NCBI GenBank assembly: GCA_016234445.1
Contig: JACRBT010000002.1
Span: forward strand, 248,001-312,000
Source of the DNA: Chloroflexota bacterium
GTDB lineage: Bacteria; Chloroflexota; Dehalococcoidia; Tepidiformales; Tepidiformaceae
Reading direction: 5' to 3'
Length of the DNA stretch: 64,000 bases
This document shows positions 1-64,000 of this stretch, piece after piece. The notes under the pieces were generated by a model. It had not been told where the DNA came from and searched no databases. It was given only the letters and a program-made list of their open reading frames with translations. A program made the translations under genes and the position numbers. Position 1 is the stretch's first letter, and every line of letters begins with the position of its first letter.

Positions 1-1
1 C

Positions 2-184
2 GCCATCCTGGGTATCGAGCGGGCGGCTCTGCTCGCTCACGGCAACGTCCTCGCGCACGTCGTCGAGCCGCTTCGCGACGCCCCCCGGGCGCGAATCTAC
101 AGCAGCGATGGCAGCTTCGTCGGGGTGGCGGAAGTGACCCTGGGGGCGGGAATTCGGGCGTTGAAGGTGTTTGCGGGCGCCTAA
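2..184 (+). CDS. truB: C-terminal fragment of tRNA pseudouridine(55) synthase TruB (probable)
   Basis: Only the last 60 codons lie in the window; the gene enters from the left edge and ends in TAA. The tail resembles the small PUA-like C-terminal domain of bacterial TruB, with hydrophobic strands around 'ARIYSSDGSFVGVAEV' (compare 'A..Y..DG.FLGLGEV' in the family). TruB makes pseudouridine 55 in the tRNA T-loop. The catalytic domain is outside the window, so the call rests on the tail alone; other PUA-ended enzymes cannot be excluded. Confidence 0.5.
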   Translation, partial: AILGIERAALLAHGNVLAHVVEPLRDAPRARIYSSDGSFVGVAEVTLGAGIRALKVFAGA

Positions 185-220
185 TTCGCAGTTATGTACG
201 ATCCAGATACAAATCTGGGG

Positions 221-248
221 TTGACATGGGAGAAACCGCGGTTATCAT
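221..248 (+). promoter_or_regulatory. Sigma-70-type promoter of the DUF5679 gene
   Basis: A perfect -35 box TTGACA (221-226) is followed after 16 bases by TATCAT (243-248), one mismatch from TATAAT. It lies in the gap between the upstream stop codon and the start at 342, leaving a leader of about 85 bases. Confidence 0.6.
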
Positions 249-341
249 CGTTCCGTGGCCAGTTGAAAGAGAAAGCGCTTAGTCGCTAGATCAATTCTTC
301 GGCCCCCCGGAAGCACCGGGACATCAAGGAGGACCTACCAC

Positions 342-482
342 ATGGAAGCCTATTGCCTGAAGTGCCGCACCAAGCGCGAGATGAAGAGCGCCAAGCCCAT
401 CACCATGAAGAACGGCAAGCCCGCGACCGAAGGCGTCTGCCCGGTCTGCAGCACCAAGATGTTCAAGATCGGGAAAGCCTGA
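342..482 (+). CDS. Small DUF5679-like zinc-ribbon protein
   Basis: A 46-residue protein with CxxC at residues 5-8 (CLKC) and a second CxxC at 33-36 (CPVC), joined by a basic segment ending in 'MKNGKPATEG'. This is the pattern of DUF5679, a family I know mainly from Chloroflexota, and it probably binds one zinc ion. The start is supported by AAGGAGG at 326-332, nine bases before ATG. The gene is monocistronic: a TTGACA promoter precedes it and a GC-rich hairpin follows. Function is unknown; the strong signals suggest high expression. Confidence 0.8.
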   Translation: MEAYCLKCRTKREMKSAKPITMKNGKPATEGVCPVCSTKMFKIGKA

Positions 483-505
483 GACTTCTCTCCCGCTGAA
501 CCTCG

Positions 506-533
506 GGCGGCGGGATTCCCGCGTCCCGCCGCC
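506..533. terminator. Hairpin between convergent genes, likely terminator
   Basis: GGCGGCGGGA (506-515) pairs perfectly with TCCCGCCGCC (524-533) across an 8-base loop. It sits 24 bases after the DUF5679 stop and 20 bases before the stop of the convergent HisN-like gene, so it can serve both strands. There is no clear T-tract. Confidence 0.55.
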
Positions 534-553
534 TCGAAGGTTCCCCTTCCAGG

Positions 554-1318
554 TCAGTCCCGGATCGCTTCGAGGACAGCTTGGTGGAGCGTCCCGTTGG
601 TCGCCACGGCGCTGTCGCCAATAGCGCGCGACCCGTCCCACGTCGTCAGCCGCCCGCCGGCTTCGGTAAGCACCGGCGAGAGCGCGGCCACGTCCCACAG
701 GCTCATCACCGGGTCGAGCATCACGTCGGCCCGGCCGGTGGCGACCATCAGGTAGCCGTAGCAGTCGCCCCACGTCCGCAGCAACCCCGCCCGCTCCGTG
801 AGGTTCGCAAACGCGTTCGCGTGGTAGCGGGGCATGCGCTTGAAGCTAGTCATCAGCACCGTCGCGCCGGCCAGGTCCGCGGTCGTGGAAACGCGCGCCG
901 GGTGCCCGTCAAGGAACGCCCCGTGTCCCTTCGCCGCGTATGCGGTCTCCCCGGCGGCGTGACAGGCGATGACCCCAACCACCGGCTCGCCGTCGCGTTC
1001 AAGCGCGACCAGCGTGCCGAAGAGCGGGACGTGGTGGATGAACGACTTCGTCCCGTCGATGGGGTCGAGGATCCAGCGGTGGCGGCCGTCGCCGGGGGTT
1101 TCGCCGAACTCTTCGCCGAGGATGCCGTGGCCCGGGCATTCCCGCGCCAGGAACGCCCTGATCGCCTCCTCCGCGCCACGGTCGGCGGCGGTCACGGGCG
1201 TGCGGTCGGCCTTCAGTTCCACCGTCACGCCCCGTTCGTACAGGGGCATGATGACTTCGCCGGCGATGGCCGCCGCGCGCCTCGCGATCGCCAACAGATC
1301 GGCGAGCTCGGAGCTCAC
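554..1318 (-). CDS. hisN: Inositol-monophosphatase-family phosphatase, probable histidinol-phosphatase (HisN type)
   Basis: A 254-residue Mg-dependent phosphatase. The three family motifs are visible: GEEFGE, 'WILDPIDGTKSF' and 'LWDVAALSPVLTEAGG'. The spacing and the 'GDCYGYLMVATGRADVMLDP' block resemble HisN histidinol-phosphatases more than inositol phosphatases, so the last phosphatase step of histidine synthesis is the favoured role. The GTG start overlaps the TGA of the upstream aldo/keto reductase by four bases, which indicates translational coupling. No other his genes lie in the window, so the substrate is an inference. Confidence 0.75.
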   Translation of the reverse strand: MSSELADLLAIARRAAAIAGEVIMPLYERGVTVELKADRTPVTAADRGAEEAIRAFLARECPGHGILGEEFGETPGDGRHRWILDPIDGTKSFIHHVPLFGTLVALERDGEPVVGVIACHAAGETAYAAKGHGAFLDGHPARVSTTADLAGATVLMTSFKRMPRYHANAFANLTERAGLLRTWGDCYGYLMVATGRADVMLDPVMSLWDVAALSPVLTEAGGRLTTWDGSRAIGDSAVATNGTLHQAVLEAIRD

Positions 1319-2307
1319 CGGGCAGCGTCGCCGCGCCGGTATTCGACGGTCATCTCGTCGAGGCGCAGCTTCAGTTCGGCGGGCAGGGGCGTCGCGGCGG
1401 CGGCGATCGTGTCGTCGAGCTGTTCCGGACGGCTCGCGCCGATGATGGGCGCCGTTACGGCCGGGTTCGCCATCACCCAGGCCACCGCCATCTGGGGCAG
1501 GGTCATCCCGGCCTCGCGGGCGATGGGCCGCAGTTCCTCCACGGTGTCGAACATCCGGTCGTGCCAGTAGCGGTCCTGGTAGCGCTGGGCGGCGGTGCCA
1601 AGGGTGAACCGCGAGCCTTCCTCCGGCCCCGCCTCGCGGTTGTGCTTGCCGCTGAGCAGCCCGCCGGCGATGGGGTTGTAGGGGATGACGCCGACGCCGT
1701 CTTCCTGGCAGAGCGGCAACAGTTCCCGTTCGATTTCGCGGAAGAGGAGGTTGTAGCGGGGCTGGACCGAGTCGAAGCGGACGACTCCCATCGCTTCGCT
1801 TCGGCCGAGGGCGCGCGCCACCTGGTAGGCCAGGAAGTTCGAGCAGCCGACATAGCGCACCTTCCCCGAGCGGACGACGTCTTCGAGCGCGCGGAGAGTC
1901 TCGTCGACGGGCGTGTTCGGGTCGGGGCCGTGGAGCTGGTAGAGGTCGATGTAGTCGGTCTGGAGGCGGCGAAGGGAGCCTTCCACGGCGTCGAGGATGT
2001 GCTTGCGGGAGTTGCCCTGGTCCCAGCGCCTGCGGCTCATGGCCCCGAAGCACTTGGTCGCGACGATGAATTCGTGGCGGCGGCCCTGGAGCCAGCGGCC
2101 GACGATCTCTTCCGTGCGGCCGACGGTGTCGCCGGCGCCACCGAGCGGGTAGACGTCGGCCGTGTCGATGAAGGTGATCCCGCCCTCGGCGGCGCGGTCG
2201 AGGATGCTGAACGAGGTCCGCTCGTCGCACTGGAGCCCGAAGGTCATGGTGCCGAGGCAGAGGCGGGAGACCTGGAGGCCGGTGCGGCCAAGGCGCGTGT
2301 GCTGCAA
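1315..2307 (-). CDS. Aldo/keto reductase
   Basis: A 330-residue NADPH-dependent oxidoreductase with a TIM-barrel fold. Visible are the N-terminal 'LGRTGLQVSRLCLGTMTFG', the catalytic Asp/Tyr region 'FIDTADVYP', the Lys region 'VATKCFG' and 'YIDLYQLHGPDP', and the C-terminal cofactor loop 'APIIGASRPEQL'. A TTG start is chosen because GGAGAG lies six bases upstream. It resembles the YajO/tas branch; the substrate cannot be told. It is coupled to the downstream HisN-like gene by a GTGA overlap. Confidence 0.85.
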   Translation of the reverse strand: MQHTRLGRTGLQVSRLCLGTMTFGLQCDERTSFSILDRAAEGGITFIDTADVYPLGGAGDTVGRTEEIVGRWLQGRRHEFIVATKCFGAMSRRRWDQGNSRKHILDAVEGSLRRLQTDYIDLYQLHGPDPNTPVDETLRALEDVVRSGKVRYVGCSNFLAYQVARALGRSEAMGVVRFDSVQPRYNLLFREIERELLPLCQEDGVGVIPYNPIAGGLLSGKHNREAGPEEGSRFTLGTAAQRYQDRYWHDRMFDTVEELRPIAREAGMTLPQMAVAWVMANPAVTAPIIGASRPEQLDDTIAAAATPLPAELKLRLDEMTVEYRRGDAAR

Positions 2308-2375
2308 AGAGAACTCTCCGTGGGGTGGTCTCCTGATTCTACGCGACGGCCGAGCCCTGGGCTGCGAACGCGATC

Positions 2376-3251
2376 CTACCGCTCGTCGATGAGTGGCTGG
2401 AGTCTCGCCCGGCGTTGCTCGCCTGCGGCCATGTGGCGCATCCGTTCCTGGGTGACCGGGTCGTTCGGGTCGCCCGCCGCCCAGCCGCGGCCGGCGTCGC
2501 GAAGGCCGCCATCCATCAGCAGGTAGGAACCGGAGAAGAACTCCCCGTCGGGGCCGGAAAGGAAGGCGATCAGCCCCGCGATGTCGGACGGCCGCCCGGC
2601 GCGTCCCACCGGCGTCCGCTCTTCGAGGGCGGTGCGGATGGGGCCGCCCTCGTCCCCGGCGAGGCCGTGGGCCAGGGGCGTGTCGATGACGCCCGGGCCG
2701 ATGGCGTTGACGGTGATCCCATGGACGCCCAGTTCCTGCGCCCAGCCCCGGACCATCATCCGGACACCGGCCTTCGTGGCGCTGTAGGACCACGAGTTCG
2801 CGCCCGTGTTCTCCGCCGCCAGCGACGACATGCAGATGATCCGGCCGCCGTTGCCGAGGCGCACCATCTCCCGGGCAGTCGACTGCACGGTCAGGAAAAC
2901 GCCGGTGAGGTTGATGTCGACCTGGTCCTGCCAGTCCTTCAGGCTCATGTCGAGGACACTGCCGGCCCGGCCGATGCCCGCGTTCGCGACCGAGATGTCG
3001 AGCCGCCCGAGTTCCTTCACGCAGCGGGCGACGCCGTCCTCCAGTTGCGGCTGGGAGGCGACGTTGACCTTCACGACGAGGGCGTCGCGGCCGAATTCGC
3101 GCACCGTGGAGGCGGTGTGTTCGGCGCCTTCCACGTCGATGTCGGCGATGCAGATGTTGGCACCCTCCCGGGCCAGCCGCTCCGCCGTTCCCCTGCCGAT
3201 GCCGGACCCTCCGCCCGTGATGAATGCCACCTTGCCGTCGAGCACACCCAT
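2376..3251 (-). CDS. Short-chain dehydrogenase/reductase
   Basis: A 291-residue classical SDR. The Rossmann glycine motif GGGSGIG (near residue 14), NAGIG, the catalytic Ser-Tyr-Lys set ('MSSLAAE', 'YSATKAG') and the C-terminal 'SGSYLLMDGG' are all present. A C-terminal extension of about 40 residues ('QERMRHMAAGEQRRARLQPL') is longer than usual. A GAGAGG site precedes the ATG. It could act with the neighbouring aldo/keto reductase, but no substrate can be named. Confidence 0.85.
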   Translation of the reverse strand: MGVLDGKVAFITGGGSGIGRGTAERLAREGANICIADIDVEGAEHTASTVREFGRDALVVKVNVASQPQLEDGVARCVKELGRLDISVANAGIGRAGSVLDMSLKDWQDQVDINLTGVFLTVQSTAREMVRLGNGGRIICMSSLAAENTGANSWSYSATKAGVRMMVRGWAQELGVHGITVNAIGPGVIDTPLAHGLAGDEGGPIRTALEERTPVGRAGRPSDIAGLIAFLSGPDGEFFSGSYLLMDGGLRDAGRGWAAGDPNDPVTQERMRHMAAGEQRRARLQPLIDER

Positions 3252-3289
3252 GGTTACAGACCTCTCGTGCGAAATGCGTGCCGCGAATC

Positions 3290-3943
3290 CTACACCGGCT
3301 GGCGGCGGCGCGTGGCGAACCCCATCGGCAGGAGCACGGCAAGCGCCCAGGAGAATCCGCCGGCGACGTCGCTGGGCCAGTGGACGCCCATCCAAACGTT
3401 CGCGATCCCATTGAGGACCACCAGCGCCACAAGCGCCGCGACCGCGGCCACCCGTGCCGGGCGCGCTCCGGCCCGCGTGCGGACAACGCCGAGCGCGGCG
3501 GCCCCCAGGAGATAGGTACCGCTCATCACGTGGCCGGCAGGGAAGGAACTGCTCGAAAACCCGGCCCGGCGGTCGACGAGCGATGGATCGGGGCGGGGAC
3601 GGTCAACCACGTCCTTGAGTGCGCCCTGCAGCACGACGATCACGACCAAGCCGAGTGCGAACAGCGTCGCCTCCCGCTTCCGGCCCGTGAGCCACAGGGC
3701 GACGGCCGCTGCCGCACCCACGCCGGCCACCGTCCCAGTCGCGGTGAGCGCCCGGACAGCGCGAGAGAGGGTGCGGCCGGGGAACGGCCAGTCCTGGACC
3801 GCCCCGGTCACCGCGAGGTCGCCGGGAAGGCGGTCGGAGGCCATCGCCGCTGCCGAAAGCACGACCGCTGCCAACACCACCACGAGCCAGGCAAGGAGAA
3901 GAGGCCGAGGACAACACAAATCGCCGGGCCGGGCGGAGGCCAC
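3290..3943 (-). CDS. PAP2-family membrane phosphatase
   Basis: About 217 residues with several membrane segments. The three PAP2 motifs are clear: 'KDVVDRPRP', 'SFPAGH' and 'GVHWPSDVAGG', which form the vanadium-haloperoxidase-like active site. Family members dephosphorylate lipid phosphates such as undecaprenyl diphosphate or phosphatidate. The start is uncertain: an ATG at 3997 would overlap the end of relA by 50 bases, whereas the GTG at 3943 begins just after the relA stop (3948). The GTG is preferred; an intermediate TTG is also possible. Confidence 0.75.
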   Translation of the reverse strand: MASARPGDLCCPRPLLLAWLVVVLAAVVLSAAAMASDRLPGDLAVTGAVQDWPFPGRTLSRAVRALTATGTVAGVGAAAAVALWLTGRKREATLFALGLVVIVVLQGALKDVVDRPRPDPSLVDRRAGFSSSSFPAGHVMSGTYLLGAAALGVVRTRAGARPARVAAVAALVALVVLNGIANVWMGVHWPSDVAGGFSWALAVLLPMGFATRRRQPV

Positions 3944-3947
3944 CCGC

Positions 3948-6221
3948 CTATCGCCGGGCTGAGAGGCGGGGCAGCGGGGCGTCTCCGGCTTTCGCACGCT
4001 TGCGGTCGACGCTGCGCTCGACGGTCCGCACGCCCCGGATGATCTCCATCTTGTTCAGCAGCCGGGAAAGCTGCTCGATGCCCGTGGTTTCGAGGGTGGC
4101 GAGGACGTTCACTGAACCGTCGCCGTTCTCGACCGTCCGCACGCCGACCATGTTCACCTTTTCGTCGGTGACGAGGGTGGTGATGTCGCGCAGGAGCCCG
4201 ACGCGGTCCCAGGCTTCGATCCGGATGGCGACCGGGTAGAGCTTCGCGACCGTGCCCCATTCGACCTCGAGGAGGCGCTCGCGTTCGTCTTCGTTCAGGA
4301 CGTTATGGCAATCAGCGCGGTGGACGGTCACCCCCCGGGCGCGGGTGACGTAGCCGACGATCTGGTCGCCGGGGACGGGGCTGCAGCAGCGGGCGATGGT
4401 CGTCAGCAGGTTGCCCACGCCGAGGACACGCAGGCCGGGGCCGCCCAGCGTCGCCGGGGCCGGCCGCGAGGGCAGCGGCGGGGGCGGCTCGGCTGCCGCT
4501 TCTTCTTCCTGGATCAGTGCCCCCAGCCGCCGGGCGATGGACGTCGTGCTGATTCCGCCGTAGCCGAGGGCGGCGTAGAAGTCGTCGGCGGTCGGGTAGT
4601 TGAACATGGCGAGGATCTGGGACTGCCGCTCGCCGAGGTCCAGCCCGAGCCGCCGCATCTCCTTTTCCAGGAGCTCGTGGCCGCGGGCGATGTTGTCTTC
4701 CCGCTCCTGGCGCCGGAACCACTGGCGGATCTTCTCCTTCGAATGCGTCGTCCGGACGTAGCCAAGGTTCGCGTTGAGCCAGTCGCGGGAGGGGCCTTTG
4801 CCCTGGCGGCTGCGCATGATCTCCACCACGTCGCCGTTCCGGACGGTGGAGTTGAGCGCGACCATGCGGCCGTTGACCTTCGCGCCCACGGTCTGGTGGC
4901 CCAGATCCGTGTGGATGCGGTAGGCGAAGTCGAGGGGAGTGGCGCCCGCAGGCATGTCGATGACCGCGCCCTTGGGCGTGTAGACGAAGACCTGGTCGTG
5001 GAAGATGTCGGTCTTCACGCTCTCGACGAAGTCTTCCGCGCCGGAAAGGTCGCGCTGCCAGTCGAGGAGTTGCCGCAGCCAGGCGATGCGCTCTTCGTCC
5101 CGTCCCTGCTGTTTGCCCCCCTCCTTGTAGCGCCAGTGGGCGGCGATGCCGTATTCGGCCACGCGGTGCATGTCGTGGGTCCGGATCTGGATCTCCAGTG
5201 GCCGGCCGTTGAGCGACACCACCGTCGTGTGCAGCGACTGGTACATGCTGTCCTTGGGGTTCGCGATGTAGTCGTCGAACTGCCCGGGGATGGGCCGCCA
5301 GAGCGAATGGATAACGCCCAGGGCGTGGTAGCACTCGCTCACGTCGTCGACGAAGACGCGGATGGCGAGGAGGTCGTAGATCTGGTCGAAGGTCTTGTGC
5401 TGGCTGGAATACCGCTGCATCTTCTGGTGGATGCTGTAGATGTGCTTCGCCCGGCCGGTCACCTCGGCTTTGATCCCGGCTTCCTTGAGGTGCGCCTTCA
5501 GCGATTCGGTCGACTCCTTGATGTAGCGCTCCCTCGCCTCGCGCTTGGAGGCGAGGAGGTCGGCGATCTCCTTGTACTTCTCCGGTTCGAGGTAGCGGAA
5601 GGAGAGGTCCTCCAGTTCCCACTTGATCTGCCAGACCCCGAGGCGATTCGCCAGGGGGGCGAAGATCTCCAGCGTCTCCCGGGCGATCCGGCGCTGCTTC
5701 TCTTCGGGGAATGCCCAGAGCGTCCGCATGTTGTGGAGCCGGTCGCAGAGCTTGATGAGCACAACCCGGATGTCCTCGGCCATCGCCAGGAACATCTTCC
5801 GGAGGTTTTGGGCCTGGGCGCCGTCGCGGGCTGCCTGGTCGCTGGGGGCGAAGCGCATGGGCAGCTTCTCGAGCTTGCTCAGGCCGTCCACGAGCCGCGC
5901 GACTTCGGCGCCGAACTTCTCCTTGATGGTGTCGTTGGGGATGCCGCAGTCTTCCTGGACGTCGTGCAACAGCGCCGCCGCGATGGCGTGATGGTCCAGC
6001 TCCAGGGTGGCGACGGCGAAGGTGACCGCCACGGGGTGGGTTATGTAGGGGTCGCCGGTCTTCCGGAACTGGCCCTCGTGGCACTGCCGGGCGAATTCGT
6101 AGGCCTCGCGGATAGCGGGGAGGCGTTCCGGCGCCATGTACTCGGCGACGCGCTGGTAGACGGCGTCGATGTCTCGCGCCGACGCGGGGGTGTCGTCGAG
6201 GCTTGCGGTCCGGCTCGGCAT
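3948..6221 (-). CDS. relA: Bifunctional (p)ppGpp synthetase/hydrolase, RelA/SpoT family
   Basis: 757 residues, the usual long-RSH length. Domain order: HD hydrolase (H...THP, LLHDVQED, 'CDRLHNMRTL'; about 50-200), synthetase ('RAKHIYSIHQKMQ', 'DLLAIRVFVDD', 'NPKDSMYQSLHTT'; about 240-370), TGS (about 395-460), a helical region, and a C-terminal ACT domain ('IRIEAWDRVGLLRDITTL'). The ED pair of the hydrolase site is kept, so both activities are likely. It controls the stringent response. It is divergently placed to hisS with only 70 bases between, so the promoters overlap or abut. Confidence 0.95.
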   Translation of the reverse strand: MPSRTASLDDTPASARDIDAVYQRVAEYMAPERLPAIREAYEFARQCHEGQFRKTGDPYITHPVAVTFAVATLELDHHAIAAALLHDVQEDCGIPNDTIKEKFGAEVARLVDGLSKLEKLPMRFAPSDQAARDGAQAQNLRKMFLAMAEDIRVVLIKLCDRLHNMRTLWAFPEEKQRRIARETLEIFAPLANRLGVWQIKWELEDLSFRYLEPEKYKEIADLLASKREARERYIKESTESLKAHLKEAGIKAEVTGRAKHIYSIHQKMQRYSSQHKTFDQIYDLLAIRVFVDDVSECYHALGVIHSLWRPIPGQFDDYIANPKDSMYQSLHTTVVSLNGRPLEIQIRTHDMHRVAEYGIAAHWRYKEGGKQQGRDEERIAWLRQLLDWQRDLSGAEDFVESVKTDIFHDQVFVYTPKGAVIDMPAGATPLDFAYRIHTDLGHQTVGAKVNGRMVALNSTVRNGDVVEIMRSRQGKGPSRDWLNANLGYVRTTHSKEKIRQWFRRQEREDNIARGHELLEKEMRRLGLDLGERQSQILAMFNYPTADDFYAALGYGGISTTSIARRLGALIQEEEAAAEPPPPLPSRPAPATLGGPGLRVLGVGNLLTTIARCCSPVPGDQIVGYVTRARGVTVHRADCHNVLNEDERERLLEVEWGTVAKLYPVAIRIEAWDRVGLLRDITTLVTDEKVNMVGVRTVENGDGSVNVLATLETTGIEQLSRLLNKMEIIRGVRTVERSVDRKRAKAGDAPLPRLSARR

Positions 6222-6291
6222 CTCTATCCCGGGGTGGGAAGCTACCCTATCCTACCATGCATCCCCACCGCGGAAAGAACATCCGAACTCC

Positions 6292-7569
6292 ATGAGCAAC
6301 CGATTCCAGGCGCCCCGGGGGACGCAGGACATCCTGCCCGATGCCCAGCCCTACTGGGCCGCCGTCCAGGATGCCATCCGCGAAGTCACGCGCCTCTATG
6401 GCTACCGCCGGATTGACACTCCCGCCTTCGAAGACGCCGCCCTCTTCGAAAAAGGCACCGGCGACACCACGGACATCATCGAAAAAGAGATGTATTCGTT
6501 CACCGACCGCGGCGGCGAGACGCTCGCGCTCACGCCCGAGGCGACGCCGCCCATCTGCCGCGCCTACCTCGAACACGGGATGGCGAGCTGGCCCCAGCCC
6601 GTCCGGCTTTACACGACGCACGCGATGTTCCGCTACGACCGCCCCCAGAAGGGCCGCTACCGCCAGCACACCCAATTCGACTGCGAGGTCCTGGGCTCGC
6701 CCGACCCGCTCGTCGACGCCGAAGTCATCGAACTGCTCTGGCGGCTCTACGAACGCCTGGGCATCCGCAACCTTGCCGTCCGCCTCGGCTCCATCGACGA
6801 CCCCGGTCCGCGGAAGGCCTACGTCGAGCGGCTGAAGGACTACTTCCGCCCACACCTCGACCGCCTCTCCGAGGACAGCCGCCGCCGCTTCGACCGCAAT
6901 CCCCTCCGGCTGCTCGACAGCAAGGACGACCGTGACCTGCCCTTCAAGGCGGCCGCGCCGAAGCTGGTGGAACAGCTCAGCCCGGCGGCGGAGGCGCACA
7001 TGGCGACGGTCCGGGGCGCACTCGAATCCGCAGGCATCCCCTGCGTCATCGACCCCCTGCTGGTGCGCGGTCTCGACTACTACAACCGCACCGTCTTCGA
7101 GATCGTCCCCACCGACGACGAGCGGGCGCAGGGAACGATCGGCGCCGGCGGCCGCTACGACGGCCTCATCGAACTGCTCGGGGGGCCGCCGACGCCCGGC
7201 ATCGGCTTCGGCAGCGGGATCGAGCGGATCATCCTGGAAATGCAGCGCAACGAGGTCGTCTTCGCCCCCACGCCGCTGACCGAGGTGTTCATCGTCCACC
7301 ACGGGGCGGCGGCGGCAGCCGTCGCCTTCAAGCTGGCGGTCGACCTTCGCTCCGCCGGCATCCCCGCGGTCGTCGGCGAATCCGGGCGGTCGTTCAAGTC
7401 GCAACTGCGGAGCGCGAACAGCAGCAACGCCCGGGTCGCCGTCATCATCGGTGAGGCCGAGGCGGCGAAAGGCGAAGTGATGGTGAAGGACCTCACCGGC
7501 GCCGGCGACCAGCACGCCGTCGCCATCGCCGGGGCCGTGAGCGACGTCCGCCAGCACCTCACGGCCTGA
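6292..7569 (+). CDS. hisS: Histidyl-tRNA synthetase
   Basis: 425-residue class II synthetase. Motif 1 is around 'VTRLYGYRRIDTPAFED', motif 2 around 'MFRYDRPQKGRYRQ', the histidine-binding motif is 'LVRGLDYYNRTVFEI', and motif 3 is 'PGIGFGSGIERIILEM'. The C-terminal anticodon-binding domain follows (about 325-425). The ATG at 6292 starts exactly at the conserved 'APRGTQDILP' block. Divergent from relA. Confidence 0.95.
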   Translation: MSNRFQAPRGTQDILPDAQPYWAAVQDAIREVTRLYGYRRIDTPAFEDAALFEKGTGDTTDIIEKEMYSFTDRGGETLALTPEATPPICRAYLEHGMASWPQPVRLYTTHAMFRYDRPQKGRYRQHTQFDCEVLGSPDPLVDAEVIELLWRLYERLGIRNLAVRLGSIDDPGPRKAYVERLKDYFRPHLDRLSEDSRRRFDRNPLRLLDSKDDRDLPFKAAAPKLVEQLSPAAEAHMATVRGALESAGIPCVIDPLLVRGLDYYNRTVFEIVPTDDERAQGTIGAGGRYDGLIELLGGPPTPGIGFGSGIERIILEMQRNEVVFAPTPLTEVFIVHHGAAAAAVAFKLAVDLRSAGIPAVVGESGRSFKSQLRSANSSNARVAVIIGEAEAAKGEVMVKDLTGAGDQHAVAIAGAVSDVRQHLTA

Positions 7570-7580
7570 GCCCGGCCGGG

Positions 7581-7589
7581 TGCTATACT
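7581..7589 (+). promoter_or_regulatory. Extended -10 promoter for prfA operon
   Basis: TGCTATACT (7581-7589) contains an extended -10 element (TG-n-TATACT). No -35 box is visible at the right distance, as is common for extended -10 promoters. Transcription would start near 7596 and run into the hairpin upstream of prfA. Confidence 0.45.
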
Positions 7590-7615
7590 CGAAGTACCCC
7601 GAGGAGTAATCGAAG

Positions 7616-7639
7616 AACGGTCCGCCTCGGCGGGCCGTT
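7616..7639 (+). promoter_or_regulatory. Leader hairpin immediately before prfA
   Basis: AACGGTCCGCC (7616-7626) pairs with GGCGGGCCGTT (7629-7639), 11 pairs including one G-T, and is followed by T then GCATCAGCC and the prfA ATG at 7650. The hairpin occupies the place where a Shine-Dalgarno site would be, and none is visible. It may be a terminator/attenuator between hisS and prfA or may limit translation. Confidence 0.45.
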
Positions 7640-7649
7640 TGCATCAGCC

Positions 7650-8726
7650 ATGGATGACGCGATCATCGCGCAGCTCGAGCGAGTCCGCGCGCGCTACAAC
7701 GAAATCACCGACGAGATGGGGCGGCCGGACGTCGCCACCAATTTCGAGCGTGTGGGCGAACTTGCCCGCGAACGCGCCGAGATCGCGTCGATCGTCGACC
7801 TCTTCGAGCAGTACGAACGGGCCGCGGCCGACCTCGCCAGCGCCCGCGAGCTGCTCTCGGAGAACGACGACGAGATGCGCGCCCTGGCGGAGGCCGAACG
7901 TGACGAAGCCGAGGCGCGCGCCGAAGACCTCACCGCCCGGATCAGGCGCTCGCTCCTCCCGAAAGACCCGCGCGACTCCCGGAACGTCATCGTCGAAATC
8001 CGGGCCGGCGCCGGCGGAGAGGAAGCCGCGATCTTCGGCGCCGACCTCTACCGCATGTACGTCCGTTACGCCGAGCGCCACAACTGGAAGTCGGAGATCC
8101 TGAGCGCCTCCGAGTCGGAGAAGAACGGGTTCAAGGAAGTCGTCTTCGAAGTCCGCGGCGATGGGGCATTCTCGCGCCTGAAGTACGAAAGCGGCGTCCA
8201 TCGCGTCCAACGCGTCCCCGAAACGGAAGCGCAGGGGCGCATCCACACCTCGACCGCAACGGTGGCGGTCCTCCCCGAAGCAGAGGAGGTCGACGTCGCC
8301 GTGGAGGAGAAGGACCTCCGGGTCGACATCTTCCATTCATCCGGCGCCGGGGGCCAGAACGTCAACAAGGTCGCCACCGCGGTCCGTCTGACCCACATCC
8401 CCACGGGCATCGTCGTCGTCTGCCAGGACGAACGTTCGCAGCTGAAGAACCGGGTAAAGGCGATGACCGTGCTCCGTTCGCGGCTCTTCGACATGGAACA
8501 GCAGAAGCGCGAAGCGGAGACCAGCGCCACCCGCCGGCTCCAGGTCGGCAGCGGCGACCGCAGCGAGAAGATCCGCACCTACAACTACCCCCAGGACCGG
8601 ATCACCGACCACCGCGTCGGCCTCACGGTCCACAACATCCCCGACCGGCTCGACGGCAACATCGACGACCTCATCGACTCGGTGGCCACCGCCGAAGAAG
8701 CCGAGCGGCTCGAAGGCCTCGCGTGA
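7650..8726 (+). CDS. prfA: Peptide chain release factor 1
   Basis: 358 residues. The catalytic GGQ loop is present ('SGAGGQNVNKV'), along with the domain-4 signature 'EIRAGAGGEEAA' and an RF1-type codon-recognition region. RF1 releases peptides at UAA and UAG. The ATG lacks a visible Shine-Dalgarno site. The stop overlaps the GTG start of prmC by four bases; PrmC methylates the Gln of the GGQ loop, so the pairing is functional. Confidence 0.95.
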   Translation: MDDAIIAQLERVRARYNEITDEMGRPDVATNFERVGELARERAEIASIVDLFEQYERAAADLASARELLSENDDEMRALAEAERDEAEARAEDLTARIRRSLLPKDPRDSRNVIVEIRAGAGGEEAAIFGADLYRMYVRYAERHNWKSEILSASESEKNGFKEVVFEVRGDGAFSRLKYESGVHRVQRVPETEAQGRIHTSTATVAVLPEAEEVDVAVEEKDLRVDIFHSSGAGGQNVNKVATAVRLTHIPTGIVVVCQDERSQLKNRVKAMTVLRSRLFDMEQQKREAETSATRRLQVGSGDRSEKIRTYNYPQDRITDHRVGLTVHNIPDRLDGNIDDLIDSVATAEEAERLEGLA

Positions 8727-9547
8727 ACCCGCGCGAAGCCGCGCAAGAAGCAGCCCTGAAGCTGGCCGCGGCCGGCGTCCCCGAAGCGCGCTTCGAAGCC
8801 GAAGTGCTGGTCCGCCACGTCAGCAGCCTCTCCCGCGCGCAGTTCTTCGCCGCCCGCGGCGAGATGGAGCGCCCGGCCGAACTCGACGCCGCGGTCGCCC
8901 GCCGGGCCGCCCGGGAACCCGGCGCCTACATCACCGGCACCCGCGAGTTCTACGGCCTGCCCTTCCACGTCGGGCCGGGCGTGCTCGTCCCCCGCCCGGA
9001 GACGGAACTGCTGGTCGACCTCGGGATCGAGGCGGCACGAAACATCCAGGAGCCGGTCATCGTTGACGTGGGCACCGGGAGCGGCTGCATCGCCGTCGCG
9101 CTGGCAGCCACCCTCGGCAGGCCGGGGGCGACTGTGGTCGCGACTGACCTCAGCGCCGCCGCCCTCGCGATCGCCCGCCGGAACCGCGACATGATCGGGG
9201 CGCCGGTCCACTTCGTCCGGGCGAGCCTCGCCGGCGCCATGGCGCGGGCCGACGTCATCCTCGCGAACCTCCCCTACATCCCCTCCGGGGAGATCGACGC
9301 GCTCGAACCGGAAGTCAGCCGCTGGGAACCGCGGGTCGCACTCGACGGCGGCGCCGACGGCCTTGGGCTCATCCGGCGGCTGATTGCCGATTGCTCCACC
9401 CGGCTGCGGCCTCGCCTGCTTGCGCTGGAGGTCGGCTTCGGGCAGGCGGACGCGGTCGCGGCGCTCGCACGCGAGGCCGGGGCAACCGTGGACCTGGCCA
9501 GGGACCTCGCCGGCATCGACCGGGTAGTGTGCGCGCGGTGGGAGTGA
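8723..9547 (+). CDS. prmC: Release factor glutamine methyltransferase
   Basis: 274 residues: an N-terminal helical RF-binding domain (about 1-75) and a class I methyltransferase domain with the SAM motif 'IVDVGTGSGCIAVALA'. The catalytic motif reads NLPY ('LANLPYIPSGE') instead of the common NPPY, a variant that probably keeps the Asn and Tyr contacts. It methylates the GGQ glutamine of RF1, encoded just upstream with a four-base overlap, and overlaps the next gene the same way. Confidence 0.93.
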   Translation: MNPREAAQEAALKLAAAGVPEARFEAEVLVRHVSSLSRAQFFAARGEMERPAELDAAVARRAAREPGAYITGTREFYGLPFHVGPGVLVPRPETELLVDLGIEAARNIQEPVIVDVGTGSGCIAVALAATLGRPGATVVATDLSAAALAIARRNRDMIGAPVHFVRASLAGAMARADVILANLPYIPSGEIDALEPEVSRWEPRVALDGGADGLGLIRRLIADCSTRLRPRLLALEVGFGQADAVAALAREAGATVDLARDLAGIDRVVCARWE

Positions 9548-10338
9548 AGCTGGTCGCCCTGGACATCGACGGGACCGTCATCCCCGGCCGGGCCCGCGGC
9601 GAAGATGCCCGGCCATCGGCACGGCTCCGGACGGCGATCCGGGCGCTCGACGCTCGAGGGATCGCGGTCGTCCTCGCATCCGGACGGATGTTCCCGGGCA
9701 CGGCCTCGGTGGCGCGCGAACTCGGGCTGGCGACGCCGCTCATCTGCCAGCAGGGCTGCTCGGTCCACGCCCCGGACGGCGCCATGCTCCACGAGTTCCC
9801 GATCGAGCACCGCAAGGCCCTCGAACTCGTCGCCCACGCGAGGGAGATCGACCGCGCCTACGAATGGTTCAACCCGCTGCGGTACATCGTCTCCCGCGAA
9901 AGCGATGCCACCCGCGAGTACGGCCGCGTCTCAGGGATCACCCCCGAGTACCGCGCCGACCCCGAACGCTCGGGCATCCGGCCAACTGGCGTCGGCATCA
10001 TCAGCTCGGCCGAGGAGGCGAACGGGATCCATCGCGCCCTCGTCGCCCACCACGGTGAGTCTCTCCATATCCTCGATTTCCCGACCGTGACCGTGGCGGT
10101 CGCGCCGGAGGCGAACAAGGGCCACGCCCTCTCGCTGATCTGCGCCGACCTCGGGATCGACCGCCACGAGACCGTGGCCGTCGGCGACAGCGTGAACGAC
10201 GCGCCGATGCTCGCCTGGGCCGGGCGCGGCTATGCGATGCCTCACAGCGACCGCTACGCCCTCGACGCCGCCAACGAGGTCCTTCCCCCCGGCGACCCGG
10301 AGCCCATCGCGGCGTTGCTGGAGCTGCTGGCGCGCTGA
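9544..10338 (+). CDS. HAD-superfamily (Cof-type) phosphatase
   Basis: 264 residues. HAD motif I is DIDGT near the N-terminus, motif II is in 'VVLASGRMF', the motif III Lys is in 'APEANKGHAL', and motif IV is 'VAVGDSVNDAPMLAWAG'. The cap is C2B type as in Cof/YidA sugar phosphatases. The GTG at 9544 overlaps the prmC stop (GTGA); a GTG two codons upstream is the alternative. The substrate is unknown. It is the last gene of the prfA-prmC operon. Confidence 0.85.
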   Translation: MKLVALDIDGTVIPGRARGEDARPSARLRTAIRALDARGIAVVLASGRMFPGTASVARELGLATPLICQQGCSVHAPDGAMLHEFPIEHRKALELVAHAREIDRAYEWFNPLRYIVSRESDATREYGRVSGITPEYRADPERSGIRPTGVGIISSAEEANGIHRALVAHHGESLHILDFPTVTVAVAPEANKGHALSLICADLGIDRHETVAVGDSVNDAPMLAWAGRGYAMPHSDRYALDAANEVLPPGDPEPIAALLELLAR

Positions 10339-10405
10339 TCGCGCCATTCGCGAGGCCGAACTGCAGCCAGTGGGTCTTGCACCAGGTGGTAGACTGAGAG
10401 CTGCT

Positions 10406-11032
10406 ATGAAGGTTCGTGGCCATCGGGCTTGGCTCCCGGCGGCGGTCATTGTCGCGGCTGTGTTCGGCCTCCGGGCATCCGCCTACACCCCCAACCTGCT
10501 GACCAACGGCACCTTCGACACGGTCGTGGCCCCCTGGGCCGGCGCTGTCGGGTGGAAGGCGCTTGACGCCTCTGGTTCCCCGGCCTCCGGTTCGGCCCGC
10601 GTGACGAACACCTACGACGTCGACTATGAGGCCTGGGCCTACGGTCAGCAGTGCATCGCCACGATCGTCCCCGGGGCGCGGTACACGATATCCGGGCAGG
10701 TGATGGTGCCCTCCGGGCAACCTCTTCTTCTCGGGGTCGGGATCGACACTCAGGGCTTCTCCGAACCGGGATGCCACGGCAACGGCAGCCTCGGAGGGCT
10801 CGACGCCTTCGCCGATTTGTCGGTCGTCGATGTCTGGCAGAGCCTATCGGTGACGTCCTCCTACAAGCCGGAAGCGCGCTCGATCATGGTCTACCTGGAG
10901 GTTGGCAAGCACCCATCGCCCGGGATCGACACCTCCGCGGACGCCGTCTGGGCGCGTTTCGACAATATTTTCCTCGCGCAGGCGGTGGCCGGAGAGTTCC
11001 GGCTCGTCGTCCCGGGCATCGCGAAGGACTAA
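10406..11032 (+). CDS. Secreted carbohydrate-binding-like protein with C-terminal PGIAKD tail
   Basis: 208 residues. A signal peptide of about 26 residues (MKVRGHRAW then a hydrophobic stretch ending ASA) is followed by one beta-sandwich-like unit that begins 'NLLTNGTFD' and recalls CBM4/9-type galactose-binding folds. It ends in 'FRLVVPGIAKD', almost the same as the tail of the next gene. No catalytic motif is seen. It looks like a paralogue of each repeat in the downstream protein. Cell-surface or secreted location is inferred. Confidence 0.6.
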   Translation: MKVRGHRAWLPAAVIVAAVFGLRASAYTPNLLTNGTFDTVVAPWAGAVGWKALDASGSPASGSARVTNTYDVDYEAWAYGQQCIATIVPGARYTISGQVMVPSGQPLLLGVGIDTQGFSEPGCHGNGSLGGLDAFADLSVVDVWQSLSVTSSYKPEARSIMVYLEVGKHPSPGIDTSADAVWARFDNIFLAQAVAGEFRLVVPGIAKD

Positions 11033-11095
11033 CGCGTTCATCTACCGCGAACTACAGGCGCACAACCGCGCCTTTCAGACCGGAGGAAGACCCTG

Positions 11096-12205
11096 ATGAA
11101 GCGCCCCCTGCTGGCGAGTCTGGTCATTGTCGCCGCGATGTTCGGCCTCGCGCCGCCGGGATCAGGCGCCGCGCCCGCCAACCTTGTCTCCAACGGCAGC
11201 TTCGACTCCACCGTCGCCCCGTGGGCCGGGGCCACATGGGATCCTGCCGACGCGGGCGGGGGCGCCCCGTCTTCGGGGTCGGCCCGGGTGGTGAACGACA
11301 ACAACCTGAGCTACCCGAACGCCGACTATGCGACCCAGTGCCTGAACGGCATCGTCGTGGGTGAGTCCTACCGGCTCTCGGGCGCGGCATTTGTCGCGGC
11401 TGGCCAGGGGCAGAACCCCGGCGGCGGGCTCGGCGCCGACGGATATTCGGGACCCAACTGCACAGGCGGATGGACAGGCACCATCAGCGCGGCAACGGAA
11501 GGCAGCGGTTCGTGGGAGGCGCTCGAAGCTTCGGGCACGTTCCCGGCCGGGACGCAGTCGGCCAAGATCTTGCTCCAGTCGTCCAAGCGGCTGCCGGTGG
11601 TCCCGTCGGCCAGTACCGCGGTCCTGTTCGACAACATCAGCTTCGGCCTGGCAGCGGAGCCGCCGCCGCCTTCCAACTACGTGCCGAACGGCTCCTTCGA
11701 CCACAACGTCGGCGGCTGGACCACGTCCGGGGCACTCGTCGATTGGGACAGCGGCGACGCGACCGGCAACCCTGCGTCCGGCTCCGCCCGCGGCCGTAAC
11801 GCCAATGCCTACACCTACGATAACCACGGCTACATCGAGCGTTGCATCCCGGCCCCGCCTGGGGGCGCCACCTATGACTTCCGGGGCACGATCCGGGTGC
11901 CGCCCGGGCAGTCGGAGTTCATCGGCGCCTACCTCTGGTTATTGATGTATGCCGGTCCCAACTGCTCGGGTGATGAACTGGGGAACCAGTCCACCCAGTG
12001 GGTGTCTGCCAGCACATGGACGGTGGCAGCGACTCCGGTCACCGTGCCGCCGGGCGCCGGGTCGGTGAAGGTCGTCCTCGCGGTCGCGAGAAAAGGGGTG
12101 CCCGCGGGCGCGCCGATTGTCCCGGTCGTCGCCTTCTTCGACGATGTCTCGCTGGCCCCCGCATCCGGCCACCGGCTGGTTGCCCCCGGCCTCGCGAAGG
12201 ACTGA
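11096..12205 (+). CDS. Secreted protein with two CBM4/9-like units and PGLAKD tail
   Basis: 369 residues. A signal peptide (about 1-25) is followed by two related units, the first starting 'NLVSNGSFDSTVAPWAG' and the second 'NYVPNGSFDHNVGGW', joined by a PPPPS linker. Both resemble the single unit of the upstream gene, which suggests duplication. The C-terminus 'HRLVAPGLAKD' matches the tail of the neighbour. GGAGGA precedes the ATG by eight bases. No enzymatic motif is visible; binding of polysaccharide is a guess. Confidence 0.6.
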   Translation: MKRPLLASLVIVAAMFGLAPPGSGAAPANLVSNGSFDSTVAPWAGATWDPADAGGGAPSSGSARVVNDNNLSYPNADYATQCLNGIVVGESYRLSGAAFVAAGQGQNPGGGLGADGYSGPNCTGGWTGTISAATEGSGSWEALEASGTFPAGTQSAKILLQSSKRLPVVPSASTAVLFDNISFGLAAEPPPPSNYVPNGSFDHNVGGWTTSGALVDWDSGDATGNPASGSARGRNANAYTYDNHGYIERCIPAPPGGATYDFRGTIRVPPGQSEFIGAYLWLLMYAGPNCSGDELGNQSTQWVSASTWTVAATPVTVPPGAGSVKVVLAVARKGVPAGAPIVPVVAFFDDVSLAPASGHRLVAPGLAKD

Positions 12206-12212
12206 AGACGCG

Positions 12213-12815
12213 TTAGCTGGGGTCGATCCGATGCCAGGTGCGCATCAGCACCAGGCCGATGGCGAAGACCACGAGCAAGGCCGCCGTGACGGGCACCACC
12301 GTGCCGATCCAGTCGATGCTTGCGCCTTCGTCGGCGTTCGCGGCGGGGACGGCGTATTGGCCGGTGATCGAACGGATCGCCTGGATGAGGTCGGCCTCGC
12401 TGAGATCAGCCCCGTGGGGCAGGTTGATGCCCCGGCCGTCCACAAATACGAATGTGCTGTACGCACTAGGCCATTGTGGAGCCGGAGGAGACCCCAAGAA
12501 CATCACCACGCGGCTGCCCTCCAGCATGTCGAGGCGGTTGCAGTTGTCCAAGTTGGCCCAGGTGAAGGTCAGGTCCGATTTCAACGCTGGTCCTTTGAGG
12601 TAGGCATCGACATGGACCGTGAACTGCTCCCGCCAGGAAGCGCTCGTCACCTCGCCCAGGACGATGACGCCGGCGGTGGGCACCAACTCCACCGGCGAGT
12701 TGATCGGGATCGGGGAGCAGGCGTGAGCCTTTTCCACGAAAACAGCGGCCCCCGGGACGAGAGCCGCTGTCAGCATGAACGCGAGCGCGAGAAGCCTAGG
12801 AGTGTGCCTGCGCAA
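12213..12815 (-). CDS. Predicted exported protein with C-terminal membrane anchor
   Basis: About 200 residues: a signal peptide (RRHTPRLLALAF... ending KAHA), a mature N-terminus beginning 'CSPIP', a beta-rich region 'GVIVLGEVTSASW', and a C-terminal membrane helix ('VVPVTAALLVVFAIGLVLM') before a short basic tail. The N-terminal Cys and strand pattern faintly recall NTR/TIMP-like folds; this is weak. The TTG start at 12815 overlaps the end of guaB3 by 20 bases and has no clear ribosome site; ATG at 12776 is an alternative but would lose half the signal peptide. Confidence 0.55.
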   Translation of the reverse strand: MRRHTPRLLALAFMLTAALVPGAAVFVEKAHACSPIPINSPVELVPTAGVIVLGEVTSASWREQFTVHVDAYLKGPALKSDLTFTWANLDNCNRLDMLEGSRVVMFLGSPPAPQWPSAYSTFVFVDGRGINLPHGADLSEADLIQAIRSITGQYAVPAANADEGASIDWIGTVVPVTAALLVVFAIGLVLMRTWHRIDPS

Positions 12816-13941
12816 ACTGGTAGATCTTCCCTTCGGTCTTGATCGCCGGGGCGACCACCATCTCCGCCTGCTGGAACTCGCGGATGGTGTGCGCGCCGCA
12901 CATCCCCATCGCCGTCCGCAGCGCCCCGACGAGGTTTTCGGTGCCGTCGGTGCGGCTGGTGGGGCCGTAGAGGAGCTTGGTGATGGTGGTGTTGACGCCG
13001 ACCGTCACCCGGGTGCCGCGCGGGAGGTTCGCGTGCGGGGTGGCCATCCCCCAGTGATAGCCGCGGCCCGGGGCTTCGGTGGTGGCGGCGAAGGGGGAGC
13101 CCATCATCACGCCGTCGGCGCCGGCAACGAAACACTTGCAGACGTCGCCGCCAGTGCGGATCCCGCCGTCGGTGATGATCGGGACGTAGCGGCCGGTTTC
13201 GCGGAAGTAGTAGTCGCGAGCGGCGGCGCATTCGATCGTCGCGGTCACCTGGGGCACCCCGATGCCGAGGACTTCGCGGCTGGTGCAGGCGGCGCCCGGG
13301 CCGACGCCCACAAGCACGGCCGCGACCCCGGTCCGCATGATCTCCAGGGTGGCGTTGAAACCGACCGTATTGCCGACGACGACAGGGATGCTGATGTTCT
13401 TGAAGAGCTTGTCGAAACGCAAACCCTCGGCGCTGTTCGACTCGTGGCGGGCGGTGGTGACGGTGCTCTGGACGACGAGGATGTCGGCGCCCGCTTCCTG
13501 GACGATCGGCGCCCAGCGCTTCGTGTACATCGGCGTCAGGGAGACCGCGGCGACAGCGCCGCCAGCCTTGATTTCTTTCACCCTGCGGGCGATGAGGTCG
13601 TCCCGGATCGGCGCCTGGTAGGCCTGCTGGAGGATGGTTGTGGCTTCGTCGCGGCTGGCGGCGGCAACTTCCTGGAGCATCCCGGCGGGGTCGTCGTAGC
13701 GCGTCCAGACGCCTTCGAGGTTGACGACGGCGAGGCCGCCGGCCCGGTGCATCTCGATGGCGAACTGGGGGTCGACCACGGCGTCCATGGCAGAAGCGAG
13801 GAAGGGGATGGCGAAGTGGTGCTGGCCGATGTCGAGGCCGAGCTCGACGAGTTCAGGGTTGATGGTGAACTCACCGGGGACGATGGCGACTTCGTCGAAG
13901 CCGTAGGCGCGGCGGAGTTGCTTGAACTGCGGGACGGTCAC
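12796..13941 (-). CDS. guaB3: GuaB3-family IMP dehydrogenase-like protein
   Basis: 381 residues. The catalytic-loop cysteine lies in 'GVGPGAACTSREVLGIG', the phosphate site in 'IITDGGIRTGGDVCK' and 'GADGVMMGSPFA'. There are no CBS domains, and the length matches the GuaB3 branch rather than full GuaB. True IMP-to-XMP activity is not certain in this branch. The GTG at 13941 is chosen because AAGGAGG lies five bases upstream and family homology begins just after ('RRAYGFDEVAIVP'); an ATG at 14025 would add 28 unrelated residues. Confidence 0.85.
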   Translation of the reverse strand: MTVPQFKQLRRAYGFDEVAIVPGEFTINPELVELGLDIGQHHFAIPFLASAMDAVVDPQFAIEMHRAGGLAVVNLEGVWTRYDDPAGMLQEVAAASRDEATTILQQAYQAPIRDDLIARRVKEIKAGGAVAAVSLTPMYTKRWAPIVQEAGADILVVQSTVTTARHESNSAEGLRFDKLFKNISIPVVVGNTVGFNATLEIMRTGVAAVLVGVGPGAACTSREVLGIGVPQVTATIECAAARDYYFRETGRYVPIITDGGIRTGGDVCKCFVAGADGVMMGSPFAATTEAPGRGYHWGMATPHANLPRGTRVTVGVNTTITKLLYGPTSRTDGTENLVGALRTAMGMCGAHTIREFQQAEMVVAPAIKTEGKIYQFAQAHS

Positions 13942-14054
13942 GGCTGCCTCCTTGGCTTGAAACGGCGCAAGGCCGCTCTCCAGTGTGTCGGAGGCGGCGA
14001 TTGGGGGATGGGCGGGAGCACTCAAATCAGCGTTTTCCGGGTAGGGGGATGAGA

Positions 14055-14072
14055 CAGGTTGCGTGGAACCTG
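14055..14072. repeat. Small inverted repeat in the guaB3-rsmI intergenic region
   Basis: CAGGTT (14055-14060) and AACCTG (14067-14072) form a perfect 6-base inverted repeat with a 6-base spacer. It lies between two divergent genes and could be an operator. No known regulator site is recognised. The rest of 13942-14141 shows nothing clear. Confidence 0.3.
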
Positions 14073-14141
14073 CGATTACTCAAAGTGTAGCCAGCGGCCG
14101 GGAGACGGGTCAACACAGATTCGCTTTACCGCTTCGGTTAT

Positions 14142-14993
14142 GTGCAATTCAGTAGGATGCTCAAGCAAGTGAGCAGTTTTACGCCCGGCCTTTATGTCGT
14201 CGCCACCCCAATCGGCAACCTCGGCGACCTCTCGCCCCGCGCCCGCGACGTCCTTGCCGCCGCCGCCATCATCGCCGCCGAAGACACCCGCACGTCGGCG
14301 AAACTGGTCAAGCTCGCGGGCGGGACCGGGCGGATGGTCAGCCTCACCGAGCACAACGTCCTCGAACGCGCCCCCGGCCTCCTCGCCGCCGCCGCCGAAT
14401 CCGTGGTCGCACTCGTCAGCGACGCTGGCACCCCCGTGGTCGCGGACCCCGGCGCCCGCCTGGTCGAAGCCGCGCACGCCGCGGGGGTCGCGGTCGTCGC
14501 CATCCCGGGTCCGAGCGCGCTCACGGCCGCGGTTTCCGTCTCGGGCTTCCCGGGCAGCGACGTCCACTTCTTGGGCTTCCTCCCCCGGGGGCAGGCCGAG
14601 CGTGGGGCACGGCTGAAGCAAGCCGCCGCCGGCGCCGAGGTGCTGGTCTTCTTCGAAAGCCCGGCCCGGCTGGCGGCAACCCTGGGCGAACTCGAAACCA
14701 TCCTGGGCGACCCTGAGGTTGTCGTCTGCCGCGAACTGACGAAGCTCCACGAAGAGGTCGTCCGCGGCCGCGCATCCGAACTGGCCAGTCGTTTCCACGG
14801 GACCCGCGGCGAGTGCACGGTCGTGGTCCGGGTCGTGCCCGAGGCGCCCGGCGGGGCGGACACGGCCGGCCTCCGCGACTACCTGGCGGCGATGAAGCGC
14901 GCCGGCGCCCAGCGTTCCGGCGCCGCGGCAGAGGCAGCCCGGCGCTTCGCCATCGAGCGCCGCACAGCCTACGAACTCTGGGACGAGGTTTAG
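14142..14993 (+). CDS. rsmI: 16S rRNA (cytidine(1402)-2'-O)-methyltransferase
   Basis: About 283 residues of the tetrapyrrole-methylase fold. Visible are 'LYVVATPIGNLGDLSPRA', 'AAEDTRTSAKLVKLAGG', 'LVSDAGTPVVADPG' and 'VAIPGPSALTAAVSVSG', all typical of RsmI. It 2'-O-methylates C1402 in the 16S decoding centre. The start is uncertain: GTG 14142, ATG 14157 and GTG 14169 are all in frame, and the last lies closest to the conserved core. The stop overlaps that of the convergent aminotransferase gene. Confidence 0.9.
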   Translation: MQFSRMLKQVSSFTPGLYVVATPIGNLGDLSPRARDVLAAAAIIAAEDTRTSAKLVKLAGGTGRMVSLTEHNVLERAPGLLAAAAESVVALVSDAGTPVVADPGARLVEAAHAAGVAVVAIPGPSALTAAVSVSGFPGSDVHFLGFLPRGQAERGARLKQAAAGAEVLVFFESPARLAATLGELETILGDPEVVVCRELTKLHEEVVRGRASELASRFHGTRGECTVVVRVVPEAPGGADTAGLRDYLAAMKRAGAQRSGAAAEAARRFAIERRTAYELWDEV

Positions 14994-16327
14994 AGCGCGC
15001 CTTCGTCGCGAGCTTCTGCGAGCGATTCGCCCCAGGCCGCGACGGTGTCCGCGATGTCGCCGTCGGTATGGACGGAACTGGTCATCCCGCCGTCGCCGAA
15101 GAAGTGGACGCCCCGGTTCAGGAGCGCCAGCTGTACGAGCTGCGATGCCCGGCGTGGTGTGCCCGCTTCCAGCAGGGGCAGAGGCAGGTCGCGAGGGTGG
15201 TAGTCGCCGTGCTCCGGGAGCGCCTGGCCCCCGAGGACGACCCGGAACTCGCTCGCCTGGCCGTAGACGAAGCCGGGGATGCCGAGCCGGCAGAGTTCGC
15301 CGTTCATGCCCGTGCGGAGCTTCGCGGCGAGGTCGCGGGCGCGGTCCTGGTGCGAGCCGTCGGCGATGGTCCGGAGGCAGGCCACGCCCGCCGCGGAGGA
15401 GAGCGGGTTCGCGTTGAAGGTGCCCGGGTGGCCGACCTTCTCAGCGGTCGCGCCCGGCGCCGGGAAGGCCAGCCGCTCCATGACGTCGCGGCGTCCGGCG
15501 ACGGCGCCCCCCGGGAACCCGCCGGCAAGGATCTTCGCCAGCGTGGTCAGGTCGGGGCGAACGCCCTCAAGCTCCTGGACGCCCCCTGGGGCCCAGCGGA
15601 AGCCGGTCACCACCTCGTCCATGATCAGCAGCGCCCCGCGCTCCTCCGTCAACTTTCGGAGCCCGTGGAGGAAGCCGCCGGGGATGGGGAGCGTGCCCGA
15701 CGAGGCGCCGGCGGCCTCGACGATGACCGCGCCGATGTCCGGCCGGCTGTCCATCGCCGCCCGGGCCGCCTCAAGTGTTGGCGGGCAGATGACCACCGTC
15801 TCCATCGTCGCCTCGGGCACGCCCGCCGGGGCCGCGCCCGCGTACTTCGAACTCGCCGCGACGTAGTCGTGCCAGCCGTGGAAGTGGCGCTCGAACTTCA
15901 GCAGCGCCGGGCGGCCGGTGAACGAGCGGGCGAGGCGAAGGGCCATGAGCGTGGCCTCGGTCCCGGAGCTGGTGAACCGCACGACTTCGGCCGAGGGGAC
16001 GAGCCGCACGACCTCTTCCGCCCACTCGATTTCGAGTTCGTGGCTGGCGCCGTAGTGGGTGCCAAGGGCCATCTGGCGGGCCGCCGCTTCCTGGACGGTG
16101 GGGTAGCCGTGCCCGAGGAGCAGGGCGCCATGGCCCATCACGTAGTCGACGTACTCGTTGCCGTCGACGTCAGTCTTCCGCGACCCCGAGGCCGCCCGCG
16201 CGTAGACGGGGAACGGGCGGAGAAAGCGGCTGTCGTGGGTCACGCCGCTGGGGAGGACGGCCCCGGCCCGGTCATAGAGCCGCGCGGACCCGGGGTGACG
16301 GTCGACGTACTGCTGTTCGATGCTCAC
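14990..16327 (-). CDS. Class III aminotransferase, glutamate-1-semialdehyde aminomutase-like
   Basis: 445 residues. The fold-type I PLP enzyme pattern is clear: 'FTSSGTEATLMALRLAR' for phosphate binding, 'FERHFHGWHDYV', 'LLIMDEVVTGFRW' for the PLP Asp, and the Schiff-base Lys in 'TLAKILAGGFPGG'. It is closest to HemL-type aminomutases, but no other haem gene is nearby and such relatives often serve other pathways, so the name hemL is withheld. GTG start. The TAA overlaps the rsmI TAG on the other strand. Confidence 0.8.
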   Translation of the reverse strand: MSIEQQYVDRHPGSARLYDRAGAVLPSGVTHDSRFLRPFPVYARAASGSRKTDVDGNEYVDYVMGHGALLLGHGYPTVQEAAARQMALGTHYGASHELEIEWAEEVVRLVPSAEVVRFTSSGTEATLMALRLARSFTGRPALLKFERHFHGWHDYVAASSKYAGAAPAGVPEATMETVVICPPTLEAARAAMDSRPDIGAVIVEAAGASSGTLPIPGGFLHGLRKLTEERGALLIMDEVVTGFRWAPGGVQELEGVRPDLTTLAKILAGGFPGGAVAGRRDVMERLAFPAPGATAEKVGHPGTFNANPLSSAAGVACLRTIADGSHQDRARDLAAKLRTGMNGELCRLGIPGFVYGQASEFRVVLGGQALPEHGDYHPRDLPLPLLEAGTPRRASQLVQLALLNRGVHFFGDGGMTSSVHTDGDIADTVAAWGESLAEARDEGAL

Positions 16328-16408
16328 GACCGGCGATGATACTCCACCCCGCCGTCACTGCCGACGCTTTCGCCAGCGGGGTCGCGTCGATTAGAGTGAC
16401 AGGACGGC

Positions 16409-17101
16409 ATGAACAGAATCATCGGTCAGAAGCCACCATCCGACCAGGGCGGGAACCGGCATTCGCTCCTCCGGATGGGCAACCTCCAGATGATCCAGGA
16501 ACGCGACCGTTTCGTGGCCCGCCTGCTCGCACGGCAGGGATACGCCACCCTCGAGGAGCTGCGGGCCTTCGAAGCCGGCTGCTCGGGTGGCTACAACCTC
16601 CGCGAGCTGGTCCAGCTGGGGGCCCAGCCGTCCAACCTCGCCGGCATCGACATCGACCCCAACGCGGTCGCTTACTGCCGGGAACACGGGGCCGGTATCC
16701 GCGTCCACGAAGGCACGGCGGCCGCAATCCCGGAATCCGACGAGTCGTTCGACGTCTCCCTGGCGTTCACGCTCTACAGCAGCATCCACGACGAGGAGGT
16801 GGCCCACGCGATCAGCCACGAACTCTTCCGGATCACGCGGCCCGGCGGGCTCATCCTCATCTACGACATGATCCGGCGGAACCCGCGCAACCCGGCGGTC
16901 CACCCCGTGGGCGTCGACGACGTCCGGCGGTGGTTCCCGAAGTGCCCAATCCGGGCGAGGTCGATCACGCTGGCGCCGCCGCTGGCGAGACCGATCGGCG
17001 ACCGGGCGCCGTGGGCCTACGGGCCGCTGTCAGGTATCCCGTGGCTTCGAACGCACGCGATCTACGTCCTCCGGCGGCCCGCGATGGCTCCCGGGGGCTG
17101 A
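16409..17101 (+). CDS. SAM-dependent class I methyltransferase
   Basis: About 230 residues. The SAM-binding motif is 'FEAGCSGGYNLRELV', followed by the acidic 'GIDIDPNAVAYC', motif 'FDVSLAFTLYSSI' and the post-motif 'ITRPGGLILIYDM'. This is the Methyltransf_11 pattern. The substrate is unknown. The first 30 residues are not typical and the start may be an internal ATG. It stands alone between the aminotransferase and the dehydrogenase operon. Confidence 0.75.
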   Translation: MNRIIGQKPPSDQGGNRHSLLRMGNLQMIQERDRFVARLLARQGYATLEELRAFEAGCSGGYNLRELVQLGAQPSNLAGIDIDPNAVAYCREHGAGIRVHEGTAAAIPESDESFDVSLAFTLYSSIHDEEVAHAISHELFRITRPGGLILIYDMIRRNPRNPAVHPVGVDDVRRWFPKCPIRARSITLAPPLARPIGDRAPWAYGPLSGIPWLRTHAIYVLRRPAMAPGG

Positions 17102-17153
17102 GATGCGAACCGGGAAGTCATTACCGCAAGCTATGGTAGTCTAGGAGCCAGCT

Positions 17154-18575
17154 ATGGCACGTTACGATGTTGCAGTGATCGGCGGCGGCCCCGGGGGCTA
17201 CGTCGCAGCAATCCGGGCCGCCCAGCTTGGCAAACGGGTTGTCCTCTTCGAACGCGACCGCGTCGGCGGACTCTGTCTCAACTGGGGGTGCATCCCCAGC
17301 AAGGCGATCCTCCGCAACGCCGACGTCGTGAACCTGGTCCGCGACGCCACCCGCTGGGGCGTCTCCGTCTCCAGCCCGAAGTTCGACTTCGGCAGCGCCA
17401 TCGACCGCAGCCGAAAGGTCGTCGATCAGCTTGTCGGCGGGGTTGAAGGCCTGCTCCGGGACCACGGCGTGGAGGTTGTCGCCGGCGCCGCTTCGCTGGC
17501 ATGGCCGGGCGGGGTCGAATCCGGCGGCAAGCGCTATGAGACGGCCGCCGTCATCATCGCAACCGGCGCGACCACCCGGATGCTCCCGGGCGTCACGGCC
17601 GACGCCAAGGTCGTCCTCACGAGCCGCGAGGCGCTCGCCCGGCGTGACGCCCCGGCACGGGTGGCCGTCATCGGCGGCGGCCCCATCGGCGTCGAGTTCG
17701 CCCACATCTGGGCGAGCTATGGCAGCCAGGTGACAGTCGTCGAGATGCTGGACACGCTCGTCCCCCTCGAAGACCCGGACATCGGCCGGCAGCTGAAGCG
17801 CTCGTTCGAAGCGCGCGGGATCACCTGCCTGGTGAAGACACGCGTGGACTCGGTCGCGGTGAAGGGCAAGACCGCCACCCTGAAGCTCTCCGGACCCGAG
17901 GGCGCCCGGGAACTCCAGGCCGACGCCGTCCTCGTCGCCATCGGCTTCACCCCCCACACCGAAGGGCTGAAGCTCGAAGCCGCCGGCGTGGCCACCGACC
18001 GCGGATTCATCACTATCGACGATCAGATGCGGACCAACGTCCCAGGCATCTACGCCATCGGCGACGTCACGGGGAAGCTGATGCTCGCCCACGTCGCCTC
18101 GCACCAGGGAGTCCTCGCCGCCGAGCACATCGCCGGCAAGGAGACCCCCCAGGTGGATTACGTCCAGATGCCCCGGGCCACCTTCTGCCAGCCCCAGATC
18201 GGCTCCATCGGCTACACCGAGCAGCAAGCCCGCGACGCCGGCTTCACGGTCAAGACGGGGCGGTTCCCCTTCACGGCGCTGGGCAAGGCGATCGCGGCCG
18301 GCGAAACCGAGGGGTTCGTCAAGGTTGTCGCCGATGCGCCCACGGGCCAGGTGCTCGGCATCCACATGATCGGTCACGACGTGAACGACCTCCTCGGCGA
18401 GGCGACCATGGTGGCCCTGCTCGAAGCGACAACCATTGAGCTCGGATTCGCAGTGCACGCCCACCCCACCCTTGCCGAAGCATTGAAAGAGGCTGCCCTC
18501 GCAGTGGATGGCGAGGCGATCCACATCGCCCATCGCAAGCTCCCCCGCCCGGCCGCCGCACAGGGAGCACCATGA
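17154..18575 (+). CDS. lpdA: Dihydrolipoyl dehydrogenase (E3)
   Basis: 473 residues. FAD-binding GGGPGG at the N-terminus, the redox-active pair in 'GGLCLNWGCIPSKA' (a Trp in the CLNVGC position commonly seen), the NAD-binding 'AVIGGGPIGVEFAHIW', 'YAIGDVTGKLMLAH', and the His-Glu pair in 'HAHPTLAEAL'. It reoxidises lipoyl groups of 2-oxo acid dehydrogenases. First gene of the operon; AGGAG precedes the ATG and the stop overlaps the next ATG by four bases. Confidence 0.93.
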   Translation: MARYDVAVIGGGPGGYVAAIRAAQLGKRVVLFERDRVGGLCLNWGCIPSKAILRNADVVNLVRDATRWGVSVSSPKFDFGSAIDRSRKVVDQLVGGVEGLLRDHGVEVVAGAASLAWPGGVESGGKRYETAAVIIATGATTRMLPGVTADAKVVLTSREALARRDAPARVAVIGGGPIGVEFAHIWASYGSQVTVVEMLDTLVPLEDPDIGRQLKRSFEARGITCLVKTRVDSVAVKGKTATLKLSGPEGARELQADAVLVAIGFTPHTEGLKLEAAGVATDRGFITIDDQMRTNVPGIYAIGDVTGKLMLAHVASHQGVLAAEHIAGKETPQVDYVQMPRATFCQPQIGSIGYTEQQARDAGFTVKTGRFPFTALGKAIAAGETEGFVKVVADAPTGQVLGIHMIGHDVNDLLGEATMVALLEATTIELGFAVHAHPTLAEALKEAALAVDGEAIHIAHRKLPRPAAAQGAP

Positions 18576-19582
18576 CGGCCACACCCAGGCTCGCCCGGAA
18601 GGCCCGCGAGGCGGAACCGGACATCGACCAACTCCTGGACTTCCTCTACCAGATGCAGCTCATCCGCCGCTTCGAAGAGCGCACCGGCGAGATGTACACG
18701 AAAGGGAAGGTCCGCGGCTTCCTCCACCTCTACACCGGCCAGGAGGCCTGTGCGGTCGGCGCCCTCGCCACCCTCCAGCCCCAGGACAAGGTGGTCACGC
18801 ACTACCGCGACCACGGCCATGCCATTGCCCGGGGGATGGACCCCAACCGCGTGATGGCCGAACTCTTCGGGCGCCAGGACGGCGTTAGCGGCGGCCGTGG
18901 CGGCTCGATGCACCTCTACGACGCCTCCATCGGCTTCCTCGGCGGCTATGCCATCGTCGCCGCTCACCTCCCGCTCGCCGTCGGCCTCGGGCTCGCCGCG
19001 AACATGAAGAAGGAGAACTTCGTCACGCTCTGTGTCTTCGGCGACGGGAGCGTGGGCGAAGGCGAATTCCACGAGGCGCTGAACCTCGCCGTCCTCTGGA
19101 ACACCCCGGTCGTCTTCTTCTGCGAAAACAACCTCTACGGCATGGGCGTGAGCTTCCAGGAGTCGCTTTCGACCCAGGTCACGACCCTCGCGGCCGCCTA
19201 CAACATGCCTGCCGTCTCCGTGGACGGCATGGACGTCACCGCCGTCTACCGCGAAACCCTGAAGGCGGTCGAACACTGCCGCGCCGGCAAGGGGCCCTAC
19301 TTCGTCGAGGCGATGACCTATCGCTACCGTGGCCATTCGATGGCCGACCCGGAGCTCTACCGGCTCAAGGACGAGGTCGAGAAGTACCGCAAGCGCGACG
19401 CGATCGACCGGCTGAAGGCGCGGCTGATGGAGGGCGGACACCTCGACGGGGCGGGCTGGGAGGCGATCGTCGAGCGCGTGGAGAAGGTGGTCGAGGACTC
19501 GATTGCCTTCGCCGACGCCAGCCCGAACCCACCGATCGACACCCTCTTCCGCTACGTGACGAAGGAGCCTGGCGATGCCTGA
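18572..19582 (+). CDS. pdhA: Pyruvate dehydrogenase E1 component, alpha subunit
   Basis: 336 residues. The thiamine diphosphate motif is in 'CVFGDGSVGEGEFHEALNLA' (GDG...N), with 'GRGGSMHLYD' and 'YRYRGHSMADP' typical of PDH alpha subunits. It forms the alpha2beta2 E1 with the next gene and decarboxylates pyruvate or a close 2-oxo acid. The start overlaps lpdA (ATGA) and the end overlaps the beta gene by eight bases. Confidence 0.92.
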   Translation: MTATPRLARKAREAEPDIDQLLDFLYQMQLIRRFEERTGEMYTKGKVRGFLHLYTGQEACAVGALATLQPQDKVVTHYRDHGHAIARGMDPNRVMAELFGRQDGVSGGRGGSMHLYDASIGFLGGYAIVAAHLPLAVGLGLAANMKKENFVTLCVFGDGSVGEGEFHEALNLAVLWNTPVVFFCENNLYGMGVSFQESLSTQVTTLAAAYNMPAVSVDGMDVTAVYRETLKAVEHCRAGKGPYFVEAMTYRYRGHSMADPELYRLKDEVEKYRKRDAIDRLKARLMEGGHLDGAGWEAIVERVEKVVEDSIAFADASPNPPIDTLFRYVTKEPGDA

Positions 19583-20552
19583 GATGCGCATGCGCGACGC
19601 CCTTCGCGAAGCCCTGCGCGAAGAGATGCTCCGGGACGAGACCGTCTTCCTCATGGGGGAGGACATCGGCGCCTACGGCGGCTCCTACGCGGTCACCAAG
19701 GGCCTGCTCGAAGAGTTCGGGGAGGAACGCGTTAAGGACACCCCGATTGCCGAGTCCGGGATCGTCGGCGTGGGGATCGGCGCCGCGATGGCCGGGCTGC
19801 GGCCGATGGTCGAACTCATGACCATCAACTTCAGCTTCCTCGCCCTCGACCAGATCGTGAATAGCGCCGCCAAGCTCTACCACATGTCGAACGGCCAGAT
19901 AAACGTCCCGATGGTCGTGCGGATGGCCAGTGGCGGCGGAAGCCAGCTGGCGGCAACCCACAGCCACAGCCTCGAAGGCCTCTACGCACACTTCCCCGGC
20001 CTCAAGGTCGTCTGCCCTTCGAGCCCCGCCGACGCCAAGGGGCTCCTGAAACGCGCCTTCCGCGACGACAACACGGTCATCTTCATCGAGCACACGGCAA
20101 ACTACGGCCTCAAGGGCGACGTGCCCGACGACCCGGACTTCCTCATCGAGTTCGGCCAGGCCAACGTCCTCCGCGAAGGCAGCGACGTCACCCTCGTCGG
20201 CTACTCAGGCAGCGTCCACCAGGCGACTCGCGCCGCCGTCATGCTCCAGGAGCAGGAGGGCATCAGCGCCGAGGTCATCGACCTCCGCACGCTCCGGCCG
20301 CTCGACATCGACACCGTTATCCGCTCGGTCCAGAAGACGAACCGCGCCGTGATTGTCGAAGACGACTGGAAGTTCGGGGGCTTCGCCGGCGAGTTGAGCG
20401 CCCAGATCATGGAGCGCGCCTTCGACTGGCTCGACGCCCCGGTCGCCCGGGTCTGCGGCAAGGACGTGCCGATGCCCTACAACCGCAACCTCGAATTCGC
20501 CGCCCTGCCTTCCGAAGAGGACGTCGTCGAAGCCGTCCTCGCCATGTTCTAG
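19575..20552 (+). CDS. pdhB: Pyruvate dehydrogenase E1 component, beta subunit
   Basis: 325 residues. Family blocks 'FLMGEDIGAYGGSYAVTKG', 'DTPIAESGIVGVGIGAAM' and 'VIVEDDWKFGGFAGE' are all present, with the transketolase C-terminal domain at the end. Together with pdhA it forms E1. The sequence fits pyruvate or acetoin dehydrogenases better than branched-chain ones, though substrate choice cannot be fixed from sequence. Confidence 0.92.
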   Translation: MPEMRMRDALREALREEMLRDETVFLMGEDIGAYGGSYAVTKGLLEEFGEERVKDTPIAESGIVGVGIGAAMAGLRPMVELMTINFSFLALDQIVNSAAKLYHMSNGQINVPMVVRMASGGGSQLAATHSHSLEGLYAHFPGLKVVCPSSPADAKGLLKRAFRDDNTVIFIEHTANYGLKGDVPDDPDFLIEFGQANVLREGSDVTLVGYSGSVHQATRAAVMLQEQEGISAEVIDLRTLRPLDIDTVIRSVQKTNRAVIVEDDWKFGGFAGELSAQIMERAFDWLDAPVARVCGKDVPMPYNRNLEFAALPSEEDVVEAVLAMF

Positions 20553-20561
20553 GAGGTCGCC

Positions 20562-21833
20562 GTGGCCATCGAAGTGACCATGCCCCAGATGGGCGCCGAC
20601 ATGACCGAGGGCACGCTCGTCCGCTGGATGAAGCAGGTGGGTGACCAGGTGACCCGCGGCGACATCATCGCCGAGATCGAAACCGACAAGGCGACCGTCG
20701 AACTCGAAGCCTTCGACAGCGGCGTCCTCCGCAAGCATGTCGTGGCTGAGGGCGAAACCGTGCCCGTGGGCGAGGTCATCGCCATCCTCGGTGACGCGAG
20801 CGAGGCCGTCCCCGACGTGGACCGGATGCCACCCGCGGTCACGCCCGCCCGCCGTGTCCCCGAACCGGTCCCCACCGCGAACGGCACCGAGCCGCCGCGC
20901 CAGCCAGCCGCCGCGGCCGTGACGCCACCGGCAAACGCCGGGCGACTCCGCATCTCCCCGGTCGCCCGGCGGGTCGCCCACGAGGCCGGGATCGACGTGA
21001 CCGCGCTGGTGGGCAGCGGCCCCGACGGCCGCATCCTCCGCCGCGATGTCGAAGCCGCCGCGAAGGGCGCCGCATCGGAACCGGCGGCCGTCGCCCCGGC
21101 GGCGGCAGCACCAGCGCCTGCGGTCCGTCGCGCGGCACCCGCAGCCGCGGCCGCCACCACCGAGGGGCTCAGCAAGATCCGTCAAGCCACCGCCCGGCGG
21201 ATGACGCTCTCGAAGCAGACGCAGCCGCACTACTATCTCACGCTCGACGTCGACATGACGGCGGCGATGGAGTTCCGCAGGGCACTCAACGCCAGCGCCT
21301 CCGAGGCGCAGCACGTCAGCGTCAACGACATGGTCGTGAAAGCCTGCGCGCTCGCCCTGCAGCGCCACCCAAAGTTCAACGCCGAATTCAGCGACCAGGG
21401 CCTCCGGCTCCACGAGGCGATCAACATCGACATCGGCATCGCCCTCGACGAAGGGCTGATCGCGCCCGCCCTGCTCGACCTCGCCCACAAGACGCTGGGG
21501 ACCATCGCCGTCGAATCCAAGGACCTGGTCGAGCGCGCGAAGCACGGCCGTCTCCGGGCCGACGAGTACAGCGCCGGGACGTTCACGATCACCAACCTCG
21601 GCGCCTACGGTGTGGAGTCCCTCATCGGGATCATCAACCCGCCCCAGGCCGCGATCCTGGGGGTCGGCACCGTAATGGCGAAGCCCGTCGTGGTCGGCGG
21701 CGAAATCGCCATCCGCCAGGTGATGAAGGTCGCCCTCAGCGCCGACCACCGCGTCAGCGACGGCGCCGAAGGAGCGCGCTTCATCAAGGAAATCCAGGGC
21801 CTCCTCGAAAACCCGGTCAGCCTGGCGCTGTAG
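20562..21833 (+). CDS. pdhC: Dihydrolipoamide acetyltransferase (E2)
   Basis: 423 residues. One lipoyl domain (about 1-78) carries the lipoylated Lys in 'EIETDKATVEL'; an Ala/Pro-rich linker follows; the E1/E3-binding domain is 'LRISPVARRVAHEAGIDV' (about 128-165); a second flexible linker leads to the catalytic domain, which ends with the active-site 'SADHRVSDGAEGARF'. GTG start with AGGAGG five bases before it. It completes an E3-E1a-E1b-E2 operon and is followed by a strong terminator. Confidence 0.93.
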   Translation: MAIEVTMPQMGADMTEGTLVRWMKQVGDQVTRGDIIAEIETDKATVELEAFDSGVLRKHVVAEGETVPVGEVIAILGDASEAVPDVDRMPPAVTPARRVPEPVPTANGTEPPRQPAAAAVTPPANAGRLRISPVARRVAHEAGIDVTALVGSGPDGRILRRDVEAAAKGAASEPAAVAPAAAAPAPAVRRAAPAAAAATTEGLSKIRQATARRMTLSKQTQPHYYLTLDVDMTAAMEFRRALNASASEAQHVSVNDMVVKACALALQRHPKFNAEFSDQGLRLHEAINIDIGIALDEGLIAPALLDLAHKTLGTIAVESKDLVERAKHGRLRADEYSAGTFTITNLGAYGVESLIGIINPPQAAILGVGTVMAKPVVVGGEIAIRQVMKVALSADHRVSDGAEGARFIKEIQGLLENPVSLAL

Positions 21834-21840
21834 CGACGCC

Positions 21841-21865
21841 GAGGCCCCGGCAGTACCGGGGCCTC
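21841..21865 (+). terminator. Terminator of the dehydrogenase operon
   Basis: GAGGCCCCGG (21841-21850) and CCGGGGCCTC (21856-21865) form a perfect 10-pair stem with a 5-base loop, 7 bases after the E2 stop. It may also act on the convergent gene that ends at 21892. There is only a weak T-run (GTTGCG). Confidence 0.7.
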
Positions 21866-21891
21866 GTTGCGATGCCGGGACGGGTGCAACG

Positions 21892-23871
21892 TCACATCGT
21901 GATGGTGACTCGGCGCGCGTACGCGACAACGGCGCCGCCCGCGAGCAGCAATATGACCCCGAAGACGACGAGCGGCAGCGGCAGGTCCGTGCCATCGCCC
22001 CCCATACCACTGCCGGTCGCTGGCGGCAGCGGCGGGATGGGACCGGCTCCGAACACCACGTCGACAAGTTCCAGGTTGTCTATCTCCACCACCGACTTCG
22101 CCCCAGTGCCGTTGTCCAGGCGGATGGTCAGGGTGTGCTGACCCGCTGCGATGCCGGCTGGCAGGAACACAATCGCGCCTGTGTCACTCTCACCGCTGGA
22201 TTCGAGAGCGACCCAGAACGGCTGCCCGTCGAGGTCCATTTCCAGCACGCCGTCGGCGGGCGCCGGGCTCAGGAACTGGAATCCAAACTGTAAGGCGTTG
22301 ACCCGGTCATCGATCTGGACGGTAGCCTCTGCCGCAACGGGGGAGCCTGAAGCAATCCGGACCTTCGTCGGGGAGACAACCTCGACTGTCCCGCTCCCCG
22401 TCGTCTTGCGCCAGGCCGAGGGCAGGACCTGGCGAATTCCCGTGATGACCTTCTTGATGTCCTCGAACAGCCCCGGATCGAGCGTTCTGTCGTTCTTGAG
22501 GCGACCAACCGAGCCGTCTGCACACAACGCGGGATCGTTGCCGGTCACTTCCCTGGATTTTCCGAAGCCCCAGTTTTTCGGCGGCGTGCCAGGAGTGGCC
22601 ACCGTGTCGCGGTAGAAGGCCACGGGGCCGCTATGGGGTTGGTTCACTCCATCCGGTGTGGTGAGATTCGTGGTATCGATATTGCATGCGTTGGGCAGCG
22701 GCCGATCGGTGAGACCCAGGAAGCACGCCGTGTTGGTGGGAATAGACACGGGCCCGATCGCGATCACCCGACAGCTGGCGAGGGCGTCGCGCCGGAAGTA
22801 GTGGTCCGCCCAATCAGCACTCGCTCCTAGCTTCCACAGCGCGTCGCTGAAGAGAGGCACGAACGCGTCAAGCATCGTGAGGTGGACCTCGGGGTCTTTC
22901 GTCGCGTCTTGATCCTTTAAGCTGTTGGTAGTCGAGTCGATGAGCGCCGTCCCAGCGCTGTGTGCCACCATATGAATGTATTCATAGTTACCCAATTCGG
23001 GAAGCTGTCCTAGGCAATCGCCGATGCGTATCGCGTTGTTGCGGGCCCCCCATGGCTCCCTGATGTGACCGTTAGCATAGGCGGTCCAGCGCAACCACAA
23101 GACGTCCCAGTTTTCGAGTTTCAAGCCTACAGCTGTAGGTTGGACGCGCGTATTGATGAAGAGCCGAATCTCGTCAGCGAGCGCTCTGAGGTCGGCCTGA
23201 TCTGCCGGCTCATTCCCCGCGCCGTTCCATCCGTGCGTAACAATCACCAGGTTCGTGGCGTCGGACGTGCCGAGCTTCCCGGCGAATGCCTGGCTGACCG
23301 CCGAACAACTCTTCGCCAGGTCGCCGCCTGTTGGGAGGGTCACGTCGATCACCTTCGGCGACGGTGAGGGCGTCGGGCTGGGTGACGGCGTCGGGCTGGG
23401 AGGCGGGGTTGGCGCCGGCGGTGGCGTGGGAGAGGCCGTCACGGTGAACGTTCCGACGGTATACCCGGGCCTGCCGTCCTCGTCTCCATCGGGGCACCGG
23501 TGCGGGCTGTCTCCGTAAAAGTAGACGCAGTACCCGACAACATGCGGTCCGGGTGTGGCCTGGGGCACAATAAAGACGAGGCTATCGCCGCAGTCCGCGC
23601 GTACGGTCCCCTCCCCTACCAAGACCCCATCAAAGTAGACCCGCATTGTCTCGATGAACGCAGGATCGCACCAAGAATCGTCTCTGCCGTCCGTGAACGT
23701 TACCACCGTCCCCACCGGGCCCGAAGTGGGGTTGAATGACTCGGGCGCGTAGCTTTGGGCTTTCGCCGTGGTTGTCGGCTGGCCCCCCGTGGCAAGGGCC
23801 CCGGCGGCAGCGAGCACCAGGACTGCGAGAACCATGCGAAGCGATATGGTCGTGACGTGATTTGGGCGCAA
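21892..23871 (-). CDS. Secreted, membrane-anchored esterase/lipase-like protein
   Basis: 659 residues. Order: signal peptide, an IPT/TIG-like beta domain beginning 'FNPTSGPVGTVVTFTDG' (about 40-145), a Pro/Thr/Ser linker, an alpha/beta-hydrolase-like domain with 'LVIVTHGWNGAGN' and the nucleophile elbow 'VAHSAGTALID' (about 175-400), a C-terminal beta region, and a final membrane helix with a basic tail. TTG start with GGAGG six bases upstream. GC content is lower than in its neighbours, which fits horizontal transfer. The substrate is unknown. Confidence 0.65.
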   Translation of the reverse strand: MRPNHVTTISLRMVLAVLVLAAAGALATGGQPTTTAKAQSYAPESFNPTSGPVGTVVTFTDGRDDSWCDPAFIETMRVYFDGVLVGEGTVRADCGDSLVFIVPQATPGPHVVGYCVYFYGDSPHRCPDGDEDGRPGYTVGTFTVTASPTPPPAPTPPPSPTPSPSPTPSPSPKVIDVTLPTGGDLAKSCSAVSQAFAGKLGTSDATNLVIVTHGWNGAGNEPADQADLRALADEIRLFINTRVQPTAVGLKLENWDVLWLRWTAYANGHIREPWGARNNAIRIGDCLGQLPELGNYEYIHMVAHSAGTALIDSTTNSLKDQDATKDPEVHLTMLDAFVPLFSDALWKLGASADWADHYFRRDALASCRVIAIGPVSIPTNTACFLGLTDRPLPNACNIDTTNLTTPDGVNQPHSGPVAFYRDTVATPGTPPKNWGFGKSREVTGNDPALCADGSVGRLKNDRTLDPGLFEDIKKVITGIRQVLPSAWRKTTGSGTVEVVSPTKVRIASGSPVAAEATVQIDDRVNALQFGFQFLSPAPADGVLEMDLDGQPFWVALESSGESDTGAIVFLPAGIAAGQHTLTIRLDNGTGAKSVVEIDNLELVDVVFGAGPIPPLPPATGSGMGGDGTDLPLPLVVFGVILLLAGGAVVAYARRVTITM

Positions 23872-24028
23872 GGAGCACCTCCGGTCAAGGCTTCACAGAA
23901 CCTAAGGGCATGCCAGGGGCGGGGGAAAGGGCAGAGGACACACTCGCGTACAAGAGTCGCGAGAAGAGCTGGGTAGACCGGCGACGGGCCCGCGCACCTC
24001 AATCTGATGCGGTACCCACCTGCGCGCG

Positions 24029-25774
24029 CTACTCCAGCGCGCGCCATGTCTCGCCGTCGGCGGGGTGGAGGTCGATCGCCCAGTACGGGTCGTACATGGC
24101 ATTCCACGGCGTGATCACGGCGTTGAAGCTGAGTAACCGACCGCCCATGGCGCAATGCAACGGGAACGCGACCCGGGCAGTCAAACGCCGGGTGGGGTTC
24201 GCGCGCCAGGCGTTGAACAACAGGTGGATGACCTCGTCGCCGCGGCCCGCCGACGCTTCACGATCCCGGACGTACCGCACCACGCTGTCGAAGTAGTCTG
24301 CGTCCTTGCTCGGAAGACGGTGCCCGCCGGGCGGCGCCATGTACGCTTCAAGGTTGCCCGGGAGCACGTTGGCGACGGCCGTCTCCCAGTTGCGCGCAGC
24401 CTGCCTGAACGGCATATCCGTGACGATCGCGAAGAGGTTGCGTTGCGGCCCGGCGGGAAGCCGGCTGAGGTCAAGCCCGATGGCGCGCTCCGCCAAACGG
24501 TTCGCCGCAAACACTTCGCAGCGCTCGTTCACCACGAGCAGGGGCCACCCTCGGCGTTCGATCTCACGGGCCACCGCTGCTGGCGCCGAGGTCGTGCGAC
24601 GGACGACGTTGCTCGCGTAGCGTGGCGCACTCACCCCCTCGTAGCCAAGCAGGTACGCGGAAAGCTCACTCGGTTCGGGATCGAACCCGCCCGCATCGAG
24701 GATTCCGTTCAAGCTGGTAGGAACCAGCGACATGGCCCTCGCGATCCGGACGATTGTCTCGCGCCGCAGCGACTTGTTCCCCACCTCGATGCCATAGATG
24801 AGACTCTCTGAAAGGCCGCTCAGCTCGGAAAGTCGGCGCCGCGACAGCCCGCTTCGCTCCCTCGCCAGGCGTAGCAGCGCGCGGGCGCTCGATGGAGTGG
24901 GCCGGCCCGGCTGTTCAGACACCGGTGGGGGACTGCTGGGGCGCCGTGCGTCGCGCCGCTTGTCAAGCCAATCCCATGTCGCGGCGTCTGCCGGGTGCCA
25001 GTCGAACGCGCCCGTTCCGTCGAAGTCGCTCCACGGGGTCAGCTGGCAGTGGAAGTGGAGGAGCGTCCCGTCGCTGGTTCGCCAGTCGGTGTTGAACTCG
25101 AGGCGGCGGCCTTCGGTGTGGGGCGGGGTCTCTTCCCAGATGCGGAGGAGGCGATCGATCTCCGCGCCGTGATGGGCAAACACGTAGCCCATCAGGTTCT
25201 GGAAATAGGGCGTGGCGCTGCCAAACGACAGGACATCGGGGACGATGACCTTCCACATCGCCACCATCACCGCGATCACGTCATCCCAGTTCAGGAGCTT
25301 GTCGCGGTAGTGGTCCGACAGGGCCATGCGGAGGAGGTGGCGCGCGCCCGGCTCGGCCAGGTCGGTCCCGAAGTCCAGTTCCGAAAGTTCGTTGGCGGCG
25401 TCGTTCCAGGCGACCACCTCGAAGTCCTCGTTCATCGCCAGGGTCGGCCACGCGTACGCGGCGCACTCCGCCTGGATGACGGCGACGGACTTGCGGCGGT
25501 CGAGGAGGGGGACCATTCTCCCCGCGGGAACGAGCGCGAGGCCAAGGTCGGCCAGCATTTCGTTGAGATGGGCCGCACCCAGGCCGAGCGCATCGGCAGC
25601 CTCGATGACGAGCTGGCGGCCGTCACGGCCCCGCTCGTCGAGCCGTGGCCGGCGCCGGCCGGTCTCCCAACTCGCGATCGTCGCCGCGCTGAGGCCGATC
25701 GCGCGGGCGAGCTCGGCCTGCGTGAGACCGGCCCGCTCACGAGCCTCTTTCAGCAGTGAGGAGAAATTCGACAT
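24029..25774 (-). CDS. Transcription regulator with two tandem XRE HTH plus MmyB-like units
   Basis: 581 residues. XRE HTH 1 (about 5-60, 'LTQAELARAIGLSAATIASWE') is followed by an MmyB-type ligand-binding domain (about 95-275, ending 'AFDWHPADAATWDWLD'). XRE HTH 2 (about 298-350, 'LSRRRLSELSGLSESLIYGIE') is followed by a second MmyB-type domain (about 395-581, ending 'AIDLHPADGETWRALE'). Single HTH-MmyB proteins of about 270 residues are common; a fused duplicate is not. The ligand is unknown. It lies alone, upstream of the secreted esterase. Confidence 0.75.
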   Translation of the reverse strand: MSNFSSLLKEARERAGLTQAELARAIGLSAATIASWETGRRRPRLDERGRDGRQLVIEAADALGLGAAHLNEMLADLGLALVPAGRMVPLLDRRKSVAVIQAECAAYAWPTLAMNEDFEVVAWNDAANELSELDFGTDLAEPGARHLLRMALSDHYRDKLLNWDDVIAVMVAMWKVIVPDVLSFGSATPYFQNLMGYVFAHHGAEIDRLLRIWEETPPHTEGRRLEFNTDWRTSDGTLLHFHCQLTPWSDFDGTGAFDWHPADAATWDWLDKRRDARRPSSPPPVSEQPGRPTPSSARALLRLARERSGLSRRRLSELSGLSESLIYGIEVGNKSLRRETIVRIARAMSLVPTSLNGILDAGGFDPEPSELSAYLLGYEGVSAPRYASNVVRRTTSAPAAVAREIERRGWPLLVVNERCEVFAANRLAERAIGLDLSRLPAGPQRNLFAIVTDMPFRQAARNWETAVANVLPGNLEAYMAPPGGHRLPSKDADYFDSVVRYVRDREASAGRGDEVIHLLFNAWRANPTRRLTARVAFPLHCAMGGRLLSFNAVITPWNAMYDPYWAIDLHPADGETWRALE

Positions 25775-25819
25775 GCTACCCCCGCCAGGAGACCGTGGGG
25801 CGGGTTGTACAGGGTCTGG

Positions 25820-26365
25820 TTACTCGCGTCCAGCGGTCAGCCGCTTGCCCATGATGTAGAAGGCGGCGCCGTCGCGGACGAAGCGCATCGTCGTAACGAT
25901 TTCGAAGCCAAGCCGCTGATAGAGGTGGTGGGCGCGGCTGTCGGTCCGGGTGCTGAGCACGCAGGTGTCTTCCTCGCGGCCGTGGAGGAGGCATTCGATC
26001 AGCGCGGAGCCGATGCCCTGCCCCTGGCAGCGTGGTTCCACCGCCAGCTCAACGAGCTCGTATGAGCGGCTGAGCCAGGCCCACGCCGACGCCCGTGGGA
26101 GCTCGGCGGCCACGGTGTCGTGCCACCACTGGCCGGGGGCGCCGCAGTACCCGTAGGTCATCCCCACGACGTGCTTCCCATCTTCAATCGCAACGAAGGC
26201 CCGGAACCCGCGCCGCAAGCTGTGGACGTCGCGCAGGCGCTTGCGGATCTCCTTGCCCCGGTCCGGGTCGCTGTACGGTGGCTCGGCGAACGCTTCGGCG
26301 TAGACAGCGATGGCCCCCTCGAAAAGGGGGCCACGCGTGGGAAGCGGCTGGACCTGCCAGGTCAC
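25820..26365 (-). CDS. GNAT-family N-acetyltransferase
   Basis: 181 residues. The acetyl-CoA binding loop is in 'LAVEPRCQGQGIGSALIECLL' (Q-x-x-G-x-G/A) and motif B in 'LYQRLGFEIV'. The substrate is unknown. The GTG start overlaps the stop of the upstream AAA ATPase by four bases (GTGA), so the two are translationally coupled. Confidence 0.8.
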   Translation of the reverse strand: MTWQVQPLPTRGPLFEGAIAVYAEAFAEPPYSDPDRGKEIRKRLRDVHSLRRGFRAFVAIEDGKHVVGMTYGYCGAPGQWWHDTVAAELPRASAWAWLSRSYELVELAVEPRCQGQGIGSALIECLLHGREEDTCVLSTRTDSRAHHLYQRLGFEIVTTMRFVRDGAAFYIMGKRLTAGRE

Positions 26366-27762
26366 CCGCGGTACTGGGAGCGGCCGCCGACCTTGTCCTT
26401 GTTGAGCCGCTTGTTCAGGTGCAGCCCTTCGAGGATGAATTCGACCGCAGCCGCGGTTTCGGCCGGCTTGCCAGACGGGGCGACCTTTGCCGCCGCTTCC
26501 GCGAGCCCGTCGATCTGCGCCGCCAGGCGGACATACTGGTCGCTCGGCACGGTCTCACCGACTTCGACCGCTGCGCCAGCTTTGAACCGGTTCACCACGG
26601 GCTCGAGCTCGCCGAGCTGGTACTGGCGGTTGAAGACGGCGACCACGGCGCCCTGGATGAGCTTGTCGATGATCTGGTCTTCGCGGCCCTCTTCGACGGT
26701 TTCGAACTCCACCTTGCCGGTGAGGGTCGGGACCACGTAGGGCAGGTCGCTGACGCGGGGGACAACGACGTCGTCGTGGGTGAGGATCGACCGCCGGAGC
26801 GCGTTCGCGAGCATGCTTTCGTAGTTGGCGATGCTGGCGCGGACGCTGACGCCCGAGCGCTGGTTCACGTCCGGGCTGCGGCGGGCAAGGCGGCTGATCT
26901 CGGCGATGATCTCCTTCATGTAGGCCGGGACGGTGACGTTGAAGTCGGCCGGCACCGGGTGGTGCTCCGCCTCCATGATGTCCATCTCGTGCTCGATCTT
27001 CTGGGGGTAGTGGGTGCGCACCTGGGCGCCGTAGCGGTCCTTCAGGGGCGTGATAATGCGGCCACGGTTGGTGTAGTCCTCCGGGTTCGCGCTGGCCACG
27101 ACGAAGACGTCGAGCGGCAGGCGGATGCGGTAGCCGCGAATCTGGACGTCGCGCTCTTCCATGATGTTGAGGAGGCCCACCTGGATCCGCTCGGCGAGGT
27201 CAGGGAGCTCGTTGATGCAGAAGATGCCGCGGTTCGTCCGGGGGATGAGGCCGTAGTGGATGGTCAGTTCGTCCGAGAGATAGCGGCCCTCGGCGACCTT
27301 GATCGGGTCCACTTCGCCGATGAGGTCGGCAATGGTGATATCGGGTGTGGCGAGCTTTTCGCCGTAGCGCTGGTCGCGTTCCAGCCAGTCGAGCTTCGCC
27401 GCGTCGCCCTCGGCGGCGACGATGTCGCGTCCGTGGCGGGAGATCGGGTGGAAGGGGTCTTCGGGGATTTCGCAGCCGGCCAGCACGGGGACCGCGTCGT
27501 CGAGGAGGGAGGTGAGCGAGCGGATGATCCGCGACTTCGCCTGCCCGCGCTCGCCCAGGAAGATGATGTCCTGTCCCGCGAGGATCGCGTTGACGATGTG
27601 CGGGATCACGGTCTCTTCGTAGCCATAGACGCCGGGGAAGAGTTCGTCCCCGGCACGCATCTTCTTGATCAGGTTCTTCCGCATCTCTTCGCGGACCGGC
27701 TGGGTCTGGTAGCCGGAAGCCTTGAGTTCGCCCAGCGTCCGCGGCCGTTCGAGAGTTGTCAC
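26362..27762 (-). CDS. Magnesium-chelatase-type AAA+ ATPase
   Basis: 466 residues. A Walker A-like 'FLGERGQAKSRIIRSLTSLL' (GERGQAKS), a Walker B-like 'GIFCINELPDL', the sensor region 'VVASANPEDYTNRGRIITP' and a helical C-terminal part. It resembles the Chloroflexota ATPases annotated as magnesium chelatase or sigma-54-interacting, usually paired with a VWA-domain protein that is not seen here. The GTG at 27762 is preferred because a GGAGGAGGA tract lies just upstream; an earlier start at 27888 would add low-quality sequence. Confidence 0.75.
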   Translation of the reverse strand: MTTLERPRTLGELKASGYQTQPVREEMRKNLIKKMRAGDELFPGVYGYEETVIPHIVNAILAGQDIIFLGERGQAKSRIIRSLTSLLDDAVPVLAGCEIPEDPFHPISRHGRDIVAAEGDAAKLDWLERDQRYGEKLATPDITIADLIGEVDPIKVAEGRYLSDELTIHYGLIPRTNRGIFCINELPDLAERIQVGLLNIMEERDVQIRGYRIRLPLDVFVVASANPEDYTNRGRIITPLKDRYGAQVRTHYPQKIEHEMDIMEAEHHPVPADFNVTVPAYMKEIIAEISRLARRSPDVNQRSGVSVRASIANYESMLANALRRSILTHDDVVVPRVSDLPYVVPTLTGKVEFETVEEGREDQIIDKLIQGAVVAVFNRQYQLGELEPVVNRFKAGAAVEVGETVPSDQYVRLAAQIDGLAEAAAKVAPSGKPAETAAAVEFILEGLHLNKRLNKDKVGGRSQYRG

Positions 27763-28034
27763 GCCATCCTCCTCCTCCCGCAGCCCGAAAGACGCGGGGA
27801 TGAACACCTGCCCGTCAGCCGGGAAGGGGCCGGGCGAGCCCTCATTGGTGGGAACCGCTCGCCTCGGCCTGGGGACCCCGCGGATCAAGTGTCGGGGCCC
27901 CGCCTGCTTCGGATCATAGGGTGCGGGGTAGGCATGTCAACCGAACCACCAGTCCCGGGGCTCCCGGGGACGCCACTCCAGAAACCGCAAGCGCCGGCCG
28001 ATACCTACGGGGAGCCCACAGGGAGCGTTTCGCC

Positions 28035-28973
28035 TTGGCAGAAGCCACCGACGCCTTGCCACAGCCACAGCCCGGGGAACAGGCCGGGAACGTCGTCGCG
28101 CTCCGGGCGGAAGGCCCGATCAGCGTCGATCGCCGGGCCGAAGGCGGCCTGACGCTCCAGTTCAGCTTCGACATCCCCGGGCTGCCGAAGTTCAGCACGC
28201 TTCCAACGTGGACGCACCAACAGCTGATCAACGGCGCCCTGATCGCGGCCGTCGTCCTCCTCAGCGGGTTCGTCGTCTACCGGGAGATGTTCGCCGCGGC
28301 GGCCACTCTCGCCCACGACGAAGCGGCGATGCTCCGTCCCAACGTCGCGACCGACTTCAACCCGAGCGTCGAATCGCCGGTCGTCGCCCCGGGGGCGTAT
28401 GTCGACCGGTTGGCTTCGGTCATCGGCAACGTCTCCATCGGCGCCAATGTCTTTGTCGCGCCGTTCGCCAGCATCCGTGGCGACGAGGGCCAGCCGATCG
28501 TCATCGGGGCCAATTCCAACGTGCAGGACGGGGTCGTGGTCCACGCCCTCGAAACCTTCGCCGCCGGAAAGCCCGTGGAGAAGAACCTGGTGGAGGTCGA
28601 CGGCAAGAAGTACGCCGTCTACATCGGGGCCGGCGTCTCCCTCGCCCATCAGTCGCAGGTCCACGGGCCGGCGGCGGTCGGCGACCACACGTTCGTGGGA
28701 ATGCAGGCGCTGGTCTTCAAGTCGGTGATCGGCAAGAACGTCGTCATCGAACCCGGGGCCAAGGTGATCGGCGTGACGGTCCCCGAGGGCCGCTACATCC
28801 CGGCGGGGTCCGTGGTGACGAAGCAGTCAGACGCCGACGCGCTGCCCATGATCACCGAAAGCTACCCCTTCGCGACCCTCAACGACGGTGTCCTCCACGT
28901 GAACGAAGCCTTCGCCGACGCCTACCTTAAGCTGGCGACCGGCGCTGCGCCCGCGGAGGCTGCGGGGCACTAG
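28035..28973 (+). CDS. Membrane-anchored gamma-class carbonic anhydrase-like protein
   Basis: About 312 residues. An N-terminal region of about 65 residues and one membrane helix ('LINGALIAAVVLLSGFVVY') precede a left-handed beta-helix with gamma-carbonic-anhydrase hexapeptides. Likely zinc ligands are the His in 'VVVHALE' and those in 'SLAHQSQVHGP'. The active domain would lie outside the cytoplasm. The TTG at 28035 has GGGAG nine bases upstream; a GTG at 27921 is in frame but lacks a ribosome site. The stop overlaps the stop of the convergent gene. The last 112 bases are duplicated at 31450-31562. Confidence 0.75.
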   Translation: MAEATDALPQPQPGEQAGNVVALRAEGPISVDRRAEGGLTLQFSFDIPGLPKFSTLPTWTHQQLINGALIAAVVLLSGFVVYREMFAAAATLAHDEAAMLRPNVATDFNPSVESPVVAPGAYVDRLASVIGNVSIGANVFVAPFASIRGDEGQPIVIGANSNVQDGVVVHALETFAAGKPVEKNLVEVDGKKYAVYIGAGVSLAHQSQVHGPAAVGDHTFVGMQALVFKSVIGKNVVIEPGAKVIGVTVPEGRYIPAGSVVTKQSDADALPMITESYPFATLNDGVLHVNEAFADAYLKLATGAAPAEAAGH

Positions 28974-29809
28974 GGCGTGACCTTCGGGCCAAGGTTGGGG
29001 GGCCGCTGTCCCTCCTTGGGTGCCGGAGCAGCCGGGGAGGCAGCCGTTGAACCTGAGCCGGCGCGCGCGAAGAGCGTGTCCCATTCCAGTCCCTTATAGG
29101 CCCAGGACAGGCCGAACGCGATGAGGGCAACGCTCTCGCCCAGCAGCATATCCTGCGAGCCGAAGACACTTGCGAACCTTGTGATAACGATGAAGAGGAT
29201 CGCCGCCGTGACAACTGCCGCACAGCCCCAGTGGAACCAGCCGCGTTGACGGGCATCTGGATGAGGCCCTCTCCGCAGCCTCGGCCTGGGGTCCTTGCGT
29301 TCGGCCTCCACTTTTCCAAACCTCCAGGACAGCAGGACGAGTACTGCAAAGAGCGTCCCGGCCCCAGCATAGTGGACGAACTCGACTGCGCCTTCGCCCA
29401 GGCGGTCCTGCAGCGGTGTGAGCGTCCCACCTGTGGATGGGAGTCCGGTAGGGAAGAACGCAACCACAAGCGCGGCGAACCCACCAACGAACGTTATGAG
29501 ATTATCCAGGCTGAGTTGGTAGAACTTGTAGATCACGAGGGCGAACCCAACGATGACCAGCGTCCCCACGAAGTAGTCGCGCATACCGGAGTGGTAGTAC
29601 GCGCTGAGGGACCCTCTCGCCGAGGCGCTGCCGCTGAGTAACCACCAATCGCCAAGCAGGAGCACCAGCGGGAGCAATATGCCCAGGATGCCTATTGCCG
29701 AGCGGACGAGAAGGTAGGAACGGATGATGGACTGCGGGCGCTTGTCCTTGTCCGGGCGGTCTGTCCGGTCCCACTTGAAGTAGGGCCGAGCGGGGTTGTT
29801 GGTCGTCAT
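28970..29809 (-). CDS. Multi-pass membrane protein, function unknown
   Basis: 279 residues with about six hydrophobic segments, for example 'IGILGILLPLVLLLGDWWLL', 'FVGTLVIVGFALVIYKFY', 'LITFVGGFAALVVAFF' and 'AVVTAAILFIVITRFA'. The pattern 'SLSAYYHSGMRDYFVG' recalls DUF998-like or frpD-type integral membrane proteins, but I do not firmly recognise the family. GGAGG lies six bases before the ATG at 29809. It shares its stop region with the gamma carbonic anhydrase gene. Confidence 0.65.
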   Translation of the reverse strand: MTTNNPARPYFKWDRTDRPDKDKRPQSIIRSYLLVRSAIGILGILLPLVLLLGDWWLLSGSASARGSLSAYYHSGMRDYFVGTLVIVGFALVIYKFYQLSLDNLITFVGGFAALVVAFFPTGLPSTGGTLTPLQDRLGEGAVEFVHYAGAGTLFAVLVLLSWRFGKVEAERKDPRPRLRRGPHPDARQRGWFHWGCAAVVTAAILFIVITRFASVFGSQDMLLGESVALIAFGLSWAYKGLEWDTLFARAGSGSTAASPAAPAPKEGQRPPNLGPKVTP

Positions 29810-29875
29810 GGCGAGCCTCCGTTCCAACGGGATGTTCTTGCCAGGCGCACTACGGCCCGGAGAAGCAGACGGCAG

Positions 29876-31198
29876 TCACTCCCACCACCTCAACTCGAAC
29901 ACCCGCGCAGGCTCCTCGATCCCCTTCAGGGCGACCGTGCCGCGATCAGAGAACTCGAACCCCTTGCCGCTTGCCAGTTCGCGGACCACGTTGGAGACAA
30001 GGATCTTCCCGCCATGGGCTTCGGCGGCCAGGCGCGCCGCCACAATGACGGCCGTGCCGAAGAAGTCGTCATCCTCGCTGACTGGCTCACCGGCGTTGAC
30101 GCCGATCCGGACCCGGACCGGTTCGCCTGGCTTCTTCGACAGCGTGCGCTGAAGCTCCGTTGCGAAGGCCAGGGCACGCTGAACTGAGTCAAACGACGCC
30201 ATGAAGCCGTCGCCCAGGGCCTTCACGAGGGAGCCGCCGTTGCGCCGAATCGTCTGGCGTGTCAGGCGTTCGTGCTCCCGCAGCACCTCGCGGCCCTTCT
30301 CGTCGCCAAGTCGCTCCATCATCTGCGTATGGTCCTCGACATCAGTGAAGACGATGATCTTGAGCACCGTCCCGGCCGAGGCGCGCCGCACTGTGACCGG
30401 CTCCGGTGCACCCTGATCGAGGAAGTCCAGGACCAGGTCCCGGTTCTCGGCGAGCATGCCGCCCATGGGCGCCGTGTCCACCCGCACCAGGGTGGCCGCC
30501 GGGATCCGGGCGGCGATTGACGTCGCGTGATGCGGCGACAGCAGGGGATGGTCCCGCGGTTGAATCACGAGGGTCGGACTTTGCACCTTTTCCAGTTCTT
30601 CGGAAGCGTCGAAGGTGGACATCGACTCGACCCAGGCGGGGAGAACGGCGGTCGGAGCGCCACGGAGCAGCGTCTGATGAAGTGGCGGCTGGCGGTGCCC
30701 GGGGACGCCGAGCAGCGAGAGGAGGGTGGTGACGAAGAAGCCGTAGTCCTCGGTGGAAAGCCTCAGCAGCCTGAACAGCGGCGAGTCCCCGTCCAGCTCG
30801 CGGGCGTCGACACACGGGTTGGCGAGCACGAGCCTGCGCACCAGCGACGGCCACCGCGCTGCGAACGCGGTGGCCGGTGCGGCACTCAGGCCCCAGCCAT
30901 ACACATCGACGGGGCCGGCGCCGAGTTCCCCGGCGACGGCGGCCATGCAGCCCACCTGTGCCCCCAGGGACAAGTCAACCGGGCCAGCGTCGGACAGCCC
31001 GGTCCCCGGAAAGTCGAATGTGACCACCGTTCGCGCGTCAGCGAGCCGTGTGATGAACCCGACGTCGGACATCGCCAGGGAGTTGCTGCTGACCCCGAGG
31101 TTTTCGACAACGAGGAGCGGCGGGCCGTCTCCTCTTGCGATGAAGGCGATGGGGACGCCCCGCGGCGTGTGGGCGTAGCGGACCCTGGAAACGGTCAT
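29876..31198 (-). CDS. Alpha/beta-hydrolase fused to class III nucleotidyl cyclase
   Basis: 440 residues. The N-terminal half (about 1-275) is an alpha/beta-hydrolase with 'TFDFPGTGLSDAG' and a nucleophile elbow 'YGWGLSAAPATAF'. The C-terminal half (about 285-440) is a class III cyclase: 'IIVFTDVEDHTQMMERLGD' with a metal Asp, 'VKALGDGFMASF' and 'GTAVIVAARLAAEA'. The Asn that usually helps the transition state is Ile in that last motif while the Arg is kept, as in some ATP-type bacterial cyclases, so activity is unsure. It may act as a sensor in which hydrolase-fold ligand binding controls cyclic nucleotide synthesis. Confidence 0.8.
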   Translation of the reverse strand: MTVSRVRYAHTPRGVPIAFIARGDGPPLLVVENLGVSSNSLAMSDVGFITRLADARTVVTFDFPGTGLSDAGPVDLSLGAQVGCMAAVAGELGAGPVDVYGWGLSAAPATAFAARWPSLVRRLVLANPCVDARELDGDSPLFRLLRLSTEDYGFFVTTLLSLLGVPGHRQPPLHQTLLRGAPTAVLPAWVESMSTFDASEELEKVQSPTLVIQPRDHPLLSPHHATSIAARIPAATLVRVDTAPMGGMLAENRDLVLDFLDQGAPEPVTVRRASAGTVLKIIVFTDVEDHTQMMERLGDEKGREVLREHERLTRQTIRRNGGSLVKALGDGFMASFDSVQRALAFATELQRTLSKKPGEPVRVRIGVNAGEPVSEDDDFFGTAVIVAARLAAEAHGGKILVSNVVRELASGKGFEFSDRGTVALKGIEEPARVFELRWWE

Positions 31199-31210
31199 CC
31201 CCGGGAGACC

Positions 31211-31297
31211 TCAAACCGGGCACGGGGGCTTGCGATTGCCCAGCCCAGAGCCGCAGGGGCATGGCAACGTCGCCCCACCGCGGCGTCGCGGTGCCAT
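31211..31297 (-). CDS. SEC-C-type zinc motif micro-ORF or gene remnant
   Basis: A 28-codon frame ends in 'LPCPCGSGLGNRKPPCPV', a near match to the SEC-C zinc motif (CxCGSGxx...C). It has an ATG but no clear ribosome site, and open frame extends some codons upstream. It may be a tiny protein or the surviving 3' end of a SEC-C gene. It ends 12 bases before the cyclase gene. Confidence 0.35.
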   Translation of the reverse strand: MAPRRRGGATLPCPCGSGLGNRKPPCPV

Positions 31298-31388
31298 CTC
31301 AAGAGCCGACAGCGTGGCTGCATCTGATCCGCCCTCCCCACCGAGAGCACAGGTCGACCGGCATCATCGTACACCCGCGCGCAAGCCC

Positions 31389-31562
31389 TCACGTGCCCCG
31401 CAGCCGCGCCGCCACCGCCTCCAGGTCGCCGGGACGGTTCACGCCGATGGCTACCCCTTCGCGACACTCAACGGCTCCGTCCTTCACGTGAACGAAGCCT
31501 TCGCCGACGCCTACCTGAAGCTGGCGACCGGCGCTGCGCCAGCGGAGGCGGCGGGGCACTAG
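31389..31562. repeat. Scar joining a mobA 3' end to a gamma carbonic anhydrase 3' end
   Basis: Bases 31389-31447 match, including the stop codon, the 3' end of mobA at 33487-33548 (minus strand; encoded tail NRPGDLEAVAARLRG). Bases 31450-31562 match the last 112 bases of the carbonic anhydrase gene (28862-28973) at about 92% by hand alignment (encoded tail 'VNEAFADAYLKLATGA'). Neither piece is a working gene. The order, tail to tail, is that of a tandem-duplication junction. Confidence 0.85.
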
Positions 31563-32131
31563 GGAAGAGGTTCCGCCGGCATCCGGTGGCGCCGAAGGGG
31601 CCCCGCGACGCATCGGCGAGCGCGAATGCCGAACCGGCAGAGGAAGAGCGCGACTAGTGCAGGGTAGCCAACAACCCCACCCACGAACACAACAAGGCCT
31701 AGGCAAGTGCCCGCGCCAAGCACCGACAGCCCGATGTCGACCGCTGCACTACGAGTCACCCCTGCCAGCCTGGCGTCGAGTTCCGGGCAGTGACGTGCCT
31801 CGCGCTTCGGGGTGGGAACGTGCTCTTCCCAGTCGGCGATGCTGGGGACGCCGAAAAGCAGCCGGCGGCCGGAGGCGAGCTTCACGACGAGCATGCTCCC
31901 CGGCCACCCCCGCCGAAGCCCAGCCCCCCGCGAGGATGCCCCAACCGAGGCGATGCACCCGACCGGCACGTCCAGATCCCTCCGACATCCGAATCCGCCG
32001 AGGAGCCATTCCGACTGGCTCGGCCGGAGCGATAGTCCGGAGACCGTCAACTCCAGCGTCCCGCGGCAAGTTGTGCCTGGCGAGAGAGCCCACGCGATGG
32101 TCCGCAGCAGGAATACCCGTCGACGCTCCAT
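31559..32131 (-). CDS. Putative membrane protein with PH-like domain
   Basis: About 190 residues from the ATG at 32131. The N-terminal part ('GTLELTVSGLSLRPSQSEWLLGG' region, strands up to 'SMLVVKLASGRRLLFGV') looks like a bacterial PH-like sheet; the C-terminal part has two hydrophobic segments ('LSVLGAGTCLGLVVFVGG', 'YPALVALFLCRF'). No family is firmly recognised. The frame is open farther upstream but crosses a terminator hairpin, so the later start is used. Its stop overlaps the TAG of the duplicated carbonic anhydrase tail. Confidence 0.5.
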   Translation of the reverse strand: MERRRVFLLRTIAWALSPGTTCRGTLELTVSGLSLRPSQSEWLLGGFGCRRDLDVPVGCIASVGASSRGAGLRRGWPGSMLVVKLASGRRLLFGVPSIADWEEHVPTPKREARHCPELDARLAGVTRSAAVDIGLSVLGAGTCLGLVVFVGGVVGYPALVALFLCRFGIRARRCVAGPLRRHRMPAEPLP

Positions 32132-32306
32132 CACCGCATCATCGCTCCCGGAGCCTGCCGCGCGCGAGTTGCCTGGCCGTGTCAGTTTGGGCAAGTTCGG
32201 TGTTAGCGGCGCCGCGGTCGTTCCCCGCGCCTTCGGTGCCGGGAACGCCGGCCTGAGCGGCGGGTGCGGTCCAGCCCGAGGAGGCGGCGAAGCAAACGGA
32301 CCCAAA

Positions 32307-32342
32307 CGCCAATTTGGGAGGCCGATGGCCTCCCAATTGGCG
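32307..32342 (-). terminator. Strong terminator hairpin
   Basis: CGCCAATTTGGGAGGCC (32307-32323) pairs with GGCCTCCCAATTGGCG (32327-32342): 16 pairs, one bulged T, loop GAT. Read on the minus strand it follows the small membrane protein gene by 42 bases and is followed by TTTGGG. The rest of 32132-32384 holds no gene I can support. Confidence 0.6.
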
Positions 32343-32384
32343 CTGTCGGCTTCATCCCCCGTCTGGCGCCTGCGTTTCACAATC

Positions 32385-32654
32385 TCAACCCCCTCGGTTT
32401 GCTGGGTCGACCCGCCTCTCCAACACCACAATCACCGGCACCGTCGCCGCCAGGCCGAGGACGGCAATCAGCAGCCCGAGCATTGCGTCCGCGACCTGGG
32501 AGCCGCCCGCCATCGAGAGGGCAAGGTCGGCGATGACTGCCCAGACGTACAGCGCATACTTCATGCCGTCCAGCCGCAGTGACTTGGCCACCCCCCACGT
32601 GAGTGGAAGCAGCACCCCGCCCGCCGCCAGCAGGCACATCCCCAATACGCTCAC
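32385..32654 (-). CDS. Small three-helix membrane protein
   Basis: 89 residues from a GTG at 32654 with GGAGAAGG upstream. Three hydrophobic segments: 'VLGMCLLAAGGVLLPLTW', 'YALYVWAVIADLALSMAG' and 'LGLLIAVLGLAATVPVIVV'. No family recognised. An upstream extension to 32732 lacks hydrophobic or conserved character. The 203 bases upstream to 32857 hold nothing clear. Confidence 0.5.
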   Translation of the reverse strand: MSVLGMCLLAAGGVLLPLTWGVAKSLRLDGMKYALYVWAVIADLALSMAGGSQVADAMLGLLIAVLGLAATVPVIVVLERRVDPANRGG

Positions 32655-32857
32655 GCTGCCTTCTCCCGGCGCCCCGCCGTGATCACCCGCAAGGGTGTGC
32701 CGATCGCCCTGCCGGTCGTGTTCAAGCCCCACATTTCAGGACCATCCTACTCCTAGGCCACCGCGCGCGAGCGCGATCCGGTGGCAGATGCGCCGCGGTT
32801 GCCCTGCGTTCGTCGCCTACTCGGTCGCACGGCGGCTTCCGCTTCACCCCGGCCAGG

Positions 32858-33490
32858 TCACGATCGCCGCCTCCAGGCGTTTCGGACCGCACCGAACGCC
32901 CCGGTCAGCGCTATCAGTCCGCCGATAGCCGCAAACCCGCCGAGAACGGCGCGCTCAGGGTGGTGTCGAGCCAGAGCGACAAGCCCCGGCCACGACTCGC
33001 AGACGTGGGACTTCGCCCATGCCTGGTAGTCCTCGATGCCCACTTCTTCGTCCCCGCCCACGTAGACCCGGGAACTGGTGACCCTACCGACAGGGAATGA
33101 GTCTCTCGTGGTGAAACTGCGGCCGGATGATGTTGTTTGGGCGACCGTGACCTCCAGAGGGTCTTCCGGCAGCAATTGCCGATTGAGAGGTACTGCCTCC
33201 GTCCAACCTGGCGGGGTCTTGCCAATTTCGAACGTGAACAGGTCCTGCGGCTCGTCTGCCGACACCTGCCAGAGGATATTGCCAGAACTACCGGTGACCT
33301 CCACGCTCGAAACGCTCTCCGAGCCACAACTCGCAACGAGGATCACAACGGACTGGTCATCAGGCGCGCGCGTCTGACCCGTCGATGGCCAGTCCTGGTC
33401 GCACGCAGACGCGGTCAGGAGCAGGAGAAGCGCTGCCGCGAGTGCTTTCAACCTCCCTGTAGGTCTGACCGCGCCGCACCTGTCGCTCAC
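32858..33490 (-). CDS. Putative lipoprotein with C-terminal membrane helix
   Basis: 210 residues. N-terminal basic region and hydrophobic stretch with a lipobox 'LLTASAC' (Cys about 30). The mature part is beta-rich, and a C-terminal hydrophobic segment 'AVLGGFAAIGGLIALTGAFG' ends in RNAWRRRS. The GTG start overlaps the mobA TGA by four bases, so it is coupled to mobA. Function unknown; no motif suggests molybdenum metabolism. Confidence 0.6.
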   Translation of the reverse strand: MSDRCGAVRPTGRLKALAAALLLLLTASACDQDWPSTGQTRAPDDQSVVILVASCGSESVSSVEVTGSSGNILWQVSADEPQDLFTFEIGKTPPGWTEAVPLNRQLLPEDPLEVTVAQTTSSGRSFTTRDSFPVGRVTSSRVYVGGDEEVGIEDYQAWAKSHVCESWPGLVALARHHPERAVLGGFAAIGGLIALTGAFGAVRNAWRRRS

Positions 33491-34119
33491 CCCCGTCCCC
33501 TCAACCGCGCCACCACCGCCTCCAGGTCGCCCGGCCGGTTCACGTTGAGGAAGCTGTCGAGGGCGGGGTCGACGGTGCGGCTGGCGGCTTCGTCGACTTC
33601 GACGACGCGCAGGTGGTCGTAAGCGGCGAGGAGCGGGAGGCGGCCCTCGGCCAGGTTCCGTTCGAACACGGGGAGGCAGGTGGCGCGCCGGTAAACCGCC
33701 GCCAGGGGCTGGAGGCGGCCGTGAACGCGCGGGCAGCAGATGTCCGCCTCGCCGATCTGCCCCGCCAGCAGCCGCACAAGTCCAGGACGAAGCAGCGGCG
33801 CGTCGCACGACGTTGCGAAGCAGAGCGAACCTCGCGCCACGCGCATCCCTTCGACCAGCCCCGCGAGCGGCCCACTGCCCTGCACGCGGTCTTCGACGAC
33901 GACCAGCGGCAGCGGATATGGCGGCAACGAACCCGCGCCCCCCGTGGCGGCGACCACGACCACCTCGTCGCAGACCGCGGCTACGGCCTCGACGACACGG
34001 TGAAGCATCGGGCGGCCATCAATCAGCGCCGAGGCCTTGTCGGAGCCGAAACGGGTGCTCCGCCCGCCCGCGAGGACGATCGCGCTGAGCCCGGCCACAC
34101 GCTGATCTGGCGTTGTCAT
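33487..34119 (-). CDS. mobA: Molybdenum cofactor guanylyltransferase
   Basis: 210 residues. The nucleotide-binding 'IVLAGGRSTRFGSDKASALIDGRPML' region (G-x-x-x-R-x-G-x-x-K) and 'FATSCDAPLLRPGLVRLL' are typical of MobA, which attaches GMP to molybdopterin. The last residues 'VNRPGDLEAVVARLRG' are conserved in the family. ATG at 34119 chosen over 34155 on family length. The 3' end is duplicated near 31389-31447. Confidence 0.85.
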   Translation of the reverse strand: MTTPDQRVAGLSAIVLAGGRSTRFGSDKASALIDGRPMLHRVVEAVAAVCDEVVVVAATGGAGSLPPYPLPLVVVEDRVQGSGPLAGLVEGMRVARGSLCFATSCDAPLLRPGLVRLLAGQIGEADICCPRVHGRLQPLAAVYRRATCLPVFERNLAEGRLPLLAAYDHLRVVEVDEAASRTVDPALDSFLNVNRPGDLEAVVARLRGRG

Positions 34120-34172
34120 CCCCGGTAAGATGCAGCACGAGCCGCTTGGCCGCACTTCCCCGGAGCCGCCAC

Positions 34173-34562
34173 GTGAAGCTGTTCAAGCGAAAACCGCGGA
34201 TAACCGACGACAACTACGGCAAGCTGATGACCTCGTTCGGCCGCATCGTCGACGTGGACCCGATGATCGGCCGGCCGGCCGCCGCGCTGGCCGAGCGGAC
34301 GGTGCGGGAGCACGCCGCGCTCGCGGAAGCCGTGGACGCGCGTCTCTACCAGGGCGCCGCCGTCTACCACCTCAGGCTCCTCGCGGGGGCCTGGATCATG
34401 GCCCGCGAAGGTGGCATCCCGGCCGCGACCGCCGAGGTGTTCGAAGAGGCGGTCGCCTGGAAGTTCGGCCCGCTGGCGAAACACGCCGCCCGTCTCCCAC
34501 GCCGACTCTCCACGCTCGCCCGCGGCGAACAGGAACGGGACCTGGCGGTCAGCGACGACTAG
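34173..34562 (+). CDS. Conserved-looking hypothetical protein
   Basis: 129 residues from a GTG at 34173 with GGAG nine bases upstream. It begins basic (VKLFKRKPRITDDNYG) and is then mostly helical ('AALAERTVREHAALAEAVDARLY'). No family recognised. It is divergent from mobA and its stop overlaps that of the convergent peptidase gene. Confidence 0.55.
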   Translation: MKLFKRKPRITDDNYGKLMTSFGRIVDVDPMIGRPAAALAERTVREHAALAEAVDARLYQGAAVYHLRLLAGAWIMAREGGIPAATAEVFEEAVAWKFGPLAKHAARLPRRLSTLARGEQERDLAVSDD

Positions 34563-35641
34563 CTCCGGACGCACGCCTCCACCACCCGCGCGCACTCCAG
34601 CATCTCGGGGATGACCAGGTACTCTTCCTTCGTGTGCTGGTTGTAGCCGCCCCGGCCGATGACCACGCTGGCGATACCATGCCCCCGGAAGACGTTGCCG
34701 TCGGTGCCGCCGCCAACCGGGTGGGGGTCGGGCTCCATCCCCATGCCGCGAAGGACGCCGAAGAGGAGCTGCGCCGCAGGGTCGTCGTCGCTCAGCTTGT
34801 AGCCCGGATAGCCCATGCTGAAGCTGCTTTCGATGCGGGCGCCGGGGTGGCGGCCCTGCACGTCGGAGAGATGCGCCTTCGCCTGGCTCACCAGGGTGTC
34901 CACTTTCTCGAACTCCATGCTCCGCATCTCGCCGTCGACGCGGCAGTAGTCGGGCACGGCGTTGCGGACGGTCCCGCCGGTGATGAGGCCGACGTTCCCG
35001 GTGGTCTCGAAGTCGATCCGCCCCTGGGGCATGCCCAGCACGGCTTCGGCGGCGATGGTGATCGCGGGGATGCCCTTCTCCGGTTCGAGGCCGGCGTGGG
35101 CAGACTTGCCGTGGACCTCCACCCGGTAGCCGAAGGAGTACGGCGACTCGCCCTGGACGCTGGTCGGCGGCCCACCGCTGTCGATGACGATTGCCACCTT
35201 CGCGCTCAGGCGGCTGTAGTCCATGTTCGCGGCGCCGACGAGGCCAATCTCTTCGCCCCGGCTGATCGCGACCTCGATCGGCCGGTGGCGGGCGCCGTCT
35301 TCCAGCACCGATGCGATGACTTCGAGGACGACCGCGCAGCCCGCCTTGTTGTCGGCTCCGAGGATTGTCGTGCCGTCGCTTCGGATGATGTCGGGGCCGT
35401 CCCATGCCGGGCGAATCCCGCGGCCGGGCTCCACCGTGTCCATGTGGGCCGAAAGGATGAGCGGTTCGCCGTCGCCCGCCAGACGCCCGAGCACGTTTCC
35501 GTGGGCGTCCTGGGCCACCTCAAGTCCGAGCGCCACCAGCCTGCGTTCGAGTTCAACGGCGATGGCGTCCTCGTCGCCGGAGGGGGAGTCGATGGCTACA
35601 AGGTCGAGGAAACACTGGACGATGCGGTCGCGGTCGATCAC
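34559..35641 (-). CDS. M20-family peptidase, PepT-like
   Basis: 360 residues. Zinc ligands are visible: His and Asp in 'LSAHMDTVEPG', Asp in 'ILGADNKAGCA', Glu-Glu in 'ISRGEEIGLVGA', Asp in 'IVIDSGGPP' and His in 'YNQHTKEEY'. A lid/dimer domain lies between ('EVHGKSAHAGLEPEKG'). This is the peptidase T-like branch, probably a tripeptidase or related amidohydrolase. GTG start with CGGAG six bases upstream. Confidence 0.85.
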   Translation of the reverse strand: MIDRDRIVQCFLDLVAIDSPSGDEDAIAVELERRLVALGLEVAQDAHGNVLGRLAGDGEPLILSAHMDTVEPGRGIRPAWDGPDIIRSDGTTILGADNKAGCAVVLEVIASVLEDGARHRPIEVAISRGEEIGLVGAANMDYSRLSAKVAIVIDSGGPPTSVQGESPYSFGYRVEVHGKSAHAGLEPEKGIPAITIAAEAVLGMPQGRIDFETTGNVGLITGGTVRNAVPDYCRVDGEMRSMEFEKVDTLVSQAKAHLSDVQGRHPGARIESSFSMGYPGYKLSDDDPAAQLLFGVLRGMGMEPDPHPVGGGTDGNVFRGHGIASVVIGRGGYNQHTKEEYLVIPEMLECARVVEACVRS

Positions 35642-35707
35642 GGCAAGCTCCGGGGAGGGAGTGAAGCCTCAGCATAGCCCGGCCAGCGCCAGCCGCCACG
35701 CGTGGCC

Positions 35708-36409
35708 TCAGTCCGGCGGTGGCGGGAAGATGCCGGCCTTGAAGTCGTCCAGGTAACTCGGCCATGGAAACGGCGACGCCAGTCCTGTCTCCGCCTCCAT
35801 CTGGAGGGCGCAACCAGCGTAGATGTTGACGGCGCCTCGGCGGATGTCCATCAGCCGGGTTGGCGTGTTGGCATCGGGACTGAACCCCACGCTCACGGGG
35901 CGGCCCGCGTTCGCGCCGCGGCCGAACACGGCATCGGTGAGACGCGGCACGCCACCCGAAGCGACGCAGGCAACGAGGCGGTCGTGCAGGTCCTCCAACT
36001 GCTCGACCGTCGGCTTTCTCTTCTGCGCCAGCCAGGCGTTGTTGATTTCGTTCGAATGCTTGGTCCTGCAATCCGCCCAGATGGTGTTCGCGGCGCGGAT
36101 CCCCTCGACGTCTGTCACGCCGTAGAAGGTGTAGCGGGTGGGCCGCAGCCCTTCGCCCGGCAGGAGAATCACCACTTCGTACCCCGCCTCCCCCAGGCAC
36201 GTCCTGACGGCTGCGTTCGCCGCTTCGAGATCGGCCATAGTGACGGGAGTGGAAGCCAGCCCGGCAGCAGCGGCTGCCTCGGCGGGGGCTGCGAGCGCGG
36301 CGGGGGGCGCCGGGGCGTCGCCATCGAACACCATGGTGGCAGCGATGAACGCGAAGGCTACGAGGAAGACCGCGGCGGCGGCTGCCAGGATTATCGAACG
36401 CTCACGCAT
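35708..36409 (-). CDS. Exported protein of an unnamed duplicated family (copy 1, intact)
   Basis: 233 residues. Signal-anchor helix at the N-terminus, an Ala-rich spacer, then a domain with 'VTMADLEAANAAVRTCLGEAG', 'VILLPGEGLRPTRY', 'EQLEDLHDRLVACVASGG' and the tail 'PWPSYLDDFKAG'. Three or four Cys could form disulfides. It is the paralogue of the frameshifted copy at 36941-37656. GAGGAGT precedes the ATG. Function unknown. Confidence 0.65.
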   Translation of the reverse strand: MRERSIILAAAAAVFLVAFAFIAATMVFDGDAPAPPAALAAPAEAAAAAGLASTPVTMADLEAANAAVRTCLGEAGYEVVILLPGEGLRPTRYTFYGVTDVEGIRAANTIWADCRTKHSNEINNAWLAQKRKPTVEQLEDLHDRLVACVASGGVPRLTDAVFGRGANAGRPVSVGFSPDANTPTRLMDIRRGAVNIYAGCALQMEAETGLASPFPWPSYLDDFKAGIFPPPPD

Positions 36410-36424
36410 GGCGTGGGACTCCTC

Positions 36425-36862
36425 TCAGTTCGCGAATGCTTCGAGTGTGGGGCTGTCGGCGCCGCCCTGGTAGGCGGTGTCGCGGATCTGGCCATAGCCA
36501 TACATTTTCGTCGTTGTGACGTAGGCCCGCCAAGGATAGATTGGGACGTCCTGCCAGTTCTCGGGGCCGAACGGAACGTAGGCGCTGATCCCGGCGTCCC
36601 AATACCAGCCGCTGGTGAAGTACTGCTCGGCACACGCTCCTGTGACGGTTGTCAACGCCATGTACGAGTTGAACCCGGCCGTTTCATCGTAGGAGCAGCC
36701 CCACCATCCGTACGTCGTCTTCGGGTTGACGGCCCGGGCGATGGAGATTCCGAGCACAAGCGCGGCTATCGCCGCCAGCGCTGCGCTCCAGTGTCGAAGC
36801 GAAGGTCGTACCGTTCGGTTGTTCACATGCTCACCGTACGCCCGAACCCGCGCGGCTGTCAT
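36425..36862 (-). CDS. Small secreted protein of the duplicated cassette (copy 1)
   Basis: 145 residues. Signal peptide ('HWSAALAAIAALVLGISIARA') then a Trp/Tyr/Gly-rich mature part ('TYGWWGCSYDETAG', 'TSGWYWDAGISAYVPFG') with two Cys. The ATG at 36862 is used; a GTG at 36832 is also possible. It lies 15 bases before the larger exported protein gene and probably shares its transcript. No family recognised. Confidence 0.55.
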   Translation of the reverse strand: MTAARVRAYGEHVNNRTVRPSLRHWSAALAAIAALVLGISIARAVNPKTTYGWWGCSYDETAGFNSYMALTTVTGACAEQYFTSGWYWDAGISAYVPFGPENWQDVPIYPWRAYVTTTKMYGYGQIRDTAYQGGADSPTLEAFAN

Positions 36863-36940
36863 GCCCCTAATTACCCAAGTACTTGGGTATTTTCAACCAG
36901 CGGTGAAACGCGCCCATTGGGTCCCCCCACACAGCAGCGA
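36857..36940 (-). pseudogene. Remnant of a second LuxR-type gene 3' end
   Basis: About 80 bases match 37762-37845, which contains the end of the intact LuxR-type gene and the following spacer. The minus strand still reads TQWARFTAG followed by a stop, as in the intact gene. The rest of the copy is missing. Confidence 0.65.
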
Positions 36941-37656
36941 CTACCTGTAGGGGTTTCCCGTGGCGAGGTCATCCAGGTACGTCGGCCAGGGGAGTGGCGC
37001 GGTGAGCCCGGTCTCGGCCTCCATCTGGAGGGCGCAGCGGCGTAGATGTCAACGCTCTCCTTCACCCGGGGAATGTCCGTCACCCGCGATGGGGGACTTT
37101 GGCCCACCACGAAACCAACGCCAACCGGGTGACCCTGGAAGTCGCCGCGGCCGAGGTGGGCATCGGTGAGGCGCGGGTTGCCCCCGGCCGCCATACACCT
37201 CATGAGACGGTCGTGGAGGTCCTCCAGCTGTTCCACCGAACGTTCCGCCCGTTGCTGGGCCAACCACGCCTGGTTGACCGCCTCCGAGTGGCTCGCGCGG
37301 CACTCAGCCCACGCCGCGTTGGCCGCATGGATGCCCTCCACGTCCTTCACCCCGGTGATCGAGTAACGGGTCGTCCTGAGACCTTCTCCGGGCAGGAGGA
37401 TGAGCACCTCGTATCCCGCATCCCGGAGACAGGCGATCACCGCTGCCGTGGCTGCTTCCCGGTCGGCCATGGTGACAGCCGCGGGCGGGGTCGCGAGCGC
37501 CTCACCGCCGGAGCCGGCAATGCCGTCCTCCGCCTCGGCGCGTGCGGGCGTCGCCCCCTGCGACCCGCCACCGGAAACGGCTGCCGCCCCGACGCCACCC
37601 AGGGCGACGAGAAGCGCAAAGGCTGCGCTTGCGAGGACGACCGGCCGCCTGCTCAT
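36941..37656 (-). pseudogene. Exported protein of the duplicated family (copy 2, frameshifted)
   Basis: Paralogue of the 35708-36409 gene: 'VTMADREAATAAVIACLRDAG', 'VLILLPGEGLRTTRY', 'EQLEDLHDRLMRCMAAGG'. Near 37038-37048 one base is missing relative to the paralogue (GGGCGCAGCGGCGTAG against GGGCGCAACCAGCGTAG), which shifts the frame after 'VDIYA'. Restoring it gives 'QMEAETGLTAPLPWPTYLDD' and a stop at 36941, matching the paralogue tail. As sequenced the frame runs on to 36871. Recent inactivation or a sequencing error. Confidence 0.7.
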
Positions 37657-37766
37657 AGCTTTGCGATTCTCTCAGTTCGCGAGCGCTCCACACGACGAGC
37701 TACTGCGGCGAACAGTGAGACCCTGTTCACATCCTTAGCTTGCACGCGGAACCACTTGCTTGTCAT
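37653..37766 (-). pseudogene. Truncated copy of the small secreted protein gene
   Basis: A 37-codon frame whose start (MTSKWFRVQAKDVNRV) sits where copy 1 has MTAARVRAYGEHVNNR, and whose end shares TCGCGAACTGAGAG with the end of copy 1. The middle is deleted. Its TGA overlaps the ATG of the next gene, so it might still be translated. Confidence 0.45.
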
Positions 37767-37796
37767 GCCCGCAATTACCCAAGTCCTTGGGGACTT

Positions 37797-38096
37797 TCAG
37801 CCAGCGGTGAAACGCGCCCACTGGGTCGCGATGCAGCAGCCAGAGTGGGCCTGGGCCCAGCACTGAACCGTCGAGCGGGTTGCGTCGAGGTCCGCCGGGA
37901 CGAGCAATGCCCGGGCACGCTCCCCATGGCGGTCGACCGTCGCGCTCCCGATCCCAAGCACCAGGCCCACATCCCGGTTGGACATACCGAGCCCCCACAG
38001 GGACGCGACTTCTGCCACCCGCACCGGGACATCGCGGACATGGTGAGAGATGAGCAAAGCCCACCGGCGCGCGGGCTCCATCGCCGGCATCGTCAT
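37797..38096 (-). CDS. Small LuxR-type HTH protein
   Basis: 99 residues. The central part 'WGLGMSNRDVGLVLGIGSATVDRHGERARALL' (given in two halves: 'GMSNRDVGLVLGIG' and 'ATVDRHGERARALL') follows the LuxR/GerE pattern of a recognition helix ended by 'TVxxH'. There is no receiver domain. GGAGG lies eight bases before the ATG. It heads a leftward cassette with two secreted-protein genes, which it may regulate; a remnant of a second copy lies at 36857-36940. Confidence 0.65.
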   Translation of the reverse strand: MTMPAMEPARRWALLISHHVRDVPVRVAEVASLWGLGMSNRDVGLVLGIGSATVDRHGERARALLVPADLDATRSTVQCWAQAHSGCCIATQWARFTAG

Positions 38097-38169
38097 TCGG
38101 GTCACCTCCAGGGGCGGACGCCAGGGAATCTGCCAGGCTATCCGAACCACCGGGAGCCAGGAGCCCGCT

Positions 38170-39252
38170 CTACTTGGCGGCTACCGCGACGCTCGACCCT
38201 GACTCTATTCCTACGCCTGCGAGCATCGCATGGATGCCACGCGCGTTTCGGATGATCCGCTCCGCCTCATAGTTCACGGCCTGCTTGCCGTCGCAAAGCG
38301 CCTCCGAGGGGTTCGAATGGATGTCGAACTCGAAGCCGTGGGCGCCGGCGGCGATGAACCCGTAGGCCACGCGCTCCACGAGCTTGCGGTCGCCGGCGCT
38401 GTGGCTGGGGTCGGCCAGCAGGGGGAGGTGCGACTTCTGGCGGACGAGCGGGATCATCCCGATGTCGGCGGCGAACCGGGTCGCGGTCTCAAACGCCTTG
38501 ATCCCCCGGTAGCAGAGGATCACGTTGCGGTTCCCGTGGCCGACGCTCCGGCCTTCGCGGTCGATCCCGGACATGACGTAGGCGGCGGCGCAGAGCCACT
38601 CGCTCATGTCGTTGCCAAAGCCGTGCTTCAGGACGATCGGCACGTCCACGCGGGAGAGTTCTTCGAGCAGGGGCGAATACTGAGCACTGCGCGCGCCGAC
38701 CTGGATCACGTCGATCCCGGCTTCCAGGAACGCGTCCAGGTGGCGGAGGTCGATCAGCTCGCTCACGGTCGGGAGGCCGGTGGCTTCCTTCATCGCCTTC
38801 GCGATTTCGAGACCGCGGCCCAGTTCCAGCCCGCGGTAGTCATAGGGGCTGGTCCGGGACTTGTCGACAAAGGCGCGCAGGATGTCGACCCCGGCGCTCT
38901 TCGCAAGCATCGCCGAGTCAATCGCCTGCTGCTCCGATTCGATGGCGCAGGGGCCGCCGAAGACCGTCATGTTCTCGCCGCCGACCTTCACGCCAGCGAC
39001 GTCGATGACGGTGTCTTCGTGGTGGAAGGCGCGGCTCGCGTCTTTGAACTTCTCGGTGATGCGAAGGACGCTCTCGACGCCCGGCAGCTCAAGAAGGCGG
39101 CCTTCGTCGACGATCGAGGCGATGCCCTTGATCCCGATGACGGTCGTCTCGCTGACGATGGTCTCGCAGCGGAGACCGTAGTCGCGGCTGATGCGGTCGA
39201 TGACGCGCTGGGTCTGTTCGGGCGTGGCGCCCTCGGCCATGTGGATGATCAT
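38170..39252 (-). CDS. DAHP synthase-like protein (type I beta), active site altered
   Basis: 360 residues: an N-terminal ferredoxin-like/ACT regulatory domain (about 1-75) and a TIM barrel. Kept: 'FGGPCAIESE' (metal Cys), 'KSRTSPYDYRGL', 'LADPSHSAGDR' (metal His), 'CDGKQ' (metal Asp). Changed against enzymes such as the Thermotoga one, from memory: LKRG to LKHG, CERGIRTFE to CYRGIKAFE, and the metal Glu in 'VEVHPEP' to Asp in 'FDIHSNP'. It probably belongs to aromatic amino acid synthesis, but the changes in the PEP/E4P site leave room for another condensation. Confidence 0.7.
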   Translation of the reverse strand: MIIHMAEGATPEQTQRVIDRISRDYGLRCETIVSETTVIGIKGIASIVDEGRLLELPGVESVLRITEKFKDASRAFHHEDTVIDVAGVKVGGENMTVFGGPCAIESEQQAIDSAMLAKSAGVDILRAFVDKSRTSPYDYRGLELGRGLEIAKAMKEATGLPTVSELIDLRHLDAFLEAGIDVIQVGARSAQYSPLLEELSRVDVPIVLKHGFGNDMSEWLCAAAYVMSGIDREGRSVGHGNRNVILCYRGIKAFETATRFAADIGMIPLVRQKSHLPLLADPSHSAGDRKLVERVAYGFIAAGAHGFEFDIHSNPSEALCDGKQAVNYEAERIIRNARGIHAMLAGVGIESGSSVAVAAK

Positions 39253-39477
39253 GCGGCGGGGTCTCCGTTATGTTGCCGCTCATTGTCCGGCAGCCCCCGC
39301 TTAGCCGCGAACCGGCCCGGCGGCCCCAGCGCCCGTTCGACGGAGGATCGGAAGGGGCAATAACGGGGGACCGAGTGTCCTTGCGACGGCTATCCGCGAC
39401 GGCCTACGCTTCGGGCGGTCTTGAGTTGGCCTTGCGCCCTCGGGGCCGAACTTCTGAATGGAGCCACACCGTCCGAC

Positions 39478-40764
39478 ATGCCCGAAACCCTTACCGTCAC
39501 CGACAACCGCACCGGCAAGAGCTACGAACTCCCCATCGTCGATGGCACCGTCAAGGCGATGGACCTCCGCCAGATCCGCACCAGCGCCGACGACTTCGGT
39601 CTCATGGCCTACGACCCTGCCTTCACCAACACGGCTTCCTGTCGCAGCGCCATCACCTTCATCGACGGCGACGCCGGCATCCTCGAATACCGGGGATATC
39701 CCATCGAACAGCTTGCCGAGAAAAGCACCTACCTGGAGACGGCCTTCCTCATCACTTACGGCCACCTTCCCACTGCCGCCGAACTCCAGACGTGGACCGA
39801 CCACATCACCATGCACACGTTCGTCCATGAAAACATCCGCAAGTTCATGGACGGCTTCCGCTACGACGCCCACCCGATGGGCGTCTTCGTCAGCACCGTG
39901 GCCGCGCTCTCGACCTTCTACCCCGACGCGGCCGACGTCGACAACCCGGAGTCCCGCGAGTTGCAGACCTGGCGGCTGATCGCGAAAGTGCCCACCATCG
40001 CGGCCTTCACCTACCGCCAGAGCCGCGGCCTGCCCTTCATCTACCCCGACAACAGCCTCTCCTTCGCCGCGAACTTCGCCAGCATGCTCTGGCGGATGTC
40101 CGAGCCCAACTACCACTCGAACCCCGTCATCGAGCGGGCGCTGAACATCCTCTTCATCCTCCACGCCGACCACGAGCAGAACTGCAGCGCGAACGCCATG
40201 CGCGCCGTCGGCAGCTCCCGCCCCGACCCGTTCGTTTCGACCGCTGCCGCGGCGGCGGCGCTCTACGGCCCCCTCCATGGCGGCGCCAACGAAGCCGTCC
40301 TCCGGATGCTGGTGGAGATCGGCGACAAGAAGAACGTGCCCGACTTCGTGAAGAAGGTGAAGGCCGGCGAAGGCCGCCTGATGGGCTTCGGCCACCGCGT
40401 CTACAAGAACTACGACCCGCGCGCCAAGATCATCAAGCGCACCGCGGACGAAGTCTTCGAACTGACCGGCCGTAACCCGCTCATCGACATCGCCCTCGAA
40501 CTCGAACGGTACGCCCTCGAAGACGAGTACTTCATCGCCCGGAAGCTCTACCCGAACGTCGACTTCTACTCAGGGATCATCTACCAGGCGCTCGGCTTCC
40601 CGGTGGAGATGTTCCCGGTGCTGTTCGCCATCCCCCGGACCGCCGGTTGGGTCGCCCAGTGGCGGGAGATGATCACCGACAACGAACAGAAGATCGCGCG
40701 CCCCCGCCAGGTCTACACCGGCGCCCGCGGGGTCGACTACGTGCCGATCGGGGCGCGGGGGTAA
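39478..40764 (+). CDS. gltA: Citrate synthase
   Basis: 428 residues. The catalytic His and Asp are in 'LHADHEQNCS', 'GPLHGGANEAVLRML' and 'GFGHRVYKNYDPRA'; the C-terminal Asp is in 'VDFYSGIIYQALG'. Type II-like, full length. It makes citrate from acetyl-CoA and oxaloacetate, the acetyl-CoA possibly from the dehydrogenase encoded at 17-22 kb. The 225 bases upstream show no clear promoter. Confidence 0.95.
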   Translation: MPETLTVTDNRTGKSYELPIVDGTVKAMDLRQIRTSADDFGLMAYDPAFTNTASCRSAITFIDGDAGILEYRGYPIEQLAEKSTYLETAFLITYGHLPTAAELQTWTDHITMHTFVHENIRKFMDGFRYDAHPMGVFVSTVAALSTFYPDAADVDNPESRELQTWRLIAKVPTIAAFTYRQSRGLPFIYPDNSLSFAANFASMLWRMSEPNYHSNPVIERALNILFILHADHEQNCSANAMRAVGSSRPDPFVSTAAAAAALYGPLHGGANEAVLRMLVEIGDKKNVPDFVKKVKAGEGRLMGFGHRVYKNYDPRAKIIKRTADEVFELTGRNPLIDIALELERYALEDEYFIARKLYPNVDFYSGIIYQALGFPVEMFPVLFAIPRTAGWVAQWREMITDNEQKIARPRQVYTGARGVDYVPIGARG

Positions 40765-40783
40765 CCGCGCGGGGTTGAACGTC

Positions 40784-40810
40784 GAGGTGGCCGCGGCGGA
40801 CGGCCACCTC
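40784..40810. terminator. Bidirectional terminator hairpin
   Basis: GAGGTGGCCG (40784-40793) pairs perfectly with CGGCCACCTC (40801-40810), loop of 7. It lies 20 bases after gltA and 10 bases before the stop of the convergent thioredoxin gene. Confidence 0.7.
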
Positions 40811-40819
40811 GGCCGAAGG

Positions 40820-41668
40820 TCAGAAGAGCAGCTGCGACAGCCGCCGCTGGTACTCGCGCGTCAGCGGCGCCTCCAGCCCGAGGAGGTCGAAGATGGCCAA
40901 CACGGCCTTGCGGGCGGCGCCTTCCGCGAACGTCTTGTCGAGCGCGACCGACTCCAGGAGCTGGTCGAGTGCGGCTTCGTACTGGGCGCCGGCCGCGAGC
41001 ATGACGCCCCAGCGGTAGTGCGCGCGGGGGTCGCGAGGGTTGGCCGAGACTTCGGCGGCGAAGTTCTCGCCCGAATGCTTCGCCGCGAAGTTGTCGAGGA
41101 AGATCCGGTGCTTCAGGACCTTCGCGCGCCGGTCGGCCGGGACGCGTTCGAGGAGGTCCGCCGCCTCTTCCGTCTCGCCGCGCTCCATCAGCATGCCCGC
41201 CAGCCCGATGACGGCGTCCGGGTTCGACCGCTGCTTCGCGAGGATCTCCCGGTAGCGCGCCTCCGCGGCCGCGGTGTCACCAGCGTGGATCAGGTCCTCC
41301 GCCTCGCGGGCGGCGCGCTCCGCCTCCGACGGCACCAGCTTCTGGAAGAAGGCCCGCACCTGGGGCTCCGGGACCGCGCCCGTGAACTCGGAGACCATCC
41401 GGCCGTCACGGAACGCCTTGACCGCGGGGATGCCCTGGATCCGGTACTGGGTGGCGACGCGCGGGTTGTCGTCGGTGTTCAGCTTGGCGAGGACGACCTC
41501 GCCGGTGTGCTCCGCCGCAACCTTTTCGATGACGGGGCCGAGCACCCGGCAGGGGCCGCACCACGGCGCCCAGAAGTCGACCACGACCGGCACGGTCTTC
41601 GAGCGTTCGAGGACCTCGGTCGCGAAATCGGCGTCAGAAACTTCGAGCACGGCAAAGCCAGCAGCCAT
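40820..41668 (-). CDS. Thioredoxin-TPR protein (CnoX/YbbN-like)
   Basis: 282 residues. An N-terminal thioredoxin domain with a complete active site 'FWAPWCGPCR' (CGPC) and the cis-Pro in 'IQGIPAVKAF', followed by TPR-like helices (about 120-282; 'GDTAAAEARYREILAKQ'). Relatives protect unfolded proteins from oxidation and pass them to chaperones. Unlike E. coli CnoX it keeps both Cys, so it should reduce disulfides. It lies 81 bases after the ArsM-like gene on the same strand. Confidence 0.85.
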   Translation of the reverse strand: MAAGFAVLEVSDADFATEVLERSKTVPVVVDFWAPWCGPCRVLGPVIEKVAAEHTGEVVLAKLNTDDNPRVATQYRIQGIPAVKAFRDGRMVSEFTGAVPEPQVRAFFQKLVPSEAERAAREAEDLIHAGDTAAAEARYREILAKQRSNPDAVIGLAGMLMERGETEEAADLLERVPADRRAKVLKHRIFLDNFAAKHSGENFAAEVSANPRDPRAHYRWGVMLAAGAQYEAALDQLLESVALDKTFAEGAARKAVLAIFDLLGLEAPLTREYQRRLSQLLF

Positions 41669-41749
41669 GTTGGATCTCCCAGGTTCAGTCTCACGGTCCC
41701 CTGATGGTACCTGCCCGCGCGCCTTGCCGAAATGCCAACCGGTGGGCTG

Positions 41750-42535
41750 TCAGGGCTTGCGGGCAAACACGGTCACGCCGCGCGTGTCGAACTCCTTCGC
41801 GTCCGATTCGTGCTTGCTGCCAGAGAACACGTCGACCTCGTTCGACATCACCACGTCGACGAAGCCGGTAAGAGCGAGGATCTGCCGCCACTCTGCATCC
41901 AGCAGAGCACCGGCAATTCAGCCGCTCCAGAGTTCGATGTCGTCCTTCGCGTCCTGGGGGACCTCCCGGTGGACCAGGATGTCGCCCACCTGGATGCGCC
42001 CCCCGGGCTTGAGGACGCGCGCCATTTCGCGGAACACGGCCTGCTTGTCGGGGCAGAGGTTGATGACCCCGTTGCTGATCACGACGTCGGCGACCCCATC
42101 GGCCACCGGGAGGGACTCGGCGTAACCCTCCAGCACCTGGACGTTGCCTAACCCCAGCGCCCGCGCCCCCGCAACGGTCCGTTCGCGCATCTCCGCGGTC
42201 ATGTCGACGCCCAGGACCCGCCCTGAGGGGCCGACCTGACGGGCCGCGATGAGCGTGTCGAACCCCGCACCGCAGCCGATGTCGACCACCGTCTCGCCGG
42301 GGGCCAGGTCCCCAAAGAGAAACGGGTTGCCAGTCCCCGCAAACGAATCAACCGTTGGCGCGGGCAGCGAGGCGACGACCGTGTCGGGGTAGCCCAGCAT
42401 CCTCGCCAACGGGGCTCCGGTGTGGAAGTGGAACCCCAGCTCCGGGTTCAGTGCCACGTCCCGGTATTTTTCCGAGATGCGCCGTCGCAGCTCCTCGCGG
42501 TCGACTGCGGCAACGCCAATTGCGATGTCAGCCAT
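41750..42535 (-). CDS. ArsM-like SAM methyltransferase with in-frame TGA (candidate selenoprotein)
   Basis: 261 residues if the TGA at 41918-41920 is decoded. The SAM motif is 'VVDIGCGAGFDTLIAA'; 'VISNGVINLCPDK' and 'RVLKPGGRIQVGDI' are typical of ArsM-like enzymes. Codon 206 is TGA in the context LWSG-stop-IAGALL, where relatives read W-x-x-C-IAGAL. The frame then stays open for 55 codons of family-like sequence, including 'VDVFSGSKHESDAKEF' and 'TRGVTVFARKP', to a real TGA at 41750. A SECIS-like hairpin follows the internal TGA. Conventional termination at 41918 would remove the C-terminal metalloid-binding region. GGGAGGA precedes the ATG. Confidence 0.75.
41884..41914 (-). promoter_or_regulatory. 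Bacterial SECIS-like hairpin
   Basis: In the mRNA, CTCTGC (41907-41902) pairs with GCAGAG (41896-41891) around loop TGGAT. Two G-U pairs, one G-G mismatch and four more pairs (GCCG/CGGC) extend the stem to 41914 and 41884. The loop begins 16 bases after the TGA and has G at its second position, matching the published loose rules for bacterial SECIS elements as I know them. Confidence 0.6.
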
Positions 42536-42668
42536 GAGTGGGATCCTCCCGCGGGGAAGTTACCACAGGCGGCCGGCGCTTCTCCATATTCTTCCCGGGG
42601 AACAGCACGGGGGCCATGGCGCCGCCGGGGGCCAGGGGCCATCACCCGCCGCGTGTCGTGAAGAAAGG

Positions 42669-43027
42669 GGTCCAGCGGGCCTGTAAGCCGGATTCTGTCC
42701 ACCCGCCGAAGCGGGATGGGCGGTCATCTCTCTCGACGGCGCATCGCTACGCCGCTCTAGCAGCCAACCCGGGAGTGATAACGGGCCGGGCGCCCTTCTC
42801 CCCTATTCGGCCTTGCTCCGGGTGGGGTTTGCACGTCCGCCCCGTTGCCGGGGACGCCGGTGCGCTCTTACCGCACCATTTCACCCTTACCCGCCTAAGC
42901 GGGCGGTATGTTTCTGTTGCACTATCCGTCGGCTTTCGCCGCCCGGGCGTTACCCGGCACCCTGCCCGGTGGAGTCCGGACTTTCCTCTATGGGCGAACC
43001 CACAGCGACCGCCCGGCCCGCTGGACC
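42669..43027 (-). ncRNA. rnpB: RNase P RNA (class A)
   Basis: On the minus strand the 5' end carries GGTCCAGCGGGCC and the 3' end GGCCCGCTGGACC, a perfect 13-pair P1 helix (43015-43027 with 42669-42681). The conserved 5' block GAGGAAAGTCCGGACTCC and 3' block ACAGAATCCGGCTTACAGG are both present. Length about 359 bases fits bacterial type A. It processes tRNA 5' ends. Exact ends may differ by a few bases. The 129 bases between it and the ArsM-like start hold no gene. Confidence 0.95.
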
Positions 43028-43125
43028 ACCTTCAGCGTACAGCGAAACCGGGGCGGCCGTTGGGCCACCGCCGCGGGGCCGCGCCGCCGGAGCCGTAAGC
43101 GCCCTCGACCCTATACTCCTTGCCG

Positions 43126-43788
43126 ATGCCCGACGAGACGCTTACCTGCCAGTCCTGTGGAAAGACCTTCGAACTGCCCGCCGCGGTCCGGGCGAAATAC
43201 CCGAACTGGACGCCGAAGGCCTGCATGGATTGCCGCAAGCCGGGCAACAACAGCGGTGGCGCCTCGGCAGGGAAGCCGCCCGCCCGGGGCAACTCGGTCA
43301 CGCGGACCCAGAGCCTCAGCCTCGGCGATGTCCTCCTCCGGTTCGCCGGGGGGCCCCAGACTGGCGTCTTCACCGACGGCTCCTGCCAGGGCAACCCCGG
43401 GCCGGGTGGCTGGGGCGCCGTCTACGTCCGCGACGGGAAGGTGGTGGCCCAGGAACACGGCTTCGACCCTGCCACGACCAACAACCGGATGGAGCTGACC
43501 GCAATGATCCGCGGCCTCGCCATGCTCGCGCCGGGCGACTCCACCGACGTCTACTCCGACTCGGCGCTCGTGGTGAATACGCTGACGAAATGGGCGGCGG
43601 GCTGGGAGAAGGCGGGCTGGAAGCGCCGGGAAGGTGCCGTGAAGAACCTCGACCTGGTCCAGGAGGCCTACGCCCTGGCGAGGGCCCGGCCACTCGCGCG
43701 AATCCAATGGCTCCGCGCCCACGATGGCTCCCGCTGGAACGAATACGCCGACGCCCTCTCCACCGCTCACCTGCGGGAAGAACTGTAG
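43126..43788 (+). CDS. rnhA: Ribonuclease H with N-terminal zinc ribbon
   Basis: 220 residues. An N-terminal zinc ribbon (CQSC at about 8-11 and CMDC about 25 residues later) is joined by a Gly/Ser/Pro linker to a type I RNase H domain. Catalytic residues: Asp in 'FTDGSCQGNPGPGGWG', Glu in 'NNRMELTAM', Asp in 'VYSDSALVV', and His/Asp in 'RAHDGSRWNEYADAL'. It removes RNA from RNA-DNA hybrids. The ribbon may add nucleic-acid binding, as hybrid-binding domains do in other RNases H. ATG 43126 is preferred to a TTG six bases upstream. Confidence 0.88.
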   Translation: MPDETLTCQSCGKTFELPAAVRAKYPNWTPKACMDCRKPGNNSGGASAGKPPARGNSVTRTQSLSLGDVLLRFAGGPQTGVFTDGSCQGNPGPGGWGAVYVRDGKVVAQEHGFDPATTNNRMELTAMIRGLAMLAPGDSTDVYSDSALVVNTLTKWAAGWEKAGWKRREGAVKNLDLVQEAYALARARPLARIQWLRAHDGSRWNEYADALSTAHLREEL

Positions 43789-43811
43789 CGACGGGGCGCC
43801 GCGAGGACGGG

Positions 43812-45227
43812 TCAGGGCCGGAGGAAGAGCTTCGCGTCCTCGCCGTCGATCTCCACGCGGTCCACAACCTCGCGGAGGCCGGCCTGGAGCGCCTCGAAGT
43901 CGAGCGACTCCCAGTCGCGCACCAGCTTCAGGCGCGTCTCCTCCAGGTGGCGGCGGCGCTCGGCTTCGGATTGCTGGGCGGCGAGCCGGGCCCGCGCTTC
44001 CGCCATCTCCCCTTCGAGCCCTTGCTGCTCGTTCGCGAGCTCGGACCCGAGCGAGCGCATCCGTTCGAGGGTGATGTGCCCGTGGGCGGCGTCGGCCACG
44101 AGGTCCTCCACCTGGCGGCGGGTGCGCTTCATCCGCGACTCGACGCGGTCCACCTGCCCCATGAGGTCCAGGACGTAGGAGTCGACGTTGCCCGCCCGGC
44201 GGACGCGGCTGACGGCGGTGGTGTCCTCCGCGAGCATGGTCCGCAGACGGGCTTCGAGTTCTGCCGCACGCTGGGTGTTGTAGCCGCAGCTGCTCTGGTT
44301 CGTCCGGCTTTCGCACTGGTAGTAGCGGTAGGCCGAGTTGTGCTCGGAGCCGTCCTTCGTCGTCCACTTCTGCTTCCGGCTCACGCCGATGAGCTTGTTG
44401 CCGCAACGGCCGCAGTAGAGGAGCCCGCTGAGGAGGAAGGGCACGACCTTTCGTTCCATCGCGCCGCCGCCCCGGCTCTGGAGCCGCTCCTGAACCCGGC
44501 GAAAATCCTCGGGCGAGATGAGGGCAGGGTGGCTGCCCGGCACCTTCACCCCGAATCGCGTGTACGTCCCCAGGTAGGCCCGGTTGCGGAGGAGGTCGCG
44601 GACGCTCACCATGCTCCACTTCCCACCCCGGCGGGTGGTGATGCCTTCTTCGTTCAGCTGGCCGGCGATCCGGCGGATCCCCATCGCCTCCTGGAGGTAG
44701 AGCCGGAAGATGTAGCGGACGACCACGGTCTCTTCCGGCACCAATTCGAGGCGCTGGCGGGGGCCGACGCGGTAGCCATAGGGCGGCCGGCCGAGCACCT
44801 CGCCCTTCACGGCCTTCCGGCGCATCGCGCTCTTCACGCGCTCCGAAACGGGGGTCCCCGTGCCGCGGTCGGCCCAGGTCGTCAGCAGTTCTTTCGCCGT
44901 CTCCCGGCCGGTGGAGGCGGAAACGACCTGGACACCGGTGCTTTCGATCGTGAGCAGCTTCAGGGCCGCCTTCCCGAGGTCGCTTCCAAGCGCACCCAGG
45001 CCGTCGACGGCGACGACCGTGAAGCCCCGGTCGGCACGGTGGAGGAAGGCCAGCATCTGGCGGAACCCGCTCTCCTCGCTCTCCGTCTCATCGGTGTCGA
45101 CGAAGGTGGCGGCGACTTCGAAGCCCTGCTGGCGGCAGAAGTCGAGGTATGCCCGGTTCTGGTCGCCGATGGAGCGCTTCGCTCCATTGCGCCGGGCACC
45201 CTCCACGAAGTAGCCGACCGCGCGCAT
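43812..45227 (-). CDS. Large serine-recombinase-like protein without the catalytic residues
   Basis: 471 residues. Resolvase-like N-domain (1-125), recombinase domain (about 130-250), a zinc ribbon with CGRCGNKL (272-279) and later Cys (305, 314), then a long coiled coil (about 325-450). The usual N-terminal YxRVS is YFVEG (residues 6-10), so the nucleophilic Ser is Gly, and the active-site DRLSR is DGLGA (75-79), so the arginines are lost too. It should bind DNA but not cut it. It lies between core genes, three bases after the next gene on the strand, so it is probably a domesticated protein. Confidence 0.75.
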   Translation of the reverse strand: MRAVGYFVEGARRNGAKRSIGDQNRAYLDFCRQQGFEVAATFVDTDETESEESGFRQMLAFLHRADRGFTVVAVDGLGALGSDLGKAALKLLTIESTGVQVVSASTGRETAKELLTTWADRGTGTPVSERVKSAMRRKAVKGEVLGRPPYGYRVGPRQRLELVPEETVVVRYIFRLYLQEAMGIRRIAGQLNEEGITTRRGGKWSMVSVRDLLRNRAYLGTYTRFGVKVPGSHPALISPEDFRRVQERLQSRGGGAMERKVVPFLLSGLLYCGRCGNKLIGVSRKQKWTTKDGSEHNSAYRYYQCESRTNQSSCGYNTQRAAELEARLRTMLAEDTTAVSRVRRAGNVDSYVLDLMGQVDRVESRMKRTRRQVEDLVADAAHGHITLERMRSLGSELANEQQGLEGEMAEARARLAAQQSEAERRRHLEETRLKLVRDWESLDFEALQAGLREVVDRVEIDGEDAKLFLRP

Positions 45228-45230
45228 TGT

Positions 45231-45932
45231 TTACCCCGCCGCGAGGATTCGTTCGCAGTTTGGGCACTGCACCACGAAGACCGGCGAAAAAGCCTTCCTC
45301 CGGACCGCGTCCGGGAGGGAAACCCGGCAGCCGGTGCAGGCGCCGCCCTGCATCCGCGCCACCGCGAGGCCCCCCTTACGACGGCGCAGGTCTTCGTACA
45401 TCTGGAACGACCGTGGGCTGATCTTCGCCTTCTGCGCCTCGCGTTTCAGGTCCGCGCGGGCGATGGCGTCGTTGAGGCGGAGCGCGTCGTGGCGGAGTTG
45501 CTGGGACTGTTTCGCCCAGTTCGCCTCGAGTTCCTGCACCTTCGCCGCGGCAGCCTGGCGAGCGTTCGTCGCCGCTTCGAGCTTCGAAAGCACCTCCAGC
45601 AACTGGTCTTCGAACCTGCCTCGCTGGGCGGTCAGCGCCTGGAGCTCGTGCTGGATGCTGCTCAGTTCCTTCGGGTTACGGACCGAGCCGTCGTAGAGCC
45701 GCTTCTCCTCCGGGGCGATCTTGTCGCTGAGGCGTTCGACCTCGTCTTCGAGGCGCCGCTGGTCGGCCCGCACCGCCTTGAGGGCCGCTTCCGCTTCGCC
45801 CAGGACCCGCCGCGCCTCCACCAGTTCGGGGTCGCCCAACAGGCGCTGCTCGACGTCGGCGAGGGCAGCGTGGAGGGCCGCCGCTTCATCGTCAAAGCCC
45901 TGCAGGGTCAGGATGTCGAGGACTTCGCTCAC
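45231..45932 (-). CDS. Coiled-coil protein with C4 zinc ribbon (CT398/HP0958-like)
   Basis: 233 residues: a long antiparallel coiled coil (about 5-175) followed by a zinc ribbon with CTGC (about 200) and CPNC (about 224). This matches the zf-RING_7/CT398 family, whose role is unclear in most bacteria (linked to flagella or secretion in some). GTG start. The stop is three bases before the recombinase-like gene, so they form an operon. Confidence 0.8.
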   Translation of the reverse strand: MSEVLDILTLQGFDDEAAALHAALADVEQRLLGDPELVEARRVLGEAEAALKAVRADQRRLEDEVERLSDKIAPEEKRLYDGSVRNPKELSSIQHELQALTAQRGRFEDQLLEVLSKLEAATNARQAAAAKVQELEANWAKQSQQLRHDALRLNDAIARADLKREAQKAKISPRSFQMYEDLRRRKGGLAVARMQGGACTGCRVSLPDAVRRKAFSPVFVVQCPNCERILAAG

Positions 45933-46053
45933 AGCCCCTCCAGAGCCTAACCGTAGCGGCTAGCGAGGCGCGATTCAACGTGTCCGGGTGGTCTTTTTGC
46001 ACGGATTTCCCGAATCGTCACGCAGCGGCGGGATTATGGCACCGAACCCCAGG

Positions 46054-46081
46054 CTGACCGGGTAGCGGGGGCCGTTATACT
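46054..46081 (+). promoter_or_regulatory. Promoter of the yceD-rpmF-fab operon
   Basis: CTGACC (46054-46059) and TATACT (46076-46081) are separated by 16 bases, giving a reasonable -35/-10 pair about 30 bases before the yceD ATG. It is the only clear promoter ahead of the long rightward block. Confidence 0.55.
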
Positions 46082-46112
46082 GGGATTACCTCCGGCCGCG
46101 AGGTGACCCACC

Positions 46113-46613
46113 ATGCAATTCAACGTCTCTCTCCTCCTCCGCGAACCCGTCGGCGCCATCCGTCATTTCGCCCTCGAAGCGGAGCCGCCTGTCCACCGGG
46201 GCGAAGTCCAGCTCACGCACACGCCGGGCGGGGTGCTGGTCCACGTTGAAGCCGATGTGCTCCTCGACGCCTCCTGCAGCCGGTGCCTGGCCCCGTTCAG
46301 CTACCCCGCCAGGATCGACTTCGAGGAGATCTTCTACCAGCAGGTCGACGTGGTCACCGGCGCCCGCCTGCCGGCCCCCGAAGAACCCGACGCCTTCCTC
46401 ATCAACCTCAACCACACGATCGACATTACGGAGGCGGTGCGGCAATATAGCGAGATGGCTGCAGAGATGCAGCCGCTTTGCCGTCCGGATTGCCCGGGTA
46501 TCTGCCCGGTCTGCGGTCAGGACCTTGGCATCGCAACCTGCCAGTGCGACCGCACCGTCACGGACCCGCGATGGGCCCCACTCGCAGCGCTAAAGCGTGC
46601 ACAGAATGGCTGA
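46113..46613 (+). CDS. yceD: DUF177/YceD-family protein
   Basis: 166 residues. The family block 'DASCSRCLAPFSYPARIDFEEIF' and a C-terminal Cys-rich motif 'CRPDCPGICPVCGQDLG' with a final CQC are typical. It is linked to 23S rRNA accumulation in other organisms. It nearly always precedes rpmF, as here (21 bases apart). Confidence 0.88.
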   Translation: MQFNVSLLLREPVGAIRHFALEAEPPVHRGEVQLTHTPGGVLVHVEADVLLDASCSRCLAPFSYPARIDFEEIFYQQVDVVTGARLPAPEEPDAFLINLNHTIDITEAVRQYSEMAAEMQPLCRPDCPGICPVCGQDLGIATCQCDRTVTDPRWAPLAALKRAQNG

Positions 46614-46633
46614 GAATCTGAAGGAGACAACCT

Positions 46634-46831
46634 ATGCCCCCGCTTCCGAAGCGGAAATACCCCAAGTCGCGCCAGGGCAAGCGCAGGAGCCACCTCGGCA
46701 TCCAGATGCCACACGTCGTGGACTGCCCTCGCTGCAAGAGCCCTCGCCTGGCGCATCACGCCTGCCCCATCTGCGGGACCTACCGGGGCCGGGAAGTGAT
46801 CGAGATCCCGTCGCCCGACCTGGAAGGCTAG
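46634..46831 (+). CDS. rpmF: 50S ribosomal protein L32
   Basis: 65 residues. N-terminal 'PPLPKRKYPKSRQGKRRSH' and a zinc ribbon CPRC...CPIC (zinc-containing form). AAGGAGA precedes the ATG. Confidence 0.95.
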   Translation: MPPLPKRKYPKSRQGKRRSHLGIQMPHVVDCPRCKSPRLAHHACPICGTYRGREVIEIPSPDLEG

Positions 46832-46848
46832 CTGCGACGCCCGCGGCG

Positions 46849-47802
46849 ATGACCGGGTTCATCGCCCTCCAGCCTCCCGTCCGCCGGGATCGTGCCTTTG
46901 TCTTTCCGGGACAGGGCGCGCAGTCCGTCGGCATGGGCAAGGACCTCTACGAACAGTTCCCGGCCGCCCGTGAGTTGTACCTGCGGGCCGACGAGATCCT
47001 CGGCTTCAAGCTGAGCACCCTTTGTTTCGAAGGCCCCGAGGCTGACCTCCAGCTGACGCGTAACGCCCAGCCGGCGATCGCCGTCACCAGCCTCGCATTG
47101 CTGAAGGTCGCGACCGAACTCACCCCTGAGCTCCTCCACCAGCCGGCGTACGTCGCGGGCCACTCCCTCGGCGAGTACTCGGCCCTCGTCGCCGCCGGGG
47201 CGCTTCCCTTCGACGAAGCGATCCGCCTGCTTCGCACTCGCGGCGAACTGATGCAGGCCGCCGGCGACAAGAACCCCGGCACGCTTGCTGCCGTCCTCGG
47301 CCTCGACATCACCGACTGCGAAGAAGTCTGCCGCGAGGCCGGCGCCGAGATCTGCAACGTCAACGCCCCCGGCCAGATCGTCATCGGTGGCCGTCGAGAG
47401 GCCGTCGTCCGCGCCCTCGACTACGCGAAGGCCCGGGGCGCGGCGAAAGTCATCCCGCTCAGCGTCAGCGGCGCCTTCCACAGTTCGCTCATGCGGCCCG
47501 CCGGCGACGGCATGGTCCAGCCCGTGGCGACGGCCGCGATCGAGGCCGCCGTCGTGCCCGTCATCGCCAACTGCACCGCCACGCCAATCAGCGACCCCCT
47601 CGCCATCCGCCACGAACTCGTCGACCAGGTCTGCCGACCAGTGCAGTGGAGCAGCACCGTCGACTTCCTCGGCGAACACGGGGTGGAGACGTTCATCGAA
47701 TTCGGCCCAGGCCGCGTGCTCAGCGCGATCATCAAGCGCATGCTTCGCAAGTCCAACTGCATCAACGTGAACGACGCGACCTCCGTCCGCGTCCAGCTCT
47801 AG
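46849..47802 (+). CDS. fabD: Malonyl-CoA:ACP transacylase
   Basis: 317 residues. 'FVFPGQGAQSVGMGKDL' at the N-terminus, the nucleophile in 'VAGHSLGEYSALVAAGAL' (GHSLGE), and the catalytic His in 'LSVSGAFHSSLM'. It loads malonate onto ACP for fatty acid synthesis. ATG at 46849 lies 17 bases after rpmF. Neither plsX nor fabH is found next to it, unlike the usual rpmF-plsX-fabH-fabD order. Confidence 0.95.
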   Translation: MTGFIALQPPVRRDRAFVFPGQGAQSVGMGKDLYEQFPAARELYLRADEILGFKLSTLCFEGPEADLQLTRNAQPAIAVTSLALLKVATELTPELLHQPAYVAGHSLGEYSALVAAGALPFDEAIRLLRTRGELMQAAGDKNPGTLAAVLGLDITDCEEVCREAGAEICNVNAPGQIVIGGRREAVVRALDYAKARGAAKVIPLSVSGAFHSSLMRPAGDGMVQPVATAAIEAAVVPVIANCTATPISDPLAIRHELVDQVCRPVQWSSTVDFLGEHGVETFIEFGPGRVLSAIIKRMLRKSNCINVNDATSVRVQL

Positions 47803-47812
47803 GAGCGACCAC

Positions 47813-48562
47813 ATGGGAGAACTCGACGGCCGCGTGGCCCTGGTCACGGGCGGCTCGCGCGGCATTGGCCGGGCCATCTGCCTTGAACTCGCCGCCCGGG
47901 GCGCGAAAGTCGGCGTGAACTACAACACCGGCGCCGCAGCAGCAGAAAGCGTGGTCGCCGCGATCACCGCTGCCGGCGGCGAAGCCTTCGCCATCCCCGG
48001 CGACGTCGCCAACCCGGAGGCAGCCGCGGCCCTCGTCAAAGGCGTCGTCGACCGCTTCGGCGGGCTGGACATCCTGGTCAACAACGCCGGCATCACCCGC
48101 GACGGGCTCCTTATGCGCATGTCCGAAGCCGACTGGGACGCCGTCCACAACACGAACCTGCGCGGCGCGTTCCTGGTGACGAAGGCGGCGATGCGCCCGA
48201 TGCTTCGCGCCCGCGGCGGCCGGATCATCAACATCTCCAGCGTCGTCGGCGTGATGGGCAACGCCGGCCAGGCGAACTACGCCGCCGCCAAGGCGGGACT
48301 CATCGGCTTCACCCGCGCCGTGGCCCGCGAAGTGGCGTCTCGCGCCATCACCGTCAACGCCATCGCGCCCGGCTTCATCAAGACGGACATCACCGCGAAC
48401 CTCACCGAGGCCCAGGTCGAAGCCGTCCTCCGCCAGGTCCCGCTCGAACGGCTCGCCGAGGCGGAAGAGGTGGCGCCGCTCGTCGCCTTCCTCGCCGGGC
48501 CCGGGGCCGCCTACATCACCGGCCAGTGCATCCACGTCGATGGCGGCATGGTGATGGCGTGA
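47813..48562 (+). CDS. fabG: 3-oxoacyl-ACP reductase
   Basis: 249 residues. SDR with 'VTGGSRGIGRAICLELA', NNAGITRD, and the Ser-Tyr-Lys set in 'NISSVVGVMGNAGQANYAAAKAG' (quoted here only to its key residues S, Y, K). AGGAG precedes the ATG. The stop overlaps the GTG of nusB by four bases. Confidence 0.93.
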   Translation: MGELDGRVALVTGGSRGIGRAICLELAARGAKVGVNYNTGAAAAESVVAAITAAGGEAFAIPGDVANPEAAAALVKGVVDRFGGLDILVNNAGITRDGLLMRMSEADWDAVHNTNLRGAFLVTKAAMRPMLRARGGRIINISSVVGVMGNAGQANYAAAKAGLIGFTRAVAREVASRAITVNAIAPGFIKTDITANLTEAQVEAVLRQVPLERLAEAEEVAPLVAFLAGPGAAYITGQCIHVDGGMVMA

Positions 48563-49047
48563 CCAAGAGCGTGCAGCGCCGCGCCCGCTTCCTCGTGCTG
48601 GAGGCGCTGTACGAATCCGAGAATTCGAGCCACGACGCCGAAGCCGCCTACAACCGCCGCCTCCGGGAGGTCGCCGAAGAGGACCCCGCCGTTGGCGCCG
48701 CGGGGCCTGCGGAACTTGGGCGGGAACTCCTCAGGGGCGTCCTCGCCCACCGCGAAGCCATCGACGAACGCATCGGCGCCGCCGCCACCCGCTACCCCGT
48801 CGACACCATGGCCGTCGTTGACCGGAACATCCTCCGGCTTGCAATATGGGAGCTGCTTTCCGATAATTCGGCGCCGGTCGCGGCCGTCGTGAACGAAGCT
48901 GTCGAACTCGCGCACCGGTACGGTGGAGACAGTTCACCAGGGTTCGTCAACGGCGTCCTTCGTACCGTCAGTCAACGCATCCTGGCCGAACGCGGCCTGC
49001 CGCCCACCGAGGCGGACTTCCCAAACACAGCACAGCAGGAGAATTGA
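48559..49047 (+). CDS. nusB: Transcription antitermination factor NusB
   Basis: 162 residues, all-helical. 'RRARFLVLEALYESE' and 'VDRNILRLAIWELL', then 'VVNEAVELAHRYGGDSSPGFVNG' in its characteristic place. It works with NusE on rRNA operons. GTG start coupled to fabG. Its position inside a fatty acid gene set is unusual but frequent in this kind of genome layout. Confidence 0.92.
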   Translation: MTKSVQRRARFLVLEALYESENSSHDAEAAYNRRLREVAEEDPAVGAAGPAELGRELLRGVLAHREAIDERIGAAATRYPVDTMAVVDRNILRLAIWELLSDNSAPVAAVVNEAVELAHRYGGDSSPGFVNGVLRTVSQRILAERGLPPTEADFPNTAQQEN

Positions 49048-49050
49048 AAC

Positions 49051-49305
49051 GTGGCCACAGTTTTCGAACGGGTCCGTGCCATCGTGGTCGAACAGTTGGG
49101 CGTCGAAGAAGACCAGGTGGCGCCCGCGGCGTCCTTCGTTGATGACCTCAACGCCGACTCGCTCGACCTCGTGGAGCTGATCATGTCCCTCGAAGAGGAA
49201 TTTGCCGCCGACGGCAGCTTCGAAATCAGCGACGAGGACGCCGAAAAGATCGCCACGGTGCAGGACGCCGTAGACTACCTGAAGGACCACGGGATCGAGG
49301 ACTAA
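49051..49305 (+). CDS. acpP: Acyl carrier protein
   Basis: 84 residues, acidic. The phosphopantetheine Ser is in '[19 protein letters not shown]' (DSL). GTG start three bases after nusB, with CAGGAG upstream. Confidence 0.93.
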
Positions 49306-49355
49306 CCGCCCGGGCGGTCACCCCCTCGCGTGCCCGTGACCCCGGAGGGGCTGAT

Positions 49356-49784
49356 TTGGAATTCCTCGGCGTCGGCTACCAGGAACTGCTGCTCGTCATG
49401 GTGCTGGTGCTGATCTTCGTCGGCCCGGAGCGCATGCCCACGGTCGCCTACCAGATCGGCCGCGCCGTCCGCCAGATGCAGCGCTATGCCCGCGCCGTCC
49501 GCGACGAGTTCAGCGAAGAGATCAGCTACGTCGAAGAGCAATATAAGACGATCAAGGGCGAAGTCGACGTCACTGCCCAGTCGCTCCGCGAGCAGCAGCG
49601 AAAGCTCCAGTCGGAGATGAAGGACGCGACCGCCGGCCTCGACACGCCCCTGCTCCCGGCGGATTCCAGCCCGGCCAACATCCTCGCCTTCAACCCGCCG
49701 GCATCGACCCCCGCGCCCGTGGACTCTCCCCCGGCCGAAACCCCGGCGGCTGAGAAGCCGCCCGCCACACCGCTGGTGTTCTGA
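49356..49784 (+). CDS. tatA: Sec-independent translocase TatA/TatB-type protein
   Basis: 142 residues: a short N-terminal membrane helix ('LLLVMVLVLIFVGPERMP') with the hinge FGP-like 'VGPERMP', an amphipathic helix ('YQIGRAVRQMQRYARAV') and a Pro-rich tail. The Glu at the start of the helix and the GPERMP form look more like TatB than TatA. TTG start with CGGAGG upstream. It sits before tatC. Confidence 0.85.
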   Translation: MEFLGVGYQELLLVMVLVLIFVGPERMPTVAYQIGRAVRQMQRYARAVRDEFSEEISYVEEQYKTIKGEVDVTAQSLREQQRKLQSEMKDATAGLDTPLLPADSSPANILAFNPPASTPAPVDSPPAETPAAEKPPATPLVF

Positions 49785-49789
49785 ACCAG

Positions 49790-50593
49790 ATGAGCGCCGA
49801 AGCCGTCTCCGAACCCGGCAACCAGCCGCCCGAGCCGCCAACCTACGCTGGCGGCCATGCCGAGATGACGCTCATCGAGCATCTCAAGGAGCTGCGTAAC
49901 CGGGTCATCGTCTGCGCTCTCGCGCTCGTGGTCTCGCTGGTCGTCTGCGTCGTCTTCTGGGAGACCATCCTCGGCTGGCTGCTTGCCCCGGCACGGCAAG
50001 ATCACCCGGACTTCGCCCTGGCTGTCTTCTCCCCGACCGAGACGATCGGGGTGCTCTTCAAGATCGGCCTCTACGGGAGCCTTATCCTCGCCTCGCCCGT
50101 CTTCGTCTACGAGCTGATGGCCTTCATCGTCCCCGGTCTCACCCCGCGGGAGAAGCGCCTCCTCCTGCCCGGGCTCGCCGGCGTGATCATCTTCCTGCTC
50201 GGCGGGATGGCCTTCGCCTACTGGATCATCCTCCCCGCCTCGCTCGGCTTCCTCCTCGACTTCGGCGGCGACAACTTTGACCCCGTCATCGGCGCCAAGC
50301 AGTACATCGACTTCGCCACTCGGATCATCTTCTGGGTGGGCGTCTCCTTCGAATTGCCGATGGTGATCGCCCTCGCCGCCCGCCTCGGCCTCGTCCGTGC
50401 TCGCCAGCTCATCAAGTTCTGGCGCTACGCCATCCCCATCATCTTCATCATCGCCGCCGTTGTGACCCCGACCCCCGACCCGCTGACTCAGTCACTGGTG
50501 GCAGGGCCCCTTCTCGCCCTCTATGTCGTCGGCATCCTCTTCGCGTGGATCGTCCAGAAGCCCAGGCCAAAGCCCGAACCGGAACCCGTATGA
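49790..50593 (+). CDS. tatC: Sec-independent translocase TatC
   Basis: 267 residues, six membrane helices. 'MTLIEHLKELRNRVIVC' is the twin-arginine-receptor region and 'FSPTETIGVLFKIGLYGS' and 'FVYELMAFIVPGLTPREKR' are signature blocks. With the preceding gene it forms the Tat export pore for folded proteins. The stop overlaps the next ATG (ATGA). Confidence 0.95.
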   Translation: MSAEAVSEPGNQPPEPPTYAGGHAEMTLIEHLKELRNRVIVCALALVVSLVVCVVFWETILGWLLAPARQDHPDFALAVFSPTETIGVLFKIGLYGSLILASPVFVYELMAFIVPGLTPREKRLLLPGLAGVIIFLLGGMAFAYWIILPASLGFLLDFGGDNFDPVIGAKQYIDFATRIIFWVGVSFELPMVIALAARLGLVRARQLIKFWRYAIPIIFIIAAVVTPTPDPLTQSLVAGPLLALYVVGILFAWIVQKPRPKPEPEPV

Positions 50594-51417
50594 GCGTGCC
50601 TTCAAACTCCACCGCCCGCACGACGATGATCGCCACCGGCACGGTGGGCGGCTTCTTCAGCGGGCTCGTGGGCGGCGGCGGCGGGGCCGTCATGATCCCG
50701 CTGATGACCGGCGTCCTCAAGATGCGCCAGCACACCGCCCACGGCACCTCGCTGGTCATCATCTTCGTCACCGCGGTCGCCACCGCCACCACCTATGCCC
50801 TGAACGGCGACGTCGACTGGCCCCTCGTCGCCATGCTCCTCGGCGGGTCTACGATTGGCGCGGTCCTCGGTGCGCGCGCCGCCCGAAACGTCCCGGCGAT
50901 GCGGCTTCGCCAGTTCCTCGGCGTCTTCATCACCCTCGTCGCGCTCCGGTTGCTGCTCTTCCGCGACGTCGATCCCCTGCTTTCGGTGAGCGGGGTCGCG
51001 GAGGCCGCGGTCGGCGCGGCGATCGGCCTCGCGGGCGGGCTCTCGGCGGGTGCGCTTGGCGTCGGCGGGGGCGCCATCTTCGTCCCCGCGCTGGTGCTGC
51101 TCATCGGCACCCCCCAGCACGAAGCCCAGGGCATCTCCCTCTGCGTCATCGTCTTCACCGCGGCGGCGGGCGCTCTCACCCACCGCCGCCAGGGCACGGT
51201 CGACACTCGCGCCGCGCGCTGGATCGCCCCTGTCTCGGTCCCGGCAGGCGTCTTCGGGGCGCTCGCCGCCGCCCAGGTCTCCGACCGCGGACTCCGCGTG
51301 ATCGTCTCCACCGTCCTCATCGGGATCGGGACGCAGATGGTGTGGACGGCCACCCGCACCCTCCGGCGCCCCCCGGTCGTTGTCCACGATAGCCACGCGG
51401 CGGTGACCACCGTATGA
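50590..51417 (+). CDS. TauE/SafE-family membrane transporter
   Basis: 275 residues, about eight membrane segments, with the paired family motifs 'GFFSGLVGGGGGAVMIPLM' and 'GLSAGALGVGGGAIFVPAL'. Such proteins export sulfite, sulfoacetate or related anions; the substrate here is unknown. Overlaps both neighbours by four bases. Confidence 0.88.
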   Translation: MSVPSNSTARTTMIATGTVGGFFSGLVGGGGGAVMIPLMTGVLKMRQHTAHGTSLVIIFVTAVATATTYALNGDVDWPLVAMLLGGSTIGAVLGARAARNVPAMRLRQFLGVFITLVALRLLLFRDVDPLLSVSGVAEAAVGAAIGLAGGLSAGALGVGGGAIFVPALVLLIGTPQHEAQGISLCVIVFTAAAGALTHRRQGTVDTRAARWIAPVSVPAGVFGALAAAQVSDRGLRVIVSTVLIGIGTQMVWTATRTLRRPPVVVHDSHAAVTTV

Positions 51418-52121
51418 CGTCGCCAGCCAGCCGCGCCGAAGACCTCTACGAACGTATCCGCGGCTGTGACCTGTGCCCGCTGGCGAAAACCCGTACCCAT
51501 GCCGTCCCCGGAGAGGGCCCGCTCGACGCCGAGGTCATGTTCATTGGCGAAGCCCCCGGCCAGAATGAAGACCGCCAGGGCCGCCCCTTCGTCGGCGCTG
51601 CCGGCCAGTTCCTCGACGAGCTCCTCGCCGCCGCCGGGTTCCGCCGCTCCGAGGTCTACATCTGCAACGTCCTCAAGTGCCGGCCGCCAGCCAATCGCGA
51701 CCCCCTGCCCGGCGAGATCGAAGCCTGCCGCGACTACCTCGACGAGCAGATCGACCTCATCAACCCCGATGTCATCGTCACCCTGGGGCGATTCTCAATG
51801 GCGCGCTGGTTCGCCGGCCAGGCCATCTCCCGGATCCACGGCAAGATCGAGGAGATCGACGGGCGTTTCTACGTCCCGATGTATCACCCCGCCGCGGCGC
51901 TCCACCAGCAGGCCCTGCGCGAGACCATCCTCGCGGACTTCCGCCGCCTGCCGGAGATCCTCGCCCGGGCGCGGGCACGGCATGCCCGTGAGATGACCGC
52001 GCCCGCGGGTCTTGCCCCGCAACTCCCATTCGACAGCCGGCCCCAGGCCGTGGCCGCTCCAGTGCCCCCGACGGCTGAACCACCACCATCCGCCCCTGCC
52101 GGTCAGCCCCGGCTCTTCTGA
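51414..52121 (+). CDS. Uracil-DNA glycosylase, family 4-type (Fe-S)
   Basis: 235 residues. Motif A 'FIGEAPGQNEDRQGRPFVG', the Cys set 'CDLCPLAKTR' and 'CNVLKCRPPANRDPLPGE' plus 'EIEACRDYL' for a 4Fe-4S cluster, and motif B 'YHPAAALHQ'. It removes uracil from DNA. A Pro/Ala-rich C-terminal tail of about 45 residues is extra. ATG overlaps the preceding stop. Confidence 0.92.
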   Translation: MTSPASRAEDLYERIRGCDLCPLAKTRTHAVPGEGPLDAEVMFIGEAPGQNEDRQGRPFVGAAGQFLDELLAAAGFRRSEVYICNVLKCRPPANRDPLPGEIEACRDYLDEQIDLINPDVIVTLGRFSMARWFAGQAISRIHGKIEEIDGRFYVPMYHPAAALHQQALRETILADFRRLPEILARARARHAREMTAPAGLAPQLPFDSRPQAVAAPVPPTAEPPPSAPAGQPRLF

Positions 52122-52137
52122 ATCGCAAAGGTACCTT

Positions 52138-53793
52138 ATGACAACTTCGGCACTCCGGATTATCCCCCTTGGCGGTCTCGGCGAAATCGGCCGGAACATG
52201 ATGCTCCTGGAATACGGCGACGACATGATCGCCGTCGACGTCGGCCTCATGTTCCCCGAAGAGGAGATGCTCGGCGTCGACCTCGTCATCCCCGACTTCA
52301 CGTATCTCCGCGAAAACCCCGGCAAACTCCGCGCCGTCTTCCTGACCCATGGCCACGAAGACCACGTCGGCGCCCTTCCCTACTTCTTCCGCGAATTCAA
52401 CGTCCCCGTCTACAGCACGAAGCTCACCGACGGCCTCATCCGGGTGAAGCTCAACGAACACCGCCTCCTCCAGGGCGCCCAGCTCCACGTCGTCGAGCCC
52501 GGCGAGGTGACGAAGGCCGGGGTGTTCGAAGTCGAGTTCTTCACCGTCGCCCACAGCATCCCTGACGCCTGCGGCCTCATCATCCGGACGCCCCTCGGTC
52601 CCGTCGTCCACACCGGCGACTTCAAGCTCGACCACACGCCGGTGATGGACCAGCACACCGATCTCATCCGGCTCGCGCAGGTGGGCGCCGAAGGCTGCCT
52701 CCTCCTCATGGCGGACTCGACCTATGCCGAGCAGGAGGGCTACACCCCGAGCGAACAGCTCGTCGGAGAAGCGCTCCGCAACATCCTCGTCAACACCACC
52801 GGCCGGGTGATTATTGCGACCTTCGCCTCGCTCATCTCCCGGGTGCAGCAGGTCATCGACGCCGCCGTCTTCACCGGGCGCAAGGTCTTTGTCACCGGCC
52901 GCTCGATGATCGACAACGTCGCGATGGCCCGCGAACTCGGCTACCTCAACGCCCCGGACGGCGTCCTCGTTGGCGTCGAACAGATGCGCAACACACCGCC
53001 CGCGAAGCTCGTCGTGATCACCACCGGCAGCCAGGGCGAACCGACGAGCGCGCTCACGCGGATGGCCAACGGCGACCACCGCCACATCACGATCGCGAAG
53101 GGCGACACGATCGTCCTCTCCGCGACAGCCATCCCCGGCAACGAGCAGGCTGTCTACCGCAACGTCGATAACCTCTTCCGGCTGGGCGCCGACGTCCTCT
53201 ACAACCGCGTCTCGAACATCCACGTCCGCGGCCACGCCAGCCGCGAGGAGCTGAAGATCATCCAGGGGCTGCTCCAACCGGAGTACTTCGTCCCCATCCA
53301 CGGCGAATACCGCCACCTGGTCGTCCACGCCCGGCTTGCCGAGTCCGTGGGCGTGCCGGAAGGCAACGCCTTCGTGCTCACCGACGGCGACGTGCTCGAG
53401 ATCGACGAGGAAGCTGCCCAGATTAGCGGCCGCGTCTCGGCCAGTTATGTCTATGTGGACGGCCTCGGCATCGGCGACGTCGACCAGCACCTCCTCCGCG
53501 ACCGCGCCCACCTTTCGACCGACGGCGTCGTCGTCGTCATCGTCGCTGTCGACAAGCAGACCGGACGGCTGATCCGGCCCCCGGAAATCCTCTCGCGCGG
53601 CTTCATGGACCTCGAGGGGAACGAGGCGCTGCTCGACAGGAGCCGCGGAATCGTCACCAAGGCGCTCGGCGGCGGATCTCACATCGCCGAATTTAGCGAC
53701 ATCAACGCCCGGATCAGGGACGCTTTGAGCAAGTTCCTGTACGATGAGACTCGCCGGAGGCCAATGGTGCTGACGGTAACCGTGGAGGTCTAG
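52138..53793 (+). CDS. rnj: Ribonuclease J
   Basis: 551 residues. The beta-lactamase zinc motif 'LTHGHEDHVGALPYFFREF' (HGHEDH, about residue 72), 'VHTGDFKLDHTP', the beta-CASP motifs 'TTGSQGEPTSAL' and 'HVRGHASREELK', and a C-terminal RNase J domain ('FVPIHGEYRHL'). It has 5'-to-3' exo- and endonuclease activity on mRNA and rRNA precursors. Confidence 0.95.
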   Translation: MTTSALRIIPLGGLGEIGRNMMLLEYGDDMIAVDVGLMFPEEEMLGVDLVIPDFTYLRENPGKLRAVFLTHGHEDHVGALPYFFREFNVPVYSTKLTDGLIRVKLNEHRLLQGAQLHVVEPGEVTKAGVFEVEFFTVAHSIPDACGLIIRTPLGPVVHTGDFKLDHTPVMDQHTDLIRLAQVGAEGCLLLMADSTYAEQEGYTPSEQLVGEALRNILVNTTGRVIIATFASLISRVQQVIDAAVFTGRKVFVTGRSMIDNVAMARELGYLNAPDGVLVGVEQMRNTPPAKLVVITTGSQGEPTSALTRMANGDHRHITIAKGDTIVLSATAIPGNEQAVYRNVDNLFRLGADVLYNRVSNIHVRGHASREELKIIQGLLQPEYFVPIHGEYRHLVVHARLAESVGVPEGNAFVLTDGDVLEIDEEAAQISGRVSASYVYVDGLGIGDVDQHLLRDRAHLSTDGVVVVIVAVDKQTGRLIRPPEILSRGFMDLEGNEALLDRSRGIVTKALGGGSHIAEFSDINARIRDALSKFLYDETRRRPMVLTVTVEV

Positions 53794-53869
53794 TCGAGAA
53801 GACCTCCCACCAGACTTGGGTACTGCGGGCGGCCAAGCGGGGAGCCGGCGCAGGGTAGGAGTGGTGCCC

Positions 53870-56317
53870 ATGACGGCACGCACGCGTACGCGTCCCCGCG
53901 CGGCGAGGACAGCACGTCCCCGCAAGCAACGGAATACGTTCTTCTCACGCAAGAACCGCTTCCTCCGCGCTGAAGTCGTCGGTGTGGCGATCGCGGCACT
54001 GGCCATCGCCGCGCTGCCCTGGCTTGTCGACCTCGGCGAAGTCGGCGCGGAAGCCCGCGACTGGGTGGTGCGCACCTTCGGGATGGGCATCTTCGTCATC
54101 GCCGCGCTCTCGGTGGCCGGCGGCATGTCCATCGCCCACCGCAGCTACGAACGGCCGCTCGCCTTCGCGCGGCGGGCGGCGGGAGCGGTCGCCCTCGGGC
54201 TCTTCGCCTGGGGAGCGCTGGGCCTGAACCACGCCGACTGGTCGCTCGGCGGCGTCGACTTCAGCGATGTCAGCCTCGGCGGTGACATCGGCCGGCTCCT
54301 CGTCGCTGGCCCGCTCGGGATCGTCGCCTGGTTGAGCACGCTCGTGATCGGCGTCGCGCTGGTGGCGCCCGGTCCCAGCCGCGCCTTCGCCCGCAACTCC
54401 CCGGTGTGGGCCGCGACCGCATGGGAACGCCGTCTGCCCCACCGGATCCTCGCCGGTATCGGCCGGTTCCTCGCGTTCGTCTTCCGCCGCCCGGGCAGCC
54501 GCGACGAAGAAATGGTCATCGGCGCCGGCACACTCCGGGAACGGCTCCAGCCTCGGCCCGGTCCCGACTTCGAGGTGGAGCCTGTCGTCTACCGCCCCTC
54601 CATCGACCTCGCGGCGCCGAGCTCCATTGTCGGCGCGGGCGCGGCCGCGGCCTTCGTCCACGGCACCGGCCTCGACGACGACCCCACGGAGAGCGAGCCC
54701 GAGGCCATTGCCCCGGCAGCCCCTCCCGCCGAAGAGGAAGAAGCGGCCGAGCCGCAACAGCTCGGTCTCCAGCTCGGCGGGCAAAGCGCCTGGGCCCTTC
54801 CTGCCATCGAGCTTCTCAACGCCCCCCAGGTCAGCGCCAGCCGCAAGCACGACAACGCCGCTCGCGCCCAGCTGATCGTCGACACCCTCGCCAGCTTCGG
54901 CGTCGACGCCACCGTGGTCGAAGTGAACGAAGGCCCGACCGTCACCCAGTTCGGGGTCGAGCCCGGCTGGGAAGTGCGCTCCAAGGAAGTCCAGGTCAAG
55001 GACGTCGCCGGGAAGACGATCATCGGCGGCGACGGCCGTGCCCGCACCGAACGCGTCGAAGTCGGCCGCACCAGGGTCCGCGTCAACCGGATCACGGCCC
55101 TCCAGAACGACCTTGCCCTTGCCCTCGCCGCCCCCAGCCTCCGGATCGAGGCCCCCGTCCCCGGGCGAGCGATCGTCGGCATCGAAGTCCCCAACGACAG
55201 CGCCACCGTGGTCACCATGCGCCACGTCATGGAGTCGAAGGAATTCGCCGAACTCGCCCGGAAGTCGAAGCTTGCCCTCGCCCTCGGGAAGGGCGTCTCG
55301 GGCGTGCCGGTGACCGCCGACCTGGCGAAGATGCCCCACCTCCTCATCGCGGGCGCCACCGGCAGCGGCAAGAGCGTCTGCATGAACTCGATCATCGCCG
55401 GGATCATGATGAACGCCTCGCCCGACGAGGTCCGTTTCGTGATGGTGGACCCGAAGCGGGTGGAGCTGACCGCCTACAGCCACATCCCACACCTCGCCTT
55501 CAGCGAAGTCATCGTTGACGTGGACAAGGTCGTGGGCGCGCTCCAGGCGGTCGTCTCGGAGATGGAAGCGCGCTTCAAGAAGTTCGCTGCTGTCGCCGTC
55601 CGCAACATCGACGCCTACAACAAGCACCCCCGCGTCCTCAAGAAACTCCCCTGCTGGGTCGTCATCATCGACGAGCTCGCGGACCTGATGATGGCGGCGC
55701 CGTTCGAGGTCGAGAAGCTCCTCTGCCGGCTCGCTCAGCTCGGACGCGCCGCCGGCATCCACCTGGTCGTCGCCACCCAGCGGCCTTCGGTCGACGTCAT
55801 CACCGGCCTCATCAAGGCGAACTTCCCTACGCGCATCGCCTTCGCTGTCACCTCGATGATCGACTCCCGGACGATCCTCGACATGGGCGGCGCCGAGAAG
55901 CTCCTCGGCCGCGGCGACATGCTCTACATGCCCACCGACGCGGCCAAGCCGATCCGCATCCAGGGCGTCTACGTCTCCGACGCGGAGGTCGAGCGGCTCG
56001 TCCAGTTCTGGACCGACGACCGCTTCAGCGCCCTCGCCCCCGAGACCGCCGACGCCCTGCTGGAACAGGCACTGGTGGAACAGAACGCCGACCCGGACAT
56101 CTCGATCGAGGAAGACGACCCGATCGTCGGCCGTGCCCGCCACCTGGCGATGGAACACCAGCGAGTCTCCCCGTCGCTGTTTCAGCGCCGCCTGCGCATC
56201 GGTTATGTGAAGGCCTGCCGCCTCATCGACCTTCTCGAAGAAGAGGGCCTCGTCGGCCCGCGGGAAGAAGGTGAGTCCCGGCGCGTCCTTGCCACGCCTC
56301 AGAGCGACTTCGATTGA
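53870..56317 (+). CDS. ftsK: DNA translocase FtsK/SpoIIIE
   Basis: 815 residues. N-terminal membrane region with about four helices (30-185), a short acidic linker, then the motor: Walker A 'AGATGSGKSVCMNS' (about 495), 'VMVDPKRVELTAY', Walker B 'VVIIDELADLMM', and a C-terminal gamma winged helix ('VSPSLFQRRLRIGYVKACRL'). It pumps chromosomal DNA at the division septum. TAGGAG lies upstream of the ATG; a GTG three codons earlier is possible. Confidence 0.94.
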   Translation: MTARTRTRPRAARTARPRKQRNTFFSRKNRFLRAEVVGVAIAALAIAALPWLVDLGEVGAEARDWVVRTFGMGIFVIAALSVAGGMSIAHRSYERPLAFARRAAGAVALGLFAWGALGLNHADWSLGGVDFSDVSLGGDIGRLLVAGPLGIVAWLSTLVIGVALVAPGPSRAFARNSPVWAATAWERRLPHRILAGIGRFLAFVFRRPGSRDEEMVIGAGTLRERLQPRPGPDFEVEPVVYRPSIDLAAPSSIVGAGAAAAFVHGTGLDDDPTESEPEAIAPAAPPAEEEEAAEPQQLGLQLGGQSAWALPAIELLNAPQVSASRKHDNAARAQLIVDTLASFGVDATVVEVNEGPTVTQFGVEPGWEVRSKEVQVKDVAGKTIIGGDGRARTERVEVGRTRVRVNRITALQNDLALALAAPSLRIEAPVPGRAIVGIEVPNDSATVVTMRHVMESKEFAELARKSKLALALGKGVSGVPVTADLAKMPHLLIAGATGSGKSVCMNSIIAGIMMNASPDEVRFVMVDPKRVELTAYSHIPHLAFSEVIVDVDKVVGALQAVVSEMEARFKKFAAVAVRNIDAYNKHPRVLKKLPCWVVIIDELADLMMAAPFEVEKLLCRLAQLGRAAGIHLVVATQRPSVDVITGLIKANFPTRIAFAVTSMIDSRTILDMGGAEKLLGRGDMLYMPTDAAKPIRIQGVYVSDAEVERLVQFWTDDRFSALAPETADALLEQALVEQNADPDISIEEDDPIVGRARHLAMEHQRVSPSLFQRRLRIGYVKACRLIDLLEEEGLVGPREEGESRRVLATPQSDFD

Positions 56318-56329
56318 TACACTAGGAGC

Positions 56330-58135
56330 ATGGTGAGGAACATCCGCGGACTGCTGTCACGCCAGGAAGCGCCGGTCGAGGTCCCAGAACCGGTCCACGA
56401 ACGCTGCCTTTCGTGCGAAGCCGACCTCGAAGGCTCACGGATGTACGAACGCTACCGCGTCTGCCATTCCTGCGGCTTCCACTTCCACCTGACCGCCCGG
56501 GAACGGCTGGCGACCCTCCTCGACACTGGCACCTTCAAGGAAGACGACCGCGGTGTCACCTCGATCGACCCCCTCTCGTTCCAGGGCCGGCAGTCCTACC
56601 GCTCCCAGGTCATCAACGCCCAGCGCCGCACCGGCCTCGCCGAATCCGCCCTCACCGGCACCGGCGCCATCAACGGCCGCGATTGCGTGGTCGCCGTCCT
56701 CGACTTCTCCTTCCTCGGCGGCTCCATCGGCGTCGTCGCCGGGGAGCGCCTGGCTCGGGCCTTCGAAAAGGCGGCCGCCCGGCGGGTACCCATCGTCACG
56801 GTTTGCTCAACGGCTGGCACGCGGATGCAGGAGGGCCTCCTCGCGCTGATGCAGCTGCCCCGCGTCATCGCCGCCGTCCGCAAATTCGACCGCGCCGGCC
56901 TCCCGCACATCACCGTCCTCACCGACCCCACGACCGGCTCCGCCTACACCGGCTTCGTGAGCATGGCCGACGTGGTCATCGCCGAGCCGAACGCGCTTGT
57001 GGGCTACGCCGCCCTCCGCCTCCTCGAAGAGACCGAGGGCCACGAGCTCGCGGCCGGCGCACATACGGCGGAGGCGCACCTCCGCCACGGGCTGGTCGAC
57101 GCGGTCATCCCCCGGGCCGACCTTCGCGACGCCCTCGCCCTGCTTCTCGACATCCTCCTCGACGAATATCGCGCCAACGCCCCCCATCGCACCCAGGGCC
57201 AGCACCCCGTCCACACGCCCCATGGAGCGTGGCAACAGGTGCAGCTCTCCCGCCACGAACAGCGCCCGACCTCGCTCGACTTCATCGGCCGGATGACGGA
57301 CTCCTTCTTCGAAATCCGCGGCGACCGCTCAGGCGAAGACGACCGCTCCGTCATCGCGGGTTTCGCCACCATCGGCCGCGAAGCGGTCATGGTCATCGGC
57401 CAGCAGCGCCCCCACGACGGCCCGGCGACCGAGGGCTGGGCGCGCCCCGCCGGATTCCGCAAGGCCACCCGGGCGATGGCGCTCGCCGGCAAGTTCCGGA
57501 TCCCCGTCGTCACACTGATCGACACCTCGGGCGCGCTCCCGAGCATCGAAAGTGAAGAGGCCGGCCTGGGTTACGCGATTGCCCACTGCATGGCCGTGAT
57601 GATCGACCTCCCCGTGCCCACCGTCGCCGTCATCGTGGGCGAAGGGAACTCCGAGGGCGCCATCGCCATGGCAGTCGCCGACCGCGTGCTGATGCTCGAC
57701 AACGCCGTCTACGAGGTGATTCGCCCCGAAGAGGCCGCCCGCATCCTCTTCCAGGAGTCGTCGCGCGCGGGTGAAGCCGCGGAGCGCCTCCGCATCACCT
57801 CACACGACTGCCTCAAGCTCGGGATCATCGACGCGACCGTGCCCGAACCCGGCGAAGGCGCCCACACCAACCACGTCGAGGCCGCCCACCTCCTCCGCCG
57901 CGCCATCCTTCGCCAACTGACCACCATCCAGCGGACCCGCCCCAAGAGGCTGCTCGAACGCCGCTACGCCCGCTATCGCCAGACCGGGTCGACCCACTCC
58001 TGGGTGCGGGGGACGCTCGAACGGCGCCTTGCCCACCTCACGGACCGCATCGACGCCGCGCTCAACCGCATCCGCCGGCGCCCTGCTCCCCGCAACGTCC
58101 GCGACTTCGGCGACCACCCGGACATCCCCGTCTAA
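56330..58135 (+). CDS. accDA: Acetyl-CoA carboxylase carboxyltransferase, beta-alpha fusion
   Basis: 601 residues. The AccD half carries a C4 zinc finger (CLSC...CHSCG, about 26-50) and 'GGSIGVVAGERLARAFEKA' with 'GTRMQEGLLALMQ'. The AccA half starts about residue 300 ('QLSRHEQRPTSLDFI') and has 'LIDTSGALPSIESEEAGLG' and 'IVGEGNSEGAIAMAVADRV'. The fused subunit makes malonyl-CoA for the fab genes upstream. Many bacteria use two separate genes. Confidence 0.9.
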   Translation: MVRNIRGLLSRQEAPVEVPEPVHERCLSCEADLEGSRMYERYRVCHSCGFHFHLTARERLATLLDTGTFKEDDRGVTSIDPLSFQGRQSYRSQVINAQRRTGLAESALTGTGAINGRDCVVAVLDFSFLGGSIGVVAGERLARAFEKAAARRVPIVTVCSTAGTRMQEGLLALMQLPRVIAAVRKFDRAGLPHITVLTDPTTGSAYTGFVSMADVVIAEPNALVGYAALRLLEETEGHELAAGAHTAEAHLRHGLVDAVIPRADLRDALALLLDILLDEYRANAPHRTQGQHPVHTPHGAWQQVQLSRHEQRPTSLDFIGRMTDSFFEIRGDRSGEDDRSVIAGFATIGREAVMVIGQQRPHDGPATEGWARPAGFRKATRAMALAGKFRIPVVTLIDTSGALPSIESEEAGLGYAIAHCMAVMIDLPVPTVAVIVGEGNSEGAIAMAVADRVLMLDNAVYEVIRPEEAARILFQESSRAGEAAERLRITSHDCLKLGIIDATVPEPGEGAHTNHVEAAHLLRRAILRQLTTIQRTRPKRLLERRYARYRQTGSTHSWVRGTLERRLAHLTDRIDAALNRIRRRPAPRNVRDFGDHPDIPV

Positions 58136-58158
58136 TCGGACCTGCGACGCGAACCCTG

Positions 58159-58611
58159 TCAGGGGTCCGTGCGAAGGCGGTCGAGGATCTTCCAGCGGGC
58201 GGTCGCGGTCGTAAGTTCATCGCCAGATTCGTCGCAGAGCGCGGCTTCGATGAAAACGTTCGAGCCTTCGATGCGGGCAACGTGCGCACGGACAACCAGG
58301 GGCCGGCCGGTCGGGGCCGAGCGGCGAAAGCGTAGCGCGATCTCCGCGGTGACGATGCGGCGGGCGTCGCCGTCGGGGAGCGCCGTCTGGGCCGCCTTGC
58401 CCATCACCTCGTCAAGGACAGTCGCCTGGATCCCGCCGTGGACCACCCCCGTAGCGCCGCAGTAGTGGGGCGGGACCGTGTAAGTGGCTTCGACCGCATG
58501 CTCCCCTACCCGGCGGACGTCGATGTGGAGGCCCTCCGGGTTGGCGGGACCGCAGCCGAAACAGTGGGCGTCGGCCGCGAAGACTGCGAGAGGGCTCGGT
58601 TGGTCGGTCAA
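58159..58611 (-). CDS. PaaI-type hotdog thioesterase
   Basis: 150 residues. A hotdog fold with 'GVVHGGIQATVLDEVMGKAA' (the HGG region and catalytic acid) and 'CFGCGPANPEGLHID' at the start. It probably hydrolyses acyl-CoA thioesters. TTG start; GGGGGAA lies upstream. Confidence 0.8.
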   Translation of the reverse strand: MTDQPSPLAVFAADAHCFGCGPANPEGLHIDVRRVGEHAVEATYTVPPHYCGATGVVHGGIQATVLDEVMGKAAQTALPDGDARRIVTAEIALRFRRSAPTGRPLVVRAHVARIEGSNVFIEAALCDESGDELTTATARWKILDRLRTDP

Positions 58612-58656
58612 ATGCGGTTCCCCCGGGCGGTCCCGGGAACCGCGGTGGCTTGATGT

Positions 58657-58745
<89 letters not shown>

Positions 58746-58822
58746 ACAGGTTCGGACTTTACCGGTTATGGGGCATCGATTCCAGCCGTGTAGCCATGAA
58801 TGTGGCCAAGCGCTCTACGAAC

Positions 58823-60028
58823 CTAGGCCGGCTTCCGTCCAAGTCCGACGAAGACGGCGTCCATCCGCTGGGCCGCGTCCTTCTTCAGATCGCCCATTAC
58901 GTGACTATACGTGTTCGCCGTCACCGAGATCGCGCTGTGCCCGAGCAGCTCTTGGATGACCTTGAGTTCCACACCCTGGGCGAGGAGGAGCGAAGCGCAG
59001 CCGTGACGAAGATCGTGGAATCTCTGCCGCGGCAGCCCGTTCTGTTCGAGCAGCCTTTGGAACTCTACCGTCACCGTGGAGCCGTGAAGAGGAAGACCCT
59101 TCGTTGAGGTGAACACGAGGTTCCATTGCCCATCCCAGGCGCTACCCGCCGCGAGACGCTCCTCAATCTGGCGAAGACGGTGGTCGCGCAGCGCCTGAAT
59201 TGCCATCGTTGTAAGGGCGAGGCTCCGCCGGCTGTGCGCCGTCTTGGTCTCGACCAGGCGGTATTCTCTCTTCACCTGTTGCAGCGCGCGGCGAACGTGG
59301 AGCAGTCCACCCTCAAGATCCAGGTCGTCCCACGTGAGCGCGAGTAGCTCCCCTTGGCGCAAACCCGTGGTGAGGGCGACCGTGTAGAGGGCCTCCATCC
59401 GGTGGCCTCGAACCGCGCCGAGGAAGGTGAAGGACTGCTCGGCCGTGAGCGGCTTGATCTCGTGGTGAGGCACGCGAGGCCCTGCAACCAGCGCAGCGAC
59501 GTTGCGGCCCACGATTCCCTGGCGAAGCGCCTTGTTCAAGGCGACGACCAGGATGGTGCGGATCTCCTTCACGGTCCGCGGGGTCAGGATCTTCGGTGGG
59601 GAACCCGGGACGATCAGCTGCCGAGGCTTCGGCGTCTTCAGCCTCCCGGCAAGGAACGTCTCCACTTGTTGGGGGCTGAGTTGACTGAGCCGGTGCTTTC
59701 CGAGACCCGGCACGAGGTGCACATTGACGACCTGGCGATATCTTTCGAAAGTGGATGGTCTGACCGTCATCTCGACTGCCTTGAGCCAGTCGTTCAAGAA
59801 GGTGGCGACTGTGAGGCGATCATGGGTTGGCTGAATTCCTTGTTCGAGTTGTTGCCTGGCCGTCTTTAGCTTGCTCAGCACCTCACGCTTCGTCGAACCG
59901 TACACAACCTTGCGGGCCCGCTTACCCTCCTTCCAGCCAAGTTCCACAGTGCCGACCCATTTTCCGTCCGCCCGGCTGTAGATACTACCCTCACCGCTGA
60001 CACGCCGACTATGACGTTGCTCGACCAT
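58823..60028 (-). CDS. int: Tyrosine-type integrase
   Basis: 401 residues. N-terminal AP2-like/SAM-like DNA-binding domains ('GSIYSRADGKWVGTVELGW' and 'TVATFLNDWLKAVEMTVRPS'), then the catalytic domain with Arg in 'TTGLRQGELLALTW', Lys in 'VETKTAHSRRSLAL', 'FHDLRHGCASLLLAQG' (HxxR), His in 'LLGHSAISVTANTYSHV' and the Tyr there. All catalytic residues are present, so it should be active. Its position beside tRNA-Ser is typical of integrative elements. Confidence 0.92.
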   Translation of the reverse strand: MVEQRHSRRVSGEGSIYSRADGKWVGTVELGWKEGKRARKVVYGSTKREVLSKLKTARQQLEQGIQPTHDRLTVATFLNDWLKAVEMTVRPSTFERYRQVVNVHLVPGLGKHRLSQLSPQQVETFLAGRLKTPKPRQLIVPGSPPKILTPRTVKEIRTILVVALNKALRQGIVGRNVAALVAGPRVPHHEIKPLTAEQSFTFLGAVRGHRMEALYTVALTTGLRQGELLALTWDDLDLEGGLLHVRRALQQVKREYRLVETKTAHSRRSLALTTMAIQALRDHRLRQIEERLAAGSAWDGQWNLVFTSTKGLPLHGSTVTVEFQRLLEQNGLPRQRFHDLRHGCASLLLAQGVELKVIQELLGHSAISVTANTYSHVMGDLKKDAAQRMDAVFVGLGRKPA

Positions 60029-60371
60029 TCCTTTGGCTCCTCAGAACTGGCAACCGTCCGCTGCCGACTTCTACCAAACCCCTGATAGTCTAATCATAAC
60101 AGAGAACGACTGCGGTGGAGTCGGTCTTGCAACTTCTTGTCCGCCGAGCAACGGATGTACTCGTGGCCTGCGCATAAGCTCGTCTGGTCACGGACGCCGC
60201 AGCCAACATACCGGCACCGGACGCCTCAACACATTCGCGGCAGTCGACGCCAGACCCGTCCTCCCGGCGGGGTCTTTGGAGGGCTTGGAAGGCACCCGTC
60301 GCTCAAGCCCCACGACGCCACCAATGGCGGCACGACGCGCCATCGTCACTGCCCATGATCCCACGGTGCGC
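60029..60371. other. Intergenic stretch without a supported gene
   Basis: 343 bases between the integrase start and the end of the leftward operon. It includes a locally AT-richer part (60070-60110, with TATGAT and TAGACT on the minus strand) that may hold the integrase promoter. No gene, repeat or attachment site is seen. Confidence 0.4.
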
Positions 60372-61112
60372 TTACCCGGCCGCCAGAATCTCGATCGCCT
60401 TCTGGATGTAGGCAGGGGCTTCCGCCCAACCGACAACCCCGGAGATGATCCTCGTCGCGGCGACGAGCAGGTTGATCAGCCCACCCATCCGAGGCCCCTC
60501 GACTTCCCAAGTCTCGGCCAACTCAGGCGCAACGAGGGTGTCGATAATGTCGTTCCGCGGTCCCCTCACGAGGACTTCGAGCATACGTCGCTCAAGACCG
60601 CTCGCCTCCGGGATGACTGCCTGAAGGTCATCCTGGATCCCGCGAAGCTCATCGACCGCACGCGCACGAACCGCAGCAACGCGGACAACCGCTGGGACCG
60701 TCGGAGGTATGGCCTCCCACCAGGCTGCGCTGATCTCCTCGCCAATGACCCTCCGCGATACGACTTGAGGGAACCGGCGGCCCGTAGCGACTTCGGCAAA
60801 GTCTATGAGCGGTGGCCCCACGGCGTTGGCAATGACGACACCCTTGGGACTGAGACTGAACCAGTACTCCACCGGGGGCCTCGACTCTCCCGGGCGAAGA
60901 TCCGTCAGCTCAATCCAGCCGCCATCTGCCAAGTCCTTGAGGTCGCCCTCCGAGGCCGGATCAATCCGGGTTGCCGCCTCGCCCGCCTTCAGACTCGCGG
61001 ACATCCCGCCGCGAAACCAGACCCCTTCACCGCTCCCGTGTTGCAGAACAAACCGCATTAAGTGCCGCTGGAAAGGAGTTGGGACTGCCGTCGAGGCGGG
61101 CTCATCAGCCAT
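60372..61112 (-). CDS. Unknown protein of the island operon, possible winged helix
   Basis: 246 residues. The N-terminal 90 residues ('FQRHLMRFVLQHG', 'LKDLADGGWIELTDLRPGES', 'YWFSLSPKGVVIANAVG') look like a winged-helix pattern in which a helix leads to a beta-hairpin. The C-terminal half is helical ('ELRGIQDDLQAVIPEASGLE'). No family recognised. GGGGG precedes the ATG, 63 bases after the zinc-ribbon gene, so it is probably the last gene of the operon. Confidence 0.6.
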   Translation of the reverse strand: MADEPASTAVPTPFQRHLMRFVLQHGSGEGVWFRGGMSASLKAGEAATRIDPASEGDLKDLADGGWIELTDLRPGESRPPVEYWFSLSPKGVVIANAVGPPLIDFAEVATGRRFPQVVSRRVIGEEISAAWWEAIPPTVPAVVRVAAVRARAVDELRGIQDDLQAVIPEASGLERRMLEVLVRGPRNDIIDTLVAPELAETWEVEGPRMGGLINLLVAATRIISGVVGWAEAPAYIQKAIEILAAG

Positions 61113-61175
61113 GGGGGAGCCCCCAAGCGGTTTGTTCGTCCCATCTCCCGCAAGTGAAGACGTGGGAACATCCGC

Positions 61176-61493
61176 TCAGATCGTGACGAAACTCGGAATC
61201 GAAGCCCGGGTGATCGCAGGGGCCGAGTCCCGGGGGCCCCACGCGTGGACGCGAGCCGGGTACGCCCTGGGCCAGCCGCACGCGCCGCAGCGGCCATCCG
61301 GGCCCGGGTCGCCCGCGCCAGCGCCCAAAGCGACGCGTAGTCGCAGGCCGCAGACTCGACAGCTGCGCGCCCACTGAGGACGGGGAAATTCTGGCTGGCC
61401 TTCGCGCCTGAAGCCGACGGCCCCGAATGCGCGCCAGGGCCGCCAGTCGTGAGGACAGGCGAAGACAGCGGGTACGGGAGCTGGTCCGGTCAC
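61176..61493 (-). CDS. Small zinc-ribbon-like protein coupled to the Schlafen-type gene
   Basis: 105 residues. 'ACPHDWRPW' then CRVCG and CGACG, a likely treble-clef or zinc-ribbon arrangement (C-x-H, CxxC, CxxC). The GTG start overlaps the stop of the preceding gene (GTGA), which supports real translation. No family recognised. Confidence 0.55.
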   Translation of the reverse strand: MTGPAPVPAVFACPHDWRPWRAFGAVGFRREGQPEFPRPQWARSCRVCGLRLRVALGAGAGDPGPDGRCGACGWPRAYPARVHAWGPRDSAPAITRASIPSFVTI

Positions 61494-62461
61494 GAGGAGG
61501 CGCCTCCTGGGGGCTGCGGTGCACGTTCGTGGGGAATGGGCAGACCCAGCGGGTCACGGAGGTCGATTCGGCTCCACCAAGCCTCCGTTTGAGGTTCCGC
61601 GACGAGCTTGCTCCCGTCGACATCCCAGGCGAAGAGCCTTGCCGGGACGCCCGGAACCTGCACCAACGAGGCGAGATTGTGGTGGGAATTCCCGCCGTCG
61701 AAACGCAGGTTGGCGTATGTCACTTGCTGATGGACCCCTGGAAAGATGAGGGCGTCGCGTGCCTCGCGGAAGGTCACCTTCCCCTCCGACCTTCCGAAGC
61801 TCGGAAGGGTCGCGCTCGTCTTGAAGTCCGGCAGCTGGACATCGGACTCGAAACCGTCCCACCAAAGGGTAATCCGGTAGCGGTCGATCACGGCGGCCCG
61901 GGTGGTCAGCAACAGAAACCAGCTTCCCCGGGTTTCGGTCAACTCAAGCACTGGGTCCGGGAGCTGCGACCGCAGGAGAAGCTGGCGGACCTCGCGGCCG
62001 TCAAGCGGTTCCGAGACGCCGTTGGCCCGGCGGGTGCGGTACTCACCGCCCTCGCCGTCCTTGAGCCGGTTCTGGTGGCCGAGGAACGACAAAGGGACGT
62101 GGATCAGGATAAGGACGCCGTCGTCGGTGCGCTCAACCTCGGCGTCGAGCTTTTCGATGGGCGGCGAAACGTTGTCCTTCAACCATTGCAGGACGCGATC
62201 ACGGGTCCAATCCGATGGAGCAAGTTCGATGCTGGCGGCGGCGCTCCACCCTCTTTCCGCGGGAGCCTCGGCGATACCGATGGCGACGAGTCCGCCCTCC
62301 GTGTTAGCCATCGAGGCCACGGCTTTCGTGAGCTGATGCCTCCCTGATCGCTTGAGGTTCTCACGCTCCAACAGTTTCCCCGACTTGAACTCCAGCGTGA
62401 GCCCTTCCGACGCACTCTCGGCGATCCAACGGCGGAACGTCTCGCTGAGGCCCTCGCTCAC
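61490..62461 (-). CDS. Schlafen/AlbA_2-domain protein
   Basis: 323 residues from a GTG at 62461 with GGAGG seven bases upstream. The N-terminal AlbA_2 (Slfn) domain shows 'EGLTLEFKSGKLLER' (E-x-K), 'LTKAVASMANTEGGLVAIGI' and 'PLSFLGHQNRLKDGEGGEYRTR' region, about 20-160. The C-terminal half (about 190-323) is unlike known families. AlbA_2 proteins act in RNA cleavage, transcription control or anti-phage defence. It lies 55 bases after the helicase-nuclease gene. Confidence 0.75.
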   Translation of the reverse strand: MSEGLSETFRRWIAESASEGLTLEFKSGKLLERENLKRSGRHQLTKAVASMANTEGGLVAIGIAEAPAERGWSAAASIELAPSDWTRDRVLQWLKDNVSPPIEKLDAEVERTDDGVLILIHVPLSFLGHQNRLKDGEGGEYRTRRANGVSEPLDGREVRQLLLRSQLPDPVLELTETRGSWFLLLTTRAAVIDRYRITLWWDGFESDVQLPDFKTSATLPSFGRSEGKVTFREARDALIFPGVHQQVTYANLRFDGGNSHHNLASLVQVPGVPARLFAWDVDGSKLVAEPQTEAWWSRIDLRDPLGLPIPHERAPQPPGGASS

Positions 62462-62516
62462 TCCGCGGCCTCCACGACGGGGGCGGTACCGGGGCCGACG
62501 CGGCCGCCCCGAACAG

Positions 62517-64000
62517 TCATTGGAGTCTCCCCGGCCTAACGGTGCCATCGCTGGCAGCGTGCAGCCGGCCAGCGTCGACCAGCTGCTTCAAGGCGTCCTC
62601 CAGCGACCCCTTGATCTCTGGTCCGTTGCGGCCAAAGCCGAAGTGGCGGGCGGTCTCCGTTACCAACTCGTCGGCTGTGGGGCCGATGACCACCCCAAGG
62701 ACCGCAAGGATCCCGGCCTCAAGTTCTGCGAGTGAGATGCGGGTCACGTCGCGCCGGCTGCCGGCGGCCGGGCGGCGCGGCCGGGCCTGCCGGCCCGGCA
62801 GATGGTAGAAGGCGTCCTCAACTGAAAGGATCTGCTGCTTGGAGTGCAGCTTGTTGAGAGCTTCGTTGACCCTTTCTCTAGCTTCCTCTCTCGCGCGCCC
62901 GAGGCCGTAGCGCAGGCGCAGCCTTTCCACGATCAAGTCGACGTGGACCGGGCCTTCGGTGTCCACTATCTGGAGAATGAGCGGCGCCAGGGTGCGATCG
63001 GTCTCGAGGCGAAGCTCCGGCCCGATAGGGATCCCTCCCAGCGACGCCTCCCGGTACCTGGCGAACAGGTGCTCGGGGGCAGGTTCATCGACGGGCCCGT
63101 CAGCTTCGTCATGCACCACGTCAGAATCGTCCGCAGCTGGCGGCGGGACCGGAGTCGTCCAACCGCTAGCGTGGACCCGGCGAGCCCGGGCGACCTCGAG
63201 GGCGGCCTCGATGCGTTCGACCTCGGCGGAGGGATTCTGGAGCCAGGACGTGGACCAGACCCGGTGGATCGCCCAACCCAGGTCCTCCAGCACGGACTGC
63301 CTGAGCCAATCCCGGTCCCGCGCGGCTGGCGCGGAGTGATAGGTGGCGCCGTCGCATTCCACCCCGAGGTCGAACCGTGTCCCATCGACCGAATAGATGC
63401 CGAGGTCGATCCGGTAACCTCCGACCCCAACCTGGGGCTGCACCCGGTGCCCGCGCTCCCGGAGGGCCGCGGCGACCGCGTCCTCAAACGGACTGTCCGT
63501 CACGGCATTCGGGTCGAACGCCTGCTGCGCCTGGATGGCGGTGGCTGGCGCCGCCGCGTATTCGAGGTACCGCCGGAGGGCCTGGGCGCCGGCCGTCGTC
63601 GACGTGATGTCCGTGGGGCGTAGCGAGCGGACAACGGTCATGCTCATGCGAGCTCGGCTGACAGCGACATTGAGCCGGCGCCAACCCAGATCCGAATTGA
63701 GAGGGCCGAATCGATTGAGCACCGGCCCCCCCGGGGATGCGGGGCCGTAGCCAACGGAGAACACAATGTGGTCGCGCTCGTCACCCTGGACGTTCTCCAG
63801 GTTCTTCACGAAGAATGGCTCGTGCACTTCCTCCGAGAACCGCGAATCGAATTCGTCGGTGCCGCGGCGATGTTCGTCCAGCAGCTGTTGGATGAGATCC
63901 GCCTGCGTCCGAGAAAGGGCCACGACGCCGATGCTTTCATCCAAAGGGCGTGCCCTCATCAGTGCGAGGACGCACTCGACTACCCGGCGAGCCTCGACTT
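62517..64000 (-). CDS. Helicase-nuclease defence-type protein, C-terminal part (Hhe-like)
   Basis: Cut by the right edge; the frame stays open to base 64000. Order: superfamily I helicase end (motif V 'VQGDERDHIVFSVGYG', motif VI 'LNVAVSRARMSMTVV'), a Vsr/MTES_1575-like nuclease ('SPFEDAVAAALRERGH', 'GYRIDLGI', 'LGVECDGATYHS') with E...D...ExD in place, then DUF3320-like winged helices to the end. Full-length relatives (DUF4011-helicase-Vsr-DUF3320, about 1500 residues or more) are, as I recall, the Hhe-type anti-phage proteins. Confidence 0.8.
   Translation of the reverse strand, partial: VEARRVVECVLALMRARPLDESIGVVALSRTQADLIQQLLDEHRRGTDEFDSRFSEEVHEPFFVKNLENVQGDERDHIVFSVGYGPASPGGPVLNRFGPLNSDLGWRRLNVAVSRARMSMTVVRSLRPTDITSTTAGAQALRRYLEYAAAPATAIQAQQAFDPNAVTDSPFEDAVAAALRERGHRVQPQVGVGGYRIDLGIYSVDGTRFDLGVECDGATYHSAPAARDRDWLRQSVLEDLGWAIHRVWSTSWLQNPSAEVERIEAALEVARARRVHASGWTTPVPPPAADDSDVVHDEADGPVDEPAPEHLFARYREASLGGIPIGPELRLETDRTLAPLILQIVDTEGPVHVDLIVERLRLRYGLGRAREEARERVNEALNKLHSKQQILSVEDAFYHLPGRQARPRRPAAGSRRDVTRISLAELEAGILAVLGVVIGPTADELVTETARHFGFGRNGPEIKGSLEDALKQLVDAGRLHAASDGTVRPGRLQ

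Follow-up and report, generated by a model that had tools for sequence, protein, structure and literature searches.

We present here a gene for a methyltransferase of the ArsM type that, judged by sequence comparison, is very probably a real selenoprotein gene and a member of a separate selenocysteine (Sec) branch of the family. Its product appears to carry a lone selenol where a three-thiol As(III) site once stood. The gene was found in a 64,000-nucleotide stretch of a Chloroflexota genome (GenBank assembly GCA_016234445.1, contig JACRBT010000002.1, positions 248,001 to 312,000), referred to here as the window; coordinates are window positions unless a locus is named.

The gene occupies positions 42535 to 41750 of the minus strand, which also carries every other window feature given below. 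An ATG at 42535 and, 9 nt upstream of it, a Shine-Dalgarno sequence GGAGG at 42545 to 42549 were read directly from the sequence. A TGA codon interrupts the frame at codon 206 (41918 to 41920) in the context LWSG-TGA-IAGALL and is followed by 55 open codons and the true stop, TGA at 41750 to 41752; when the internal TGA is read as U, the frame stays open and gives a protein of 261 amino acids with Sec206. Position and context match exactly those in a preliminary description, which took the codon for Sec in place of a conserved Cys. The protein contains a class I S-adenosylmethionine (SAM) methyltransferase domain (Pfam Methyltransf_31, 9e-31). An AlphaFold model built with 21 homologues as input has a mean pLDDT of 91.2, and its best PDB matches are CrArsM (Foldseek, 2.5e-18), CmArsM, and human AS3MT, so that the predicted fold is like that of CmArsM.

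The TGA codon is conserved. Among pooled distinct homologous sequences, the site is TGA in 45 and TGC or TGT (Cys) in 4, and no other stop or other residue was found at it in these sequences. A survey of 99 related genomes gave full-length close matches (53 to 100% identity; lengths in the 261-residue range) that, with one exception, have a single TGA, at this same codon. Sampling 400 genomes across the phylum showed the same pattern, and the TGA persists at identities as low as about 47% and beyond the phylum itself, the homologues including Gemmatimonadota and Acidobacteriota. Cys occupies the site in paralogues and in four Sec-branch members. The tails of the homologues are free of decay, as the preliminary description had said of the window gene; the sole exception is locus L067, which has TGA at the site and further stops (four in the aligned stretch) and is probably a decaying copy. 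A general reassignment of TGA was rejected because neighboring genes, and the methyltransferase gene itself, terminate in TGA. Two genomes (G062 and G191) contain, downstream of the first methyltransferase gene, a second and more distant one with TGA at the same place (FR-U-IGGA; L036, 2282 to 3016, and L103, near 2830 to 3531).

Directly 3′ of the UGA, folding and comparison revealed a bacterial SECIS-type hairpin (41883 to 41915; core stem 41891 to 41907, apical UGGAU). It starts 2 nt past UGA206 and folds as UGCCG-G-UGCUCUGC-UGGAU-GCAGAGUG-G-CGGCA at −23.8 kcal/mol, whereas the 39 nt after the terminal TGA fold more weakly (−14.0). Only 7 of 5,000 synonymous recodings, drawn with the codon usage of the window genes, were equally stable. 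An initial count of covariation, over 20 sequences, showed too little variation to be strong evidence, with one pair changed on both sides; the set of 45 UGA sequences settled the question. All six core pairs are present in 38 of these and five in another 4 (at least five of six in 42 of 45), and pair 15-29 is UA in 27, CG in 12, and GC in 2, which represents compensatory change. The four Cys versions have lost the hairpin and retain just two to four of the six pairs. Paired cells at the site make up 95% of the UGA set versus 57% of a set comprising canonical ArsM paralogues and a single Sec-branch protein with Cys. No SECIS family of Rfam matched at the hairpin site.

The host genome (3.54 Mb, rated 97% complete) encodes the full set of Sec genes: selA (540.8 bits), selB (317.5 bits), selD (360.7 bits), and selC (66.9 bits, above the cutoff; called tRNA-SeC with anticodon TCA by ARAGORN). 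The selD gene (L011; G000:C10:286703-287638) has one internal TGA at CGG-TGA-ASK, which we take to be the usual SelD Sec site, with a stable hairpin after it, and is therefore a second UGA-containing selenoprotein gene in this genome. Among relatives, selA occurs in 14 of 16 genomes with the UGA gene versus 41 of 83 others (one-sided Fisher test, P = 0.004, kinship ignored); of another 24 UGA genomes, 23 have it, for 37 of 40 overall. A tRNA-Sec gene was found in 15 of the 16 (the host and 14 of the 15 others), the exception being G042 (80% complete). No selA was detected in the UGA drafts G023, G077, and G408, the first two of which do have tRNA-Sec. Of G042 and these three drafts, three are rated 72 to 80% complete, but G077 is rated 94%. 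Two of the genomes with a Cys version lack selA (G087 and G274) and two have it (G327 and G339); G087, which is 96% complete, is also missing tRNA-Sec. The proposal of Sec at a conserved Cys is thus borne out by the Sec machinery, the Cys of homologues, the conserved hairpin, and the intact tails, and the selA, selB, selD, and selC genes, the downstream SECIS element, and the homologue alignment that the preliminary description had singled out for checking all agree with it. We regard Sec at UGA206 as very well supported, about as firmly as sequence alone allows.

Proteins of this kind have been cataloged before. A 2008 study counted Sec-containing arsenite methyltransferase in marine metagenomes (PMC2398784), a 2016 one reported it in 39 organisms (PMC5029168), and a 2026 source lists it with the motif UxxG (PMC13188914, citing Fomenko 2007); the published exemplar of the UxxG protein is WP_011987699.1 (family sources PMC2398784, PMC5029168, and PMC13188914). 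The window protein resembles this family in its Sec at UxxG (here U-I-A-G), at the ArsM Cys224 position, and in its ArsM fold and SAM motif. Because U-I-A-G stands at the same place as the cataloged motif, the window gene is a member of an already known kind and adds one selenoprotein to it. It differs in scoring 219.9 with the NCBIfam ArsM model NF008823, below the curated cutoff of 263. The best-matching NCBIfam model is NF041537 (ArsM/AhpD), over window protein residues 7 to 236. This model, NF041536 (ArsM/DUF2284), and NF047649 (methyltransferase/UXPK-star) each have a second domain that the window protein lacks, and it falls far below their cutoffs.

Arsenic ligands were counted from an alignment to the CmArsM structures 5eg5 and 4kw7. 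In this alignment residue 206 corresponds to Cys224, Thr68 (42332 to 42334) to Cys72, and Gly156 (42068 to 42070) to Cys174; of the three As(III)-binding thiols, the window protein therefore has none as Cys and a selenol at one (T68, G156, and U206). A tree of 75 proteins placed 44 Sec and 4 Cys rows together on one branch (96/84); 24 rows that have Cys at each of the three positions fell into a separate group (82/75). No Sec-branch row in this tree has Cys at position 68 or 156, Cys72 being replaced by T, V, or M and Cys174 by G. The preliminary description had placed the codon at a metalloid-binding thiol; this stands insofar as the site aligns with the As-binding Cys224, but not for the metalloid site as a whole, the other two ligands being absent throughout the branch. 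The four Cys rows occupy three places in the tree, which suggests that Sec changed to Cys three times within the branch. Most Sec-branch members have a (G)FHFHTG motif, absent from canonical ArsM, which in the window protein is GFHFHTG at residues 34 to 40 (42416 to 42436); some variation occurs at its His positions (H38 is conserved at about 90%). Canonical ArsM, CmArsM, CrArsM, and human AS3MT share the fold, the SAM site, and the residue 206 position (Cys224) with the window protein, which differs from them in lacking Cys72 and Cys174, in its N-terminal motif, and in its gene neighbors. The host has a separate, canonical ArsM (L084; G000:C2:622073-622618) that scores 314.3 with NF008823 and carries all three cysteines. 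With Cys restored in silico at the missing ligand positions, the window protein gained 6.1 and 6.6 bits against the ArsM model. With the change G156C, the protein scored 1.8 to 3.4 bits lower against the three selenoprotein-fusion models, and the described NF041537, NF041536, and NF047649 selenoproteins therefore probably carry Gly at the Cys174 position, a feature these models appear to share with the window protein. A homologue in genome G041 was considered as a Sec form of canonical ArsM and rejected; it has SNG, not SNC, and is located after a Sec DsrE gene.

Gene neighborhoods were compared for 50 Sec-branch loci, Cys versions included, with neighbors counted within the fetched flanks. 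These loci often adjoin rhodanese, persulfide dioxygenase-like, DsrE, or OsmC genes, and recurrent neighbors encode ArsR-rhodanese, metallo-beta-lactamase-rhodanese, DsrE, and OsmC proteins, an MFS transporter, and a protein most similar to type III sulfide:quinone reductase. At least one of the ArsR-rhodanese, rhodanese, DsrE, OsmC, or quinone reductase-like genes flanks 31 of the 50 Sec-branch loci versus 0 of 13 canonical ArsM loci, and the three core neighbor types alone account for 22 of the 50. Because the query set originates in the Sec branch itself and the loci are related to one another, the contrast is biased and the P values (5e-5 and 0.002) are indicative only; some matches may be to one domain only. 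Canonical ArsM loci have ArsR-family regulators and, once, an arsenate reductase-like gene. The ArsR-type neighbors of Sec-branch loci could likewise be arsenic responders, which would count against a sulfur reading. At five loci (L037, L068, L124, L131, and L132) the adjoining DsrE gene itself has a UGA at a V-U-GxC site. DsrE-family genes with an in-frame TGA at this motif adjoin the methyltransferase gene at 2615 to 2971 of L052, 1061 to 1417 of L037, and 7172 to 7561 of L131; for the two Sec DsrE-family proteins checked, no NCBIfam model matched. At L070, L071, and L075, a neighboring flavoprotein comes closest to the selenoprotein subtype of type III sulfide quinone reductase (NF049943) but scores below that model's cutoff.

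The window locus has none of the sulfur-type neighbors, only a thioredoxin-TPR gene (CnoX-like; Pfam Thioredoxin and TPR_20) at 40820 to 41668, 81 nt downstream of the methyltransferase stop. Putatively cotranscribed, it may supply a reductant. It was found beside no other Sec-branch locus and is unique to this one; no neighbor common to all Sec-branch loci was found. On the other side, a class A RNase P RNA gene (42668 to 43024; 286.6 bits) lies on the same strand with its end 132 nt upstream of the methyltransferase start, and near it a gene at 43812 to 45227 (minus) reads by eye like a serine-type site-specific recombinase.

For the substrate, our first choice, held with modest confidence, is a reduced sulfur or selenium species, because a lone selenol beside SAM, the loss of the other metalloid ligands, and the sulfur-type neighbors point that way. 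By the comparative evidence, SelB and tRNA-Sec very probably read UGA206 as Sec, directed by the hairpin after the codon. The Sec206 selenolate, beside bound SAM, would bind a small reduced species (sulfide, persulfide, selenide, or a thiol) and promote its methylation as a detoxification, and thioredoxin-type reductants would restore the selenol. The SAM-dependent sulfide and methanethiol S-methyltransferases MddA, MddH, and MddM (PMC12904073) resemble the window protein in this proposed type of reaction, the basis on which they were compared; none is described with Sec in that source. MddH is a SAM enzyme of the UbiE type that methylates sulfide (PMC12904073), and such enzymes make the proposed reaction plausible by analogy, an argument that does not extend to kinship.

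Ranked next, and in our view somewhat unlikely, is an arsenic or other metalloid substrate: a selenoprotein still methylating As(III), for instance, in which Sec206 would be the principal ligand and small thiols, glutathione among them, would occupy the remaining positions. The fold shared with CmArsM and AS3MT, the placement of Sec at the Cys224 position, and the catalogs that name Sec-UxxG proteins arsenite methyltransferase (PMC13188914) would fit such activity; the absence of Cys72 and Cys174 from every Sec-branch row, the score below the ArsM cutoff, the three-Cys ArsM elsewhere in the same genome, and the mostly sulfur-type character of the recognizable neighbors argue against it. It is equally possible, and again somewhat unlikely, that the selenoprotein acts on an organic thiol, a heavy metal, or another soft species. 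One chalcogen ligand is left at the site, alongside the conserved GFHFHTG motif, a possible metal binder; in NCBIfam relatives the domain is fused with an AhpD, DUF2284, or UXPK-star module, and many such proteins are assigned to the handling of metals or metalloids in a review (PMC13188914), but nothing points to a particular metal and the His positions vary. That the TGA reflects nonsense mutation or sequencing error and the gene is a truncated pseudogene, for which the decayed L067 offers a precedent, is so improbable that we rejected it on the conservation of codon, tail, and hairpin, the TGA recurring in 45 distinct sequences and in other phyla.

Returning to the sulfur or selenium substrate, a wider claim would follow the same lines, namely that the Sec branch consists not of arsenic enzymes but of Se-dependent sulfur/selenium methyltransferases associated with rhodanese, persulfide dioxygenase, and DsrE (sometimes with Sec), and that "arsenite methyltransferase selenoprotein" labels are wrong for it. 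We put this forward tentatively. In a limited literature search, we found no published description of the loss of arsenic ligands across the Sec branch or of its sulfur-type neighborhood.

Standard gene calling would wrongly truncate the window protein at residue 205, and annotation would give it the doubtful label of arsenite methyltransferase; the substrate of the Sec branch may be something other than arsenic. The clade-wide switch from three As-binding thiols to one selenol, with some reversions to Cys, provides a clean natural test of the role of selenium in a methyltransferase, and in Chloroflexota and other phyla the chemistry of sulfur gases or persulfides may include a Se-dependent step carried out by this branch.
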